Shown: positions 1 to 44,506 of the stretch, in pieces | How positions within the stretch are numbered: position 1 is the first letter of the stretch | Layout: each line of letters starts with the position of its first letter | NCBI GenBank assembly: GCA_017546455.1 | Contig: JAFYWY010000076.1 | Span: 1-44,506 of the forward strand | From: Opitutales bacterium | GTDB taxonomy: Bacteria; Verrucomicrobiota; Verrucomicrobiia; Opitutales; UBA953 | Direction: 5' to 3' | DNA length: 44,506 bases | Position numbers and translations under genes: made by a program | The notes under the pieces: generated by a model | What the model was told of the DNA's origin: nothing | Databases searched by the model: none | Seen by the model: the letters and a program-made list of their open reading frames with translations, nothing else

Positions 1-342
1 AATTACCGCGGCGGCGACGGTGTCATCAGCTACACGGACGTTCTGCTCGCGCAGAATGACGTGTTCTCCGCACAGCAGACGCTCGTTCAGGCGCGTTTTG
101 CGAAAATCGCTTCGATGATTTCGCTCTACAAGGCCCTCGGCGGCGGCTGGTCGGAAGAAAGCGTTCCCGCCGGCGAAAAGGTTGCCCCGGTCGCTGCGGA
201 AAAGGTTCCCGTGAAGGAAGCTCCCGCGACGGTGGCGGAAGAGGAAGATGCCTTCGAGCAACCGCCGTTGGACGACCTGATTCCGACGTCCTGCGAAGTT
301 ATGGCGGCTCAGTCCGCTGCCTACGACGAAGACGAGGAATAA
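1..342 (+). CDS. Outer-membrane efflux channel (TolC/NodT family), C-terminal end only
   Basis: The reading frame is open from base 1, so only the last 113 residues are present. The segment reading GVISYTDVLLAQNDVFSAQQ, followed by an alanine/leucine helix ending LYKALGGGW, is the typical last periplasmic coiled-coil helix and closing motif of RND-type outer-membrane factors (OEP domain), which form the exit duct of tripartite efflux pumps. After GGGW there is an unusual tail of roughly 60 residues, Ala/Val/Pro/Lys-rich and then strongly acidic, ending DEDEE; most NodT-type proteins stop soon after GGGW. The inner-membrane pump and adaptor would lie upstream of the window. A strong terminator follows at once. 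Family assignment is firm; substrate unknown. Confidence 0.8.
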   Translation, partial: NYRGGDGVISYTDVLLAQNDVFSAQQTLVQARFAKIASMISLYKALGGGWSEESVPAGEKVAPVAAEKVPVKEAPATVAEEEDAFEQPPLDDLIPTSCEVMAAQSAAYDEDEE

Positions 343-358
343 TCGCCTCTTTCGTTTT

Positions 359-394
359 AACGTTCCCGTGAAAATCCGCGGGAACGTTTTTTTT
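359..394 (+). terminator. Rho-independent terminator after the efflux channel gene
   Basis: A perfect 10-bp stem (359-368 AACGTTCCCG with 379-388 CGGGAACGTT) with a 10-nt loop is followed by a run of eight T. It separates the efflux gene from nuoB. The same AACGTTCCCG stem recurs in terminators of the PEP-CTERM cluster near 39.1, 40.1 and 42.3 kb. Confidence 0.9.
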
Positions 395-438
395 GTCCCC
401 GGAGCCCGGCCGTCCGCGTTTTCCGCAGGGGGAAGCCT

Positions 439-1044
439 ATGAATTTCCTTGCGAGAACGGCAGGATGGTTTAGACTCAAGCCAATAGAAGTTTTTGATTT
501 TAGACACATGAGCTCCACAAACACCGAAGTCGGTTATAACAGTAAAATTGAAGGCGGCGTCGTCGTTACGAAATTGGACGCCGCGCTTAATTGGATCCGC
601 TCGCATTCCGTTTGGCCGATGCCGATGGGCTTGGCGTGTTGCGCGATTGAATTCATGTCGGCGAGCTGTTCGCGCTTCGACATTTCCCGCTTCGGGATGG
701 AAGTGACGCGCTTTTCTCCGCGCCAGGCAGACTGCATGATTGTCGCGGGAACGGTCACCTACAAAATGGCGGAAGCCGTGCGCCGTATTTACGACCAGAT
801 GGCCGAACCGAAATGGGTCGTCGCCATGGGAGCCTGCGCCAGCTCCGGCGGGATGTTCCGCTCGTACTCGACCCTGCAGGGCGTGGACCGCATTATCCCC
901 GTGGACGTCTATATTTCCGGCTGCCCGACGCGCCCGGAAGCGCTTTTTGACGGCCTGATGGCGCTACAGGAAATGATCGCCAAGGAACCGGCGCTGCGCC
1001 TGCTCAAGCGCGAACGCCCGGTTAAACCGCTGTACTTCTCGTAA
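439..1044 (+). CDS. nuoB: NADH-quinone oxidoreductase subunit B (complex I, cluster N2)
   Basis: This 201-residue protein is the PSST subunit of the complex I peripheral arm, which holds the terminal [4Fe-4S] cluster N2 that passes electrons to quinone. The four expected cysteine ligands are present: C67 and C68 in [10 protein letters not shown]133 in GACASSGG and C162 in [10 protein letters not shown]. Length is normal. The ATG at 439 follows a purine-rich GGGGGAAG. It is the first gene of a nuoB-nuoC-nuoD run. nuoA, which usually precedes nuoB, is absent: the upstream gene is an efflux channel closed off by a terminator. Confidence 0.97.
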
Positions 1045-1071
1045 ACGAAAAGCCTCTACGACTACTTTCCC

Positions 1072-1698
1072 ATGCTTTCCGAAAAAGATTTAGAACTGCA
1101 AAAACACTTGCTCGAGGCCTATCCGTACGTCACGGAACGTCCGGGTTCGGCGGACCACGCTTCGGTGGACGTTCCCGCGGACAAGGCGCTTGAATTCGCC
1201 CGCGCTCTGCGCGACGTCGAAGGGTTTGCCGCGATCCAGGAGTGCTGCGGTTGCGACTGGGGCGTGGATGCGTCCCCGCGATTTTCCGCGATTTGGCACC
1301 TTTACAACTACGACAAGCATCTTTACGTGCGCATGAACGTCTATGCGCCGGACAATGCGAAGCCGGAAGTGCCGTCGATGTGCCCGATTTGGGCCGGCGC
1401 GAACTGGCACGAACGCGAAGCCTACGACTTGGTCGGCGTCCGCTTTGCCGGACACCCGGACCTGCGCCGCATCATGATGTGGGACGCTTACCCGTACCAC
1501 CCGCTGCGCAAAGACTTCCCGCTCGCCGGCGTCGAAGTTCCGTTCCCGGATGCCGACACGGTCGCGCAAACCGGCGTGAAGGTGATGCCCGCTCCGCAAA
1601 ACGGCGGTCCGTTCGTCTCCGGCTGCGGCCACACGCTCCGCACCAGCGAACCCTTCGGCCGCGACCAGGAATGGCGCGAAAACAATCGTAAAGGATAA
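1072..1698 (+). CDS. nuoC: NADH-quinone oxidoreductase subunit C (30-kDa subunit)
   Basis: This 208-residue protein is the 30-kDa subunit of the complex I peripheral arm, which packs against NuoD near the quinone site. The family signature is clear in the second half: EREAYDLVGVRFAGHPDLRR followed by WDAYPYHPLRKDFPL. It is a separate gene, not the NuoCD fusion found in enterobacteria. It lies 27 nt after nuoB and 6 nt before nuoD, so the three are probably one transcript. The ATG at 1072 has no clear Shine-Dalgarno sequence, but the N-terminus fits the family length. Confidence 0.95.
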   Translation: MLSEKDLELQKHLLEAYPYVTERPGSADHASVDVPADKALEFARALRDVEGFAAIQECCGCDWGVDASPRFSAIWHLYNYDKHLYVRMNVYAPDNAKPEVPSMCPIWAGANWHEREAYDLVGVRFAGHPDLRRIMMWDAYPYHPLRKDFPLAGVEVPFPDADTVAQTGVKVMPAPQNGGPFVSGCGHTLRTSEPFGRDQEWRENNRKG

Positions 1699-1704
1699 TT
1701 CCCC

Positions 1705-2946
1705 ATGGCAAAAGAAATCGAAATTTCCTGCGCGGATAACGCCGCGCGTAGCGCTCAGGCTGAAGAAGAACTGCTCAATTGCGAAAAAATGCAATTGACG
1801 ATGGGGCCGTCCCACCCGGCGACGCACGGCGTGCTTCGCCTGCAGCTCGAAGTCGATGGTGAAATCGTCACGAAATGTACGCCGGTCGTCGGTTACCTGC
1901 ACCGCGGGGACGACAAGTTGGCGGAAAACATGACCTACAACCAGTTCGTTCCGTTTACCGACCGCCTCGACTACCTCGCGCCGATTTGCAACAACGTCGC
2001 CTACGCGCTGACGGTTGAAAAACTCGCCGGCCTCGAAGTGCCCGCCCGTTGTGCCGCACTCCGCGTCCTGACCTGCGAGCTTTCCCGTATCTCCTCGCAC
2101 TTGCTCGGTCTCGGCGTTTACGCGATGGACACCGGCGCGCTCACGGTCTTCCTTACGACCTACACGGAACGCGAACGCATTTACACGCTCTTCGAAGAAC
2201 TCACGGGGCAACGCCTCACGAACAGCTATACGCGCATCGGCGGCGTCACGCACGACGTTCCCGCCGGCTGGCTCGACCGCGTCGAAAAAGCCTGTGATTC
2301 GATTCTCAAGGGTGTTGACGAAATGGAAGGCCTGCTTTCCCGCAACAAAATCTTCCTCGACCGTACGAAGGATATCGCCGTCATCACGAAGGAAATGGCT
2401 CTCCAATACGGCCTGACCGGGGTGAATCTGCGTTGCGCGGGTATCGAGTCCGACATCCGTAAGAGCCGTCCGTACAGCGGTTACGAACAATACGATTTCG
2501 ATATTCCGGTCGGTTCCGTCGGCGACTGCTACGACCGCTATTTGCTCAAGACGGAAGAAATTCGCCAGTCCGTACGCATCGTGCGCCAGGTCTGCAAAAC
2601 GCTTCCGGACGGACCGATTTTCGCCGAAGATGCGAAGAACATCTGCCTCCCGCCGAAGAATCGCGTGCTCTCCGGCATGGAAGATCTGATTCAAAACTTC
2701 ATGATTACGACGCACGGCCCGCAGATTCCCGCCGGCGAAGCTTATTTCGAAGCGGAAAATCCGAAGGGCGCCCTCGGCTTCTTCATCCACTCCAAGGGCG
2801 GAGGAAAGCCGTACCGCTTGCACGTGCGCGGACCGTCGTTTGTTTCGCTTTCGACGCTTCCGGTGCTCATTCCGGGTTGCTTCATCACGGACATTCCGGC
2901 CATTCTCGGATCGCTGGACTTCGTTCAGGGCGAGTGCGACCGATAA
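1705..2946 (+). CDS. nuoD: NADH-quinone oxidoreductase subunit D (49-kDa subunit)
   Basis: This 413-residue protein is the 49-kDa complex I subunit that forms the quinone cavity with NuoB. It shows MGPSHPATHGVLRL near the N-terminus, YLHRGDDKLAEN in the middle, and the standard closing segment DIPAILGSLDFVQGECDR ending at the usual Asp-Arg. Length is normal for a stand-alone NuoD. An AAAGGA stretch sits upstream of the ATG. No further nuo gene follows: the next gene is an unrelated membrane protein, so the remaining complex I genes must lie elsewhere. Confidence 0.97.
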   Translation: MAKEIEISCADNAARSAQAEEELLNCEKMQLTMGPSHPATHGVLRLQLEVDGEIVTKCTPVVGYLHRGDDKLAENMTYNQFVPFTDRLDYLAPICNNVAYALTVEKLAGLEVPARCAALRVLTCELSRISSHLLGLGVYAMDTGALTVFLTTYTERERIYTLFEELTGQRLTNSYTRIGGVTHDVPAGWLDRVEKACDSILKGVDEMEGLLSRNKIFLDRTKDIAVITKEMALQYGLTGVNLRCAGIESDIRKSRPYSGYEQYDFDIPVGSVGDCYDRYLLKTEEIRQSVRIVRQVCKTLPDGPIFAEDAKNICLPPKNRVLSGMEDLIQNFMITTHGPQIPAGEAYFEAENPKGALGFFIHSKGGGKPYRLHVRGPSFVSLSTLPVLIPGCFITDIPAILGSLDFVQGECDR

Positions 2947-2981
2947 GGAGCTTCATCCATTAACGAGGAAGATTCTCGGAA

Positions 2982-3872
2982 ATGAAATCGAAATTCTTCC
3001 GATTTTTAACGAAAAACGCGGCATTCGTCGCGCTTTTCGTTTTTTTAGGCACGCTGGTAATCGGCGAAAAGGCCTTTCCGGAAATCGAAGAGAAAACCGA
3101 CGCCTATTTTACGGAAACCGTCTCCGAGGCGGCGACGGTTTTCGCGACGGCCCGTGTCATCAACGGCGGCATTTCCGTCATCAAGGATTCGACGGTGACG
3201 GTGACGCCCTTCGGGCTCGGTACCGAGATTGCGCTCGGGCAGGTTTTGGACCCGCTTGACGACGTCATCGAGCGGCTTTCCGATATTCTTTTTACCGTCA
3301 TCGTTGCCTTGGGGATCCAAAAGGCGGTTTACGAAATCATCGGAGCGACCGCGGTTTACGGCATTGGGACCTTGCTTGCGTTAAGCCTTTTGCTGGCGCT
3401 TTGCTTCCGGAACGAAAGGTTGCGGGCGTGGAGCGTTTTTCTGAAAAAAGCGGCGCTCTTGCTGTTGTTCGTACGCGTCGCGCTTCCGTGCTCGGCGCTG
3501 ATTTCGGAGACCGTCGAAACGCATTTCTTCGCTCCGAAAATTGCCGCCTGTCAGGCGCGTTTGTCCGTCTTCGAAGCGGAGACCAAGATTCGTGTCGCCG
3601 AGCAGGATTCTCTTTGGGGCAAGGCGGGGAAAATGAAGGAGCAGCTCCAAGAGAAACTGAAGCTTTATTGGGAAAATGCGATGGATATGGTCGAAGTCGC
3701 TCTCGAAATCGCCGGTCACTACATCGCGCTTTTCCTCGTGCAGGTAATTTTTATTCCGTTGGGCATGTTTTGGCTTCTCGTGAAAATCACCAATCGCTTT
3801 TTCTCGACGGCACTTCCGGAAATCATTCCGTTGGCCGCCCGATCCCGCGAGTCCGACGGCGGGCCGCAGTAA
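2982..3872 (+). CDS. Multi-pass membrane protein of unknown function
   Basis: This 296-residue protein has hydrophobic segments near residues 10-28, 96-145 (probably two helices), 150-170 and 240-268. Between the first two lies a soluble stretch with a conserved-looking block STVTVTPFGLGTEIALGQVL, and between the last two a charged, probably coiled-coil stretch (about 195-235). The C-terminus is short and polar. A GAGGAAG lies about 11 nt before the ATG. I do not recognise a named family; similar proteins are annotated as uncharacterised membrane proteins. It sits 35 nt after nuoD on the same strand and may be cotranscribed, but nothing ties it to complex I. Confidence 0.7.
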   Translation: MKSKFFRFLTKNAAFVALFVFLGTLVIGEKAFPEIEEKTDAYFTETVSEAATVFATARVINGGISVIKDSTVTVTPFGLGTEIALGQVLDPLDDVIERLSDILFTVIVALGIQKAVYEIIGATAVYGIGTLLALSLLLALCFRNERLRAWSVFLKKAALLLLFVRVALPCSALISETVETHFFAPKIAACQARLSVFEAETKIRVAEQDSLWGKAGKMKEQLQEKLKLYWENAMDMVEVALEIAGHYIALFLVQVIFIPLGMFWLLVKITNRFFSTALPEIIPLAARSRESDGGPQ

Positions 3873-3932
3873 ACCGGCTTCCGCGCTTATCGGGATTGAA
3901 TCCGCAGACCGAATCCCATTTAATCCCCTCCC

Positions 3933-4661
3933 ATGAATATTTATCCGGCAATCGACATTCAGGGCGGCCACTGCGTCCGCCTGAAACAGGGCTTGGCCAA
4001 CGAATCGACGCGTTATTTTGAAGACCCCGCGGAACCGGCACGCGAATTTGCCGCCGCGGGAAGCGCCTGGATTCACGTCGTCGATTTGGACGGAGCTTTC
4101 GACGGCGAACCGAAAAATCTGGAAGCGCTCAAGCGCATTGCTGCGACCGGCCTGAAAATCGAATTCGGCGGCGGTCTGCGTACGCTCGAAAATGTCCGCG
4201 CCGTCCTCGATGCGGGTGCAACGCGTGCGATTGTCGGGACCAAGGCTGCGCATGACGATGCCTTTGTCGCCGAACTCGTTAAAACCTTCGGCGGCGAAAA
4301 AATTGCCGTCGGTATCGATGCCAAAGACGGTTTTGTCGCCGTTAAAGGCTGGGTGGACGTGACGACGCGCCGTGCGACGGAACTTGCGGGAACAGCGGCC
4401 CGACTCGGCGTTCAGACGATAATTTATACGGACATCGCGACCGACGGCATGCTCAAGGGACCGAATTTCCCGGCGCTCGAAGAAATGCTGAAAAGCACCT
4501 CCGCCGATATCATCGCTTCCGGCGGCGTTTCGCGTCGTGAAGACATTATCCGCATCCGCGAGCTTGCCGGGAAATATGCGAATCTCGACGGCGCCATCGT
4601 CGGCAAGGCGCTTTATGAAAAACGCGTCGAATTGCCGGACCTCCTGGCGATTGCCCGTTAA
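3933..4661 (+). CDS. hisA: HisA, phosphoribosylformimino-AICAR ribotide isomerase
   Basis: HisA catalyses the Amadori isomerisation of ProFAR to PRFAR in histidine biosynthesis. The 242-residue protein has the TIM-barrel signatures of the family: YPAIDIQGGHCVRLKQG at the N-terminus with catalytic D8, the second catalytic aspartate D129 in VGIDAKDG, and the phosphate-binding loops GGGLRT and ASGGVS. Length is normal. No other his gene is nearby, so the pathway is scattered. A HIT-family gene follows 19 nt later. No Shine-Dalgarno sequence precedes the ATG. Confidence 0.95.
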   Translation: MNIYPAIDIQGGHCVRLKQGLANESTRYFEDPAEPAREFAAAGSAWIHVVDLDGAFDGEPKNLEALKRIAATGLKIEFGGGLRTLENVRAVLDAGATRAIVGTKAAHDDAFVAELVKTFGGEKIAVGIDAKDGFVAVKGWVDVTTRRATELAGTAARLGVQTIIYTDIATDGMLKGPNFPALEEMLKSTSADIIASGGVSRREDIIRIRELAGKYANLDGAIVGKALYEKRVELPDLLAIAR

Positions 4662-4680
4662 TTTTTTACCCCGAATAATC

Positions 4681-5181
4681 ATGAATCACTTGCATCCCTA
4701 CTGGCGCATGGCGTACATCCAGGCGAACAAATCCGGACCGAAATGGGCGGACCCGTTCGCGGAAATTCCGAACCAGCCGGACGAAAAAGAAGTCCACCTG
4801 ATCTATCGCGGCAAGACCTGCTACATCGTCATGAACGCCTTCCCGTACAACGCCGGCCACCTGCTCGTGACGCCTTACCGCGCCGTTCCCGCACTCGCGG
4901 ATTTGACGCCGGAAGAACGCGCCGAAATGATGGAGCTGATTGTACTCGGCGAAAAAATCCTCTCGGATGCACTCAAGCCGGACGGCTTTAATGTCGGTTT
5001 CAATTTCGGCTCGGCAGCCGGCGCCGGCATTCCGCAGCACCTGCATTGCCACATTGTCCCGCGCTGGGAAGGCGACAGCAATTTCATGCCCGTCATCGGC
5101 GACACGCGTACGCTCGTCGAATCGATGGACTCCATGTGGGAGCGACTGAAGCAGTTTACGCCGCCGCATGAGAGAGCTTAA
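4681..5181 (+). CDS. HIT-family nucleotide hydrolase/transferase
   Basis: This 166-residue protein carries the histidine triad HLHCHIVPR near residues 121-129, the active site of the HIT superfamily, which acts on alpha-phosphates of nucleotides (for example Ap4A). The preceding IYRGKTCYIVMNAFPYNAGH and LLVTPYRAV blocks and the length favour the Ap4A phosphorylase/ATP adenylyltransferase-like branch over short Hint proteins. The frame is open upstream to 4537, inside hisA; the ATG at 4681 is chosen because the family-like sequence begins there and it lies just past the hisA stop. The substrate is not shown by the sequence. Confidence 0.85.
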   Translation: MNHLHPYWRMAYIQANKSGPKWADPFAEIPNQPDEKEVHLIYRGKTCYIVMNAFPYNAGHLLVTPYRAVPALADLTPEERAEMMELIVLGEKILSDALKPDGFNVGFNFGSAAGAGIPQHLHCHIVPRWEGDSNFMPVIGDTRTLVESMDSMWERLKQFTPPHERA

Positions 5182-5629
5182 AGAAAGAGCTTAGAGCTTA
5201 ATGCTTAAAGCTTAAAGAGAAGCGGGCGAAACCAGACATAGGTAACACTTTAGATTCAGACATAGGTTACACTTCTAAGGTTACAGAGAGACTACAAGGT
5301 TGGGGATTGGAAGCAAGACTTTGAGTTATCGAAGAAGAATCCTCCCCTATGATGCCCCCTAGGGGGGGCGCCGGCCTCGGGGTGAAGCGCCAGCTTTTCG
5401 GCCGAGATAAACTTAGCAATGTCCGAGTGATACTCTACGAGGAAGACCTCGTAGAGGTAAACACCGAAAGCGTCCCCGCGTGAAATAAGAAGTAAAAAAG
5501 CTCCTCCCCTAAGCTAGGGGAGGGGGACTGCGTGCGGTGGAGGAGTGTGTTGCTTGATTCGTCCGATAAGAGAGATTAAAGAGAAGCCTGCGGCACGGAT
5601 AGAGAGATTAAAGAAAGGCTTTGTATCTT
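5182..5629. other. Gene-free region with short repeats and perfect hairpins
   Basis: No coding sequence is supported here. 5178-5222 is an iterated GCTTAAAG/GCTTAGAG stretch. 5233-5250 and 5257-5274 are two near-identical 18-mers (CAGACATAGGTAACACTT type) in direct orientation. 5433-5442 pairs perfectly with 5447-5456 (CTCTACGAGG stem, AAGA loop), and 5503-5510 pairs with 5516-5523 (CCTCCCCT stem, AAGCT loop). The hairpins are not followed by T-runs, so they look like palindromic repeats rather than terminators. Confidence 0.6.
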
Positions 5630-5880
5630 GTTCCACTGCGCCGCAGGTAGGTCGGGGACGTATCAAAGCCGTTTAGCGGCGCGTTCGCGTGATGCTCGAT
5701 GTTTGATGCTTGGCGCTTGTTTCGCAGGAACTCCGCCTCTTCGAGGCTGTGCGCCGGAGGTGCACGACATAGGATAACCGCGGGTGCAGGCAATAGCCGA
5801 AACCCGCGGACGGGCCTCCGATCCCATGCGCCGCTAAGCGACGTGGATTTGTCTCCGAAGTTCCTGCGGCGCAATGGAAC
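5630..5880 (+). repeat. Dispersed palindromic element, family 1 (copy 1)
   Basis: An element of about 250 bp bounded by an 18-nt imperfect inverted repeat: GTTCCACTGCGCCGCAGG at 5630-5647 and CCTGCGGCGCAATGGAAC at 5863-5880. Its core (about 5743-5805) has the sequence GCGCCGGAGGTGCACGACAT, followed by GGATAACCGCGGGTG and TAGCCGAAACCCGCGG. The core and right end recur at 24.3 kb (inverted), 24.9 kb and 37.75 kb, and the right end alone at 39.9 kb. Short ORFs across it are not convincing. It resembles a MITE or REP-like element with no transposase of its own. Confidence 0.75.
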
Positions 5881-5951
5881 ATTTTCCTTGCCCGCTCCTG
5901 AGAGGCGCTTCCTGCCGCCAAAACAGCGTCTAAATCCGTCCGAAATAAGCG

Positions 5952-5977
5952 TTGACAACTTTTAGGGGGGGTAAAAT
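5952..5977 (+). promoter_or_regulatory. Promoter of PEP-CTERM gene with a G-tract spacer
   Basis: TTGACA at 5952-5957 and TAAAAT at 5972-5977 are separated by 14 nt that include seven consecutive G (5965-5971). An almost identical block, TTGACA, TTTTA, eight G, TAGAAT and a following CTT(T)CATTTTA, lies in front of the PEP-CTERM gene at 39161-39748. Conservation between two otherwise different genes supports a real control element. The 14-15 nt spacer is shorter than the sigma-70 optimum of 17. Confidence 0.6.
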
Positions 5978-6012
5978 GGATCTTTCATTTTAAAATCCAA
6001 ACTTAGAACGTT

Positions 6013-6777
6013 ATGAAAAAATATATCACGATTGCCGCGTTCCTTGCCGCCGGAAGCGCATTGGCGAACGCTGTAGAACTTACGACTCTCGTCACGATGG
6101 ACGAGCTGATTAGTGCTGCGGAAACAAATACCGCAACTAAAGTCGAGAATATGTCGGTCACGACTTATGACTTTGAAAATGGCACATACATCGGCGGAAT
6201 CACTTGTGATGCACTAAACACGGCACTCGCTGATTCGAGCAAGTATATCACGATTGCTGCTTGGATTAAGATGGATGACACCAACGGCGTTGAATCAATT
6301 TTTGGCTATGGCGCACAATCTAACGGGTTTAAATTGTGCACGAATGGCGCCGGCTTGCAGTACACAGCCAAGGGAGTCGCAGACAAAGAAACTGTAAGTG
6401 CTGGTCTCGTTGCAGGTACTTGGACATTGGTCGGGATTTCATTCAAAGGAGGGACCAGTGCTGCAGATGGAGCGAAATACTTTGCTGGAACTGGGAACAG
6501 CAACTTCTATACGCGCAACCTTGGCGGATTTGCCACCCCGGCAGAAGCAGACCAAACCTTTGCAATCGGCTCCGGGAATTCAGGAAATGACCGTGAAACA
6601 TTCAATGGCTCGATTGCCGGATTGACGGTTTTCACTTCGGATTCCGTTATTGGCGGGGTTAATGATGTGACGGCGATCATGGGAACGACGGCTCCCATCC
6701 CTGAGCCTTCCGCATTCGGCTTGCTCGCAGGTCTCGGCGCTTTGGCGCTCGTCGGTACGCGTCGCCGCCGCAAGTAA
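6013..6777 (+). CDS. PEP-CTERM surface protein with LamG-like domain
   Basis: This 254-residue exported protein has a signal peptide (MKKYITIAAFLAAGSALANA) and a C-terminal exosortase sorting signal: PIPEPSAF, a hydrophobic helix LLAGLGALALVGT and a basic RRRRK end. The core looks like a LamG/concanavalin-type sandwich: YDFENGTYIGG, a YITIAAWIKMDD strand, GTWTLVGISFKGG and a final GSIAGLTVF strand. Such proteins are exported, recognised by an exosortase and processed at the PEP motif; binding to a glycan or other surface ligand is inference. It stands alone, with its own promoter at 5952 and terminator at 6816. The start is set by the signal peptide; no Shine-Dalgarno sequence is visible. Confidence 0.88.
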   Translation: MKKYITIAAFLAAGSALANAVELTTLVTMDELISAAETNTATKVENMSVTTYDFENGTYIGGITCDALNTALADSSKYITIAAWIKMDDTNGVESIFGYGAQSNGFKLCTNGAGLQYTAKGVADKETVSAGLVAGTWTLVGISFKGGTSAADGAKYFAGTGNSNFYTRNLGGFATPAEADQTFAIGSGNSGNDRETFNGSIAGLTVFTSDSVIGGVNDVTAIMGTTAPIPEPSAFGLLAGLGALALVGTRRRRK

Positions 6778-6815
6778 TTGAGGGCTTAAAGTTTTAGGGC
6801 TTAAAGCTTAGAGAG

Positions 6816-6852
6816 AGCGCTCTCGCGGGGTTCTGCGGGAGCGCTTTTGTTT
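6816..6852 (+). terminator. Terminator after the LamG-like PEP-CTERM gene
   Basis: An 11-bp stem (6816-6826 with 6835-6845, one G-U pair) and 8-nt loop are followed by TTTTGTTTC. It fits termination of the gene ending at 6777; the intervening bases are GCTTAAAG-type repeat. Confidence 0.8.
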
Positions 6853-6980
6853 CTGCTCTTGCTGAGTAGATGCCAAGCATCAAGCCGGCGCCTGCGGCTT
6901 CTTTAATCTTTTTTTAAGAACCTATCCGTTATCAGTTATCCGCTATACCTTTCCCTAAGCCGCTCTTTAAGCTTTAAGCC

Positions 6981-8009
6981 CTAATCTTTAATCTCTCTCA
7001 GTATCCGCCGGTTTTCCCGCGCGTGAAGCTCGGTGGCGAGCATGGTCAGATTCGGAAGGGTGCCGCTGCGGGCGGCGACTTGCTTGAGCGAGGCGAGCGC
7101 GGGCAGGGCGAACACGCGGTAGCGGGTTTTGCCCATTTCCGCTGAGAGGAAAAAGTAGGCGCCGATGGCCTGCATGAGGCGTTGGGCGGCGGCGCAGAAA
7201 AAGGTTTTCTTCGCTGAGGCGCGTTCGGATTCAGGTAGGCCGATTTGTTCGCAGTAGAACGCGAAAAAGGCCTCCCGGTCTTCGTCGGAAAGTGAAACGT
7301 AGGGGTCGAAAAGCAGCGAGGCGAGGTCGTACCATCCGGTGCCGATGCGCGCGCCCTGGAAATCGATGAAATACCCTGTTCCTTCGCGGTAGAGAATGTT
7401 TTGGGATTGAAAGTCGCGGTGAATCAGCTGCGGCGTTTGGGCGAGCAGGTGAGCGGCGAGTCCGGCGAGTTCGTGTTCGAGTTCGGCGCCCGCCATACCG
7501 CCGATGCAGAGCTTGTGGGCTTTTTTCGCGGCGTTGGTCAGAAAGTAATCGCGTTCCCACTTGTAGTAATCGGCATTGAAGCCGTCGCGCATAATCGGAA
7601 GCTCGCCGAGAACGGGCAGGGCTTTTCGGTGAAGCGTCGCAAGGCTTTTCAGGGCTGATCGGTAGGCGTTTTTCCACGCGGGAGCATTCTGCGTTTGCAG
7701 GGTCCACAGGTCAGTTCCGCCGAGGTCTTCCATGATGAGCAGGCGCGCTTCAACGTCGTGAAAAAAGACCTTGGGCGCGGGGACACCGATGCGGGCGAAG
7801 AATTCCGCCAATCCGGCATAGAGGGCGTTTTCGGCTTTGGAATCGTCGTAAATGCAGGCGATTGCGGGTGTTCCGGAGAAGCGGACGCGGAAGAAGCGCC
7901 GGGTGCCGCCGCCCTTTTTGATTTCGGCGTCCGCATCGGGCAGGACGATTTCGGTGAGAACCGCCGGCGGTAATTTTTCGGCCAAAAATTCGCGTGCATT
8001 TTCGCTCAT
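6981..8009 (-). CDS. amgK: Aminoglycoside phosphotransferase-fold sugar kinase, AmgK-like
   Basis: The protein has the APH/choline-kinase fold with a Brenner-type catalytic loop LIHRDFQSQNILY and the metal-binding YFIDFQGARIG segment; RRFFRVRF and LLIMEDLGG mark the N-lobe. This combination is typical of AmgK, which phosphorylates the anomeric hydroxyl of N-acetylmuramate/N-acetylglucosamine in peptidoglycan recycling. Its usual partner murU is not adjacent, so the substrate is inferred. The frame is open to 8099; candidate ATGs are at 8087, 8051 and 8009. I favour 8009 (MSENAREFLAEKL), which resembles the start of related kinases, but no ribosome-binding site decides it. It is transcribed divergently from lysA. 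Confidence 0.75.
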   Translation of the reverse strand: MSENAREFLAEKLPPAVLTEIVLPDADAEIKKGGGTRRFFRVRFSGTPAIACIYDDSKAENALYAGLAEFFARIGVPAPKVFFHDVEARLLIMEDLGGTDLWTLQTQNAPAWKNAYRSALKSLATLHRKALPVLGELPIMRDGFNADYYKWERDYFLTNAAKKAHKLCIGGMAGAELEHELAGLAAHLLAQTPQLIHRDFQSQNILYREGTGYFIDFQGARIGTGWYDLASLLFDPYVSLSDEDREAFFAFYCEQIGLPESERASAKKTFFCAAAQRLMQAIGAYFFLSAEMGKTRYRVFALPALASLKQVAARSGTLPNLTMLATELHARENRRILREIKD

Positions 8010-8170
8010 GTCGCCAAGCAAAAGCCTTCTCGCGCTTCCGTGCAACGCCATAAATGAAAGCTTTAATCTTTCCGAGCTTTGCTCCATGATTAAAGGCAAA
8101 ACCGAAACCGTGCATTAACGCGAATAAGGCAGGGATTTTTCGGCGGAGGCGTCTTTCTCGTCCTTCGTTC

Positions 8171-8190
8171 CGAAGCTTTGCGCAGCTTCG
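8171..8190. other. Short perfect hairpin upstream of lysA
   Basis: CGAAGCT (8171-8177) pairs perfectly with AGCTTCG (8184-8190) across a 6-nt loop, about 30 nt before the chosen lysA start. There is no T-run. It could be a leader structure or chance. Confidence 0.3.
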
Positions 8191-8219
8191 CGTTTCAGCC
8201 GACTTATTTCAATTTCACC

Positions 8220-9485
8220 ATGACCGATACACCCTTTATTTCTCCGGAAAAAGCGCGCGAACTCGCCAAGCGATTCGGTACGCCGCTTTATGTTTACGAC
8301 GAGAACGCTTTGCGCCGCGCCGCCGAAGCCTGTCTTGCGTTCCCGAATGCGTTCGGGCTGACCGTTCGATTCGCGATTAAGGCGTGTCCGACTGCCGCCG
8401 TGCTGAAGCTTTTTGATTCGATGGGACTGCATTTTGACGCTTCGTCGATTTACGAAGTGCGCCGTGCGATGCACGCGGGAATCGCCCCGGAAAAAATCTC
8501 GCTTTCGACGCAGGAACTGCCGCTCGAATTTTCGGATGAAATCAAGGCGGGCATTCGCTTCAACGCTTGTTCGCTCGATCAGCTTGAACGCTACGGAAGC
8601 GCCTTTCCGGGAACGCGCGTCGGCGTGCGCTTCAATCCCGGAATCGGCTCCGGAGGCACGGGCAAAACCAATGTCGGCGGCCCGGACTCCTCCTTCGGAA
8701 TCTGGTTCGAATACGCGGATGCCGTCCGCTTCATTCTGAAGAAACACGGGCTGACGCTGGAGCGCATCCATACGCATATCGGTTCCGGTAGCGACCCCGT
8801 CATTTGGCAGCGCGCGGCGCTGGCGTCGCTCGAGATGGTGAAGAAATTTCCGAGCGTCGATACGCTCGACTTCGGCGGCGGCTACAAGGTGGCTCGCGTA
8901 CACGGCGAAAAGACGACGGATCTCCGGACCTGCGGCGCACCCGTACGCGATGCTATTGCGCAGTTGGCGGAAGAAACCGGCCGCAAGCTCCATTTTGAAA
9001 TCGAACCGGGCACCTACCTCGTCGCCAATGCCGGAAGCATTCTCGCGCGCGTTCAGGACGTGACCGATACCGGAAAATTCGGACGCCACTTTATCAAACT
9101 CGATATGGGCATGACGGAGCTGTTGCGTCCGTCGCTCTACGGCGCCCAGCACCCGACGGCGATCGTGCCGAGCCTGCAACGCGCCAACACGCCGCCGCGC
9201 GGGGAAGTCGCCTACGTCATTGTCGGGCACTGCTGCGAATCCGGTGACTTGGTCTCCTGCGCGCCGGGTGAACCGGAACAGCTCGCGGGACGCTTTTTCC
9301 ACGAAGTTGAAATCGGCGATCTCTGCCTCATCGGCGGCACGGGCGCGTATTGTTCATCGATGTCCGCGAAGAACTACAACAGCTTCCCGGAAGCGGCGGA
9401 AGTACTGTTGCAAGCCGACGGTAATGCCCGCCTCATCCGCCGCCGCCAGACGCTTGAGCAGATGCTCCAAAACGAAATCGCATAA
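8220..9485 (+). CDS. lysA: Diaminopimelate decarboxylase
   Basis: LysA converts meso-diaminopimelate to lysine with pyridoxal phosphate. The 421-residue protein is a fold-III PLP decarboxylase: the Schiff-base lysine is K54 in FAIKACPTAAV, HIGSGS (from H186) and DFGGGYK bind cofactor phosphate, EIEPGTYLVANAG forms the active site, and the catalytic GHCCESGD sits near the C-terminus. The usual YAxKAN around the lysine is here FAIKAC, a divergent form, so a related decarboxylase such as NspC is a minor alternative. The frame extends to a TTG at 8178, but the ATG at 8220 matches the family start. The HAD gene begins 5 nt after the stop. Confidence 0.87.
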   Translation: MTDTPFISPEKARELAKRFGTPLYVYDENALRRAAEACLAFPNAFGLTVRFAIKACPTAAVLKLFDSMGLHFDASSIYEVRRAMHAGIAPEKISLSTQELPLEFSDEIKAGIRFNACSLDQLERYGSAFPGTRVGVRFNPGIGSGGTGKTNVGGPDSSFGIWFEYADAVRFILKKHGLTLERIHTHIGSGSDPVIWQRAALASLEMVKKFPSVDTLDFGGGYKVARVHGEKTTDLRTCGAPVRDAIAQLAEETGRKLHFEIEPGTYLVANAGSILARVQDVTDTGKFGRHFIKLDMGMTELLRPSLYGAQHPTAIVPSLQRANTPPRGEVAYVIVGHCCESGDLVSCAPGEPEQLAGRFFHEVEIGDLCLIGGTGAYCSSMSAKNYNSFPEAAEVLLQADGNARLIRRRQTLEQMLQNEIA

Positions 9486-9490
9486 ACACC

Positions 9491-10543
9491 ATGGATAATT
9501 TCGACGGGAACTTACGCACGCACCACACGCTCGCCTGCATCTGGGACTTCGACAAGACGCTGACGCCCGGCTACATGCAGACGCCGCTCTTCGAGGCGTA
9601 TGGTATCGACGAAACGAAATTCTGGATCGAGGTCAACCGCCTGCCCGAGTTGTACGCCAAGCGCGGGCTCCATGTTTCCAAGGACACCGTTTACCTGAAT
9701 CACCTGCTCAGCTATGTCAAAAACGGTCCTCTGCGGGGGCTGACGAATCAGAAGCTGCGGGAACTCGGTGCAAAGGTACCGCTGTGTCCCGGCGTCCCCG
9801 AAATTTTCGACAAGCTGCGCGATTATGCGAAGCAACTCGGCAACGAACGCAATCTCGACATCGATTTGGAGCACTACATCGTCAGCACCGGCTTGGCGGA
9901 GATGATCCGCGGGAGCGCGGTCGCGGCGCATGTGGACGGTATTTACGGATGTGAATTTATCGAGCAGCCGTTCCCGCCGCATTATTCCGAGCAGCAGATT
10001 TTGGAGCTCGAAAACGAATCGACGGAAATTTCGCAAATCGGTGTCATGGTCGATAATACGATTAAAACGCGCTTTATTTTCGAAATTAACAAGGGCTCAA
10101 ACAAAAATCCGGAAATCGACGTCAATGCCGTCGTGCGCCCGAACGATCGTCGCGTTCCGTTCGAAAATATGGTTTACATTGCCGACGGACCGAGCGATGT
10201 TCCCGTGTTCTCCGTCGTGCGCAAGGGCGGCGGATTTGCCTACGCCGTTTACTCGCAGCAATCCCGCGCCGAGCGCCGTCAGAATGATACGCTGCAGGAA
10301 ACGAAGCGCGTCAACGGCTACGGCCCGAACGATTACCGCGACACCGAATTTACTTTCGACTGGCTCTGCATGCGCCTCGAAGACATGGTCAACCGCATCC
10401 AAAAAGAGCGTGCGTACGCGTTGCAGTCGCAAGTGGCCCAGCCGCCGCGCCACCTGCATGCGGGAGCGTTGCTTTCGGGCATCGAGAAACGCCCGCAGAC
10501 CGATCCGGAACCGCCGCAACTCCAACAACCTTCTTTGCTTTAA
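9491..10543 (+). CDS. HAD-superfamily hydrolase
   Basis: This 350-residue protein has haloacid dehalogenase motifs: motif I WDFDKTLTPGYM (nucleophile and acid/base aspartates of DxDxT) and motif IV IADGPSDVPVFSVV; VSTGLAEMI supplies the motif II serine/threonine region. Most members are phosphatases. A large cap insertion lies between motifs I and II. The C-terminal 50 residues are Gln/Pro-rich and probably disordered. It starts 5 nt after lysA and ends 23 nt before ftsK, so it may share transcription with either. The substrate cannot be read from sequence. Confidence 0.85.
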   Translation: MDNFDGNLRTHHTLACIWDFDKTLTPGYMQTPLFEAYGIDETKFWIEVNRLPELYAKRGLHVSKDTVYLNHLLSYVKNGPLRGLTNQKLRELGAKVPLCPGVPEIFDKLRDYAKQLGNERNLDIDLEHYIVSTGLAEMIRGSAVAAHVDGIYGCEFIEQPFPPHYSEQQILELENESTEISQIGVMVDNTIKTRFIFEINKGSNKNPEIDVNAVVRPNDRRVPFENMVYIADGPSDVPVFSVVRKGGGFAYAVYSQQSRAERRQNDTLQETKRVNGYGPNDYRDTEFTFDWLCMRLEDMVNRIQKERAYALQSQVAQPPRHLHAGALLSGIEKRPQTDPEPPQLQQPSLL

Positions 10544-10566
10544 AACGTATTTTGATTTTGAGATAA

Positions 10567-13401
10567 ATGGCAGCCTCCAAAAAACGTTCACGCGCCGCTC
10601 GCCCGAACCGTAATTCCCGCCCGAAGAACAAAGTACAGGTCGCCGCTCCGGCTCCCCTTTCCGGCGGAGTCGGGATCGGTCGGATTTTGCTTTTCGGGCT
10701 CTTCCTGGTTTTGGCATTTTTCTCCTTTACCGCGCTGATTACCTACGTGCCCGGGCAGGAAGTCTGTTTTCCGGATTTGCTTGAGGGAACGTTTCGCGAT
10801 TCCGATATCCGGCAGCCCGCCTGTTGCGGGAAATCGGGCGCAACTTTCGCCGTTATCGCGTTTTACTTTTTCGGCGGTGCGGCTTACCTGATTCCGCTGT
10901 TTCTGGTGCTGTTGTCCGTTTACATGCTGCGTTCCCGTATGGGCCTTTCGCTCTATTGGAAATGCACGCAGATGTTTTTTCTGCTCGCTTCGGGGACATT
11001 ACTGCTCTCGCTGTTTTTCGGCGGAACGACCGAATTTGATTCCATGGTTGCCGGTGCGGGCGGCGGGCTTGGCAAGCTGCTGAGCGAAGATATTTGCGAG
11101 CCTGTCTTGGGCGTCGTCGGTTCCGCGATTCTCGGCATTTTGGTTTATCTGTTTTGCCTTTTGGCGCTTTTGGTGGCGCCGCCGCACCGCGTTTTCATTT
11201 GGTGTTGGGAAAAGCTCCGCGATGCCAACGAGGAGTGGAAACAACAGCGCCGCGCCCGCTTGGAGCAACTGCGCCGCCTGAGAGAAGCGCGTATTGCCAA
11301 TGCGCGTGAAATCGCGCGCCAGATGCAGGAAGCCGGCGGCGCGATGCCGCTGAACACGGGCGCGCGTACGGCCCGACTTGCCGAAAGGGAAGACGACGTG
11401 CCGGGCTTTGATTCCATCCCCGTCCACTCGCAGGCCGTTCCCGAATACATGGAGGCGGATCCCTTGCCGACGCTCGAACGCCCGGTCGAAGAACCCGAAG
11501 CCGTTGAAGCCCCCGCCGAAGAAACTCTCGAGGAAGTTGCGGAGGAACCCGTGCCGGACACGCCGGAGCGGAAAGAACCGACGATTGTTGCGGGCACGCT
11601 GACACCTTTTACCCGTGAGCCGCAGGCTCCGGAATCCGAGCCGAAAGCACCGGCGCCGATTCCGCCGGCAAGCGTCGAAACGATTTTGGGAGAAACTCCG
11701 GTCGCCCCCGCAACGCCTGCCGAGGCTGCTCCCGTCGTGTCGAAGCTCCGCATCATCGAACAGGAAGCCGTCGAACGCGCCGACGATTTGGATTTCTTTG
11801 ATTCCCGCGGCGAATACACGTTCCCGCCGCTGAATCTGCTCAAAGCCCCGGTCGAAGAAAAAACTTCCGAATCCAACTACGAAGAATTCAAAAATCGCGG
11901 CGAGCAGATTATTTCCGCTCTGTCCAAATTCAAGATTTCTTCGGAGCTGACGACGGTTCAAATCGGGCCGACGATCACGCGTTACGAAATCACGCCGCAG
12001 GACGATGTCCGCGTCGAAAAAATCCTCAGTCTTCAAAACAATATCGCGATGAAGCTGAAGGTGCAGAGCGCGCGTCTCGCCCTGGTTCCCGAAAACGGAA
12101 CCGTCGGTATCGAAGTGCCGAATCAGAAGCCGAAAAGCGTTTTCATCCGCGAAATTCTCGAATCGAAAGCCTGGCACGACAACCGCATGGAAATTCCGAT
12201 CGTGCTCGGGAAAGACGTTACGGGAAAACCCGTGCTCATGGACTTGGCAAAGATGCCGCACGGCCTTATTGCGGGGTCGACGGGTTCCGGGAAGTCCGTT
12301 TGTATCAACGGCATCGTTACGTCGATTTTGTATTCCGCGTCGCCGGAAGACGTGCGGCTTGTCATGGTGGACCCGAAGGTCGTCGAACTGCAGGTTTACA
12401 ACCGCGTTCCGCACATGCTGATTCCCGTGATTTCCGATGCGAAGAAGGTACCGGGTGCGATTAAGTGGCTGATTAACGAAATGGAACGCCGCTACGATCT
12501 GCTGCGCCGTGCAGGCGTCCGAAATATCGTCGGTTTCAACGCCAAGCTCATTAAGGATCGTGCGGAAGCCGCCGCCGCACGGGAACGTGCCGCCGCTCTC
12601 GAAAAGGAACTCTCCGCCGAAGAACGCGCCGCCATCACCGAAAACGAAGGCTCGCGGGAAATTTTCGTGCCGCGAGACGACGGTGTCTTGGACGAAATCG
12701 CGGCGAAGAAGAAAATGCCGTACATCGTCTGCATCGTCGACGAATTTGCAGACCTCATGCAGGTGGCTGCCGCCGAAATCGAATCCGGTATCGCCCGCCT
12801 TGCCGCGAAGGCACGTGCTGCGGGAATCCACCTGATTCTCGCGACGCAACGCCCGGACGCCAAGACCGTCACCGGACTCATCAAAGCGAACTTGCCGACC
12901 CGCATCGCTTTCAAGGTGACTTCCGCCGTGAACAGTAAGATCATCATGGACGAAACGGGCGCGGAAACGCTCATCGGCAAGGGCGACATGCTGTTCATTC
13001 CGCCGGGCACCTCCTCGCTGTGTCGCGCCCAAGGTTCGTTTATCTCCGAAGAGGAAATCGAATCCATCGTCGATTTTCTCCATGAAAACAACGGCGAACC
13101 GCAGTACGCGCAGGAAGTTCAGGACGAAATCGACCGCGCTGCCGAGGAAGCCGAGCTGGAAAAGAACGGCGGAAAGAATGCCGTCGCGGACGAATTGGAT
13201 TTGAACGACGACGAGGCACTCATGATGAAGGCCTGGGAAGTGATTCGCACGACGCAGCGCGCTTCGACGTCCAGCCTGCAGATCAAGCTGCGTATCGGCT
13301 ACGGGCGTGCGACGCGCATCATGGATATGCTCGAAGAACGCGGCTATATCGGCCCGCCGCAGAGCGGTTCAAAGACGCGCGACATCCTGCGCAACGACTG
13401 A
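10567..13401 (+). CDS. ftsK: FtsK/SpoIIIE-family DNA translocase
   Basis: This membrane-anchored hexameric ATPase pumps chromosomal DNA through the division septum. The 944-residue protein has a short basic N-terminus, about four transmembrane helices (within residues 35-220), a Pro/Glu-rich linker (about 280-410), and the motor: Walker A GSTGSGKS at 570-577, Walker B IVCIVDEFADL with D725-E726, and LILATQRPDAKTVTGLIKAN. The C-terminus is a winged-helix gamma domain (STSSLQIKLRIGYGRATRIM), the part that reads orienting DNA sequences. It carries an internal insertion rich in Ala/Glu/Arg (about 660-710). Length is normal. No terminator is obvious; repeats follow. Confidence 0.95.
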   Translation: MAASKKRSRAARPNRNSRPKNKVQVAAPAPLSGGVGIGRILLFGLFLVLAFFSFTALITYVPGQEVCFPDLLEGTFRDSDIRQPACCGKSGATFAVIAFYFFGGAAYLIPLFLVLLSVYMLRSRMGLSLYWKCTQMFFLLASGTLLLSLFFGGTTEFDSMVAGAGGGLGKLLSEDICEPVLGVVGSAILGILVYLFCLLALLVAPPHRVFIWCWEKLRDANEEWKQQRRARLEQLRRLREARIANAREIARQMQEAGGAMPLNTGARTARLAEREDDVPGFDSIPVHSQAVPEYMEADPLPTLERPVEEPEAVEAPAEETLEEVAEEPVPDTPERKEPTIVAGTLTPFTREPQAPESEPKAPAPIPPASVETILGETPVAPATPAEAAPVVSKLRIIEQEAVERADDLDFFDSRGEYTFPPLNLLKAPVEEKTSESNYEEFKNRGEQIISALSKFKISSELTTVQIGPTITRYEITPQDDVRVEKILSLQNNIAMKLKVQSARLALVPENGTVGIEVPNQKPKSVFIREILESKAWHDNRMEIPIVLGKDVTGKPVLMDLAKMPHGLIAGSTGSGKSVCINGIVTSILYSASPEDVRLVMVDPKVVELQVYNRVPHMLIPVISDAKKVPGAIKWLINEMERRYDLLRRAGVRNIVGFNAKLIKDRAEAAAARERAAALEKELSAEERAAITENEGSREIFVPRDDGVLDEIAAKKKMPYIVCIVDEFADLMQVAAAEIESGIARLAAKARAAGIHLILATQRPDAKTVTGLIKANLPTRIAFKVTSAVNSKIIMDETGAETLIGKGDMLFIPPGTSSLCRAQGSFISEEEIESIVDFLHENNGEPQYAQEVQDEIDRAAEEAELEKNGGKNAVADELDLNDDEALMMKAWEVIRTTQRASTSSLQIKLRIGYGRATRIMDMLEERGYIGPPQSGSKTRDILRND

Positions 13402-13492
13402 TGGGAAGCTTAAAGATTAGGGCTTAAAGAGCGGTGAATGGAAACCGGTGAGCAGTGAATAGTTTTATTCTCTAAAATCTGGTCTCCGGTTA
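13402..13492. repeat. Degenerate short-period repeats between ftsK and coaX
   Basis: The gap between the convergent ftsK and coaX genes contains AGCTTAAAGATTAGGGCTTAAA and GGTGAATGGAAACCGGTGAG type stretches. The same GCTTAAAG and GTGAATAG words fill gaps at 5.2, 6.8, 18.6, 26.2, 35.4 and 37.6 kb. Confidence 0.6.
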
Positions 13493-14302
13493 CTAGTCAC
13501 CGGTCGCCGCCGAAGGCCCCGTGAACGTCCGTAAAAACGCTTCCTCGAGGCCTTGGACCGTGATGAACGGCGCCCAGTGGATGCGGTCTTTCCAAGTGCG
13601 CGGGAGGAAGCCGGCGCAGCCGCCCGTCGCGAGGATCTTCGGCGCGGGAACGCCGTCTTTTTTCAGTTGCTCGAGAACGGTTTCGAGGAGGGCGTCGATC
13701 ATCCCCGCAAAGCCGACGGCGCAACCGAAGCGCATGGCGGAGAGCGTGGATTTACCGATGGCTTTGTCATCTTCCGCCAAAAGCAGATCCTGCGGCTTCA
13801 GCGCCGGAAGCAGGGCCGTTTGCTCGTGCAGGTAGCGCGTCATGACGCCGATTCCCGGCGCGATAATGCCGCCTTCGTAGCCGTTTTCGGTGAGGATGTC
13901 GAAAGTCACGGCCGTGCCCATGTCGATGATGACGGCGGGGGCACCGAAGCGAACCTGCGCGCCGATGCAGTTAGCAAGGCGATCGGGGCCGACTTCATGC
14001 GGCGTCGGATAATGGATGCCTAATCCCGGGCAATTGCCGTGGTAAACGCGGCAGACCGGAAGCGTCGAGCAGTTTTTCAGTGCCGCTTCAAGGCGTTCGG
14101 TGGCGGCGGGAACGACGCTGCAGAATGAAATGCCGTCCGGCGCGAGCTCACGCATGGCCTGCGAGGCGAGTAGGGCGGGGACGCCGTCGGCGGCGCTGGC
14201 AATGTGCGGCGTGTCCAGTTCGCCGCAGAGCAGCGAACGGCGGTTTTCCAACACGGCGTAATGCGTGTGGGTGTTTCCGATGTCGAGACAGAGAATGCGC
14301 AT
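13493..14302 (-). CDS. coaX: Type III pantothenate kinase
   Basis: CoaX phosphorylates pantothenate, the first step of coenzyme A synthesis. The 269-residue protein has the ASKHA-fold signatures of the type III enzyme: phosphate-1 loop LDIGNTHTHYAV, substrate-binding VGPDRLANCIGA, phosphate-2 loop IDMGTAVTFD and GGIIAPGIGVM. Length is typical. It is the last gene of a pdxJ-acpS-epsI-coaX run, starting 6 nt after the EpsI-like gene. Its TAG stop lies inside a CTAGTCACC repeat word that also occurs at 37.7 kb, so the last few residues may have been set by repeat insertion. Confidence 0.95.
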   Translation of the reverse strand: MRILCLDIGNTHTHYAVLENRRSLLCGELDTPHIASAADGVPALLASQAMRELAPDGISFCSVVPAATERLEAALKNCSTLPVCRVYHGNCPGLGIHYPTPHEVGPDRLANCIGAQVRFGAPAVIIDMGTAVTFDILTENGYEGGIIAPGIGVMTRYLHEQTALLPALKPQDLLLAEDDKAIGKSTLSAMRFGCAVGFAGMIDALLETVLEQLKKDGVPAPKILATGGCAGFLPRTWKDRIHWAPFITVQGLEEAFLRTFTGPSAATGD

Positions 14303-14308
14303 AGTGCT

Positions 14309-15058
14309 TTATCGGCTGAGTCCGGAATAGCCGTCCCAGGTTTGGTCGGTGAAGATGCCCAGGGGCGCGAGCAGATTCATGAAGCTGTGAAAGTCCGGAT
14401 TCGCGAGCACGTCGTTCAGGTTTTGTCCGTCGAAGGAAACGCGCATGAAAATCTGTTCGGCTCGCTGATTCAGACCGAGGCGCTTCAGGTCTTCGAGGCG
14501 CTTCGGCAGGCGAAAGAAAACGCCGGCAACGCCGTTTTCCCAACCCTGGCGGTGGTCCTTGTAGGCATGGACGTCGCCGTTGACGAGATGCCAGAACATG
14601 ACCGGGAGCTGTACGTCTTCGCGCTCGTAGAGTCCCATTTCGTAGGGGCGCAGTTCGCGGTCACCGAGTTTGACGCCGGAGACGGCGAATTCGCGGCCGA
14701 TGCGCGTCCAGCCGTTGTCGACCCAGCAGGCATCCGGATTGTGCCCGCCGGCGTCAATCGGCGAGCGTTTTCCGGGCGACCAGTAGGCGGCGTAAAACGT
14801 GATGGCCAAATTGCCTTTCACGTAGCGGCGGGAAACGCACTGGTCAAATTTCAGCAGCTTGATGACGTAGTCGATCATGCCTTGGGTGTGCCCGATGGGG
14901 ACTTCTTCGACTGTCCAGCCGGGCAGTTCCGCGGGCGCAATCTTCGCCAGTTCGCCGTGGAAGCGCGGCGCGGATTCGACGAACCATTTGGCGTAAATGA
15001 CCGTTCCCGCGACGGCGCAGATGAAGGCACCCAAAAGAATGATAAAGATTTTTTTCAT
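14309..15058 (-). CDS. EpsI-like exosortase-associated protein
   Basis: The 249-residue protein has an N-terminal membrane anchor (about residues 3-23), then an extracytoplasmic domain with the EpsI (DUF3485) pattern: LPGWTVEEVP, an AYWSPGKRSP strand, GGHNPDACWVDNGW (about 104-117, with the conserved His-x-Pro-x-x-Cys), MFWHLVNGD and a closing IFMRVSF strand. EpsI proteins accompany exosortases, which sort PEP-CTERM proteins; their exact role is unclear. The exosortase itself is not in this window. The gene is packed between acpS (4 nt gap) and coaX (6 nt gap) in a cofactor operon, an unusual place for it. The family call rests on motif pattern only. Confidence 0.7.
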   Translation of the reverse strand: MKKIFIILLGAFICAVAGTVIYAKWFVESAPRFHGELAKIAPAELPGWTVEEVPIGHTQGMIDYVIKLLKFDQCVSRRYVKGNLAITFYAAYWSPGKRSPIDAGGHNPDACWVDNGWTRIGREFAVSGVKLGDRELRPYEMGLYEREDVQLPVMFWHLVNGDVHAYKDHRQGWENGVAGVFFRLPKRLEDLKRLGLNQRAEQIFMRVSFDGQNLNDVLANPDFHSFMNLLAPLGIFTDQTWDGYSGLSR

Positions 15059-15062
15059 CGGA

Positions 15063-15500
15063 TTAGGAAAGAAGAATGACGATGGCTTCCGCGAAGTCCG
15101 CGGTGTGTGTCAGCGAAACCAGCGCGCGGTTCGCTCCGGCATTTTGGAGGGCGGCGAGCCCGTGAGGAGAAAAAACGGGGCGGGGCGCACCGTTGGCATC
15201 GGAGAGCACGGCAAAGTCCGTAAACCCGACCGTTTCGCCGATGCCCGTTCCGAGGGCTTTGGAAAAGGCTTCCTTGGCGGCCCAGCGCGCGGCGAGGCTT
15301 TCCCAGACATGGGCACCCCGTGAACGGCAGAGCTCGATTTCCTCGGGGAAAAAGACCTTGCCCAGAAACGCGTCGCCGTGGCGCGCGGCAGCATCGCGGA
15401 TGCGGGAGACGGATTCCAAGTCAATGCCGACGCCGGCGACGTGGGCTCCCGACGGGATTTCCGGCGTACGGACTCCGATTTTCTCCGAGGCGTTTCCCAT
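15063..15500 (-). CDS. acpS: Holo-[acyl-carrier-protein] synthase
   Basis: AcpS transfers 4'-phosphopantetheine from CoA to acyl carrier protein. The 145-residue protein has both family motifs: GVGIDLESVSRI near the N-terminus, binding metal through the aspartate, and ESLAARWAAKEAFSKALGTG, with the catalytic glutamate and lysine. SLTHTADFAEAIV near the C-terminus replaces the usual SxSH. About 18 extra residues precede the conserved start. It begins 6 nt after pdxJ, the same order as in many proteobacteria, and is followed by the EpsI-like gene. Confidence 0.93.
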   Translation of the reverse strand: MGNASEKIGVRTPEIPSGAHVAGVGIDLESVSRIRDAAARHGDAFLGKVFFPEEIELCRSRGAHVWESLAARWAAKEAFSKALGTGIGETVGFTDFAVLSDANGAPRPVFSPHGLAALQNAGANRALVSLTHTADFAEAIVILLS

Positions 15501-15506
15501 GGGCGT

Positions 15507-16286
15507 TTAGGGACGCGGCAGAATCGTAATCCCGTCGCGCATACGCGCTTTCATTTCGCGCACCGCTTCGCCGATGCCGAAAAGCACGGAGCGGCACAAA
15601 ATCGAGTGCCCGATATTGAGTTCGTGCAGGTGCGGAATTTCGACGACTTCCGTGATGTTGACGTAGTTGATGCCGTGGCCGGCGTTAGTCGTGATGGCGA
15701 CGTTCGCGGCGTTTTCGGCGGCCTTGCACAGGCGGCGGAATTCCCGCGAGCGGGCTGCCGTGTCGTAATAGGCATTCGCGTAAGCCCCGGTGTGCAATTC
15801 GATACAGGGAGCGCCGATGGCTGCCGCGGCGTCAATCTGCTTGGAGTCCGGGTCAATAAAGAGGCTGGTGACGATGCCCGCTTCCGTGAAGCGCGCCGTG
15901 GTTTCCCGCAGTTCTTCGATGCGGGCGGCGACATCCAAACCGCCTTCCGTCGAGACTTCTTCGCGGCGCTCGGGGACGAGGCAGACGGAGTCCGGCTTCG
16001 TCTTGAGGGCAAATTCCACCATCGCCGGCGTCGGAGCCATTTCGAGATTCATCCGCGTCTGGATCGTTTCGCGCAGGCGGAGCACGTCGCGCTCTTGAAT
16101 GTGGCGGCGGTCTTCCCGCAGGTGTACGGTGATGCCGTCGGCTCCGGCCTGTTCCGCCGCAAGGGCGACGGCTACGGGGTCGGGCTCAACCATCTTGCCG
16201 CAGCTCATGTCGTAGCCGCGATAGCGCGCCTGACGCAGGGTGGCGGCGTGGTCGATGTTGACGCCAAGGAGAATTGCTTTTTTCAT
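15507..16286 (-). CDS. pdxJ: Pyridoxine 5'-phosphate synthase
   Basis: PdxJ condenses 1-deoxyxylulose 5-phosphate with 3-amino-2-oxopropyl phosphate to give pyridoxine 5'-phosphate. Family signatures: LGVNIDHAATLRQARY at the N-terminus, DGITVHLREDRRHIQ, LEMAPT, CLVPERREEVSTEGG and VAITTNAGHGINY. The frame runs open to 16364, but the ATG at 16286 (MKKAILLGVNIDH) matches the family start. The protein is then 259 residues, the normal length. It is the first gene of the operon that continues with acpS, the EpsI-like gene and coaX. Confidence 0.95.
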   Translation of the reverse strand: MKKAILLGVNIDHAATLRQARYRGYDMSCGKMVEPDPVAVALAAEQAGADGITVHLREDRRHIQERDVLRLRETIQTRMNLEMAPTPAMVEFALKTKPDSVCLVPERREEVSTEGGLDVAARIEELRETTARFTEAGIVTSLFIDPDSKQIDAAAAIGAPCIELHTGAYANAYYDTAARSREFRRLCKAAENAANVAITTNAGHGINYVNITEVVEIPHLHELNIGHSILCRSVLFGIGEAVREMKARMRDGITILPRP

Positions 16287-16614
16287 GCGGAAGATTACAC
16301 GACAGTTTTGCCCGATGCGCAAGCGTGCACTTGGCGGATTATGCTTTGGCGAAAAACAAAGCAAGTGTCACTTGATATTTTGTGTTGCCGTGACAAGGCT
16401 GTTAGAAGTTCTCACGGAGGCACAGAGCCACGGAGCGTCGCCGGCGAGCTAATCCTCCCGCTTCCAATTTATTTCGGGGATTGTGTTTTGGAATAAAGGC
16501 GGTGAGCGTCGTTTGATGCTCCGTGTCTCTGTGAGAGATGACATTAGATTTCTCTCTGAGACGGCAGGATGGGCGGCTTGCGTTTTGGCGCGTAGTTTGT
16601 AAGAATGTGCGCCA
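16287..16614. other. Gap between divergent pdxJ and nadE, mostly family 2 repeat
   Basis: This 328-nt gap must hold the promoters for the pdxJ operon and for nadE. I see no gene. The family 2 repeat occupies 16410-16537; I could not single out promoter boxes with confidence. Confidence 0.5.
16410..16537. repeat. Dispersed inverted-repeat element, family 2 (copy 1)
   Basis: The left end TCTCACGGAGGCACAGAGCC and the right end GATGCTCCGTGTCTCTGTGA are imperfect inverted repeats of about 25-30 nt around a core containing GCCGGCGAGCTAAT and TTTTGGAATAAAGGC. Full copies recur at 29039-29176 and 38885-39026. No ORF is supported. Confidence 0.75.
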
Positions 16615-18555
16615 ATGATGAAGTCTTCCATTGATTTCGGTTGGGTTAAGATCGCGGCGGTGTCGCCCAAGGTGTACTTGGCGGATGTCCCCGCAAATGT
16701 GCGCGAGATCGGCGAGGCCATGAATCGCGCGGCAGCGCAGAATGCGGCCGTCGTCGCCTTTCCGGAGTTGTCGCTGACGGGGGCTTCCTGCGGCGACCTC
16801 TTTTATCAGTCGCTGCTTGCGAGTGAAGTTGAAAAGGGGTTGAAGGCACTCGCGAAGCTTACGTCGAGCCTTGATATTACGGCTATCGTCGGTGCTCCGA
16901 TCGGCATCCGCGGGCGCGTTTATAATTGCGCCGTGGTACTCAGCGGCGGGACGATTTGCGGGGCGGTTCCGAAAACGTATCTGACATGTTCGGAACAGCG
17001 TTGGTTTACGCCTGCCTCGGCGTTGGACGCTACCGAGTTCACGCTTGCCTGCGGGATGGCGGTGCCTGTCGGAACGGATCTGATTTTTGAAAACCGCTTT
17101 TTCGGGAAGTGTGCTTTCGGCGTCGAAATCGGCGCGGATTTGTACGCGACGGAAGCCCCGAGCGGCAGACTTGCGGCGGCGGGCGTGCCGCTTATTTTCA
17201 ATCTTTCGGCGGCGCCTTCCGTGGTCGGCAAACGGGCATTCCGCCGTGACGCCGTAAAAATGCAGTCGGCGCGTTGCTGTGCCGCCTACGTTTACGCGGG
17301 CGCGGGCACGGGCGAATCGACGACGGATTTGGTTTTCGGCGGCGAATGTTTCGTCGCGCAAAACGGCGTCTTGCTTGCCGAGTCCAAGCCTTTTTCCACC
17401 GAAACGGAATTGCTTTGGGCGCAGCCGGATGTCGATTACATCGCTTCGCGCCGTCGCATGAACACCGAATTTTCGGCCTCGGTCTGCCGCGCCGCGCAAA
17501 AGCCTTTCCGCCGCATCCATTTTGCTCTCGCTTCGACGCACACGGATTTGCCGGCGGCCGTTTTCGGCAAGGCCGACGCTTCGCCCTTCGTTCCTGCCGA
17601 AAAGGAACGCCGTGCGGAGACCTGCCGTGAAGCCTTTGAGATTCAGGTCGCCGGCTTGGTCCGCCGCCTGAGCCACACGCAGGCCAAGACCGTGGTGCTC
17701 GGCATTTCGGGCGGCTTGGATTCCACGCTTGCGATTCTGGTCGTGAAGGAAGCCTTTGCCCGCCTCGGTTTGGATCCGGCGGGAATTCGCGGCTACTCGC
17801 TCCCCGGACCGGGAACCTCGGTACGCACGCGTAAAAATGCCTTGGATCTGATGACGCGCCTCGGCATCGAAGCCGGGGAAATTTCCATTGTCCCCGCCGT
17901 CGAGCAGCACCTGCGCGATATCGGGCAGGCGGAAAACTGTTTTGATGCCGCGTACGAAAATGCGCAGGCGCGTGAACGCACGCAGATTCTGATGGATCTG
18001 GCAAACCGCTTCGGCGGCTTTGTCGTCGGAACGGGAGACCTCTCCGAAGCCGCGCTCGGCTGGTGTACTTTCAATGGTGACCAAATGTCGATGTATCACG
18101 TCAATATCGGGGTGCCGAAGACGCTTATCCGCCACATCATCGCCTGGGTCGCGGAAGAAAAGGGCGATGCCGCCATTGCGCAGACCCTGCAGGATATCAT
18201 CGATACGCCGATTTCGCCGGAACTCAAACCGCCGAGCGAAAGCGGAGAAATTGCCCAGAAAACCGAAGACCTGGTCGGCCCCTACGAGCTACACGACTTC
18301 TTTATCCATCATTTTTGCGGCAACGGATTCGCTCCGGAAAAAATCCGCCTGCTGGCCGAAAATGCTTTTGCGGGAGCTTACGACGAGGCCACGATCGAAA
18401 AGTGGCTCAATGTTTTCCTGCGCCGCTTCTTTTCGCAGCAGTTCAAGCGCTCGGCCTGTCCGGACGGCCCGAAAGTCCTCGAAGTCGGGCTGTCCCCGCG
18501 CGGCGACTGGGTTATGCCCAGCGACGCCCGTTTCGCGATGTGGTTGGAGCGTTAG
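16615..18555 (+). CDS. nadE: Glutamine-dependent NAD+ synthetase
   Basis: This two-domain enzyme makes NAD+ from deamido-NAD, ATP and glutamine. The N-terminal nitrilase-type glutaminase (about 1-270) has the Glu-Lys-Cys triad: E51 in FPELSLTG, K120 in PKTYL and C166 in GKCAFGVEIG. The C-terminal synthetase (about 340-640) has the ATP P-loop SGGLDST at 365-371, YSLPGPGTSVRTRKNA and GTGDLSEAALGWCTFNGDQM. At 646 residues it matches the long, ammonia-channelling class. It is divergent from pdxJ and stands alone. ATG codons at 16615 and 16618 are both possible. Confidence 0.95.
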   Translation: MMKSSIDFGWVKIAAVSPKVYLADVPANVREIGEAMNRAAAQNAAVVAFPELSLTGASCGDLFYQSLLASEVEKGLKALAKLTSSLDITAIVGAPIGIRGRVYNCAVVLSGGTICGAVPKTYLTCSEQRWFTPASALDATEFTLACGMAVPVGTDLIFENRFFGKCAFGVEIGADLYATEAPSGRLAAAGVPLIFNLSAAPSVVGKRAFRRDAVKMQSARCCAAYVYAGAGTGESTTDLVFGGECFVAQNGVLLAESKPFSTETELLWAQPDVDYIASRRRMNTEFSASVCRAAQKPFRRIHFALASTHTDLPAAVFGKADASPFVPAEKERRAETCREAFEIQVAGLVRRLSHTQAKTVVLGISGGLDSTLAILVVKEAFARLGLDPAGIRGYSLPGPGTSVRTRKNALDLMTRLGIEAGEISIVPAVEQHLRDIGQAENCFDAAYENAQARERTQILMDLANRFGGFVVGTGDLSEAALGWCTFNGDQMSMYHVNIGVPKTLIRHIIAWVAEEKGDAAIAQTLQDIIDTPISPELKPPSESGEIAQKTEDLVGPYELHDFFIHHFCGNGFAPEKIRLLAENAFAGAYDEATIEKWLNVFLRRFFSQQFKRSACPDGPKVLEVGLSPRGDWVMPSDARFAMWLER

Positions 18556-18682
18556 CGCCAAGCTGCAGGCGAGCTACAGCTTTGGTGAATAATGAATAGT
18601 GAATAACGAATAATTCATTCCGGTTAGCTATCGAATACGGACGTCGGAAAAGGCACGGCAGACGCTGGACAGCTCTATGCGG

Positions 18683-18709
18683 AGATTTTTGCTTGAGAGC
18701 AAAAATTTT
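18683..18709. repeat. Conserved hairpin repeat, copy 1
   Basis: ATTTTTGCT (18685-18693) pairs with AGCAAAAAT (18698-18706) around TGAG. A related copy at 26120-26147 keeps the stem despite base changes. Confidence 0.55.
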
Positions 18710-18811
18710 GAAATCGTTATGTTACCTATGTCTGGTTGCGCCTATTCATTATTCACTTCACTATTCCCCGCTTACTAGTCGCTGTCCTCCGATTTCCTCC
18801 GATTTCTACTT

Positions 18812-18842
18812 TTGACAAAGGCGGGCGGCTGTTTTTTACTAT
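18812..18842 (+). promoter_or_regulatory. Candidate sigma-70-type promoter for the mre operon
   Basis: TTGACA at 18812-18817 and TACTAT at 18837-18842 lie 19 nt apart, ending 27 nt before the mreB ATG. Spacing is longer than ideal; position and match make it plausible. Confidence 0.4.
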
Positions 18843-18869
18843 CCCGAAACACAATTAGCGCAATCAGAC

Positions 18870-19895
18870 ATGTCCATTTTCAGCAAATTTCCCGGAATTT
18901 TTTCCACCTCTATCGGCATTGACCTCGGAACCGCGAACGTCCTCGTTTATCTGAAGGGCCGCGGGATTATCATGAACGAGCCGAGCTACGTCGCTCTCGA
19001 CAAGGAAACCCGCAAGGTATTGGCGGTCGGGAATGAGGCCAAACGTATGGCGGCGGTTGCTCCGGAAAACATTTCGGTGATTCGTCCGATGAAGGACGGC
19101 GTAATTGCGGACTTTGACGTCAGCGAGCAGATGCTGCGCTACTTTATCGGCAAGGCTGCCCGCCATTCGATTTTGACGCACCTGACGGTTGTGATTGCGG
19201 TGCCCTACGGCATCAATCCGGTGCAGCGTCGCGCCGTTGAGGAGTCCGCCTACCGTGCGGGCGCGCAGAACGTGCGTATTATTTTCGAGCCGGTTGCTTC
19301 GGCGCTCGGCGTCGGTTTGCCGGTCGGCGAACCGGAAGCCAGCATGATTGTCGATATCGGGGGCGGGACGACGGAAGTCGCGGTGCTTTCGCTCGGCGGG
19401 ATTGTCTCGGCGCGCAGCTTGAGCGTCGGCGGTGATGCCTTGGAACGCGCGATTATCGAAAGTGTCCGCGCGAATTACAATTTGGTGATTTCGGAGCGTA
19501 TGGCGGAAGATTTGAAGAAGAACATCGGTTCCGCTTATCCGCTCGAACAGGAAATGACGATGGAAATCAAGGGCCGCGACGCGATGTCCGGCTTGCCGCG
19601 CGCGATGATCGTCCGTTCGGAGGAAGTCCGCGAAGCCATGCTCCCGAGCTTCAAGACGATGGCGCAGGCGATCCACCAGACGCTGGAACACTGCCCGCCG
19701 GAAATCTCGGGGAACCTCATCGACCGCGGTGCTGCCATCGCCGGCGGGGGCGCGTTGATTCGCGGCCTGGACCGTTACTTCAGCGATTTCCTCGGTTTGC
19801 CCTTCTTCCCGGCGGAAGACCCGCTCTTTGCGGTGGTGCAGGGAACCGGAATTTCGATTGAAAACTCCGACTGGAATCGCCCGCGGATGCGCTAA
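18870..19895 (+). CDS. mreB: Rod-shape actin homologue MreB
   Basis: MreB forms membrane-bound filaments that guide lateral wall synthesis. The 341-residue protein has the actin-fold signatures: phosphate 1 GIDLGTANVLVYLKGRG, the PMKDGVIADFDVSEQML block, phosphate 2 MIVDIGGGTTEVAVLSLGG and the adenosine motif AIAGGGALIRGLDRY. Length is normal. It heads an mreB-mreC-mreD-PBP2-miaA run. No Shine-Dalgarno sequence precedes the ATG. Confidence 0.97.
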   Translation: MSIFSKFPGIFSTSIGIDLGTANVLVYLKGRGIIMNEPSYVALDKETRKVLAVGNEAKRMAAVAPENISVIRPMKDGVIADFDVSEQMLRYFIGKAARHSILTHLTVVIAVPYGINPVQRRAVEESAYRAGAQNVRIIFEPVASALGVGLPVGEPEASMIVDIGGGTTEVAVLSLGGIVSARSLSVGGDALERAIIESVRANYNLVISERMAEDLKKNIGSAYPLEQEMTMEIKGRDAMSGLPRAMIVRSEEVREAMLPSFKTMAQAIHQTLEHCPPEISGNLIDRGAAIAGGGALIRGLDRYFSDFLGLPFFPAEDPLFAVVQGTGISIENSDWNRPRMR

Positions 19896-19916
19896 CGCCT
19901 GTTTCCCGATTCGGAA

Positions 19917-20780
19917 GTGTCTTCGCATTATCGAGATTTCCGACCCTTTCTTTTCGGCATTTTTGCGATTGTCGCGTGCTGGTTTGCCCCGGCGTTTTTC
20001 AAGCGCTTCTGCTACGAATCGTTTCAGGAGTTTTCGGCGCCGGCGTTTCTGATGGCGTCGCATGCGAAGGATTTGTCGCGCTATTGGGAATTGCGTTCGC
20101 GTTCGAAGCACGAGCTGATCGAAGCGGGGCGCGATGCGGCCCGTCAGGCGGGAACGCTTGAGATCGAAGCGCAGCAGCGCACGCTTTTGCGCGAGGAAAA
20201 CCGCCGATTGGAAAAGCTTTGCGGGCTGCCGTCCCGACCGGAAATGCGCACGCTTGTCGCCCGCGTGGCTCAGCGTAATATCGGGCTTTGGTGGCAGCAA
20301 ATCGTCATTCGCCGCGGGCGGGTGGACGGTGTGCGCGTCGGCGCTCCGGTGATCGACGCCGAGGGCGTGGTCGGGCGCGTGCGGGAGGTCTTCGCTTATA
20401 CGAGCGTCGTCGAACTGATTTCGAGCCCCTCGTTCCGCATTTCCGCCTATGTGGAAGGCAGCGATTATCCGGTGACCTTTTTCGGCTCGGGTGCCGGGCC
20501 TTTTCAGCGCCCGCGCGGCGTGATTCGGGACATTCCCTCCGATTTCCCCGAGCGCTTTGAGGAGAATCCGTCGATTCTGACGACGGGCGTCGGCGGCGTT
20601 TTCCCGGGCGGGCTTTTTCTCGGCCGCATGGCGGAAGGGATGCGTCTGACGGATGACGGCCTGTTTTTCGAGGCGCGCGTGGAGCTGCGTCCCGGTCTGG
20701 CTTCGGTCGAGGAAGTGGCCGTGTTGGTGCCCGTGAAAGCGGACGTTACGGAATACAACGAGTGGGAGGCGGTCCCTTAG
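19917..20780 (+). CDS. mreC: Cell-shape-determining protein MreC
   Basis: MreC is a bitopic protein that joins MreB, MreD and PBP2 in the elongasome. The 287-residue protein has one N-terminal helix (about 11-28), a coiled-coil segment (about 60-105) and a periplasmic beta domain with IVIRRGRVDGVRVGAPVIDA, GVVGRVREV and LTTGVGGVFPGGLFLG, matching the family. Start codon is GTG at 19917, with GGAAG just before it. It lies 21 nt after mreB. Confidence 0.9.
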   Translation: MSSHYRDFRPFLFGIFAIVACWFAPAFFKRFCYESFQEFSAPAFLMASHAKDLSRYWELRSRSKHELIEAGRDAARQAGTLEIEAQQRTLLREENRRLEKLCGLPSRPEMRTLVARVAQRNIGLWWQQIVIRRGRVDGVRVGAPVIDAEGVVGRVREVFAYTSVVELISSPSFRISAYVEGSDYPVTFFGSGAGPFQRPRGVIRDIPSDFPERFEENPSILTTGVGGVFPGGLFLGRMAEGMRLTDDGLFFEARVELRPGLASVEEVAVLVPVKADVTEYNEWEAVP

Positions 20781-20793
20781 GGGCGGGCGTTGG

Positions 20794-21432
20794 ATGGCGG
20801 CGATGAACTTCAGCAAAGGGCTTTTTTACTGGGCTCCTTCTCTCGTTTGTGCCTGCTTTTGGTGCTTTGCGCTGGCCGTTTTTACGGATTTGCTCGCGCC
20901 TTTCGGCATTACGTTTTTTACAGCGGGTTTGCTTGTCGTCATTCCCGCGCTGCTGATGCCTTTTTCCCGCGGCTTGCTCTGCGTGTTTTTGAGCGGTTGC
21001 ATCGTCGATGCCTCCTTGCCGATTCCTTTTGAGCTGACGCATTCGCTGAGCTTTTGGGCGGCGGAGCGGCACGTTTCGCTTTTCGGCGATATCCCGGCGG
21101 ATGTTCCCGCGTTTTTCGGTTTTGTCGCCGGCTGGATGATTTTCGCCTACCTCGTCCTGCGGCTTTTGCGTTCCCGCATTTCCGCCGTTCACCCGCTTCA
21201 ATGGATCGTCAGCGCGGAAATCGTCAACGCGATTATCTTTGTCTTCTGGGCGACGGCGATGGGCTGGACGCGCTTTGACGAGCCGGCGTATTGGGGCGGG
21301 CTGTTGCTCAATCTGTTTTTCTCCGCGCTGGTGATTTTTATTTTCGGGTGGTGGTTTTTCGATTTGCAGCTGGCGGCCTATCGCCTCTGCGGGATTGACA
21401 TCATCCGCGAACGGGAAGGAGAGGGCGAATGA
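20794..21432 (+). CDS. mreD: Rod-shape-determining protein MreD-like
   Basis: A 212-residue integral membrane protein with about five or six hydrophobic helices and few conserved residues, as is usual for MreD. The call rests on its position between mreC and a class B PBP2, its size and its topology. It begins 13 nt after mreC and overlaps the PBP2 gene by 4 nt (ATGA), indicating translational coupling. It is somewhat longer than most MreD proteins. Confidence 0.75.
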   Translation: MAAMNFSKGLFYWAPSLVCACFWCFALAVFTDLLAPFGITFFTAGLLVVIPALLMPFSRGLLCVFLSGCIVDASLPIPFELTHSLSFWAAERHVSLFGDIPADVPAFFGFVAGWMIFAYLVLRLLRSRISAVHPLQWIVSAEIVNAIIFVFWATAMGWTRFDEPAYWGGLLLNLFFSALVIFIFGWWFFDLQLAAYRLCGIDIIREREGEGE

Positions 21433-23363
21433 TCCAACAGACCCGCGCTCCCGGAGTGGCGCCGATACGCATTGCGGTCGTCGGCGTGTTTTTCGTGTTC
21501 ACCTTCCTTTTCCTGCTGGCGGGATTGGCGCGCCTACAGATTTTTGAAAGCGACGAATACAGCTCGGAGCACCGTCAGCAGAGCCGCCGTATCGTCATGA
21601 CGCCGGCGCCGCGCGGAGAGATCCGGGACCGCAACGGCAACATCATCGTCGCCAATCGCGCCCGCTTTTCCGTCGTCGCGGACTTAAGTTTGTTGCGGGA
21701 TGAAATCGATGCCGCCTATGTCAATGCCGTTCGCAAAGCGCGCAAGCAGCGTTCCCGCTCCGCGTCCGTGCGGATCGACCGCGACGCTTTGCTGAATACG
21801 GCGCGTATTGAGGTCTTGCAAAAATATCAGGACCGCGTCAATCGCACTATCGGGCGGCAGGCCGTTTTGGAACCGAAGACGATTTTGCGCCACATCGGGC
21901 AAAAACGGACCTTGGACTTTCCGCTGGCGGAGAATCTGACGGACCTCGAGCGGGCGCGCTTCATCGAGCAGTTTCCCGTCAACGGGCCGGTGCGGCTCTA
22001 TGTGGACAGCGTGCGGTTTTATCCCTACGGCAAGCTGGCGGCACACGTACTCGGATTCTTGGTCAACACGGAGGATATTTCGACGGAAAGTGTTCCGCAG
22101 CGCCACGCGAATATCGGGATTTCCCGTTACCGCGGGAAGACCGGCGCGACGGGATTAGAAAAACAGCTCGATGTCGCTTTGCGCGGTGTGCCCGGCTATC
22201 GCCTGTGGATGGTGCACCCGAACGGCTACCTTTACAACATGCTCGAAGAGGTCAAACCGATTCAGGGCGCGCTGATTTACACGACGCTCGACCTCGATTT
22301 GCAACAGGAAGTCGAAGCGGCGATGGCGACGGTCAATCGCCCCGGCGCCGCGATTGTGCTGGACGTCGAATCCGGCGAAATCCTCGCGCTGGCCAGCAGC
22401 TTTTGTTACGACCCGAACGAATTTTCCGTCATCATCCGCTCTGCGTATCAGAAGGAACTCGTGGCCCGCGATGCGAATATCCTCGCCAACCGCGCGCTCC
22501 AGGGGCGCTATCCGCCGGGTTCGACCTTCAAGCTGATTACCGCCATTGCCGCCTTGCGCAGCGGAAAGATTCACTCCGATACGACCTTTAATTGCGGCTC
22601 GTATCTGCGCGTGCATCGTCGCAACTGGCCCGAACACGACGGCGCCTCCTTCGGCGAATGCGATGTGGCGCGTATGATTCGCGTTTCTTCCAATGTCTTT
22701 TGCTATCATACCGCGCTCGAAATCGGTTGGGAACCGATTACCGCGGAGGCGCGCCGCTTCGGATTCGACAAACGCATCGCACTCGAATTGCCGGAAGCCA
22801 CGGGGCGCTACCTCGTCGTCCCATCTCCCGAATACAAACGCGAAGAAATCGGCGCCGGAGGCTGGGTGACCGGCGACACGCTCAATATGTCCATCGGGCA
22901 GGGCTATCTGCTGACCTCGCCGATGCACGTCGCCTGCATGACGGCCTCGATCGCGCGGCGGGAAACGCGTACTTCGCCGACGATTATTTACGATCCCGAA
23001 CGCGCCGGAAAACGCGTAAAGCACGGCGGTGAGGACATCGGGCTCTCCGACGACGCCTACGCGACACTCCTGCGCGGCATGGAAGAGGCCGTCGAAAAAG
23101 GCACCGGCCGTCGCGCGCGTGTGGACGGCCTGCGCATTGCCGGAAAAACGGGGACCGCCCAGTGGACGAATCGCGGAAAGCGCGCAAACCTCGCCTGGTT
23201 TACCGGATTTGCTCCCGTAAACAAGCCGAAGATTGCCGTTGCCGTCGTGTTCGAAGCGGAAAAAGAAGACAATATGGCGGGCGGTGCCACGGCAGGCCCC
23301 GTCGCCGGACGCATTTTCAAAAAATGGAAAGAGCTTAATCTGGACGGGGGAACGCAGGAATGA
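21429..23363 (+). CDS. mrdA: Penicillin-binding protein 2 (elongation transpeptidase)
   Basis: A class B PBP that cross-links peptidoglycan during elongation. The 644-residue protein has one N-terminal helix (about 14-36), a PBP dimer domain (PRGEIRDRNGNIIVANRARF and GATGLEKQLD), and the transpeptidase triad: S365-T-F-K, S420-S-N and K573-T-G. Context (mreBCD upstream) and sequence agree on PBP2 rather than the divisome PBP3. rodA, which often follows, is absent; miaA overlaps the end by 4 nt. Confidence 0.94.
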   Translation: MIQQTRAPGVAPIRIAVVGVFFVFTFLFLLAGLARLQIFESDEYSSEHRQQSRRIVMTPAPRGEIRDRNGNIIVANRARFSVVADLSLLRDEIDAAYVNAVRKARKQRSRSASVRIDRDALLNTARIEVLQKYQDRVNRTIGRQAVLEPKTILRHIGQKRTLDFPLAENLTDLERARFIEQFPVNGPVRLYVDSVRFYPYGKLAAHVLGFLVNTEDISTESVPQRHANIGISRYRGKTGATGLEKQLDVALRGVPGYRLWMVHPNGYLYNMLEEVKPIQGALIYTTLDLDLQQEVEAAMATVNRPGAAIVLDVESGEILALASSFCYDPNEFSVIIRSAYQKELVARDANILANRALQGRYPPGSTFKLITAIAALRSGKIHSDTTFNCGSYLRVHRRNWPEHDGASFGECDVARMIRVSSNVFCYHTALEIGWEPITAEARRFGFDKRIALELPEATGRYLVVPSPEYKREEIGAGGWVTGDTLNMSIGQGYLLTSPMHVACMTASIARRETRTSPTIIYDPERAGKRVKHGGEDIGLSDDAYATLLRGMEEAVEKGTGRRARVDGLRIAGKTGTAQWTNRGKRANLAWFTGFAPVNKPKIAVAVVFEAEKEDNMAGGATAGPVAGRIFKKWKELNLDGGTQE

Positions 23364-24256
23364 CGGACGAGGGAGCGGACATTTTTGTTATCACGGGAAC
23401 GACGGCCGTCGGGAAAACCGAGACCGCCCTGCGCTGGGCGGAGACGCACAACGCGGAAATCGTTTCCTGCGATTCGACGAACGTTTATCGCGGGATGGAC
23501 ATCGGGACGGCCAAGCCGACGCTTGCCGAGCGCTCCCGCGTTGTCCACCACGGTATCGACCTGGTCGAGCCGAGTGAAAAATTCTCCGTCGGCGACTATT
23601 TGGCCTTTGCCGTTCCCTGCGTCGCAGACATCCTTGCGCGCGGGAAGCGCGTGCTCGTTACCGGCGGGAGCGGGTTTTACCTGAAGGCCTTTTACGCGCC
23701 CGTAACCGACGAAATTGAGGTGCCCGAATCCGTTCGCGCCCGCGTGGAAGCGCTTTTTGCGCAGGGAAATGACTGCGCCGTAAACGCCCTGCGGGAGCTC
23801 AATCCCGACGGCGCGCCCGGCTTCGACTGGCAAAATCCGCGCCGCGTCGTCCGCGCGCTCGAGCGTTGCCTCGCCAGCGGAAAGACCATCGCGGAGCTGC
23901 TTGCCGAAATGAACGCACGCGTCTCTCCCTTTGCCGCTTACAAAGTGCGGACGGTTTTGCTGGCCCGCGACAAAGAGGAGCTGAGCCGCCGCATCGCTTT
24001 GCGCGTGGACCAAATGCTGGAGCAGGGCTTGATCGAAGAGGTGCGGGGCCTGGCGCGCGAGCGCGGCCTGCGCCCGGACACGCCTGCCGGCAACGCCATC
24101 GGCTACCGCGAAACCCTGGAGTGGCTGGCAAACGGCGAAGCGGGCGGCATCCCCGCACTCGCGGAAAAAATCGCCCTCTCGACACGCCGCCTCGCTGCCA
24201 AGCAGCGCAAGTGGTTTCGCACGCAAATCCCCGTGGATTGCGTCATCGATTTGTAG
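23360..24256 (+). CDS. miaA: tRNA dimethylallyltransferase
   Basis: MiaA adds a dimethylallyl group to A37 of tRNAs reading UNN codons. The 298-residue protein shows the P-loop TGTTAVGKTETAL (K19), SCDSTNVYRGMDIGTAKPT with the catalytic aspartate, the VTGGSGFYLKAF motif and QNPRRVVRALERCL. The usual DSxQVY is DSTNVY here, a mild deviation. The gene overlaps mrdA by 4 nt and so seems to be the last gene of the cell-shape operon. A family 1 repeat starts about 20 nt past the stop. Confidence 0.94.
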   Translation: MTDEGADIFVITGTTAVGKTETALRWAETHNAEIVSCDSTNVYRGMDIGTAKPTLAERSRVVHHGIDLVEPSEKFSVGDYLAFAVPCVADILARGKRVLVTGGSGFYLKAFYAPVTDEIEVPESVRARVEALFAQGNDCAVNALRELNPDGAPGFDWQNPRRVVRALERCLASGKTIAELLAEMNARVSPFAAYKVRTVLLARDKEELSRRIALRVDQMLEQGLIEEVRGLARERGLRPDTPAGNAIGYRETLEWLANGEAGGIPALAEKIALSTRRLAAKQRKWFRTQIPVDCVIDL

Positions 24257-24276
24257 TTCGTTTTGCGGGCGTCTCG

Positions 24277-24992
24277 CTCCATTGCGCCGCAGGCGCGTAA
24301 GCGGAGCCCATTCTGTCGCTTAGCGGCGCATAAATTCGGTGGCTTATCCGCGGGTTTCGGCTATTGCCTACACCCACGGTTATCCAGTGTAGTGCACCTT
24401 CGGAGCACTGCTTCAAAGAGATAATTGTGAATGCTCACTGCTTAGAAAATTCGCCAATTGCGAAGCACAAGCTTCCCCGCTTGCGGGAAACATTGCTTTG
24501 CTATTTGCAACAGCCTCTTTGAGGTCTCTCTCTCGGATATGTCGATTGAATCCTCAAAGCAAGCTTTAGGAATTCGTTTTTAGGCCTGGGCTCAAGCTTT
24601 CTTCCGTCCAGCTCGTCAGAACATGTGCGCCGAAGGTGCACTGCTTCAAAGAGATAATTGTGAATGCTCACAGCTTAGAAAATTCGCCAATTGCGAAGCA
24701 CAAGCTTCCCCGCTTGCGGGGAAACATTGCTTTGCTATTTGCAACAGCCTCTTTGAGGTCTCTCTCTCGGATATGTTGATTGAACCCTCAAAGCAAGCTT
24801 TAGGAATTCGTTTTTAGGCTTGGGCTCAAGCTTTCTTTCCGTCCAGCTCGTCAGAACATGTGCGCCGGAGGTGCACTACATTGGATAACCGTGGGTGCAG
24901 GCAGTAGCCGAAACCCGCGGATAGGCGGCTTTGCCGTCATGCGCCGATCGAGGACACGCTTACTCCCTGACGCTCCTGCGGCGCAATGGAAC
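24277..24992. repeat. Compound inverted element: two family 1 copies flanking a tandem duplication
   Basis: The left arm (about 24277-24404) is a family 1 copy in reverse orientation and the right arm (about 24861-24992) a copy in forward orientation, so the unit is bounded by TCCATTGCGCCGCAGG and CCTGCGGCGCAATGGAAC. Between them two copies of a segment of about 233 nt lie head to tail (24405-24637 and 24638-24872), differing by a few substitutions and two single-base indels. ORFs such as one starting at 24858 only reflect the repeat. No transposase is present. Confidence 0.75.
24405..24872 (+). repeat. Tandem direct duplication, unit about 233 nt
   Basis: Both units begin GCACTGCTTCAAAGAGATAA and run through AAAATTCGCCAATTGCGAAG to CCAGCTCGTCAGAACATGTG. 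Differences include an extra G in a G-run, an extra T in CTTTCTTTCCG and scattered substitutions, so the duplication is fairly recent. Confidence 0.85.
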
Positions 24993-25006
24993 GAGTTGCA
25001 TGCTTT

Positions 25007-25043
25007 CATAAAAAGCGTCCCGCAGGCATTACCTGCGGGACGC
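25007..25043 (-). terminator. Terminator of the 25072-25902 PEP-CTERM gene
   Basis: A perfect 12-bp stem (25015-25026 with 25032-25043, GCGTCCCGCAGG) with a 5-nt loop, followed on the minus strand by a T-run, 28 nt past the stop codon. Confidence 0.9.
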
Positions 25044-25071
25044 GAGCTCTGGTTTATGCGGAACTAAAAAA

Positions 25072-25902
25072 TTACCGGCGACGGCGGCGGGCTCCTACGA
25101 GGCAGAGAGCACCGAGACCGGCGAGCAAACCGAACGCAGAGGGTTCCGGAATAGGAGTGCGCACGTCTTTATTGAAGTTTGATAGTTGGACTTGCACATC
25201 CCCTCCTCGAGCGGCAGACGTGAACCACCCGGCGTTCAGAGTTGTGTCGGGAGATATGCTGCCAAGATTAGCAAGGTCATATATACGTTGTGTACTATTG
25301 TAGGAGAAGCTGATTCGATCTGCTATGGTTGAATCCTGAAATGATTCAATTACAATTGTGTATTTGTGGACGCTATCAGAAATATTTCCTTTAGGGCCAA
25401 TTGAAGCTTGCATCTTGGATTCATCCCAATGAATCGTGGAGGTGTAGTCCGCTCCGAGGTTTCTGTTAAGGGCATATGTGTGTTCGCCAGGTCGGCTATC
25501 TCCGTTAGCAACATTAGTATTGTAGGTAAAAATACCTGCAGCTCCTCGCGAGTCCCAGCCAATGCTGGGGACATCAATGTAGTTCCCGAAGAGAATTGAG
25601 CTTCCGTTTGCTGCCAAATAGAAATTGAAAATAGGTTGTCCGTCGTTGCTTCCTCCCAAGGTGACGACGTTAAATGTAAAAGAGTAGCGAGCGTCTTCGT
25701 TGAGGCTGATGGACGCTGCGTCCCTCCAAGTCGTATTTGTAACTCCGGAGACTGAGTTTGATCCTTTTCTCTGTAGTTGGCTGTTGTCTCTATAGCTGAT
25801 GGAGTTGTAGTTAAAGCCGTCAACTCCATCGATGGTCGCATCTGCCATTGCGCAGGCAGCTCCGGCGGCGATGAGGGTTACGATTGATAATGATTTTTTC
25901 AT
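25072..25902 (-). CDS. PEP-CTERM surface protein, unknown core
   Basis: This 276-residue exported protein has a signal peptide (MKKSLSIVTLIAAGAACAMA) and the exosortase sorting signal IPEPSAFGLLAGLGALCLVG followed by an all-arginine end. The core, rich in Ser, Asn, Thr and aromatic residues, looks like beta strands (ARYSFTFNVVTLGG, KYTIVIESFQDS, RISFSYNSTQRIYDL). I do not recognise a named domain; a lectin-like sandwich is possible. It differs from the four-gene cluster at 39-43 kb in both signal peptide and upstream sequence. It has its own strong terminator and sits beside a repeat element. Confidence 0.85.
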   Translation of the reverse strand: MKKSLSIVTLIAAGAACAMADATIDGVDGFNYNSISYRDNSQLQRKGSNSVSGVTNTTWRDAASISLNEDARYSFTFNVVTLGGSNDGQPIFNFYLAANGSSILFGNYIDVPSIGWDSRGAAGIFTYNTNVANGDSRPGEHTYALNRNLGADYTSTIHWDESKMQASIGPKGNISDSVHKYTIVIESFQDSTIADRISFSYNSTQRIYDLANLGSISPDTTLNAGWFTSAARGGDVQVQLSNFNKDVRTPIPEPSAFGLLAGLGALCLVGARRRRR

Positions 25903-26014
25903 AGTTTTGGTAAGTTGATTTTGAATTGTTTTACGTTAATTTTCTCTTAAATTCCCAAAGAGTTATCCCTTGTGTTGAATTTGAGAGGCCGCAAACAGTA
26001 GCAGAAAAGAATAA

Positions 26015-26028
26015 TTACACAAGTGTAA
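26015..26028. promoter_or_regulatory. Operator-like palindrome
   Basis: TTACACAAGTGTAA is a perfect 6+2+6 inverted repeat in an AT-rich divergent promoter region, about 113 nt upstream of the PEP-CTERM gene start. This form fits a dimeric regulator site, but no regulator gene is nearby. Confidence 0.35.
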
Positions 26029-26119
26029 AATAATACTTTTGCGGTATGAATTGTAACAAGCCCTCGAAATGCCGATGGGGCGGACCTCGAAGAGGGTATT
26101 TAGTGGATAATTCTATGTG

Positions 26120-26147
26120 AAAATTTTTGCTCTGGAGCGAAAATTTT
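26120..26147. repeat. Conserved hairpin repeat, copy 2
   Basis: AAAATTTTTGCT (26120-26131) pairs over 12 positions (one G-T) with AGCGAAAATTTT (26136-26147) around CTGG. The copy at 18683-18709 has a different loop and stem bases but keeps the pairing. Confidence 0.55.
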
Positions 26148-26267
26148 GAAGAACCCATTCACTATTTACCGGTTTCCATTCACCATTGTATCTATTGGCG
26201 CGCATCTTTCGGGGGAAATTGTTCAAAAAGCTTTAAGCTTTGGGGTTTAGGGCTTAAACTCTCCGGC

Positions 26268-27209
26268 ATGAAAAATTCTAAAGCACGCGAAAAAGAAATT
26301 TTTGCGGGAACCGAGGTCCTGCAGACCTTGCGCGATTGGGTGCGTTTTGCCGTTTCTTTGTTTAATCGGGAAGGCCTGTTTTTCGGCCAGGGGAGCGCGA
26401 ATGCGTATGATGAAGCGCTTTACATTATCCAGAGCGTTTTGCATTTGCCCTTGGAGGGGCCGGAGAGCTTCCTTGATGCGCGCCTGACGGCGGCTGAGAT
26501 CGAGACGGTCAAAGACGCGCTTTCCCGCCGCGCGCTCGAGCGCGTGCCCGCCGCCTACATCACCAAGGAGGCTTGGCTCGGAGACTACCGCTTTTACGTG
26601 GACGAGCGCGTCATCGTTCCGCGTTCGTACTTTATGGAAATCATTCCCGAGCAGCTGACGCCGTGGCTCGCCGATGCGGATGCCGTCGAGCGCGTAGCGG
26701 ATGTGTGTACGGGCGGCGGCTCGATCGCGATTCTTCTCGCGCATGCGTTTCCGAACGCCCAGGTCGATGCCTGCGATATCTCCGTTCCCGCCTTGGAAGT
26801 GGCGACGAAAAACGTCGAAGACTACGGTTTGGTCGAGCAGATTTCGCTTTTCCAATCGGATGTCTTGGACGATGTGCCTGCGGAGGCGAATGCCTACGAC
26901 ATCATCGTTTCCAATCCGCCCTACGAGCCGGACGCTTTGCGCGAAGCGCTTCCTGCGGAATTTACCCACGAGCCGGACAATGCGCTTTTCTCCGGGGAAG
27001 ACGGCATGGACGTGATTCGCAAATTACTCGAGCAGGCGGCGGAAAAACTCAAGCCCTCGGGATTGCTCCTGATCGAAGTCGGCGGCTTGCAGGACGCGCT
27101 CGAAGCCGCGTTCCCGCAAATCGAATTTAACTGGCTGGCAACGGCGGACGAGTCCGACTGCGTGTGCCTGATTCAGGCGTCTTCGCTCAAGCGTGCGTTC
27201 GGAAAATAA
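26268..27209 (+). CDS. prmB: Ribosomal protein L3 N5-glutamine methyltransferase PrmB-like
   Basis: A SAM-dependent methyltransferase of the HemK/PrmB family, which methylates glutamine side chains in translation proteins. The 313-residue protein has the SAM motif VADVCTGGGSIAILLAHAFP, DACDISVPALEVA and the catalytic SNPPY motif (N216-P-P-Y219). The N-terminal PAAYITKEAWLGDYRFYVDE and VPRSYFMEIIP favour PrmB (target L3) over PrmC (target release factors). The frame is open to 26127, but that part is repeat sequence; the ATG at 26268 gives the usual length. An MBL-fold gene starts 14 nt after the stop. Confidence 0.88.
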   Translation: MKNSKAREKEIFAGTEVLQTLRDWVRFAVSLFNREGLFFGQGSANAYDEALYIIQSVLHLPLEGPESFLDARLTAAEIETVKDALSRRALERVPAAYITKEAWLGDYRFYVDERVIVPRSYFMEIIPEQLTPWLADADAVERVADVCTGGGSIAILLAHAFPNAQVDACDISVPALEVATKNVEDYGLVEQISLFQSDVLDDVPAEANAYDIIVSNPPYEPDALREALPAEFTHEPDNALFSGEDGMDVIRKLLEQAAEKLKPSGLLLIEVGGLQDALEAAFPQIEFNWLATADESDCVCLIQASSLKRAFGK

Positions 27210-27223
27210 GAGCAACGGCGGGA

Positions 27224-28003
27224 ATGAAGTTTAAGTTTCAGATTATCGGCTCCAGCAGCGGCGGGAACTGCGCTTTGCTGTCGAGCGACGCCGGGAACGT
27301 ATTGATCGACGCCGGCTTTACCGGAAAGAAAATCAAGGATTCGCTCAAGACTCTCGGACTCACGATCGGCGATATCGATGCCGTATTTTTTACCCACGAA
27401 CACCGCGACCACACGGCGGGCGTGACCGGGCTGTCGTCGGCCATCCACCTGCGTTTCTTTGCGAACCGTGCGACGGCGCGGGAAATCGAATACCGCTACA
27501 AGCGCACGCTTCCGTGGGTGTATTTCAATTCCGGCGAGCGCTTCGCGTTTCGCGACATGAACGTGACGACCTTTGCGATTCCGCACGATTCGCAGGATGC
27601 CGTCGGCTACGCGTTTGAAATCGGCGGCGAAAAGCTTGTCTGGCTGACGGACTGCGGGAAGATCACGACGATTGTGAAACACAATCTTGCCGATGCGGAC
27701 CATCTCGTCATCGAATCCAATTATGATCCGGTGATGCTAAACCGCTCCGACCGTCCGGAGGAGCTAAAGAATCGTATCCGCGGCACGCACGGGCATTTGT
27801 CCAACGCGCAATGTGCGGAGTTCCTGAGCGAGTACGACAACCCGCGCTTGCAAAACGTGTTTTTCGCGCACATCAGCCGCGAGTGCAACCACTCGGATTT
27901 GGTGCGGGAGACTTCGCTTGCCGCCATCGAGTCGCGTTGCGCGCGCGCCGTTCCCGTCGATCCCGCGCTCATGCTTGCGCCGGAAGCCGGCTTCGGCTTT
28001 TAG
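27224..28003 (+). CDS. MBL-fold metallo-hydrolase (YycJ/WalJ-like)
   Basis: This 259-residue protein has a metallo-beta-lactamase fold: GSSSGGNCALLSSDAGNVLI at the N-terminus and the metal site FTHEHRDHTAG, followed by IPHDSQDAVGYAFEIGG, WLTDCGKIT and a late GTHGHLSN. The order and the short SSGGNC start match the YycJ/WalJ group, reported as a nuclease linked to DNA repair and cell-wall control in Firmicutes; its role here is unknown. The frame is open to 27164, inside prmB; the ATG at 27224 follows GGCGGGA and gives the family N-terminus. Probably cotranscribed with prmB. Confidence 0.87.
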   Translation: MKFKFQIIGSSSGGNCALLSSDAGNVLIDAGFTGKKIKDSLKTLGLTIGDIDAVFFTHEHRDHTAGVTGLSSAIHLRFFANRATAREIEYRYKRTLPWVYFNSGERFAFRDMNVTTFAIPHDSQDAVGYAFEIGGEKLVWLTDCGKITTIVKHNLADADHLVIESNYDPVMLNRSDRPEELKNRIRGTHGHLSNAQCAEFLSEYDNPRLQNVFFAHISRECNHSDLVRETSLAAIESRCARAVPVDPALMLAPEAGFGF

Positions 28004-28066
28004 CCCCTTTGCCGAAAAACGTCTTTGCTCTGCGCTCGTTTTTCCGTTGAACTAATGGCATAACCC

Positions 28067-29023
28067 ATGGAAAAAATTCTCATCATCAAGCCCTCGTCGC
28101 TCGGCGATATTTTGCATGCCCTTCAGGTCGTCGAAACCATCCGGGAAGTACGCGGACGCGAAAACGTCGAAATCACCTGGCTGGTGCGCGATATTTTTGC
28201 GCCGCTGCTGGAGGCTTGTTCGACGGTCGATCGCACGATCGTTTACGAGCGCGGCAAGGGCCTGCGCGGGATTTGGGAATTAGGGAAGCGCCTGAAACGG
28301 GAATCGTTTGATCTCGTGCTCGATATGCAGGGCTTGGCGCGTTCGGCGTTTTGGGCGCGATGCGTTCAAGCTCCGGTAAAAATCGGACGCGGCGACGGAC
28401 GCGAGTTTTCGCGCTACTTTTTCCGCACGCTGGTGGATGCGCCCAAAGACGGGTTTAAGCATTCGCACGCCGTCGAAATCCTGCTTCAGTTTTTGCCGAA
28501 AATCGGCTTGCCCGCCGAAATTCGCGGGTGCGTGAAATTCCCCGGAGCCGCCCTTGCGGAACCGCTTGAAAAAGCGCTCGCCGGTACGCAGGGAAAACCG
28601 ATTTTGCTTTTCCCGGATTCCCGCCGCGCCGAAAAGGAATGGCCGAAATTTGCCGAACTGACGCCGGCGCTGCTCGAAAAATTCCCCGACTCTCCCATCG
28701 TATGGGTCGGGCAAAGCGCGCTGAAGGCGGATTCCGCTTGGGAAAACCATCCGCAGTTTTTGAACTTTATGGGAAAGACGCGCTTGGCGGATGTGCTGGC
28801 GCTGATTGCGCGCGCGCGTTTCTGCGTGACGAACGACAGCGGGCCGATGCACATCGCCGCCGCGATGAGCGTTCCCGTACTTGGGCTTTTCGGTCCGACT
28901 TCGCCGAAGCTCTACGGTCCGTTCCCGCTGACGCGCCCCGGCAACGCCGTGCTTTGCGCGCCCGACGGTGACCTGAAAAAGCTCTCCGTCGAAGCCGTTG
29001 CCGCCGCGCTCCCGCCGCAATAA
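28067..29023 (+). CDS. Glycosyltransferase family 9 (heptosyltransferase-like)
   Basis: The 318-residue protein has the GT9 layout: KILIIKPSSLGDILHALQVV at the N-terminus, FDLVLDMQGLARSAFWA, and the nucleotide-sugar site CVTNDSGPMHIAAAMSVPVLGLFGPTSP. GT9 enzymes add heptoses to lipopolysaccharide inner core; the lengths and motifs are closest to heptosyltransferase I (WaaC). Acceptor and donor cannot be read from sequence. It begins 63 nt after the MBL gene. A family 2 repeat follows its stop. Confidence 0.88.
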   Translation: MEKILIIKPSSLGDILHALQVVETIREVRGRENVEITWLVRDIFAPLLEACSTVDRTIVYERGKGLRGIWELGKRLKRESFDLVLDMQGLARSAFWARCVQAPVKIGRGDGREFSRYFFRTLVDAPKDGFKHSHAVEILLQFLPKIGLPAEIRGCVKFPGAALAEPLEKALAGTQGKPILLFPDSRRAEKEWPKFAELTPALLEKFPDSPIVWVGQSALKADSAWENHPQFLNFMGKTRLADVLALIARARFCVTNDSGPMHIAAAMSVPVLGLFGPTSPKLYGPFPLTRPGNAVLCAPDGDLKKLSVEAVAAALPPQ

Positions 29024-29038
29024 GGTTTTTGAGAGGCT

Positions 29039-29176
29039 CTCTCACAGAGGCACAGAGCCACGGAGCGTCGCCGGCGAGCTAATAATCCTGCTTTCAGTTT
29101 GAACTTATTTTGGGGGAGGATTGGCTTTGGAACAGAAACGTTGAATGTCGCTTGAGCCTCCGTGTCTCCGTGAGAG
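29039..29176. repeat. Dispersed inverted-repeat element, family 2 (copy 2)
   Basis: Begins CTCTCACAGAGGCACAGAGC and ends CCTCCGTGTCTCCGTGAGAG, imperfect inverted repeats. The ACGGAGCGTCGCCGGCGAGC block is shared with copy 1. It starts 16 nt after the glycosyltransferase stop and fills most of the gap before the hexosaminidase. Confidence 0.75.
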
Positions 29177-29262
29177 CCTTTTCTTCAAGCGGCGCGGAAT
29201 CTCCGGCTTTTCGGGAAAGATTTCTGTTTTCTAACGGGGCTATAATTGTCAAGATTTCGTGC

Positions 29263-31479
29263 ATGAAGCTATTCTCGTTTTTGGCGGCATTGCTGCTTCC
29301 CGTCGTCGGCGCAAACGCGTCTTCTCTCGAATCCGTACTGGTTCCGCTTCCGGTTTCCGTTGAGGAAACATCGGCTGCGCCCGTTGTTCTGAAAGTCGGC
29401 CCGCCTGTTATTGAGTCGTGGGACGAGTCATTGGATATTCAGACGGCCTCTTATTTTTTCACTGCGATGAAAAAACATTTCGGCAGCGACGAGCTTCCTT
29501 TAGCCGGTGCCAAAATTATTTTTAAGGGAGGATTCTACGGCGATGATGTTTACGGCCGTACGGGAGGTTACTGGCTCACTATCGGCGACGGGGAAATCCG
29601 GATAACGTCTCGCACGCATTCGGGACAGTTTTATGCCATTCAGACGCTGCTGCAGCTGCTTCCGCGAACGCCGGACGCGAACGGCGAAATCGTGCTCCCT
29701 CCCTGCAAAATTCGCGATTATCCGCGTTTTTCATGGCGCGGGTTTATGCTCGATTCCGTGCGCCACTACCAGTCACCCGAGTGGATTAAAAAGCTCATCG
29801 ACGTGCTTGCTTCGCAAAAAATCAATGTCCTTCACTGGCATTTGACGGACGACCAGGGCTGGCGCATCGAAATTAAGAAATACCCGCAGCTGACGGCCAA
29901 GGGCGCCTGGCGGAGCCACATCGGATTCGGGCTGAAGCCGGAGCAATCTTCTTATTATGACGCCGACGGCAATTACGGCGGTTTTTACACGCAGGAACAA
30001 ATCCGCGAGATTGTCCGCTATGCTGCGATGCGCGGGATTACGATCGTTCCGGAAATCGAATTGCCGGGCCATGCGCTCGCGGCGCTTGCCGTTTTCCCGC
30101 AACTCGGCTGCACGGGCGGGCCCTACGAAGTCGGGCTGAAGGGCGGCGTGTTCGACGATGTTTATTGTGCGGGCAACGAAGCCGTGTATGCGTTTCTCGA
30201 AGACGTCTTTGAAGAAGTCGTCGCGCTGTTTCCGAGTAAATTTGTCCACGTCGGCGGCGACGAATGTCCGAAACTGCGTTGGCGCAATTGCCCGAAATGC
30301 CAAGCGAAGATTCGTAGCGAAAATCTGAAAAACGAGCACGGTCTCCAGAGCTATGTTATTCGCCGTATGGAAAAATTCCTCGCGGGGAAGGGAAAACGTC
30401 TGATCGGCTGGGACGAAATTCTCGAAGGCGGGCTGGCTCCGAATGCGACGGTGATGAGCTGGCGCGGAGCCACGGGAGGCATTGCCGCCGCCAAGCTCAA
30501 TCACGATGTCGTGATGACGCCGAACTCCCACTGTTACTTCGACTACTCGCAGGCGCGAACCGGTGAGCCTAACGGCATCGGCGGATTCATCCCGCTCGAC
30601 CGCGTTTATAAATTCAATCCGACCGAGGGCGTTCCCACTGAGTTTGCCGGGCGGATTCTCGGCGGGCAGGCCAATCTTTGGACGGAATACATTCCCGACG
30701 AAAAGCACGCGGAATACATGATTGCGCCGCGCATCTCCGCGCTGGCGGAAGTGCTTTGGACGCCGAAGGAACGCCTGTCCTGGGACAATTTTCAGGATCG
30801 CATGGATGCGCAGTATGCGCGTTACGAGGCCGCCGGATTCAACTACCGCAAACCCGACGGCGTATTGATTCGTGCCGTCTCGGGCGGCGTTTCGTTCTCT
30901 CCGGACCTCAAGGACGCTCCGATTGTTTACACCTTGGACGGCAGCGAGCCCGTTGCCGATTCGCCGCGCGCGACGGCGGGGAATTACATCGTAAAAATTC
31001 CGGAAGGCGCGACGAACGTGCGCGTGCGTGCGCGTGCGGTTTTGCGCGACGGCAGTCTCGGCCGCCTGAACGAGCGCGTGATGAATTTGCCCAAAGCCAA
31101 GGTCATTTCCACTTTGGGAAGCGTCGAAGCGAATTTCCCGGAACGTGCGGCGGACGGCTCGCGCACGTCGATTTATTGGGGCGACCGCGTGCCGCATCCG
31201 GGCGATACCGTAAGCGCGATTTTCGACAAACTGCAGCATGCCAAACGCGTGCGTTGCATTACCGGGAAAAATGAAAACGGCGGCGGAGGCGATCGCCTCG
31301 TTCACGGCGTCTTGGAGATGTCCGAAGACGGCACCGTGTGGCGGGAGCTTGCGGCGTTTGAAGACGGCATTGCCGAGGCGACGCTCCCCGAGGGGACGCG
31401 CTTTAAGGCGCTTCGCCTGCGCGTGACGGGACGCCAGGACGAATGGCTCGTCGTCCGCGAATTCGAGTGCGAACGTTAA
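29263..31479 (+). CDS. Secreted GH20 beta-N-acetylhexosaminidase
   Basis: Removes terminal beta-linked N-acetylglucosamine or N-acetylgalactosamine. The 738-residue protein has a signal peptide (MKLFSFLAALLLPVVGANAS), a GH20 N-terminal domain (about 25-150), and a catalytic barrel with WRGFMLDSVRHYQS, LHWHLTDDQGWRIE and the catalytic pair D333-E334 in HVGGDECPK. After the barrel (about 500) come a chitobiase-type beta domain (IVYTLDGSEPV) and a discoidin-like C-terminal part (RCITGKNENGGGGDRLVHGV). The frame is open to 29110, which is repeat; the signal peptide sets the start at 29263. A TATAAT at 29241 could be a -10 box. Confidence 0.93.
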   Translation: MKLFSFLAALLLPVVGANASSLESVLVPLPVSVEETSAAPVVLKVGPPVIESWDESLDIQTASYFFTAMKKHFGSDELPLAGAKIIFKGGFYGDDVYGRTGGYWLTIGDGEIRITSRTHSGQFYAIQTLLQLLPRTPDANGEIVLPPCKIRDYPRFSWRGFMLDSVRHYQSPEWIKKLIDVLASQKINVLHWHLTDDQGWRIEIKKYPQLTAKGAWRSHIGFGLKPEQSSYYDADGNYGGFYTQEQIREIVRYAAMRGITIVPEIELPGHALAALAVFPQLGCTGGPYEVGLKGGVFDDVYCAGNEAVYAFLEDVFEEVVALFPSKFVHVGGDECPKLRWRNCPKCQAKIRSENLKNEHGLQSYVIRRMEKFLAGKGKRLIGWDEILEGGLAPNATVMSWRGATGGIAAAKLNHDVVMTPNSHCYFDYSQARTGEPNGIGGFIPLDRVYKFNPTEGVPTEFAGRILGGQANLWTEYIPDEKHAEYMIAPRISALAEVLWTPKERLSWDNFQDRMDAQYARYEAAGFNYRKPDGVLIRAVSGGVSFSPDLKDAPIVYTLDGSEPVADSPRATAGNYIVKIPEGATNVRVRARAVLRDGSLGRLNERVMNLPKAKVISTLGSVEANFPERAADGSRTSIYWGDRVPHPGDTVSAIFDKLQHAKRVRCITGKNENGGGGDRLVHGVLEMSEDGTVWRELAAFEDGIAEATLPEGTRFKALRLRVTGRQDEWLVVREFECER

Positions 31480-31488
31480 ATTTACCCG

Positions 31489-31531
31489 GCCGCCCGAATA
31501 AATTTTCTCGCGGGAAATCGGGCGGCGTTTT
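31489..31531 (+). terminator. Terminator after the hexosaminidase gene
   Basis: GCCGCCCGA (31489-31497) pairs perfectly with TCGGGCGGC (31518-31526), followed by GTTTTAT. The loop is long (20 nt) and partly self-complementary. Confidence 0.7.
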
Positions 31532-31563
31532 ATGCTTCCCCGCTTTATCGATTAATCAGTTTT

Positions 31564-33126
31564 ATGACGAAACCTTTTTATCTAACGACAGCAATTGACT
31601 ACGCCAACGGCGCGCCGCACCTCGGGCATGCTTACGAAAAAGTGCTCGCAGACACGATTGTGCGTTTCCGCCGCATGAAGGGCGAAGAGGTTCACTTTCT
31701 TACCGGGCTCGACGAACACGGGCAAAAAGTTCAGCAAAACGCGCAGAAACTCGGAATCGAACCGCAGGCTTGCTGCGACCAGGTAGCCGAGCTCTTTCAG
31801 GGCATTTGTAAGGAACTTCAGATTTCGAACGACGACTACATCCGCACGACGCAGCCGCGCCACGTCAAGGTGGTCCAGGAAATCCTCCAGAAACTTTACG
31901 ACGCCGGCGAAATCTACAAGGCCGACTACAAGGGCTTTTACAGCATCCGCCAGGAACAGTTTGTCCTCGAAAAAGACAAAACACCCGACGGCAAGTGGCC
32001 GGAACTCTTCGGCGAAGTCATCGAAATCACGGAGTCGAACTACTTCTTCCGCCTCGCCAAATACCAGGACTGGCTGCGCAAATACCTCGAAGACCACCCG
32101 GACTTCATTTTCCCCGCTTTCCGCCAGAAAAACGTCGTCGAATTCCTCAAGGAACCGATTTCGGATCTCTGCATTTCCCGCCCGAAAGAACGCCTTTCCT
32201 GGGGGATTGAGCTGCCTTTCGACAAGGATTTTGTCACGTACGTCTGGTTTGACGCGCTGACGAATTATTATTCCGCCTCGCTCGAAAAGCAGTGCTGGCC
32301 CGCCGACATTCACGTCATCGGAAAAGACATTCTCGTTCCGCCGCATGCCGTTTACTGGCCGATCATGCTTCACGCGCTCGGTTTGGAGTTGCCGAAGAAA
32401 ATCGTCGCTCACGGCTGGTGGCTCTCCGCCGGCCGCAAGGTGTCCAAGACGAAGACCGACGCCGATGCCGACGCGCCGAAGGAAAAGACCGCCATCGAAC
32501 TGATGCGGGAACTCGGCGCCGACGCCTTCCGTTATTTCGTGATGCGCGAAATGAATGTCGGTCAGGACAGTGAATACTCCGAAGCTCTCTATCTTTCCCG
32601 CTACAAGAGCGATCTCGGTAACGACCTCGGCAACATGGTCAACCGCGTGCTGAACATGACGGGGAACTACTGCGGCCACGTCCTTCCCGCCGCGACGGTA
32701 TGCGAAGCGCTCGAACAGAATCTCCGCGAACTCTGGGAAAAGACCGAACGCCAGTATCAGGCGCTCGCCGCGGATTTCCAATTCCACACCGCGCTCGACG
32801 TGCTTTGGAATTTTGTCCGCGAGCTGAACCGCTACGCCAACGAACGCGCTCCGTGGAAACTCGCAAAGTCCGAAGATCCCGCCGATCGCGCCAAGATGGA
32901 AACCTCGCTCGCCACGATGGCCGAAGGCCTGCGTCTCGTCGCTGTCGCCGTGACACCGATTATGCCGGGTATTGCCGCCAAAATTCAGACGCTCTTCGGT
33001 ATCGAAGCCGCCGAAAAATTTGAAGGCAACCTCGCGTGGAGCGATATCCTCGTCGGAAAAACATTCGGCGAAAAGGCCATCCTTTTCCCGCGTCCCGATG
33101 ACGGAAAGGCCCCGAAGAAAGCCTAA
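31564..33126 (+). CDS. metG: Methionyl-tRNA synthetase
   Basis: Class I synthetase that charges tRNA-Met. The 520-residue protein has the HIGH motif as H19-L-G-H22, the FLTGLDEHGQKV block, and an anticodon-binding helical domain (about 350-500, with NMVNRVLNM and NERAPWKLAK). It is the short form without a C-terminal tRNA-binding domain. The second signature, usually KMSKS, reads K292-V-S-K-T and is followed by an acidic insert (TDADADAPKE) where most enzymes have GN. Otherwise complete. A terminator follows. Confidence 0.95.
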   Translation: MTKPFYLTTAIDYANGAPHLGHAYEKVLADTIVRFRRMKGEEVHFLTGLDEHGQKVQQNAQKLGIEPQACCDQVAELFQGICKELQISNDDYIRTTQPRHVKVVQEILQKLYDAGEIYKADYKGFYSIRQEQFVLEKDKTPDGKWPELFGEVIEITESNYFFRLAKYQDWLRKYLEDHPDFIFPAFRQKNVVEFLKEPISDLCISRPKERLSWGIELPFDKDFVTYVWFDALTNYYSASLEKQCWPADIHVIGKDILVPPHAVYWPIMLHALGLELPKKIVAHGWWLSAGRKVSKTKTDADADAPKEKTAIELMRELGADAFRYFVMREMNVGQDSEYSEALYLSRYKSDLGNDLGNMVNRVLNMTGNYCGHVLPAATVCEALEQNLRELWEKTERQYQALAADFQFHTALDVLWNFVRELNRYANERAPWKLAKSEDPADRAKMETSLATMAEGLRLVAVAVTPIMPGIAAKIQTLFGIEAAEKFEGNLAWSDILVGKTFGEKAILFPRPDDGKAPKKA

Positions 33127-33150
33127 TCCGGCCTGCGAGTATGCAAATAC

Positions 33151-33186
33151 AAACGCCTCCGTTTCCGCGGGGGCGTTTTGTTTTTC
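33151..33186 (+). terminator. Terminator after metG
   Basis: AAACGCCTCCG (33151-33161) pairs with CGGGGGCGTTT (33168-33178), one G-U pair, 6-nt loop, then TTTTGTTTTT. Confidence 0.85.
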
Positions 33187-33259
33187 TGCTGCCGTGAAAT
33201 ATTTTTCAAAAAAAGCTTGCGCCGCTTTTCGTCTTGGTGCATGATGACACTTCCTTTTT

Positions 33260-33346
33260 GGTGAGATATCCAAGTGGCTAAAGGGCGTGGACTGTAAATC
33301 CATTCGGTTTCACCGTTCGGGGGTTCGAATCCCTCTCTCACCACCA
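33260..33346 (+). tRNA. tRNA-Tyr (anticodon GTA)
   Basis: An 87-nt class II tRNA. The 7-bp acceptor stem GGTGAGA/TCTCACC closes, the anticodon arm is GTGGA-CTGTAAA-TCCAT giving anticodon GTA, a long variable arm (TCGGTTTCACCGTTCG region) fits tyrosine, and the T-arm has loop TTCGAAT on a GGGGG/CCCTC stem. CCA is encoded after discriminator A. A terminator hairpin follows at 33352. Confidence 0.96.
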
Positions 33347-33351
33347 CTTCA

Positions 33352-33392
33352 AAAAGCCCGCGAGTGCTGAAAAAGCGTTCGCGGGCTTTTTT
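33352..33392 (+). terminator. Terminator after tRNA-Tyr
   Basis: AAAAGCCCGCGA (33352-33363) pairs perfectly with TCGCGGGCTTTT (33379-33390) with a T-run. It starts 6 nt after the tRNA end. Confidence 0.88.
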
Positions 33393-33398
33393 GTGTTT

Positions 33399-33417
33399 GG
33401 GATTCGAACCCCCGAAC
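33399..33417. repeat. Inverted copy of the tRNA-Tyr T-arm segment
   Basis: GGGATTCGAACCCCCGAAC at 33399-33417 is the exact reverse complement of 33315-33333 inside the tRNA (end of the variable arm, T-stem and T-loop). It lies just past the tRNA terminator. Confidence 0.8.
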
Positions 33418-33535
33418 AATCATTGGCAGGACGGCCTTCCCCTTCGCTTTTTTCGGAGGATTTCGCTTGTTCCGCGCTTTCGAAAGCGGGAAGAAAGGGC
33501 TCGCGGGAGTATCGCTTGTTCCCTTTAATGGAGGC

Positions 33536-35059
33536 ATGAAGAAATCTGCTTGCGTTGCCTTGGTTGCGGGCGCGCTTTCCTGCATGGGCGGTGCGCTTTC
33601 TGCGGCTCCCGCCACTCCGGAGCGTCCCAATGTCATTGTGCTGATTGCCGACGATCTCGGCTACGGCGATCTTTCCTGCTACGGAGCGAAGGCGCTTCGT
33701 ACGCCGAATATGGATCGCCTGGCGGCGCAGGGCTTGCGCTTTACGCGGGGCTATGCCGCTTCCGCCACCAGCTCGCCGAGCCGCTACGCGTTGCTCACCG
33801 GCCTGTATCCGTGGCGTAACAACATTCGCATTTTGCCGGGTGATTCCCCGCTGATTATTCCGACCGAGCGCCCGAGCCTCGCGGCGATGTTCCGCAACGC
33901 CGGTTATGCGACGGCGGCAGTCGGGAAGTGGCATCTCGGTCTGGGCGGAAAAACGCAGAAGGATTGGAACAAACCGATTGCGCCCGGCCCGCGGGAAATC
34001 GGCTTCGACTATTCCTTTATTATGGCGGCGACGAACGACCGCGTCCCTTGCGTGTATTTTTCGAACGGAAGTGTCGTTGGCTTAGACCCGAACGATCCGA
34101 TTGAGGTCGATTACCGGAAAAATTTCCCGGGTGAACCTACGGGAAAGACGCATCCGCAGTTATTGAAAATGCACCCCTCGCCGAATCACGGCCACGCGGA
34201 TTCGATTGTCGCCGGCGTCTCGCGCATCGGCTTTATGAAGGGCGGTCAGGCGGCGCGCTGGGATGATTCCTGTATGGCGGACGTGTTTTCCGAAAAGGCC
34301 CGTTCGTTTATCGACGCCAACAAAGACAAGCCTTTCTTCCTTTACTATGCCTTGCACCAGCCGCATGTGCCGCGGGTGGCGAATCCGAAATTCGCGGGCA
34401 AGTCCGGCCTCGGCCCGCGCGGCGACGTCATTCTGGAAGCGGACGCCCAAATCGGCGAACTGCTTGCCTGCCTCAAGAAAAACAATTTGGACAAAAACAC
34501 GCTGATCGTTTTCACGAGCGACAACGGTCCGGTTTTGGATGACGGCTACGCAGATGAGGCGGTCGCAAAGGCGCGTGCCCAAAAACACAGCCCGTCGGGG
34601 AGCTTGCGCGGCGGCAAATACAGCCTGTTTGAGGCGGGGACGCGCGTGCCTTTTGTCGTCTGGCAACCCGGCGTCGTTAAGCCGGGCGTGAGCGATGTGC
34701 CCGTGGCGCAACTCGATTGCTACGCGAGCTTTGCGCGTTTGGTCGGTGGCAAGGTGCCCGCAGTGACGGACTCCGTGGACACCCTGGAGGTATTCCGCGG
34801 GCGCAGCAAAACTTCCGCGCGCAAAGATTTTGTCATCGAGGCAACTTCCCGCCTGGCTTACCGTTCGGGCGATTGGGTTTACATCCCGCCGCACAAGGGC
34901 CCGAAAGTCGCCGGGCTTACGGGGATCGAACTCGGCAACGACGCGGCTCCCGCTCTTTACCGTATCGACGGCGAAGCGCGCCAAACGGAAAATCTTGCCA
35001 AGAAACATCCGAAAAAACTCGCGGAGATGCAGGCGGCATTTGAGCGTGCCAAGCGTTAA
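33536..35059 (+). CDS. Secreted serine-type sulfatase
   Basis: This 507-residue exported arylsulfatase-type enzyme (family S1) hydrolyses sulfate esters. It has a signal peptide (MKKSACVALVAGALSCMGGA), the N-terminal metal site RPNVIVLIADDLGYGDLSCY, and the modification motif S79-S-P-S-R83 (SSPSRYALLTG), in which serine, not cysteine, would be turned into formylglycine by an anaerobic radical-SAM maturase (anSME). GKWHLGLGG and FTSDNGPVL carry further active-site and metal residues. No maturase gene is nearby. The frame opens at 33467, but the signal peptide sets the start; GGAGG precedes it closely. Substrate unknown; host glycans or polysaccharides are likely. Confidence 0.92.
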   Translation: MKKSACVALVAGALSCMGGALSAAPATPERPNVIVLIADDLGYGDLSCYGAKALRTPNMDRLAAQGLRFTRGYAASATSSPSRYALLTGLYPWRNNIRILPGDSPLIIPTERPSLAAMFRNAGYATAAVGKWHLGLGGKTQKDWNKPIAPGPREIGFDYSFIMAATNDRVPCVYFSNGSVVGLDPNDPIEVDYRKNFPGEPTGKTHPQLLKMHPSPNHGHADSIVAGVSRIGFMKGGQAARWDDSCMADVFSEKARSFIDANKDKPFFLYYALHQPHVPRVANPKFAGKSGLGPRGDVILEADAQIGELLACLKKNNLDKNTLIVFTSDNGPVLDDGYADEAVAKARAQKHSPSGSLRGGKYSLFEAGTRVPFVVWQPGVVKPGVSDVPVAQLDCYASFARLVGGKVPAVTDSVDTLEVFRGRSKTSARKDFVIEATSRLAYRSGDWVYIPPHKGPKVAGLTGIELGNDAAPALYRIDGEARQTENLAKKHPKKLAEMQAAFERAKR

Positions 35060-35121
35060 ACACGCTGCGCGCTTACAGCGCTTTCTCAGACAATTTGCGC
35101 CCGAGGGCTCGCTTTCGGGAC

Positions 35122-35364
35122 ATGAGAAACAATAAAAATCACGAACTGAAACTGCATTTTTTCATGGGGCGCTTCTTCGCGGATGCGGCCCGCGGTAGCG
35201 ATGAGCGTGCACTCCGCAGAATCGACGGAGAAGTCACGCACATCGTCACCCTCCTGGAGCAGATGGGCATGCCGATTGAGGCGCGCGCCTTCCTGCGGAA
35301 TTTCATTCGGCGCGCCGGCGAAAACCGGAAAGCGGCAATCCGGATTATGCTTCATTGCCGCTGA
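35122..35364 (+). CDS. Small basic protein, unknown
   Basis: An 80-residue ORF starting at ATG 35122, 62 nt after the sulfatase. Predicted to be mostly helical, with several Arg/Lys clusters (ERALRRIDGEV, FLRNFIRRAGENRKAA) and no signal peptide or membrane segment. Its codon use resembles neighbouring genes, which supports coding, but I recognise no family. It could be a nucleic-acid-binding or chaperone-like small protein; that is a guess. Confidence 0.45.
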   Translation: MRNNKNHELKLHFFMGRFFADAARGSDERALRRIDGEVTHIVTLLEQMGMPIEARAFLRNFIRRAGENRKAAIRIMLHCR

Positions 35365-35375
35365 CGCGCCGGGAG

Positions 35376-35500
35376 TGGTGACTAGTGAGCGGTAATCGGA
35401 ATCTGTTGTCTATGTCTGGTTGCGCCTGCACCATTCACTGTTCACCGGCCTCCGCTTACCATTCACTGCTTACTGTCCACTGTTTTCCTTGTCTCATTTT
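35376..35500. repeat. Repeat words upstream of groES
   Basis: GTGACTAGTGAGCGGTAATC, TGTCTATGTCTGGTTGCGCC (35407-35426) and several CATTCACTG/CTTACTG words, the same set as at 13.4, 18.6 and 37.7 kb. No gene. Confidence 0.55.
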
Positions 35501-35503
35501 CTT

Positions 35504-35519
35504 TGGCACGGCATTTGCA
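35504..35519 (+). promoter_or_regulatory. Sigma-54 (RpoN) promoter of groESL
   Basis: TGGCACGGCATTTGCA matches the -24/-12 consensus TGGCACG-N4-TTGCA, with GG (35505-35506) and GC (35517-35518) at the required 10-nt separation. A start near 35530 would give a leader of about 30 nt before the groES ATG at 35559. No CIRCE inverted repeat is present in this gap. Confidence 0.65.
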
Positions 35520-35558
35520 TGACACAGATAACCATTTATTTCCAACATCTTAAACATT

Positions 35559-35888
35559 ATGAGCAAAGATAAAAAAGAAAAGTGCTGCTGCAAATGCGGC
35601 GTCAAAGTTAAGCCGCTCGGCGATCGCGTTCTCCTGAAGCGCTGCGAAGCTGCGGAAGAAATCAAGGGCGGGATCATCATCCCCGACTCCGCGAAGGAAA
35701 AACCGATGGAAGCAACGGTGATTGCGCTCGGCACGGGAAAAATCGAAGACGGCAAGAAGGTTGAGTTCAACGTGGCTGTCGGCGACAAGGTGCTCATCGG
35801 CAAGTACACGGGCACGGAAGTCAAGATCAATGACGAAATGTACCTCCTGGCGCGCGAAGAAGAAATCCTCGCCGTTATCGGTGCCTAA
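35559..35888 (+). CDS. groES: Co-chaperonin GroES with N-terminal cysteine cluster
   Basis: GroES caps the GroEL chamber. The conserved core ([12 protein letters not shown], a mobile loop [35 protein letters not shown] and EEEILAVIG) is complete. Before it there are about 14 additional residues, [14 protein letters not shown], with four cysteines in five positions; typical GroES begins directly at the VKPLGDRV strand. There is no alternative start after the cluster, so the extension appears genuine. It may bind metal or form disulfides; this is inference. groEL follows 36 nt downstream. Confidence 0.95.
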
Positions 35889-35924
35889 TCTCTCTTTGTA
35901 ATCAAAATTTAAATTCAGAACACT

Positions 35925-37559
35925 ATGGCAAAAAAACAGATTCTTTTTGATGAAGCCGGTCGCCGGAAAATCCTCGGCGGCGTTCAGACGCTCGCTAAGG
36001 CCGTTAAGATCACGCTCGGACCGAAGGGCCGCAACGTGATGATCGACAAGAAATACGGCGCTCCGAAGGTGACCAAGGACGGCGTTTCCGTCGCCAAGGA
36101 AATCGAATTGGCAGACGCTTTCGAAAACATGGGTGCACAGATGGTGCGCGAAGTCGCTTCCCGTACGGCAGACAAGGCCGGTGACGGAACGACGACCGCG
36201 ACCGTTCTCGCCGAAGCCATCTACACGGAAGGCCTGAAGAGCGTTTCCGCCGGCGCGAACCCGATCTTCGTTAAGCGCGGTATCGACGCCGCCTGCGAAA
36301 CCATCACGAAGGAACTCGCCACGATCTCCAAGAAGATCAAGAATTCCGACGAAATCAAGCAGGTCGCAACCGTTTCCGCCAACTGGGACTCCAGCATCGG
36401 TGAAATTATCGCCGAAGCCATGGAAAAGGTCGGCAAAGACGGCACGATTACCGTCGAAGAAGCCAAGACGATTGAAACGACGCTCGACGTCGTCGAAGGT
36501 ATGCAGTTCGACAAGGGCTATCTTTCCCCGTACTTCTGCACGAACGCGGAAACGCTCGAGTGCACGCTCGACAATCCGTACATCCTCCTTTTCGAAAAGA
36601 AGATCTCTTCGATGAAGGACCTGCTCCCGATTCTCCAGGAAGTCGCCAAGCAGAGCAAGCCGCTCCTCATCGTCGCTGAAGACATCGACGGCGAAGCGCT
36701 CGCAACCCTCGTCGTGAACAAGATTCGCGGCACGATCAATGTCTGCGCGGTCAAGGCTCCGGGCTTCGGCGATCGTCGCAAAGCGATGATGGAAGACCTC
36801 GCAATCCTTACCGGCGGTAAGTTCATCACGGAAGACCTCGGTATCAAGCTCGAAAGCATCTCCATCGCCGACCTCGGCAAGGCCAAGCGCGTCAATGTCG
36901 ACAAGGAAAGCACGACGATTATCGAAGGCGCCGGCAAGTCTGCCGACATCCAGGGCCGCGTGAAACTCATCCGCCGCCAGATCGAAGAAACCTCTTCCGA
37001 TTACGACCGCGAAAAGCTCCAGGAACGCCTCGCCAAGCTCGCAGGCGGTGTCGCCGTCATCCATGTCGGCGCAGCTTCCGAAGCGGAACTCAAGGAAAAG
37101 AAAGACCGCGTTGACGACGCGCTGCACGCTACCCGCGCTGCTGTCGAAGAAGGTATTGTCCCGGGCGGCGGCGTCGCGCTCCTGCGCACGGCCAAGGCTG
37201 TGGACAAGCTCATCGAAACGCTCGACGGCGACGCCAAGACCGGCGCCAAGATTGTCCGCCGCGCAATCGAACAGCCGCTCCGCACGCTCTGCGAAAACGC
37301 CGGCGTCGAAGGCTCGCTCATCGTCAAGGAAGTCCTCAAGGCTAAGGGCGGCAACGGCTACAACGTTGCAACCGACACCTACGAAGACCTCGTCGCCGCA
37401 GGCGTCGTGGACCCGACCAAGGTCACCCGCACGGCGATCGTCTCCGCTACCTCCGTGGCTTCGATGCTCCTCACGACCGAATGCCTCATCACCGACGTTC
37501 CGGAAGAGCCCAAGGCGGCTCCCGCAATGGCGGACGGCGGCATGGGCGGAATGTACTAA
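35925..37559 (+). CDS. groEL: Chaperonin GroEL
   Basis: The 60-kDa ATP-driven folding chamber. The 544-residue protein has the ATP site motifs [23 protein letters not shown] and [15 protein letters not shown], the [14 protein letters not shown] block and the Gly/Met-rich tail (GGMGGMY). Length is normal. It is transcribed with groES. No Shine-Dalgarno sequence precedes the ATG. A strong terminator follows at 37608. Confidence 0.98.
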
Positions 37560-37607
37560 GCCCTTGGCTGAGAAAGCTTAAAGTTTAGAGCTTAATGCTT
37601 AGAGAAG

Positions 37608-37640
37608 AGCGTTCCCGTTAATCCGGGAGCGCTTTTTTTT
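37608..37640 (+). terminator. Terminator of groESL
   Basis: AGCGTTCCCG (37608-37617) pairs with CGGGAGCGCT (37624-37633), one G-U pair, 6-nt loop, then eight T. Confidence 0.88.
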
Positions 37641-37750
37641 AGTTAATGAATAAGGAATAGTGAATGGCTCTGCTGTGAATAGAAACTGGTGAATAGTGAA
37701 TGGACGGGGTGCCCGGGCGCTAGTCACTATTCACCGCCGAAGGCCCAACG
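37641..37750. repeat. GTGAATAG-type short-period repeats
   Basis: AATGAATAAGGAATAGTGAA, CTGGTGAATAGTGAATGG and CTAGTCACTATTCACCG follow the groESL terminator. The CTAGTCAC...CCGCCGAAGGCCC part matches the coaX stop-codon region at about 13.5 kb. Confidence 0.6.
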
Positions 37751-37881
37751 CTGTGCGCCGGAGGTGCACTACATAGGATAACCGCGGGTGCAGGCGTAGC
37801 CGAAACCCGCGGATAATTCAAAATACACGCGCCGCTAAACGACACCGATATGTCCCTGACATGCCTGCGGCGCAATGGAAC
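37751..37881 (+). repeat. Dispersed palindromic element, family 1 (copy 4)
   Basis: From CTGTGCGCCGGAGGTGCACT to CCTGCGGCGCAATGGAAC. The core (GGATAACCGCGGGTGCAGG, TAGCCGAAACCCGCGGATAA) matches copy 1 and the 24.9-kb arm; the GCGCCGCTAA block near the right end is also kept. The left inverted repeat is missing, so this is a one-ended form. Confidence 0.75.
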
Positions 37882-37923
37882 AATAACAGAGGAATCTTCT
37901 CTTTAATCTCTAATCTTTAACCT

Positions 37924-38841
37924 TTAATCTTTCTGCTTCTCATTCCCCGCGAGGTAAAATTTTCCGAAAGGGGAATCCTCCATCGGGAGGTGGACGAGGG
38001 CTGAATCCGCAAAGGCGTCCATGCCGATCATCGTGAGCTTTTCCGTGTCGCTGAGAATCGGCGTAATGTTTTTCAGGGAAACACCGGGAGCGACTTCCAG
38101 AGGACCGGGCTTGCCGGTGATGAGTTTTTGGCTGGAGGCCTTATCCACGTCGCCGATTTGCGCGCTGATTTCACCTGCCGCGCCGGGCGCCCAATGGTCC
38201 TTGAAGATGCGCGTTACGCTGCTCCCCGTATCGAGAAGGAGGTGGAAATCCTGCTTGCCGCTCTTAACCTGCATCAGCAGGCGGCCGTTCGGATCTTCCT
38301 TGCCCGCCAGCGGGATAAGCTTCGCCTTTTCGGGAGTGCCCCAATAATACTGCCTGTTTTTCAAATCGAAGGTGAAGGGCAGGGAGCCAAGGATGTCCAT
38401 GCCCACGATTCCGTCGATTTTTTCGTTTAGCATCCCGCGGACGGCATCCAGGCTGACGACGATGACGGCGTGTTGCGGTGCCGAACCCGGGCCGACTTGG
38501 AGGTCGGCGATAAGGATTTTCGGGCGCTGCACGGAGTTGCTCCTAAACTTCATCTTGCTCGTGTCGAGCCAGCGGGCGTTTTTGATTTTGTCGGCGCTCG
38601 TGTGGTGTAAAACCGTGTGTGTGGCGCCCGTGTCGAGCATCATGCGCATCGGCTGGCCGTTGACTAAGCAGGTAATCAAGATCTGCCCGCAACGCGCATC
38701 GCGATTCATCGCCATCAAGTCGATTCCGGCGCTTTTCTGTGCCGCGGCGGCGGGTGTCGGATTCGCGGGCGGGGTCGGCGCGGTAAAGGCAAACAGAGAG
38801 CCGAGGAGCAGGGCGGCGGAGGTAAAAATCGATTGTTTCAT
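37924..38841 (-). CDS. Secreted two-lobed retropepsin-like aspartic protease
   Basis: This 305-residue exported protein has a signal peptide, a short Pro/Ala linker and two retropepsin-type lobes. Lobe 1 (about 45-165) has MMLDTGATHTVL with D70-T-G and IDGIVGMDILGSLPF; lobe 2 (about 180-300) has HLLLDTGSSVTRI with D204-T-G and LTMIGMDAFADSALVHL. Bacterial family members usually have one lobe and dimerise, so this may work as an internal pseudo-dimer, as pepsins do. Both catalytic aspartates are present. Substrate unknown; an envelope role is likely from the signal peptide. It lies between repeats and just downstream of the PEP-CTERM cluster. Confidence 0.82.
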   Translation of the reverse strand: MKQSIFTSAALLLGSLFAFTAPTPPANPTPAAAAQKSAGIDLMAMNRDARCGQILITCLVNGQPMRMMLDTGATHTVLHHTSADKIKNARWLDTSKMKFRSNSVQRPKILIADLQVGPGSAPQHAVIVVSLDAVRGMLNEKIDGIVGMDILGSLPFTFDLKNRQYYWGTPEKAKLIPLAGKEDPNGRLLMQVKSGKQDFHLLLDTGSSVTRIFKDHWAPGAAGEISAQIGDVDKASSQKLITGKPGPLEVAPGVSLKNITPILSDTEKLTMIGMDAFADSALVHLPMEDSPFGKFYLAGNEKQKD

Positions 38842-38884
38842 GCCGCGAATTTTAGCGATACCTTGTCAGTTGGCAAATTGGAAA

Positions 38885-39026
38885 CTCTCACGGAGGCACA
38901 GAGGCACGGAGCGCCGCCGGAGAGCCAATCGTTGTAGTTCCAATTTAAGCTCTTCGGAGGATTATGTTTTGGAATGAAAGCGTTGGATGTCGCTTGATGC
39001 TCTGTGTCCCCGTGTCTCTGTGAGAG
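38885..39026. repeat. Dispersed inverted-repeat element, family 2 (copy 3)
   Basis: Starts CTCTCACGGAGGCACAGAGG and ends CCCGTGTCTCTGTGAGAG. Core words GAGCCAATCG and TTTTGGAATGAAAGCG align with copies at 16.4 and 29.0 kb. Its right end runs into the CTCGCGGAGGCGCAGAG block that repeats behind each cluster terminator. Confidence 0.75.
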
Positions 39027-39070
39027 GGAATTTAGAATTTCTCGCGGAGGCGCAGAGTCGCTGAGAGGTT

Positions 39071-39110
39071 AATAAAAAACGTTCCCGCGGAGAGGTCCAC
39101 GGGAACGTTT
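39071..39110 (-). terminator. Terminator of the 39161-39748 gene
   Basis: AAACGTTCCCGCGG (39077-39090) pairs with CCACGGGAACGTTT (39097-39110), one G-U pair in the minus-strand RNA, which then has a T-run. Nearly the same as the one at 40122. Confidence 0.85.
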
Positions 39111-39160
39111 CTTTGTTAAGTAATTCGGAATCTGGGATTCGGAATTCGCAATTGTGTCGC

Positions 39161-39748
39161 TTAGCGACGACGGCGGCGCGTGCCGACGAGCGCGAGAGCA
39201 CCCAAACCTGCGAGCAGACCGAAGGTCGACGGCTCCGGAATCGGAGAAACCTTCACTGGATCATTGTTTTTCAAGTTGATTGATTCGAATTTGATTTCCC
39301 AAGAGGAGGAGAGATTGCTCGGGACGTCAATCACGGAGTAGCTTAGGGCTTTCAGTTCACTTAGGGTTGCGTACTGATAAGGAGCTGCCCAAACCAACGT
39401 CACTTTCTCGACATTTTCCAGGGAGATGTCTGAAAAAGTGTAAGAGAGAGGGGACTTTGCGGATGCAACGTTTGCTTTAACCTCTGTCAAATACGTGCCA
39501 AGGACATCAGTATCGTCCGTGGAAGTTACGTTCAGCGTTTTATTGCCCGTGTTATATGAGAAATCAAGCACGGTTTTGGAGATTCCTTCATCAAGACCGA
39601 TATCTCCTTTGAAGAGCATAACGCCTACCCATTGGTTTCCGCTATCTCCGTAGTAAGTCGGCGTCTGTACCGTCCACGTGATGTCGGTTGCATTAGCAAA
39701 AGCGGAGCCTGCGGCGAGGAGCGCTGCGATGGTGATGTATTTTTTCAT
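39161..39748 (-). CDS. PEP-CTERM surface protein 1 of the tandem cluster
   Basis: A 195-residue exported protein: signal peptide MKKYITIAALLAAGSAFANA, a beta-rich core (ITWTVQTPTYYGDSGNQWVG, YNTGNKTLNVTSTDDTD, EKVTLVWAAPYQYATLSEL) and sorting signal IPEPSTFGLLAGLGALALVG plus an arginine end. No named core domain recognised. It is the last of four same-strand PEP-CTERM genes. Its upstream block (TTGACA, eight G, TAGAAT) is shared with the LamG-like gene at 6013, not with its neighbours. Its 3' end and terminator are nearly the same as the neighbours'. Confidence 0.85.
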   Translation of the reverse strand: MKKYITIAALLAAGSAFANATDITWTVQTPTYYGDSGNQWVGVMLFKGDIGLDEGISKTVLDFSYNTGNKTLNVTSTDDTDVLGTYLTEVKANVASAKSPLSYTFSDISLENVEKVTLVWAAPYQYATLSELKALSYSVIDVPSNLSSSWEIKFESINLKNNDPVKVSPIPEPSTFGLLAGLGALALVGTRRRRR

Positions 39749-39787
39749 GTCTAAGGTTAGTTTGAGTTAAAAATAAAATGAAGCTTC

Positions 39788-39814
39788 ATTCTACCCCCCC
39801 CTAAAACATGTCAA
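39788..39814 (-). promoter_or_regulatory. G-tract promoter, second copy
   Basis: On the minus strand TTGACA (39814-39809), TGTTTTA, eight G (39801-39794) and TAGAAT (39793-39788), followed by GAAGCTTCATTTTA. It matches the block at 5952-5977 except for one more G and a few substitutions. Spacer is 15 nt here against 14 there. Confidence 0.6.
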
Positions 39815-39904
39815 GCCTTGTTTCTTGTTGATTTTGGCGGTGTTTTGTACGGGAAATCGGCCTTTGAGTTTGCGGAAAGGAATTCTCGCGAAAGCCCTTG
39901 TTTA

Positions 39905-39977
39905 GGCGGCTTTACCGCCATGTGCCGATAGAGGACGTGCTTATATCACTGACGTTCCTGCGGCGTATTGGAACGAG
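39905..39977 (+). repeat. Family 1 element, right end only
   Basis: GGCGGCTTTACCGCCATGTGCCGAT to TTCCTGCGGCGTATTGGAAC matches the right end of the 24.9-kb copy (24926-24995) and lacks the core. A decayed or partial copy within the PEP-CTERM cluster. Confidence 0.65.
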
Positions 39978-40121
39978 CAGTACAATCTTTTTCGTAAGAA
40001 GATTTCTAAAAAACGAATTTCTAGAGGCTCCTTATGTTTCCAAGGTGAGTTTTTTTGGGGCAGCGTCTCTGCGAGAGAGAATATTAGAATTTCTCGCGGA
40101 GGCGCAGAGTCGCGGAGAGGT

Positions 40122-40161
40122 TAATAAAAACGTTCCCGCGGAGAAATCCACGGGAACGTTT
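40122..40161 (-). terminator. Terminator of the 40213-41019 gene
   Basis: AAACGTTCCCGCGG (40128-40141) pairs with CCACGGGAACGTTT (40148-40161), with T-runs on both strands, so it could act bidirectionally. Confidence 0.85.
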
Positions 40162-40212
40162 TTTTTATTAAGGAATTCGGAATTTGGGATTCGGAATTCG
40201 CAACTGCGTCGC

Positions 40213-41019
40213 TTAGCGACGACGGCGGCGCGTGCCGGCGAGCGCGAGGGCGCCCAAGCCTGCGAGCAGACCGAATGTCGACGGTTCCGGAACAGCGATA
40301 TTGTAGTGGCCCCAGGTGAGTTCCAAGTTAGAGAAAGTAACTTGGCCTGCTTTATTGCTCGCATCTACCGCGATAATCAGGCGTTCGATGGAGAATTCGT
40401 CGCCCAAAGCGATAGTGCCGCTCGTGAAGGTCGTGGAGGCGTCGGATATCGCAAGGTTTAGTACGAAAGTCGAGAGTGCGCTGTCCCAAGAAATGTTCCC
40501 TTCGATGCTGTAGGTTCTGCTTGTGATAAATCCTTGCTTAGCAGGGGTTGCTTCTAGAACGCCATTGGGATCGCCCCAGTTAGTGCCGGTAAAAGTATAG
40601 TTAAGTGCATCAGACGTCATTGATGTTGCGTAGCCGATGGGTTGGTTGTAGCTGTGACCAATGACAATTGCTCCTTCAGATCCGGCCAAGGCGAAAGTTG
40701 CTGCGCTATTAGTCGATGATCCTGTCTTGTGGTTGTAAGTGAACGTCAAGTAATCATCGGGAGAATCCAAGACGATGCGCTCGAATGCAGGGGCTTTGGT
40801 CTGAGTTCCCAATGCAGAGTAAGTGGAGGTGCCTTCGGTGTCGGTGTCTTTCCAAACATAACTGTTGAGGGCGCTGATGTTGGGGTCGCTCCATCCCGAC
40901 TTTTTCGTGTGGTACCACCCGTTTCTGTCTAAAAACGGGCTCATCGTTTGTTCGTCATCTGCGCTCGCGAATGCGGCGCCGGCAACAATTAAGGCTGTAA
41001 TTGCGATATACTGTTTCAT
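40213..41019 (-). CDS. PEP-CTERM surface protein 2 of the tandem cluster
   Basis: A 268-residue exported protein: signal peptide MKQYIAITALIVAGAAFASA, a beta-rich core and sorting signal VPEPSTFGLLAGLGALALAG plus arginines. The core shares motifs with the next gene (41272-42123): DDYLTFTYNHKTG against DDYLKFSYNFKTSG, EGNISWDSALSTFVLNLAI against EGDISWDETLSKFVLKLAL, and LTWGH just before the sorting signal, so the two are tandem paralogues. A concanavalin/LamG-like fold is likely from the strand pattern, not proven. Own promoter (TTGACC/GATAAT, 41113-41085) and own terminator. Confidence 0.86.
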   Translation of the reverse strand: MKQYIAITALIVAGAAFASADDEQTMSPFLDRNGWYHTKKSGWSDPNISALNSYVWKDTDTEGTSTYSALGTQTKAPAFERIVLDSPDDYLTFTYNHKTGSSTNSAATFALAGSEGAIVIGHSYNQPIGYATSMTSDALNYTFTGTNWGDPNGVLEATPAKQGFITSRTYSIEGNISWDSALSTFVLNLAISDASTTFTSGTIALGDEFSIERLIIAVDASNKAGQVTFSNLELTWGHYNIAVPEPSTFGLLAGLGALALAGTRRRRR

Positions 41020-41084
41020 TCTGAGTTAGACTAGTAAATGTAGAAAATGGAGAAGTGTTTGTGAAAAAAATAAATATCAAACCC

Positions 41085-41113
41085 ATTATCTTCCTTTGTT
41101 GTACATGGGTCAA
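41085..41113 (-). promoter_or_regulatory. Promoter of PEP-CTERM gene 2
   Basis: On the minus strand TTGACC (41113-41108), 17-nt spacer, GATAAT (41090-41085). An AATTTCAAAAATCATA block just upstream of the -35 is shared with the promoter of the next gene. Confidence 0.65.
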
Positions 41114-41213
41114 TATGATTTTTGAAATTTTGTGGAAATATTTTTATGGGTATAGCTTTCACTAATTCCGTGAATTGATTTTGGAGGCGGGCCTAAGAGA
41201 CTATGGGGAATAC

Positions 41214-41251
41214 AAAGAGCGCTCCCGCGAGTTGGTGGAAGCGCTCTTCTT
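41214..41251 (-). terminator. Probable terminator of the 41272-42123 gene
   Basis: AGAGCGCT (41216-41223) pairs with AGCGCTCT (41240-41247), extended by CC/GG after a bulge. The minus-strand T-run is short (CTCTTTGT), so it is weaker than the other cluster terminators and differs from them in sequence. Confidence 0.6.
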
Positions 41252-41271
41252 TAAGCCTTAAATTTAGGCTC

Positions 41272-42123
41272 TTACTTGCGGCGGCGGCGTGTGCCGGCGA
41301 GTGCGAGTGCGCCCAAGCCTGCCATCAGGCCGAATGCGGACGGTTCCGGGATGGCGATGTGTCCCCAGGTAAGCTCGATGTTTTGAAGTTCGCTATATTT
41401 GTTTGTGGGGGCACTGGAGGAGACAATCAATGTGTTGATGTCAATGTAGTTGTTTAAAGTAACTGTTGCCGATCCGCGTGGTGTTTGGGTGATGGTGCTG
41501 GAAATCAAGTCGCCTGTAGCAGGGTCGATTTTTTGGGTTACTTCGATGCTGTCCAGTGCTAATTTCAGTACGAACTTAGAAAGGGTTTCGTCCCAAGAGA
41601 TATCGCCTTCGACGTGGTATAAGGTCCCGCTGGCGATAGTGGCGAGATTGGTTCCGTCCAAGACGGCTTTCCCCCAGCTGCTTCCTGTGAACGTGTAGCT
41701 GTCTGCCACGATGTCGGTCGTTGCGTAGTTGGCTTTGCTTGTCTCGAATCCTGTAACAATGGCGCTCTGGGTTCCGACGAGTGCGAGAGTCAGTGTGCAA
41801 CCGCTTGTTACGCCGGAAGTTTTAAAATTGTAAGAAAACTTGAGGTAGTCGTCTGCGGAATCCAAGCTAATCGATTCAAAATTCTGATAAGTTGAGTAGG
41901 CTTCCGCGTTTGCTTTTTTCCAGTAGTACTTGTCGACCTTGGTAGATGTCGTTGCATCTGTACTGTTGAGAGAGAAGGAGGCTTTCTTTCCTGCGTCGGG
42001 GTTTCCGGCTGCATGCGACCAATTGCCACTATCCTTCAGGGGATTAATCGTGTATTCTTCATCCGCATTTGCGAGAGTTGTGCCAGCAGCAATCAATGCT
42101 GCAATTGTAATGTAATGTTTCAT
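41272..42123 (-). CDS. PEP-CTERM surface protein 3 of the tandem cluster
   Basis: A 283-residue exported protein: signal peptide MKHYITIAALIAAGTTLANA, beta-rich core, and sorting signal IPEPSAFGLMAGLGALALAG with a basic RRRRK end. It is a paralogue of the 40213-41019 protein (shared SADDYLKFSY, GDISWDETLSKFVLKLAL and LTWGHIA motifs) with an extra loop near residues 205-225. Ligand or role unknown. Promoter TTGACA-17-AAGAAT at 42216-42188. Confidence 0.86.
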   Translation of the reverse strand: MKHYITIAALIAAGTTLANADEEYTINPLKDSGNWSHAAGNPDAGKKASFSLNSTDATTSTKVDKYYWKKANAEAYSTYQNFESISLDSADDYLKFSYNFKTSGVTSGCTLTLALVGTQSAIVTGFETSKANYATTDIVADSYTFTGSSWGKAVLDGTNLATIASGTLYHVEGDISWDETLSKFVLKLALDSIEVTQKIDPATGDLISSTITQTPRGSATVTLNNYIDINTLIVSSSAPTNKYSELQNIELTWGHIAIPEPSAFGLMAGLGALALAGTRRRRK

Positions 42124-42187
42124 CTTATAATGGAGTTATAGAAGCAGTTAGTTAGAAAAGTATTTATGAAAAATAGATGACGCCCTG

Positions 42188-42216
42188 ATTCTTCTACTCT
42201 GTTGGGCGGGTGTCAA
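42188..42216 (-). promoter_or_regulatory. Promoter of PEP-CTERM gene 3
   Basis: On the minus strand TTGACA (42216-42211), 17-nt spacer, AAGAAT (42193-42188). An AATTTCAAAAAACATA block precedes the -35, as for gene 2. Confidence 0.6.
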
Positions 42217-42316
42217 TATGTTTTTTGAAATTTTTTGAAAAGTTATTTTCGGCGAACGACGGAAAAGGTGCGGCGGGTTCGAATTTCTCGCGGAGACACG
42301 GAGGCGCTGAGCGGTT

Positions 42317-42357
42317 AATAAAAAACGTTCCCGCGAGAATTTTCACGGAAACGTTTT
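42317..42357 (-). terminator. Terminator of the 42405-43133 gene
   Basis: AAAACGTTCCCGCG (42322-42335) pairs with CACGGAAACGTTTT (42344-42357) with G-U pairs, then a minus-strand T-run. It is a variant of the ACGTTCCCG terminator of genes 1 and 2. Confidence 0.8.
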
Positions 42358-42404
42358 TATCACGTAATTCGGAATTTGGGATTCGGAATTCGTAATTGCG
42401 TCGC

Positions 42405-43133
42405 TTAGCGACGACGGCGGCGCGTGCCGGCGAGCGCGAGGGCGCCCAAGCCTGCGAGCAGACCGAAAGCCGACGGCTCGGGGATGGCGAGGACGGAGAC
42501 TTCCAAGTTGGAGAATTCAACGTTGGGGGTGCTGTTGGCACCGTCGCCGTAAAAGCCGATGACGTCCAAATCGAATTGGCTGGCACCCAAGTCGATGCTT
42601 CCGACCGTTACTCCGGCGAGGGAGAGTGTGAGGTTGTTGTTAGCATCGACAACGCCGGCGATGTTGAGAACCATATCGACGGCGGCAGTAACGCCGGTAT
42701 TCGTCCCTTGGACATAAGCCGTTTTGTTGGTCGCATCGGCTTGCTTGAACATGAGGGCTTTGGTTGCATCGGAATCCACGTTGGTGGTCATTGCGAATTC
42801 GTAGGTCGATGCGTCGTAATTTTTCCCGAAGACAAAGGAGTAGTTTTCGCCGATGAGCGAGACCGTAAACGAGCCGGTCATATTTTTGATAGTCATATCG
42901 AGGCTGAAGGATTGGACTTCGGCGTCGAGTTCATAGTAGGCCAGGGCTTGCGACCAGTTGCTGTTGGTGAGGCTCATGGAGTTGCTCCCGGCATCAATGA
43001 TGTAAGTCGGTCGGTCTGTGTTGCCGCGGTTGTGGCCGATTACCCATCCGTCGCTTGCGAATGTGATCGTTTCCGCATTTGCGAAAGCGGCTCCGGCGGT
43101 GAGGAGGGCTGCAAGGGCGATATATTTTTTCAT
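42405..43133 (-). CDS. PEP-CTERM surface protein 4 of the tandem cluster
   Basis: A 242-residue exported protein: signal peptide MKKYIALAALLTAGAAFANA, core of alternating beta strands (SFSLDMTIKNMTGSFTVSL, NNNLTLSLAGVTVGSIDLG, VEFSNLEVSVL) and sorting signal IPEPSAFGLLAGLGALALAG plus arginines. The core shares FSNLE and the strand pattern with gene 2 but little else. A lectin-like sandwich is possible. It is the first gene of the cluster in transcription order and is divergent from valS. TTGACA at 43201-43196 is its likely -35; the -10 is unclear. Confidence 0.86.
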   Translation of the reverse strand: MKKYIALAALLTAGAAFANAETITFASDGWVIGHNRGNTDRPTYIIDAGSNSMSLTNSNWSQALAYYELDAEVQSFSLDMTIKNMTGSFTVSLIGENYSFVFGKNYDASTYEFAMTTNVDSDATKALMFKQADATNKTAYVQGTNTGVTAAVDMVLNIAGVVDANNNLTLSLAGVTVGSIDLGASQFDLDVIGFYGDGANSTPNVEFSNLEVSVLAIPEPSAFGLLAGLGALALAGTRRRRR

Positions 43134-43352
43134 TGTTTATTTTGCGTTAAAACTTGGGTTATTGAGTTTACAGCTTATTTCTCGGATGGAAAACCTGTCA
43201 AGGCGGCATTCTATCGGGGAGTTTTTCTTCCCTCAAAGCATTCGTATTTGCGGGGAAACGTTTCCGAGCTTTCTTGTTTTTCGTCAAATTTCAATTTGCG
43301 GGAATGCGGAAAAGAGCGTATCGTTGCACCTTTTTCACTTTCTTTTAATACG
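43134..43352. other. Divergent region between PEP-CTERM gene 4 and valS
   Basis: This 219-nt gap should hold promoters for both genes. TTGACA (minus strand, 43201-43196) faces the PEP-CTERM gene. No repeat of families 1 or 2 and no ORF is supported. Confidence 0.4.
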
Positions 43353-44506
43353 ATGACGCACGATATTCCGAAAAACTATGAATCCGCACAGGTCGAATCC
43401 CGCTGGTATGAAAGCTGGGTTGATCGGGGCTGTTTTACCGCCGATCCTGCGCGCGTAAGCGACAGCCGTCCGGCGTATTCCATCGTCATCCCGCCGCCGA
43501 ATGTCACGGGCGTGCTTCACATGGGCCACGTGCTCAACAATACGATTCAGGACATCCTTGCCCGCAAGGCGCGCCTCGACGGCAAGGAAGTGCTTTGGCT
43601 TCCGGGTACGGACCACGCGGGTATCGCCACGCAGGTCATGGTCGAAAAGCAGTTGAAGAAGACCGAAGGCAAGACGCGCCACGATCTCGGACGCGAAGCC
43701 TTTCTCGAACGCGTTTGGGATTGGAAAAAAGAAAAGGGCGGCATCATCATCAACCAGCTCAAGAAGCTCGGTTGCTCCTGCGACTGGTCACGCGAGCGCT
43801 TCACGATGGACGAAAGCTACTCGCGTTGTATCCAGAAGATCTTTGTCGATCTTTACAAGAAGGGCTACATCTACCGCGGCAAGCGCATGGTGAACTGGTG
43901 CCCGGCGTCGCTTACGGCGCTTTCGGACGAAGAAGTCATCATGGAGCCGCACAAGGGTTTCCTTTACTATTTCAAAATCGAAATCGCCGAAGAACCGGGA
44001 ACGTTTTTGACGATTGCGACGACGCGCCCCGAAACGATTCCGGGCGACGCTGCGATCGCCGTCAACCCGAAGGACGAGCGCTACGCAAAGTACATCGGCA
44101 AGCACGCCGTTCGTCCGCTTCCGTGCGAAAATCAGGAATGGATTCCGATTGTCGGCGACGAATCCGTTGAATTCGAATTCGGTACCGGTGTGCTCAAGGT
44201 GACGCCTGCGCACGACAAGACGGACTTTGAGATCGGCCGCCGCCACAACCTGAAGGTGACGGACATCATGAACCCGGACGGCACGATGAATGCGCTTGCG
44301 GGGAAGGATCTTGCCGGAATGGAGCGCTTTAAGGCGCGCGACAAATCCGTCGAGTTGCTCCGCGAGCTCGGCTTGCTCGTCAAGGAGGAGCCGTACGAAA
44401 ACAAGGTCGGTATCAGCGAACGTGCGAAGGTGCCGATTGAGCCGCGCCTTTCCGAGCAGTGGTTCCTGAAATATCCGAGCGTCCCTGCCGCCCGCGAATG
44501 CGTGGC
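43353..44506 (+). CDS. valS: Valyl-tRNA synthetase, N-terminal part
   Basis: The frame stays open to the window end, giving 384 codons of a protein usually near 900 residues. Class I synthetase that charges tRNA-Val. Seen here: NYESAQVESRWYESW at the N-terminus, PPPNVTGVLHMGHVLN with the HIGH motif as H56-M-G-H59, WLPGTDHAGIATQ, VNWCPASLTALSDEEV, and the editing (CP1) domain start with TIATTRPETIPGDAAIAV and KVTPAHDKTDFEIG. KMSKS lies beyond the window. The ATG at 43353 fits the family start; no Shine-Dalgarno sequence is visible. Confidence 0.95.
   Translation, partial: MTHDIPKNYESAQVESRWYESWVDRGCFTADPARVSDSRPAYSIVIPPPNVTGVLHMGHVLNNTIQDILARKARLDGKEVLWLPGTDHAGIATQVMVEKQLKKTEGKTRHDLGREAFLERVWDWKKEKGGIIINQLKKLGCSCDWSRERFTMDESYSRCIQKIFVDLYKKGYIYRGKRMVNWCPASLTALSDEEVIMEPHKGFLYYFKIEIAEEPGTFLTIATTRPETIPGDAAIAVNPKDERYAKYIGKHAVRPLPCENQEWIPIVGDESVEFEFGTGVLKVTPAHDKTDFEIGRRHNLKVTDIMNPDGTMNALAGKDLAGMERFKARDKSVELLRELGLLVKEEPYENKVGISERAKVPIEPRLSEQWFLKYPSVPAARECV

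What the first reader, a model, noticed from the sequence alone, without database searches (positions are those of the whole stretch)
5952..5977. Shared promoter with a G-tract of variable length in the spacer (5952 and 39788)
Two PEP-CTERM genes 34 kb apart share TTGACA-(N)TTTTA-G(n)-TARAAT-CTT(T)CATTTTA. The tract is 7 G at one and 8 G at the other, giving 14- and 15-nt spacers. Because the tract sits between -35 and -10, slippage would change promoter strength, as in known phase-variable bacterial surface genes. Other PEP-CTERM genes here use normal 17-nt promoters.
Basis: partly seen in the sequence, partly recalled or inferred. Interest (0 to 1): 0.65.

Follow-up and report, generated by a model that had tools for sequence, protein, structure and literature searches.

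The report
Homopolymer-spaced promoters of PEP-CTERM genes
In a group of uncultured gut bacteria, many genes for cell-surface proteins have promoters whose central spacer is a run of one repeated base (G here, T or C in sister species), a layout that elsewhere lets copying slips turn surface genes up or down at random.

Summary
TTGACA-N7-G7-TAAAAT (5952-5977, spacer 14) and TTGACA-N7-G8-TAGAAT (39814-39788, spacer 15) precede two PEP-CTERM genes. They are two of 12 such promoters in this 2.15 Mb genome, with tracts of G6-G12 and spacers of 13-18. Nine precede PEP-CTERM genes; three precede a TM2, a DUF1232 and a small ORF. Reversed-pattern controls found none. PEP-CTERM genes here without a tract have ordinary 16-18 nt spacers. 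Five carry T9-T12 (mostly T10-11), the nearest sister both G8-10 and C10-20, the most distant T11-13. Orthologous promoters with near-identical flanks differ in tract length (T10/T11, T9/T11). Sampled PEP-CTERM genes of other genera almost always lack the feature. Because the base changes while the homopolymer and its position persist, slippage-adjusted spacing (phase variation or promoter tuning, as in Neisseria porA or Mycoplasma vlp) is the best explanation. Switching itself is not shown: no reads, strains or expression data were available, and the narrow T10-11 distribution also fits simple tuning. A multi-gene new variant of a known kind.

The parts
5952..5957 (+). -35 box TTGACA
   Evidence: read directly; TTGAC[AG] in 10 of 12 tract promoters of the genome
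5965..5971 (+). G7 homopolymer in the -35/-10 spacer (total spacer 14)
5972..5977 (+). -10 box TAAAAT, abutting the tract
   Evidence: TARRAY directly after the G run in 10 of 12 promoters
6013..6777 (+). PEP-CTERM protein, 254 aa, signal peptide MKKYITIAAFLAAG, LamG/ConA-like domain
   Evidence: PF13385 3.4e-8; PF07589 just above cut-off
39809..39814 (-). -35 box TTGACA
39794..39801 (-). G8 homopolymer in the -35/-10 spacer (total spacer 15)
39788..39793 (-). -10 box TAGAAT, abutting the tract
39161..39748 (-). PEP-CTERM protein, 195 aa, signal peptide MKKYITIAALLAAG
   Evidence: (TIGR02595 21 bits, cut-off 16)
41085..41113 (-). comparison: promoter of the PEP-CTERM gene 40213-41019, TTGACC-N17-GATAAT, no homopolymer

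Best explanation
These are sigma-70-type promoters in which a homopolymer fills most of the -35/-10 spacer and abuts the -10 box. Replication slippage in the tract changes the spacer by single bases and so changes how well RNA polymerase bridges the two boxes. Each PEP-CTERM surface-protein gene could then drift up or down on its own (phase variation or stochastic tuning). In this species the tract is G; in sister species the same role is filled by T or C. Shown: anatomy, genome-wide family, restriction to one genus among the genomes sampled, preference for PEP-CTERM genes, change of base with retention of the homopolymer, and length differences between orthologous T-tract promoters. Inferred: that the boxes are the real promoter, that length varies within a population, and that length alters expression. 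If usual spacing rules hold, G9-G11 would be ON for the ACTTTTA-Gn form, and G6-G8, as at both sites in the window, weak or OFF.
For: (1) The genome has 12 such promoters with G6, 7, 7, 7, 8, 8, 8, 8, 9, 9, 10 and 12; spacers run 13-18, straddling the usual 16-18. (2) Reversed-pattern controls give 0. Of 19 distinct G8+ tracts in the genome, 6 have TTGAC[AG] 5-9 nt before them, against a background of 0.0026 per position. (3) Only 4 of the 12 share upstream homology (67-77%); the rest sit in unrelated flanks. (4) PEP-CTERM genes here without a tract have the same kind of boxes with 16, 17 or 18 nt of ordinary sequence between them. (5) Five congeners carry T9-T12 in the same place (66 scanned promoters, 57 of them T10 or T11). 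The nearest sister G006 (metG 86% identical) carries G8-10 and C10, C12 three times, C14 and C20. The most distant congener G003 carries T11-13. (6) Orthologous promoters with near-identical flanks differ in tract length: T11/T10, T11/T10, T9/T11, T10/T11, and paralogues T11/T10. (7) Absent as a group elsewhere: 0 of 71 other family genomes for the T form; for the G form 3 single hits in 383 other class genomes against 3 for the reversed control. (8) Slippage of a G9 coding tract is documented in Akkermansia, same phylum (PMC13055324).
Against: No reads, strains or transcripts: within-population variation and any effect on expression are untested. T tracts cluster tightly at 10-11 across five species, which fits a fixed preferred spacing as well as switching. 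About 80% of the PEP-CTERM genes in this genome have no tract. Three tract promoters drive non-PEP-CTERM genes. Tract lengths in short-read metagenome assemblies can be off by a base. No G-tract orthologue pair was available, so length change is shown only for T tracts.
Confidence: 0.7

Rival explanations
1. The homopolymer is a structural or spacing element (stiff or easily melted DNA) that sets a constant promoter strength; its length is held by selection and does not act as a switch.
For: T-tract lengths are narrow: 57 of 66 are T10-T11, with spacers mostly 18-19. Many T-form promoters have a second T or A run just upstream of the -35.
Against: T, G and C runs have very different mechanical and melting properties, yet all occupy the same place in one genus. 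Lengths in the G and C species are broad (G6-G12, C10-C20).
Confidence: 0.17
2. The tract is part of a binding site for a regulator that coordinates PEP-CTERM genes, comparable to the sigma-54/PrsR site of proteobacterial PEP-CTERM genes.
For: The motif is shared by many PEP-CTERM genes and few others; proteobacteria have a common upstream site for such genes (PMC1569441).
Against: The base of the tract differs between species and even within one genome (G and C in G006), and its length is not fixed; a site-specific protein would hardly tolerate this. The boxes are sigma-70-like, not -24/-12.
Confidence: 0.06
3. The tract has no function: it was carried along when a promoter-plus-signal-peptide cassette was duplicated.
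For: Four of the 12 promoters share upstream sequence at 67-77% identity and nearly the same signal peptide.
Against: Eight have unrelated flanks and three precede unrelated genes. Homopolymers recur with different bases across a genus whose metG identities reach down to 76%; a functionless run would be expected to decay.
Confidence: 0.04
4. Artefact: spurious poly-G from two-colour sequencing, or (for the T form) terminators mistaken for promoters.
For: The genomes are metagenome assemblies, and one C run in G006 (C52) adjoins a scaffold gap.
Against: Tracts sit in unique flanks with conserved boxes on both sides, and T and C forms on the coding strand with conserved flanks are not explained by dark cycles. 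Stems before the T tracts are no stronger than in shuffled sequence (mean z -0.24, 58 promoters; 10 have a hairpin of -6 kcal or better, most of them copies of one motif).
Confidence: 0.03

Closest known systems
Neisseria meningitidis porA promoter (poly-G between -35 and -10)
   Same: G tract in the -35/-10 spacer upstream of a surface-protein gene; there one base more or less changes transcription (PMC3899988).
   Different: porA is a single locus with shown effects; here about a dozen promoters carry G tracts, sister species use T or C, and no effect has been shown.
[quoted passage not shown]
   Same: A family of surface-protein genes, each with its own homopolymer in the promoter region (PMC10502178; that it lies in the spacer is from memory).
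   Different: One base only and a few genes; here T, G and C across one genus, PEP-CTERM proteins rather than lipoproteins, switching not shown.
Bordetella fim2/fim3/fimX C-stretch
   Same: Long C tracts (up to C19) in promoters of several surface-protein genes whose length affects transcription (PMC1891110); compare C10-C20 in G006.
   Different: Fim promoters have an activator and a fim box, and the tract sets the distance from the activator site to the -10; no such box was seen or tested for here.
Akkermansia muciniphila G9 tract in Amuc_1413
   Same: Same phylum, gut, G homopolymer, surface-related gene; length heterogeneity seen in reads (PMC13055324).
   Different: Coding frameshift in a single gene, not promoter spacing in a gene family.
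Proteobacterial PEP-CTERM upstream motif (sigma-54, PrsR/PrsK)
   Same: A shared upstream signal for many PEP-CTERM genes of one genome (PMC1569441).
   Different: Different sigma class and no homopolymer; the authors state that many PEP-CTERM genes inside and outside the proteobacteria are not covered and that further motifs remain to be found.

Membership tests
phase-variable promoter with a homopolymer in the -35/-10 spacer (porA/vlp type) | homopolymer between recognisable -35 and -10 boxes upstream of a surface-protein gene | tested here: met
phase-variable promoter with a homopolymer in the -35/-10 spacer (porA/vlp type) | tract length differs between otherwise matching alleles | tested here: inconclusive
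   met between species for T-tract orthologues; not testable for strains or for the G tracts of this species
phase-variable promoter with a homopolymer in the -35/-10 spacer (porA/vlp type) | length heterogeneity within one population | not testable with these tools
   no reads; one genome per species; metagenome scans not available
phase-variable promoter with a homopolymer in the -35/-10 spacer (porA/vlp type) | tract length changes transcription | not testable with these tools
   needs reporter or RNA data
PEP-CTERM/exosortase substrates (TIGR02595, PF07589) | C-terminal PEP motif, hydrophobic stretch and basic end, with N-terminal signal peptide | tested here: met
   about 50 such C-termini in the genome
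PEP-CTERM/exosortase substrates (TIGR02595, PF07589) | exosortase (EpsH/Xrt) encoded in the same genome | not tested
proteobacterial PEP-CTERM sigma-54 upstream site | -24(GG)/-12(GC) promoter | tested here: not met
   by inspection of the 12 aligned promoters the conserved boxes are TTGAC[AG] and TARAAT; no motif search for sigma-54 sites was run
intrinsic terminator (for the T form) | stable hairpin directly before the T run | tested here: not met
   58 promoters, mean MFE -3.5, mean z -0.24; 10 with a hairpin of -6 kcal or better

The most novel reading that the evidence does not exclude
A genus-wide contingency system: many PEP-CTERM surface-protein genes per genome (about ten here, 25 or more in G002) each switch independently through a homopolymer in the promoter spacer, giving a combinatorial cell surface; the homopolymer has been replaced by another base (T, G, C) among sister species while its place and role were kept.
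Probability: 0.5. Interest if true: 0.75.

Novelty: new variant of a known kind. Interest (0 to 1): 0.6.

Why it matters
How most PEP-CTERM genes outside the proteobacterial sigma-54 class are controlled has been open since the system was described (PMC1569441). This gives a concrete promoter class for one Opitutales genus of gut bacteria, and suggests that promoter-spacer slippage on surface genes is not a speciality of pathogens. The change of tract base between sister species is a natural experiment that separates the effect of a homopolymer (slippage) from the effect of its base. The key claim can be checked by counting tract lengths in existing metagenome reads.

Tried and rejected
Viral contigs searched for further alleles: the two hits have short G runs and no promoter context, and the T form gave none. 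Terminator reading of the T tracts rejected. A sigma-54 site and a regulator site made unlikely, because the base changes between species. A poly-C run of 52 in G006 set aside because it adjoins a scaffold gap. Other genera of the family: of the PEP-CTERM genes sampled there, one had a run of 8 or more upstream (T8 in L220), not treated as the same feature. L059 (Akkermansia sp.) has a 78% identical protein but no tract. Two helper scripts had faulty patterns and were replaced. No paper in the library combines PEP-CTERM, promoter and homopolymer.

Full report
OBSERVATION. The two promoters are as described. At 5952-5977(+) the sequence reads TTGACA ACTTTTA GGGGGGG TAAAAT, spacer 14. At 39814-39788(-) it reads TTGACA TGTTTTA GGGGGGGG TAGAAT, spacer 15. 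The start codons follow 35 and 39 nt after the -10. Both genes encode signal-peptide proteins with a PEP-CTERM end; the first carries a LamG/ConA-like domain. In the window there are only three G runs of six or more, and these are two of them.

GENOME. The window is contig C68 of a 2.15 Mb, 98% complete genome assembly in 105 contigs, G000. TTTTAG5-N0-6-TARAAT occurs six times there against none for the reversed pattern. TTGACN4-14G6N0-12AAT gives nine matches (eight distinct sites) against none. Together with the list of all G8+ runs this yields 12 tract promoters: G7/14 nt (C68:5952), G8/15 (C68:39814), G7/14 (C15), G9/16 (C21, TTTACA), G8/15 (C37), G6/13 (C74:158), G8/17 (C74:3208), G9/17 (C74:23362), G7/15 (C42), G10 (C11, 18 if the last G belongs to the -10), G8/15 (C27) and G12/17 (C100, weaker boxes TTGAAA and TATCTT). 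Nine precede PEP-CTERM genes (the C100 assignment rests on the long reading frame that ends in a PEP-CTERM motif). Three precede a TM2-domain protein, a DUF1232 protein and a 67-aa ORF without family.

CONTROLS. Of the 19 distinct G8+ runs in the genome, six have TTGAC[AG] 5-9 nt before them, where the background per position is 0.0026. The script printed a binomial value for seven of 19; with six of 19 the same rate gives about 1e-11 by hand. Only four of the 12 promoters share upstream sequence (67-77% identity over 60 nt), so simple duplication does not explain the set. PEP-CTERM genes of the same genome without a tract have the same kind of boxes separated by 16, 17 or 18 nt of ordinary sequence (six promoters). 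That supports reading TTGAC and TARAAT as promoter boxes and suggests the usual spacing optimum. About 50 PEP-CTERM C-termini exist in the genome, so about a fifth have the tract.

RELATIVES. Eight genomes of the genus are held. Contig lengths identify G002 with SUVQ01 (SIG76), G004 with JAFSAO (RGIG2967, goat rectum), G005 with JAGBIL (RGIG9148, water deer rectum) and G007 with JAFXKI (RGIG6493, sheep rectum); this is inference from equal lengths. In G001, G002, G004, G005 and G007 nearly every PEP-CTERM gene read has a T run in the same place, for example TTGACG GAGACG T11 GC GACAAT. One pattern alone gives 26 sites in G002 and 0 reversed, 41 in the genus, and none in 71 other genomes of the family. 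Lengths: 57 of 66 scanned are T10 or T11, the rest T8, T9 or T12, spacers mostly 18-19 (a few of the T8-T9 rows are chance matches). G006, the nearest sister (metG 86% identical), has G8-G10 tracts and C tracts of 10, 12, 12, 12, 14 and 20, mostly next to -10-like sequence such as TACAAA, TGTAAA or TATAAC. G003, the most distant congener (76%), has T11-T13. So in one genus three different bases fill the same position.

LENGTH CHANGE. Orthologous promoters with near-identical flanks differ in tract length: L062/L063 T11/T10 (5' leader 94% identical), L088/L104 T11/T10 (97%), L096/L107 T9/T11 (same -35, flank and -10), L132/L144 T10/T11 (88%), and within G002 the paralogues L137/L140 T11/T10. 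L066/L083 differ as T11/T12 with other changes. These comparisons are between species or paralogues; strains and reads were not available. No orthologous pair of G tracts was available.

BREADTH. Across 384 genomes of the class the G form TTGACN2-10G8N0-3TANNAT occurs four times in G000 and once each in three other genomes, against three single hits of the reversed pattern. Sampled PEP-CTERM genes in other genera of the family had, with one doubtful exception (T8, L220), no such run. The feature therefore looks like an innovation of this genus.

MECHANISM. A homopolymer that keeps its place but not its base points to what homopolymers share: slippage. Changing the spacer by single bases is known to change transcription at porA (PMC3899988); promoter homopolymers control vlp genes (PMC10502178) and fim genes (PMC1891110). 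In the same phylum, a G9-to-G10 change in a coding tract of Akkermansia was present in 87-91% of reads where other mutations stood at 98-100%, which its authors read as ongoing variation (PMC13055324). On this reading the consensus states in the window (14 and 15 nt) are predicted weak or OFF, and gain of one to four G would bring them to 16-18 nt; this step is inference. Against a full switching model stands the narrow T10-11 distribution, which could mean tuning to one preferred spacing. The T tracts are not terminators.

VERDICT. Observation confirmed; interpretation partly supported and widened. It works like a known kind (promoter-spacer homopolymers), but membership as phase-variable is unproven because population variation and expression effects could not be tested. 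New variant of a known kind.

Noticed in passing
L067 1426-1437 and 9325-9336; upstream sequences printed for G002 and G007: A second T run (about T9-T12, then CAAAA) lies roughly 10-20 nt upstream of the -35 in many T-form promoters of G002 and G007, perhaps an UP-like element or a second slippery tract.
   Followed up: partly
window 6013-6777 versus L059 10001-10690: The LamG-type PEP-CTERM protein is 78% identical (best segment, residues 1-232) to one in an Akkermansia sp. MAG from sheep rectum, but that one has a different signal peptide and PEP-CTERM end and no tract promoter: looks like transfer with exchange of the ends.
   Followed up: no
L298 (G006:C151), upstream of the PEP-CTERM gene: A C run of 52 next to a scaffold gap of N, downstream of a second G10 promoter-like copy; probably an assembly artefact at a homopolymer.
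   Followed up: partly
G000:C15:39981-40006 (L001) and G000:C21:17755-17782 (L002): The same G-tract promoter precedes a 76-aa TM2-domain protein and a 141-aa DUF1232 protein, which are not PEP-CTERM proteins.
   Followed up: partly
G000:C15:36470-36482 (L014): The longest G/C run found in the genome (13) is not in a recognisable promoter of this kind; it may be a separate slippery site.
   Followed up: no
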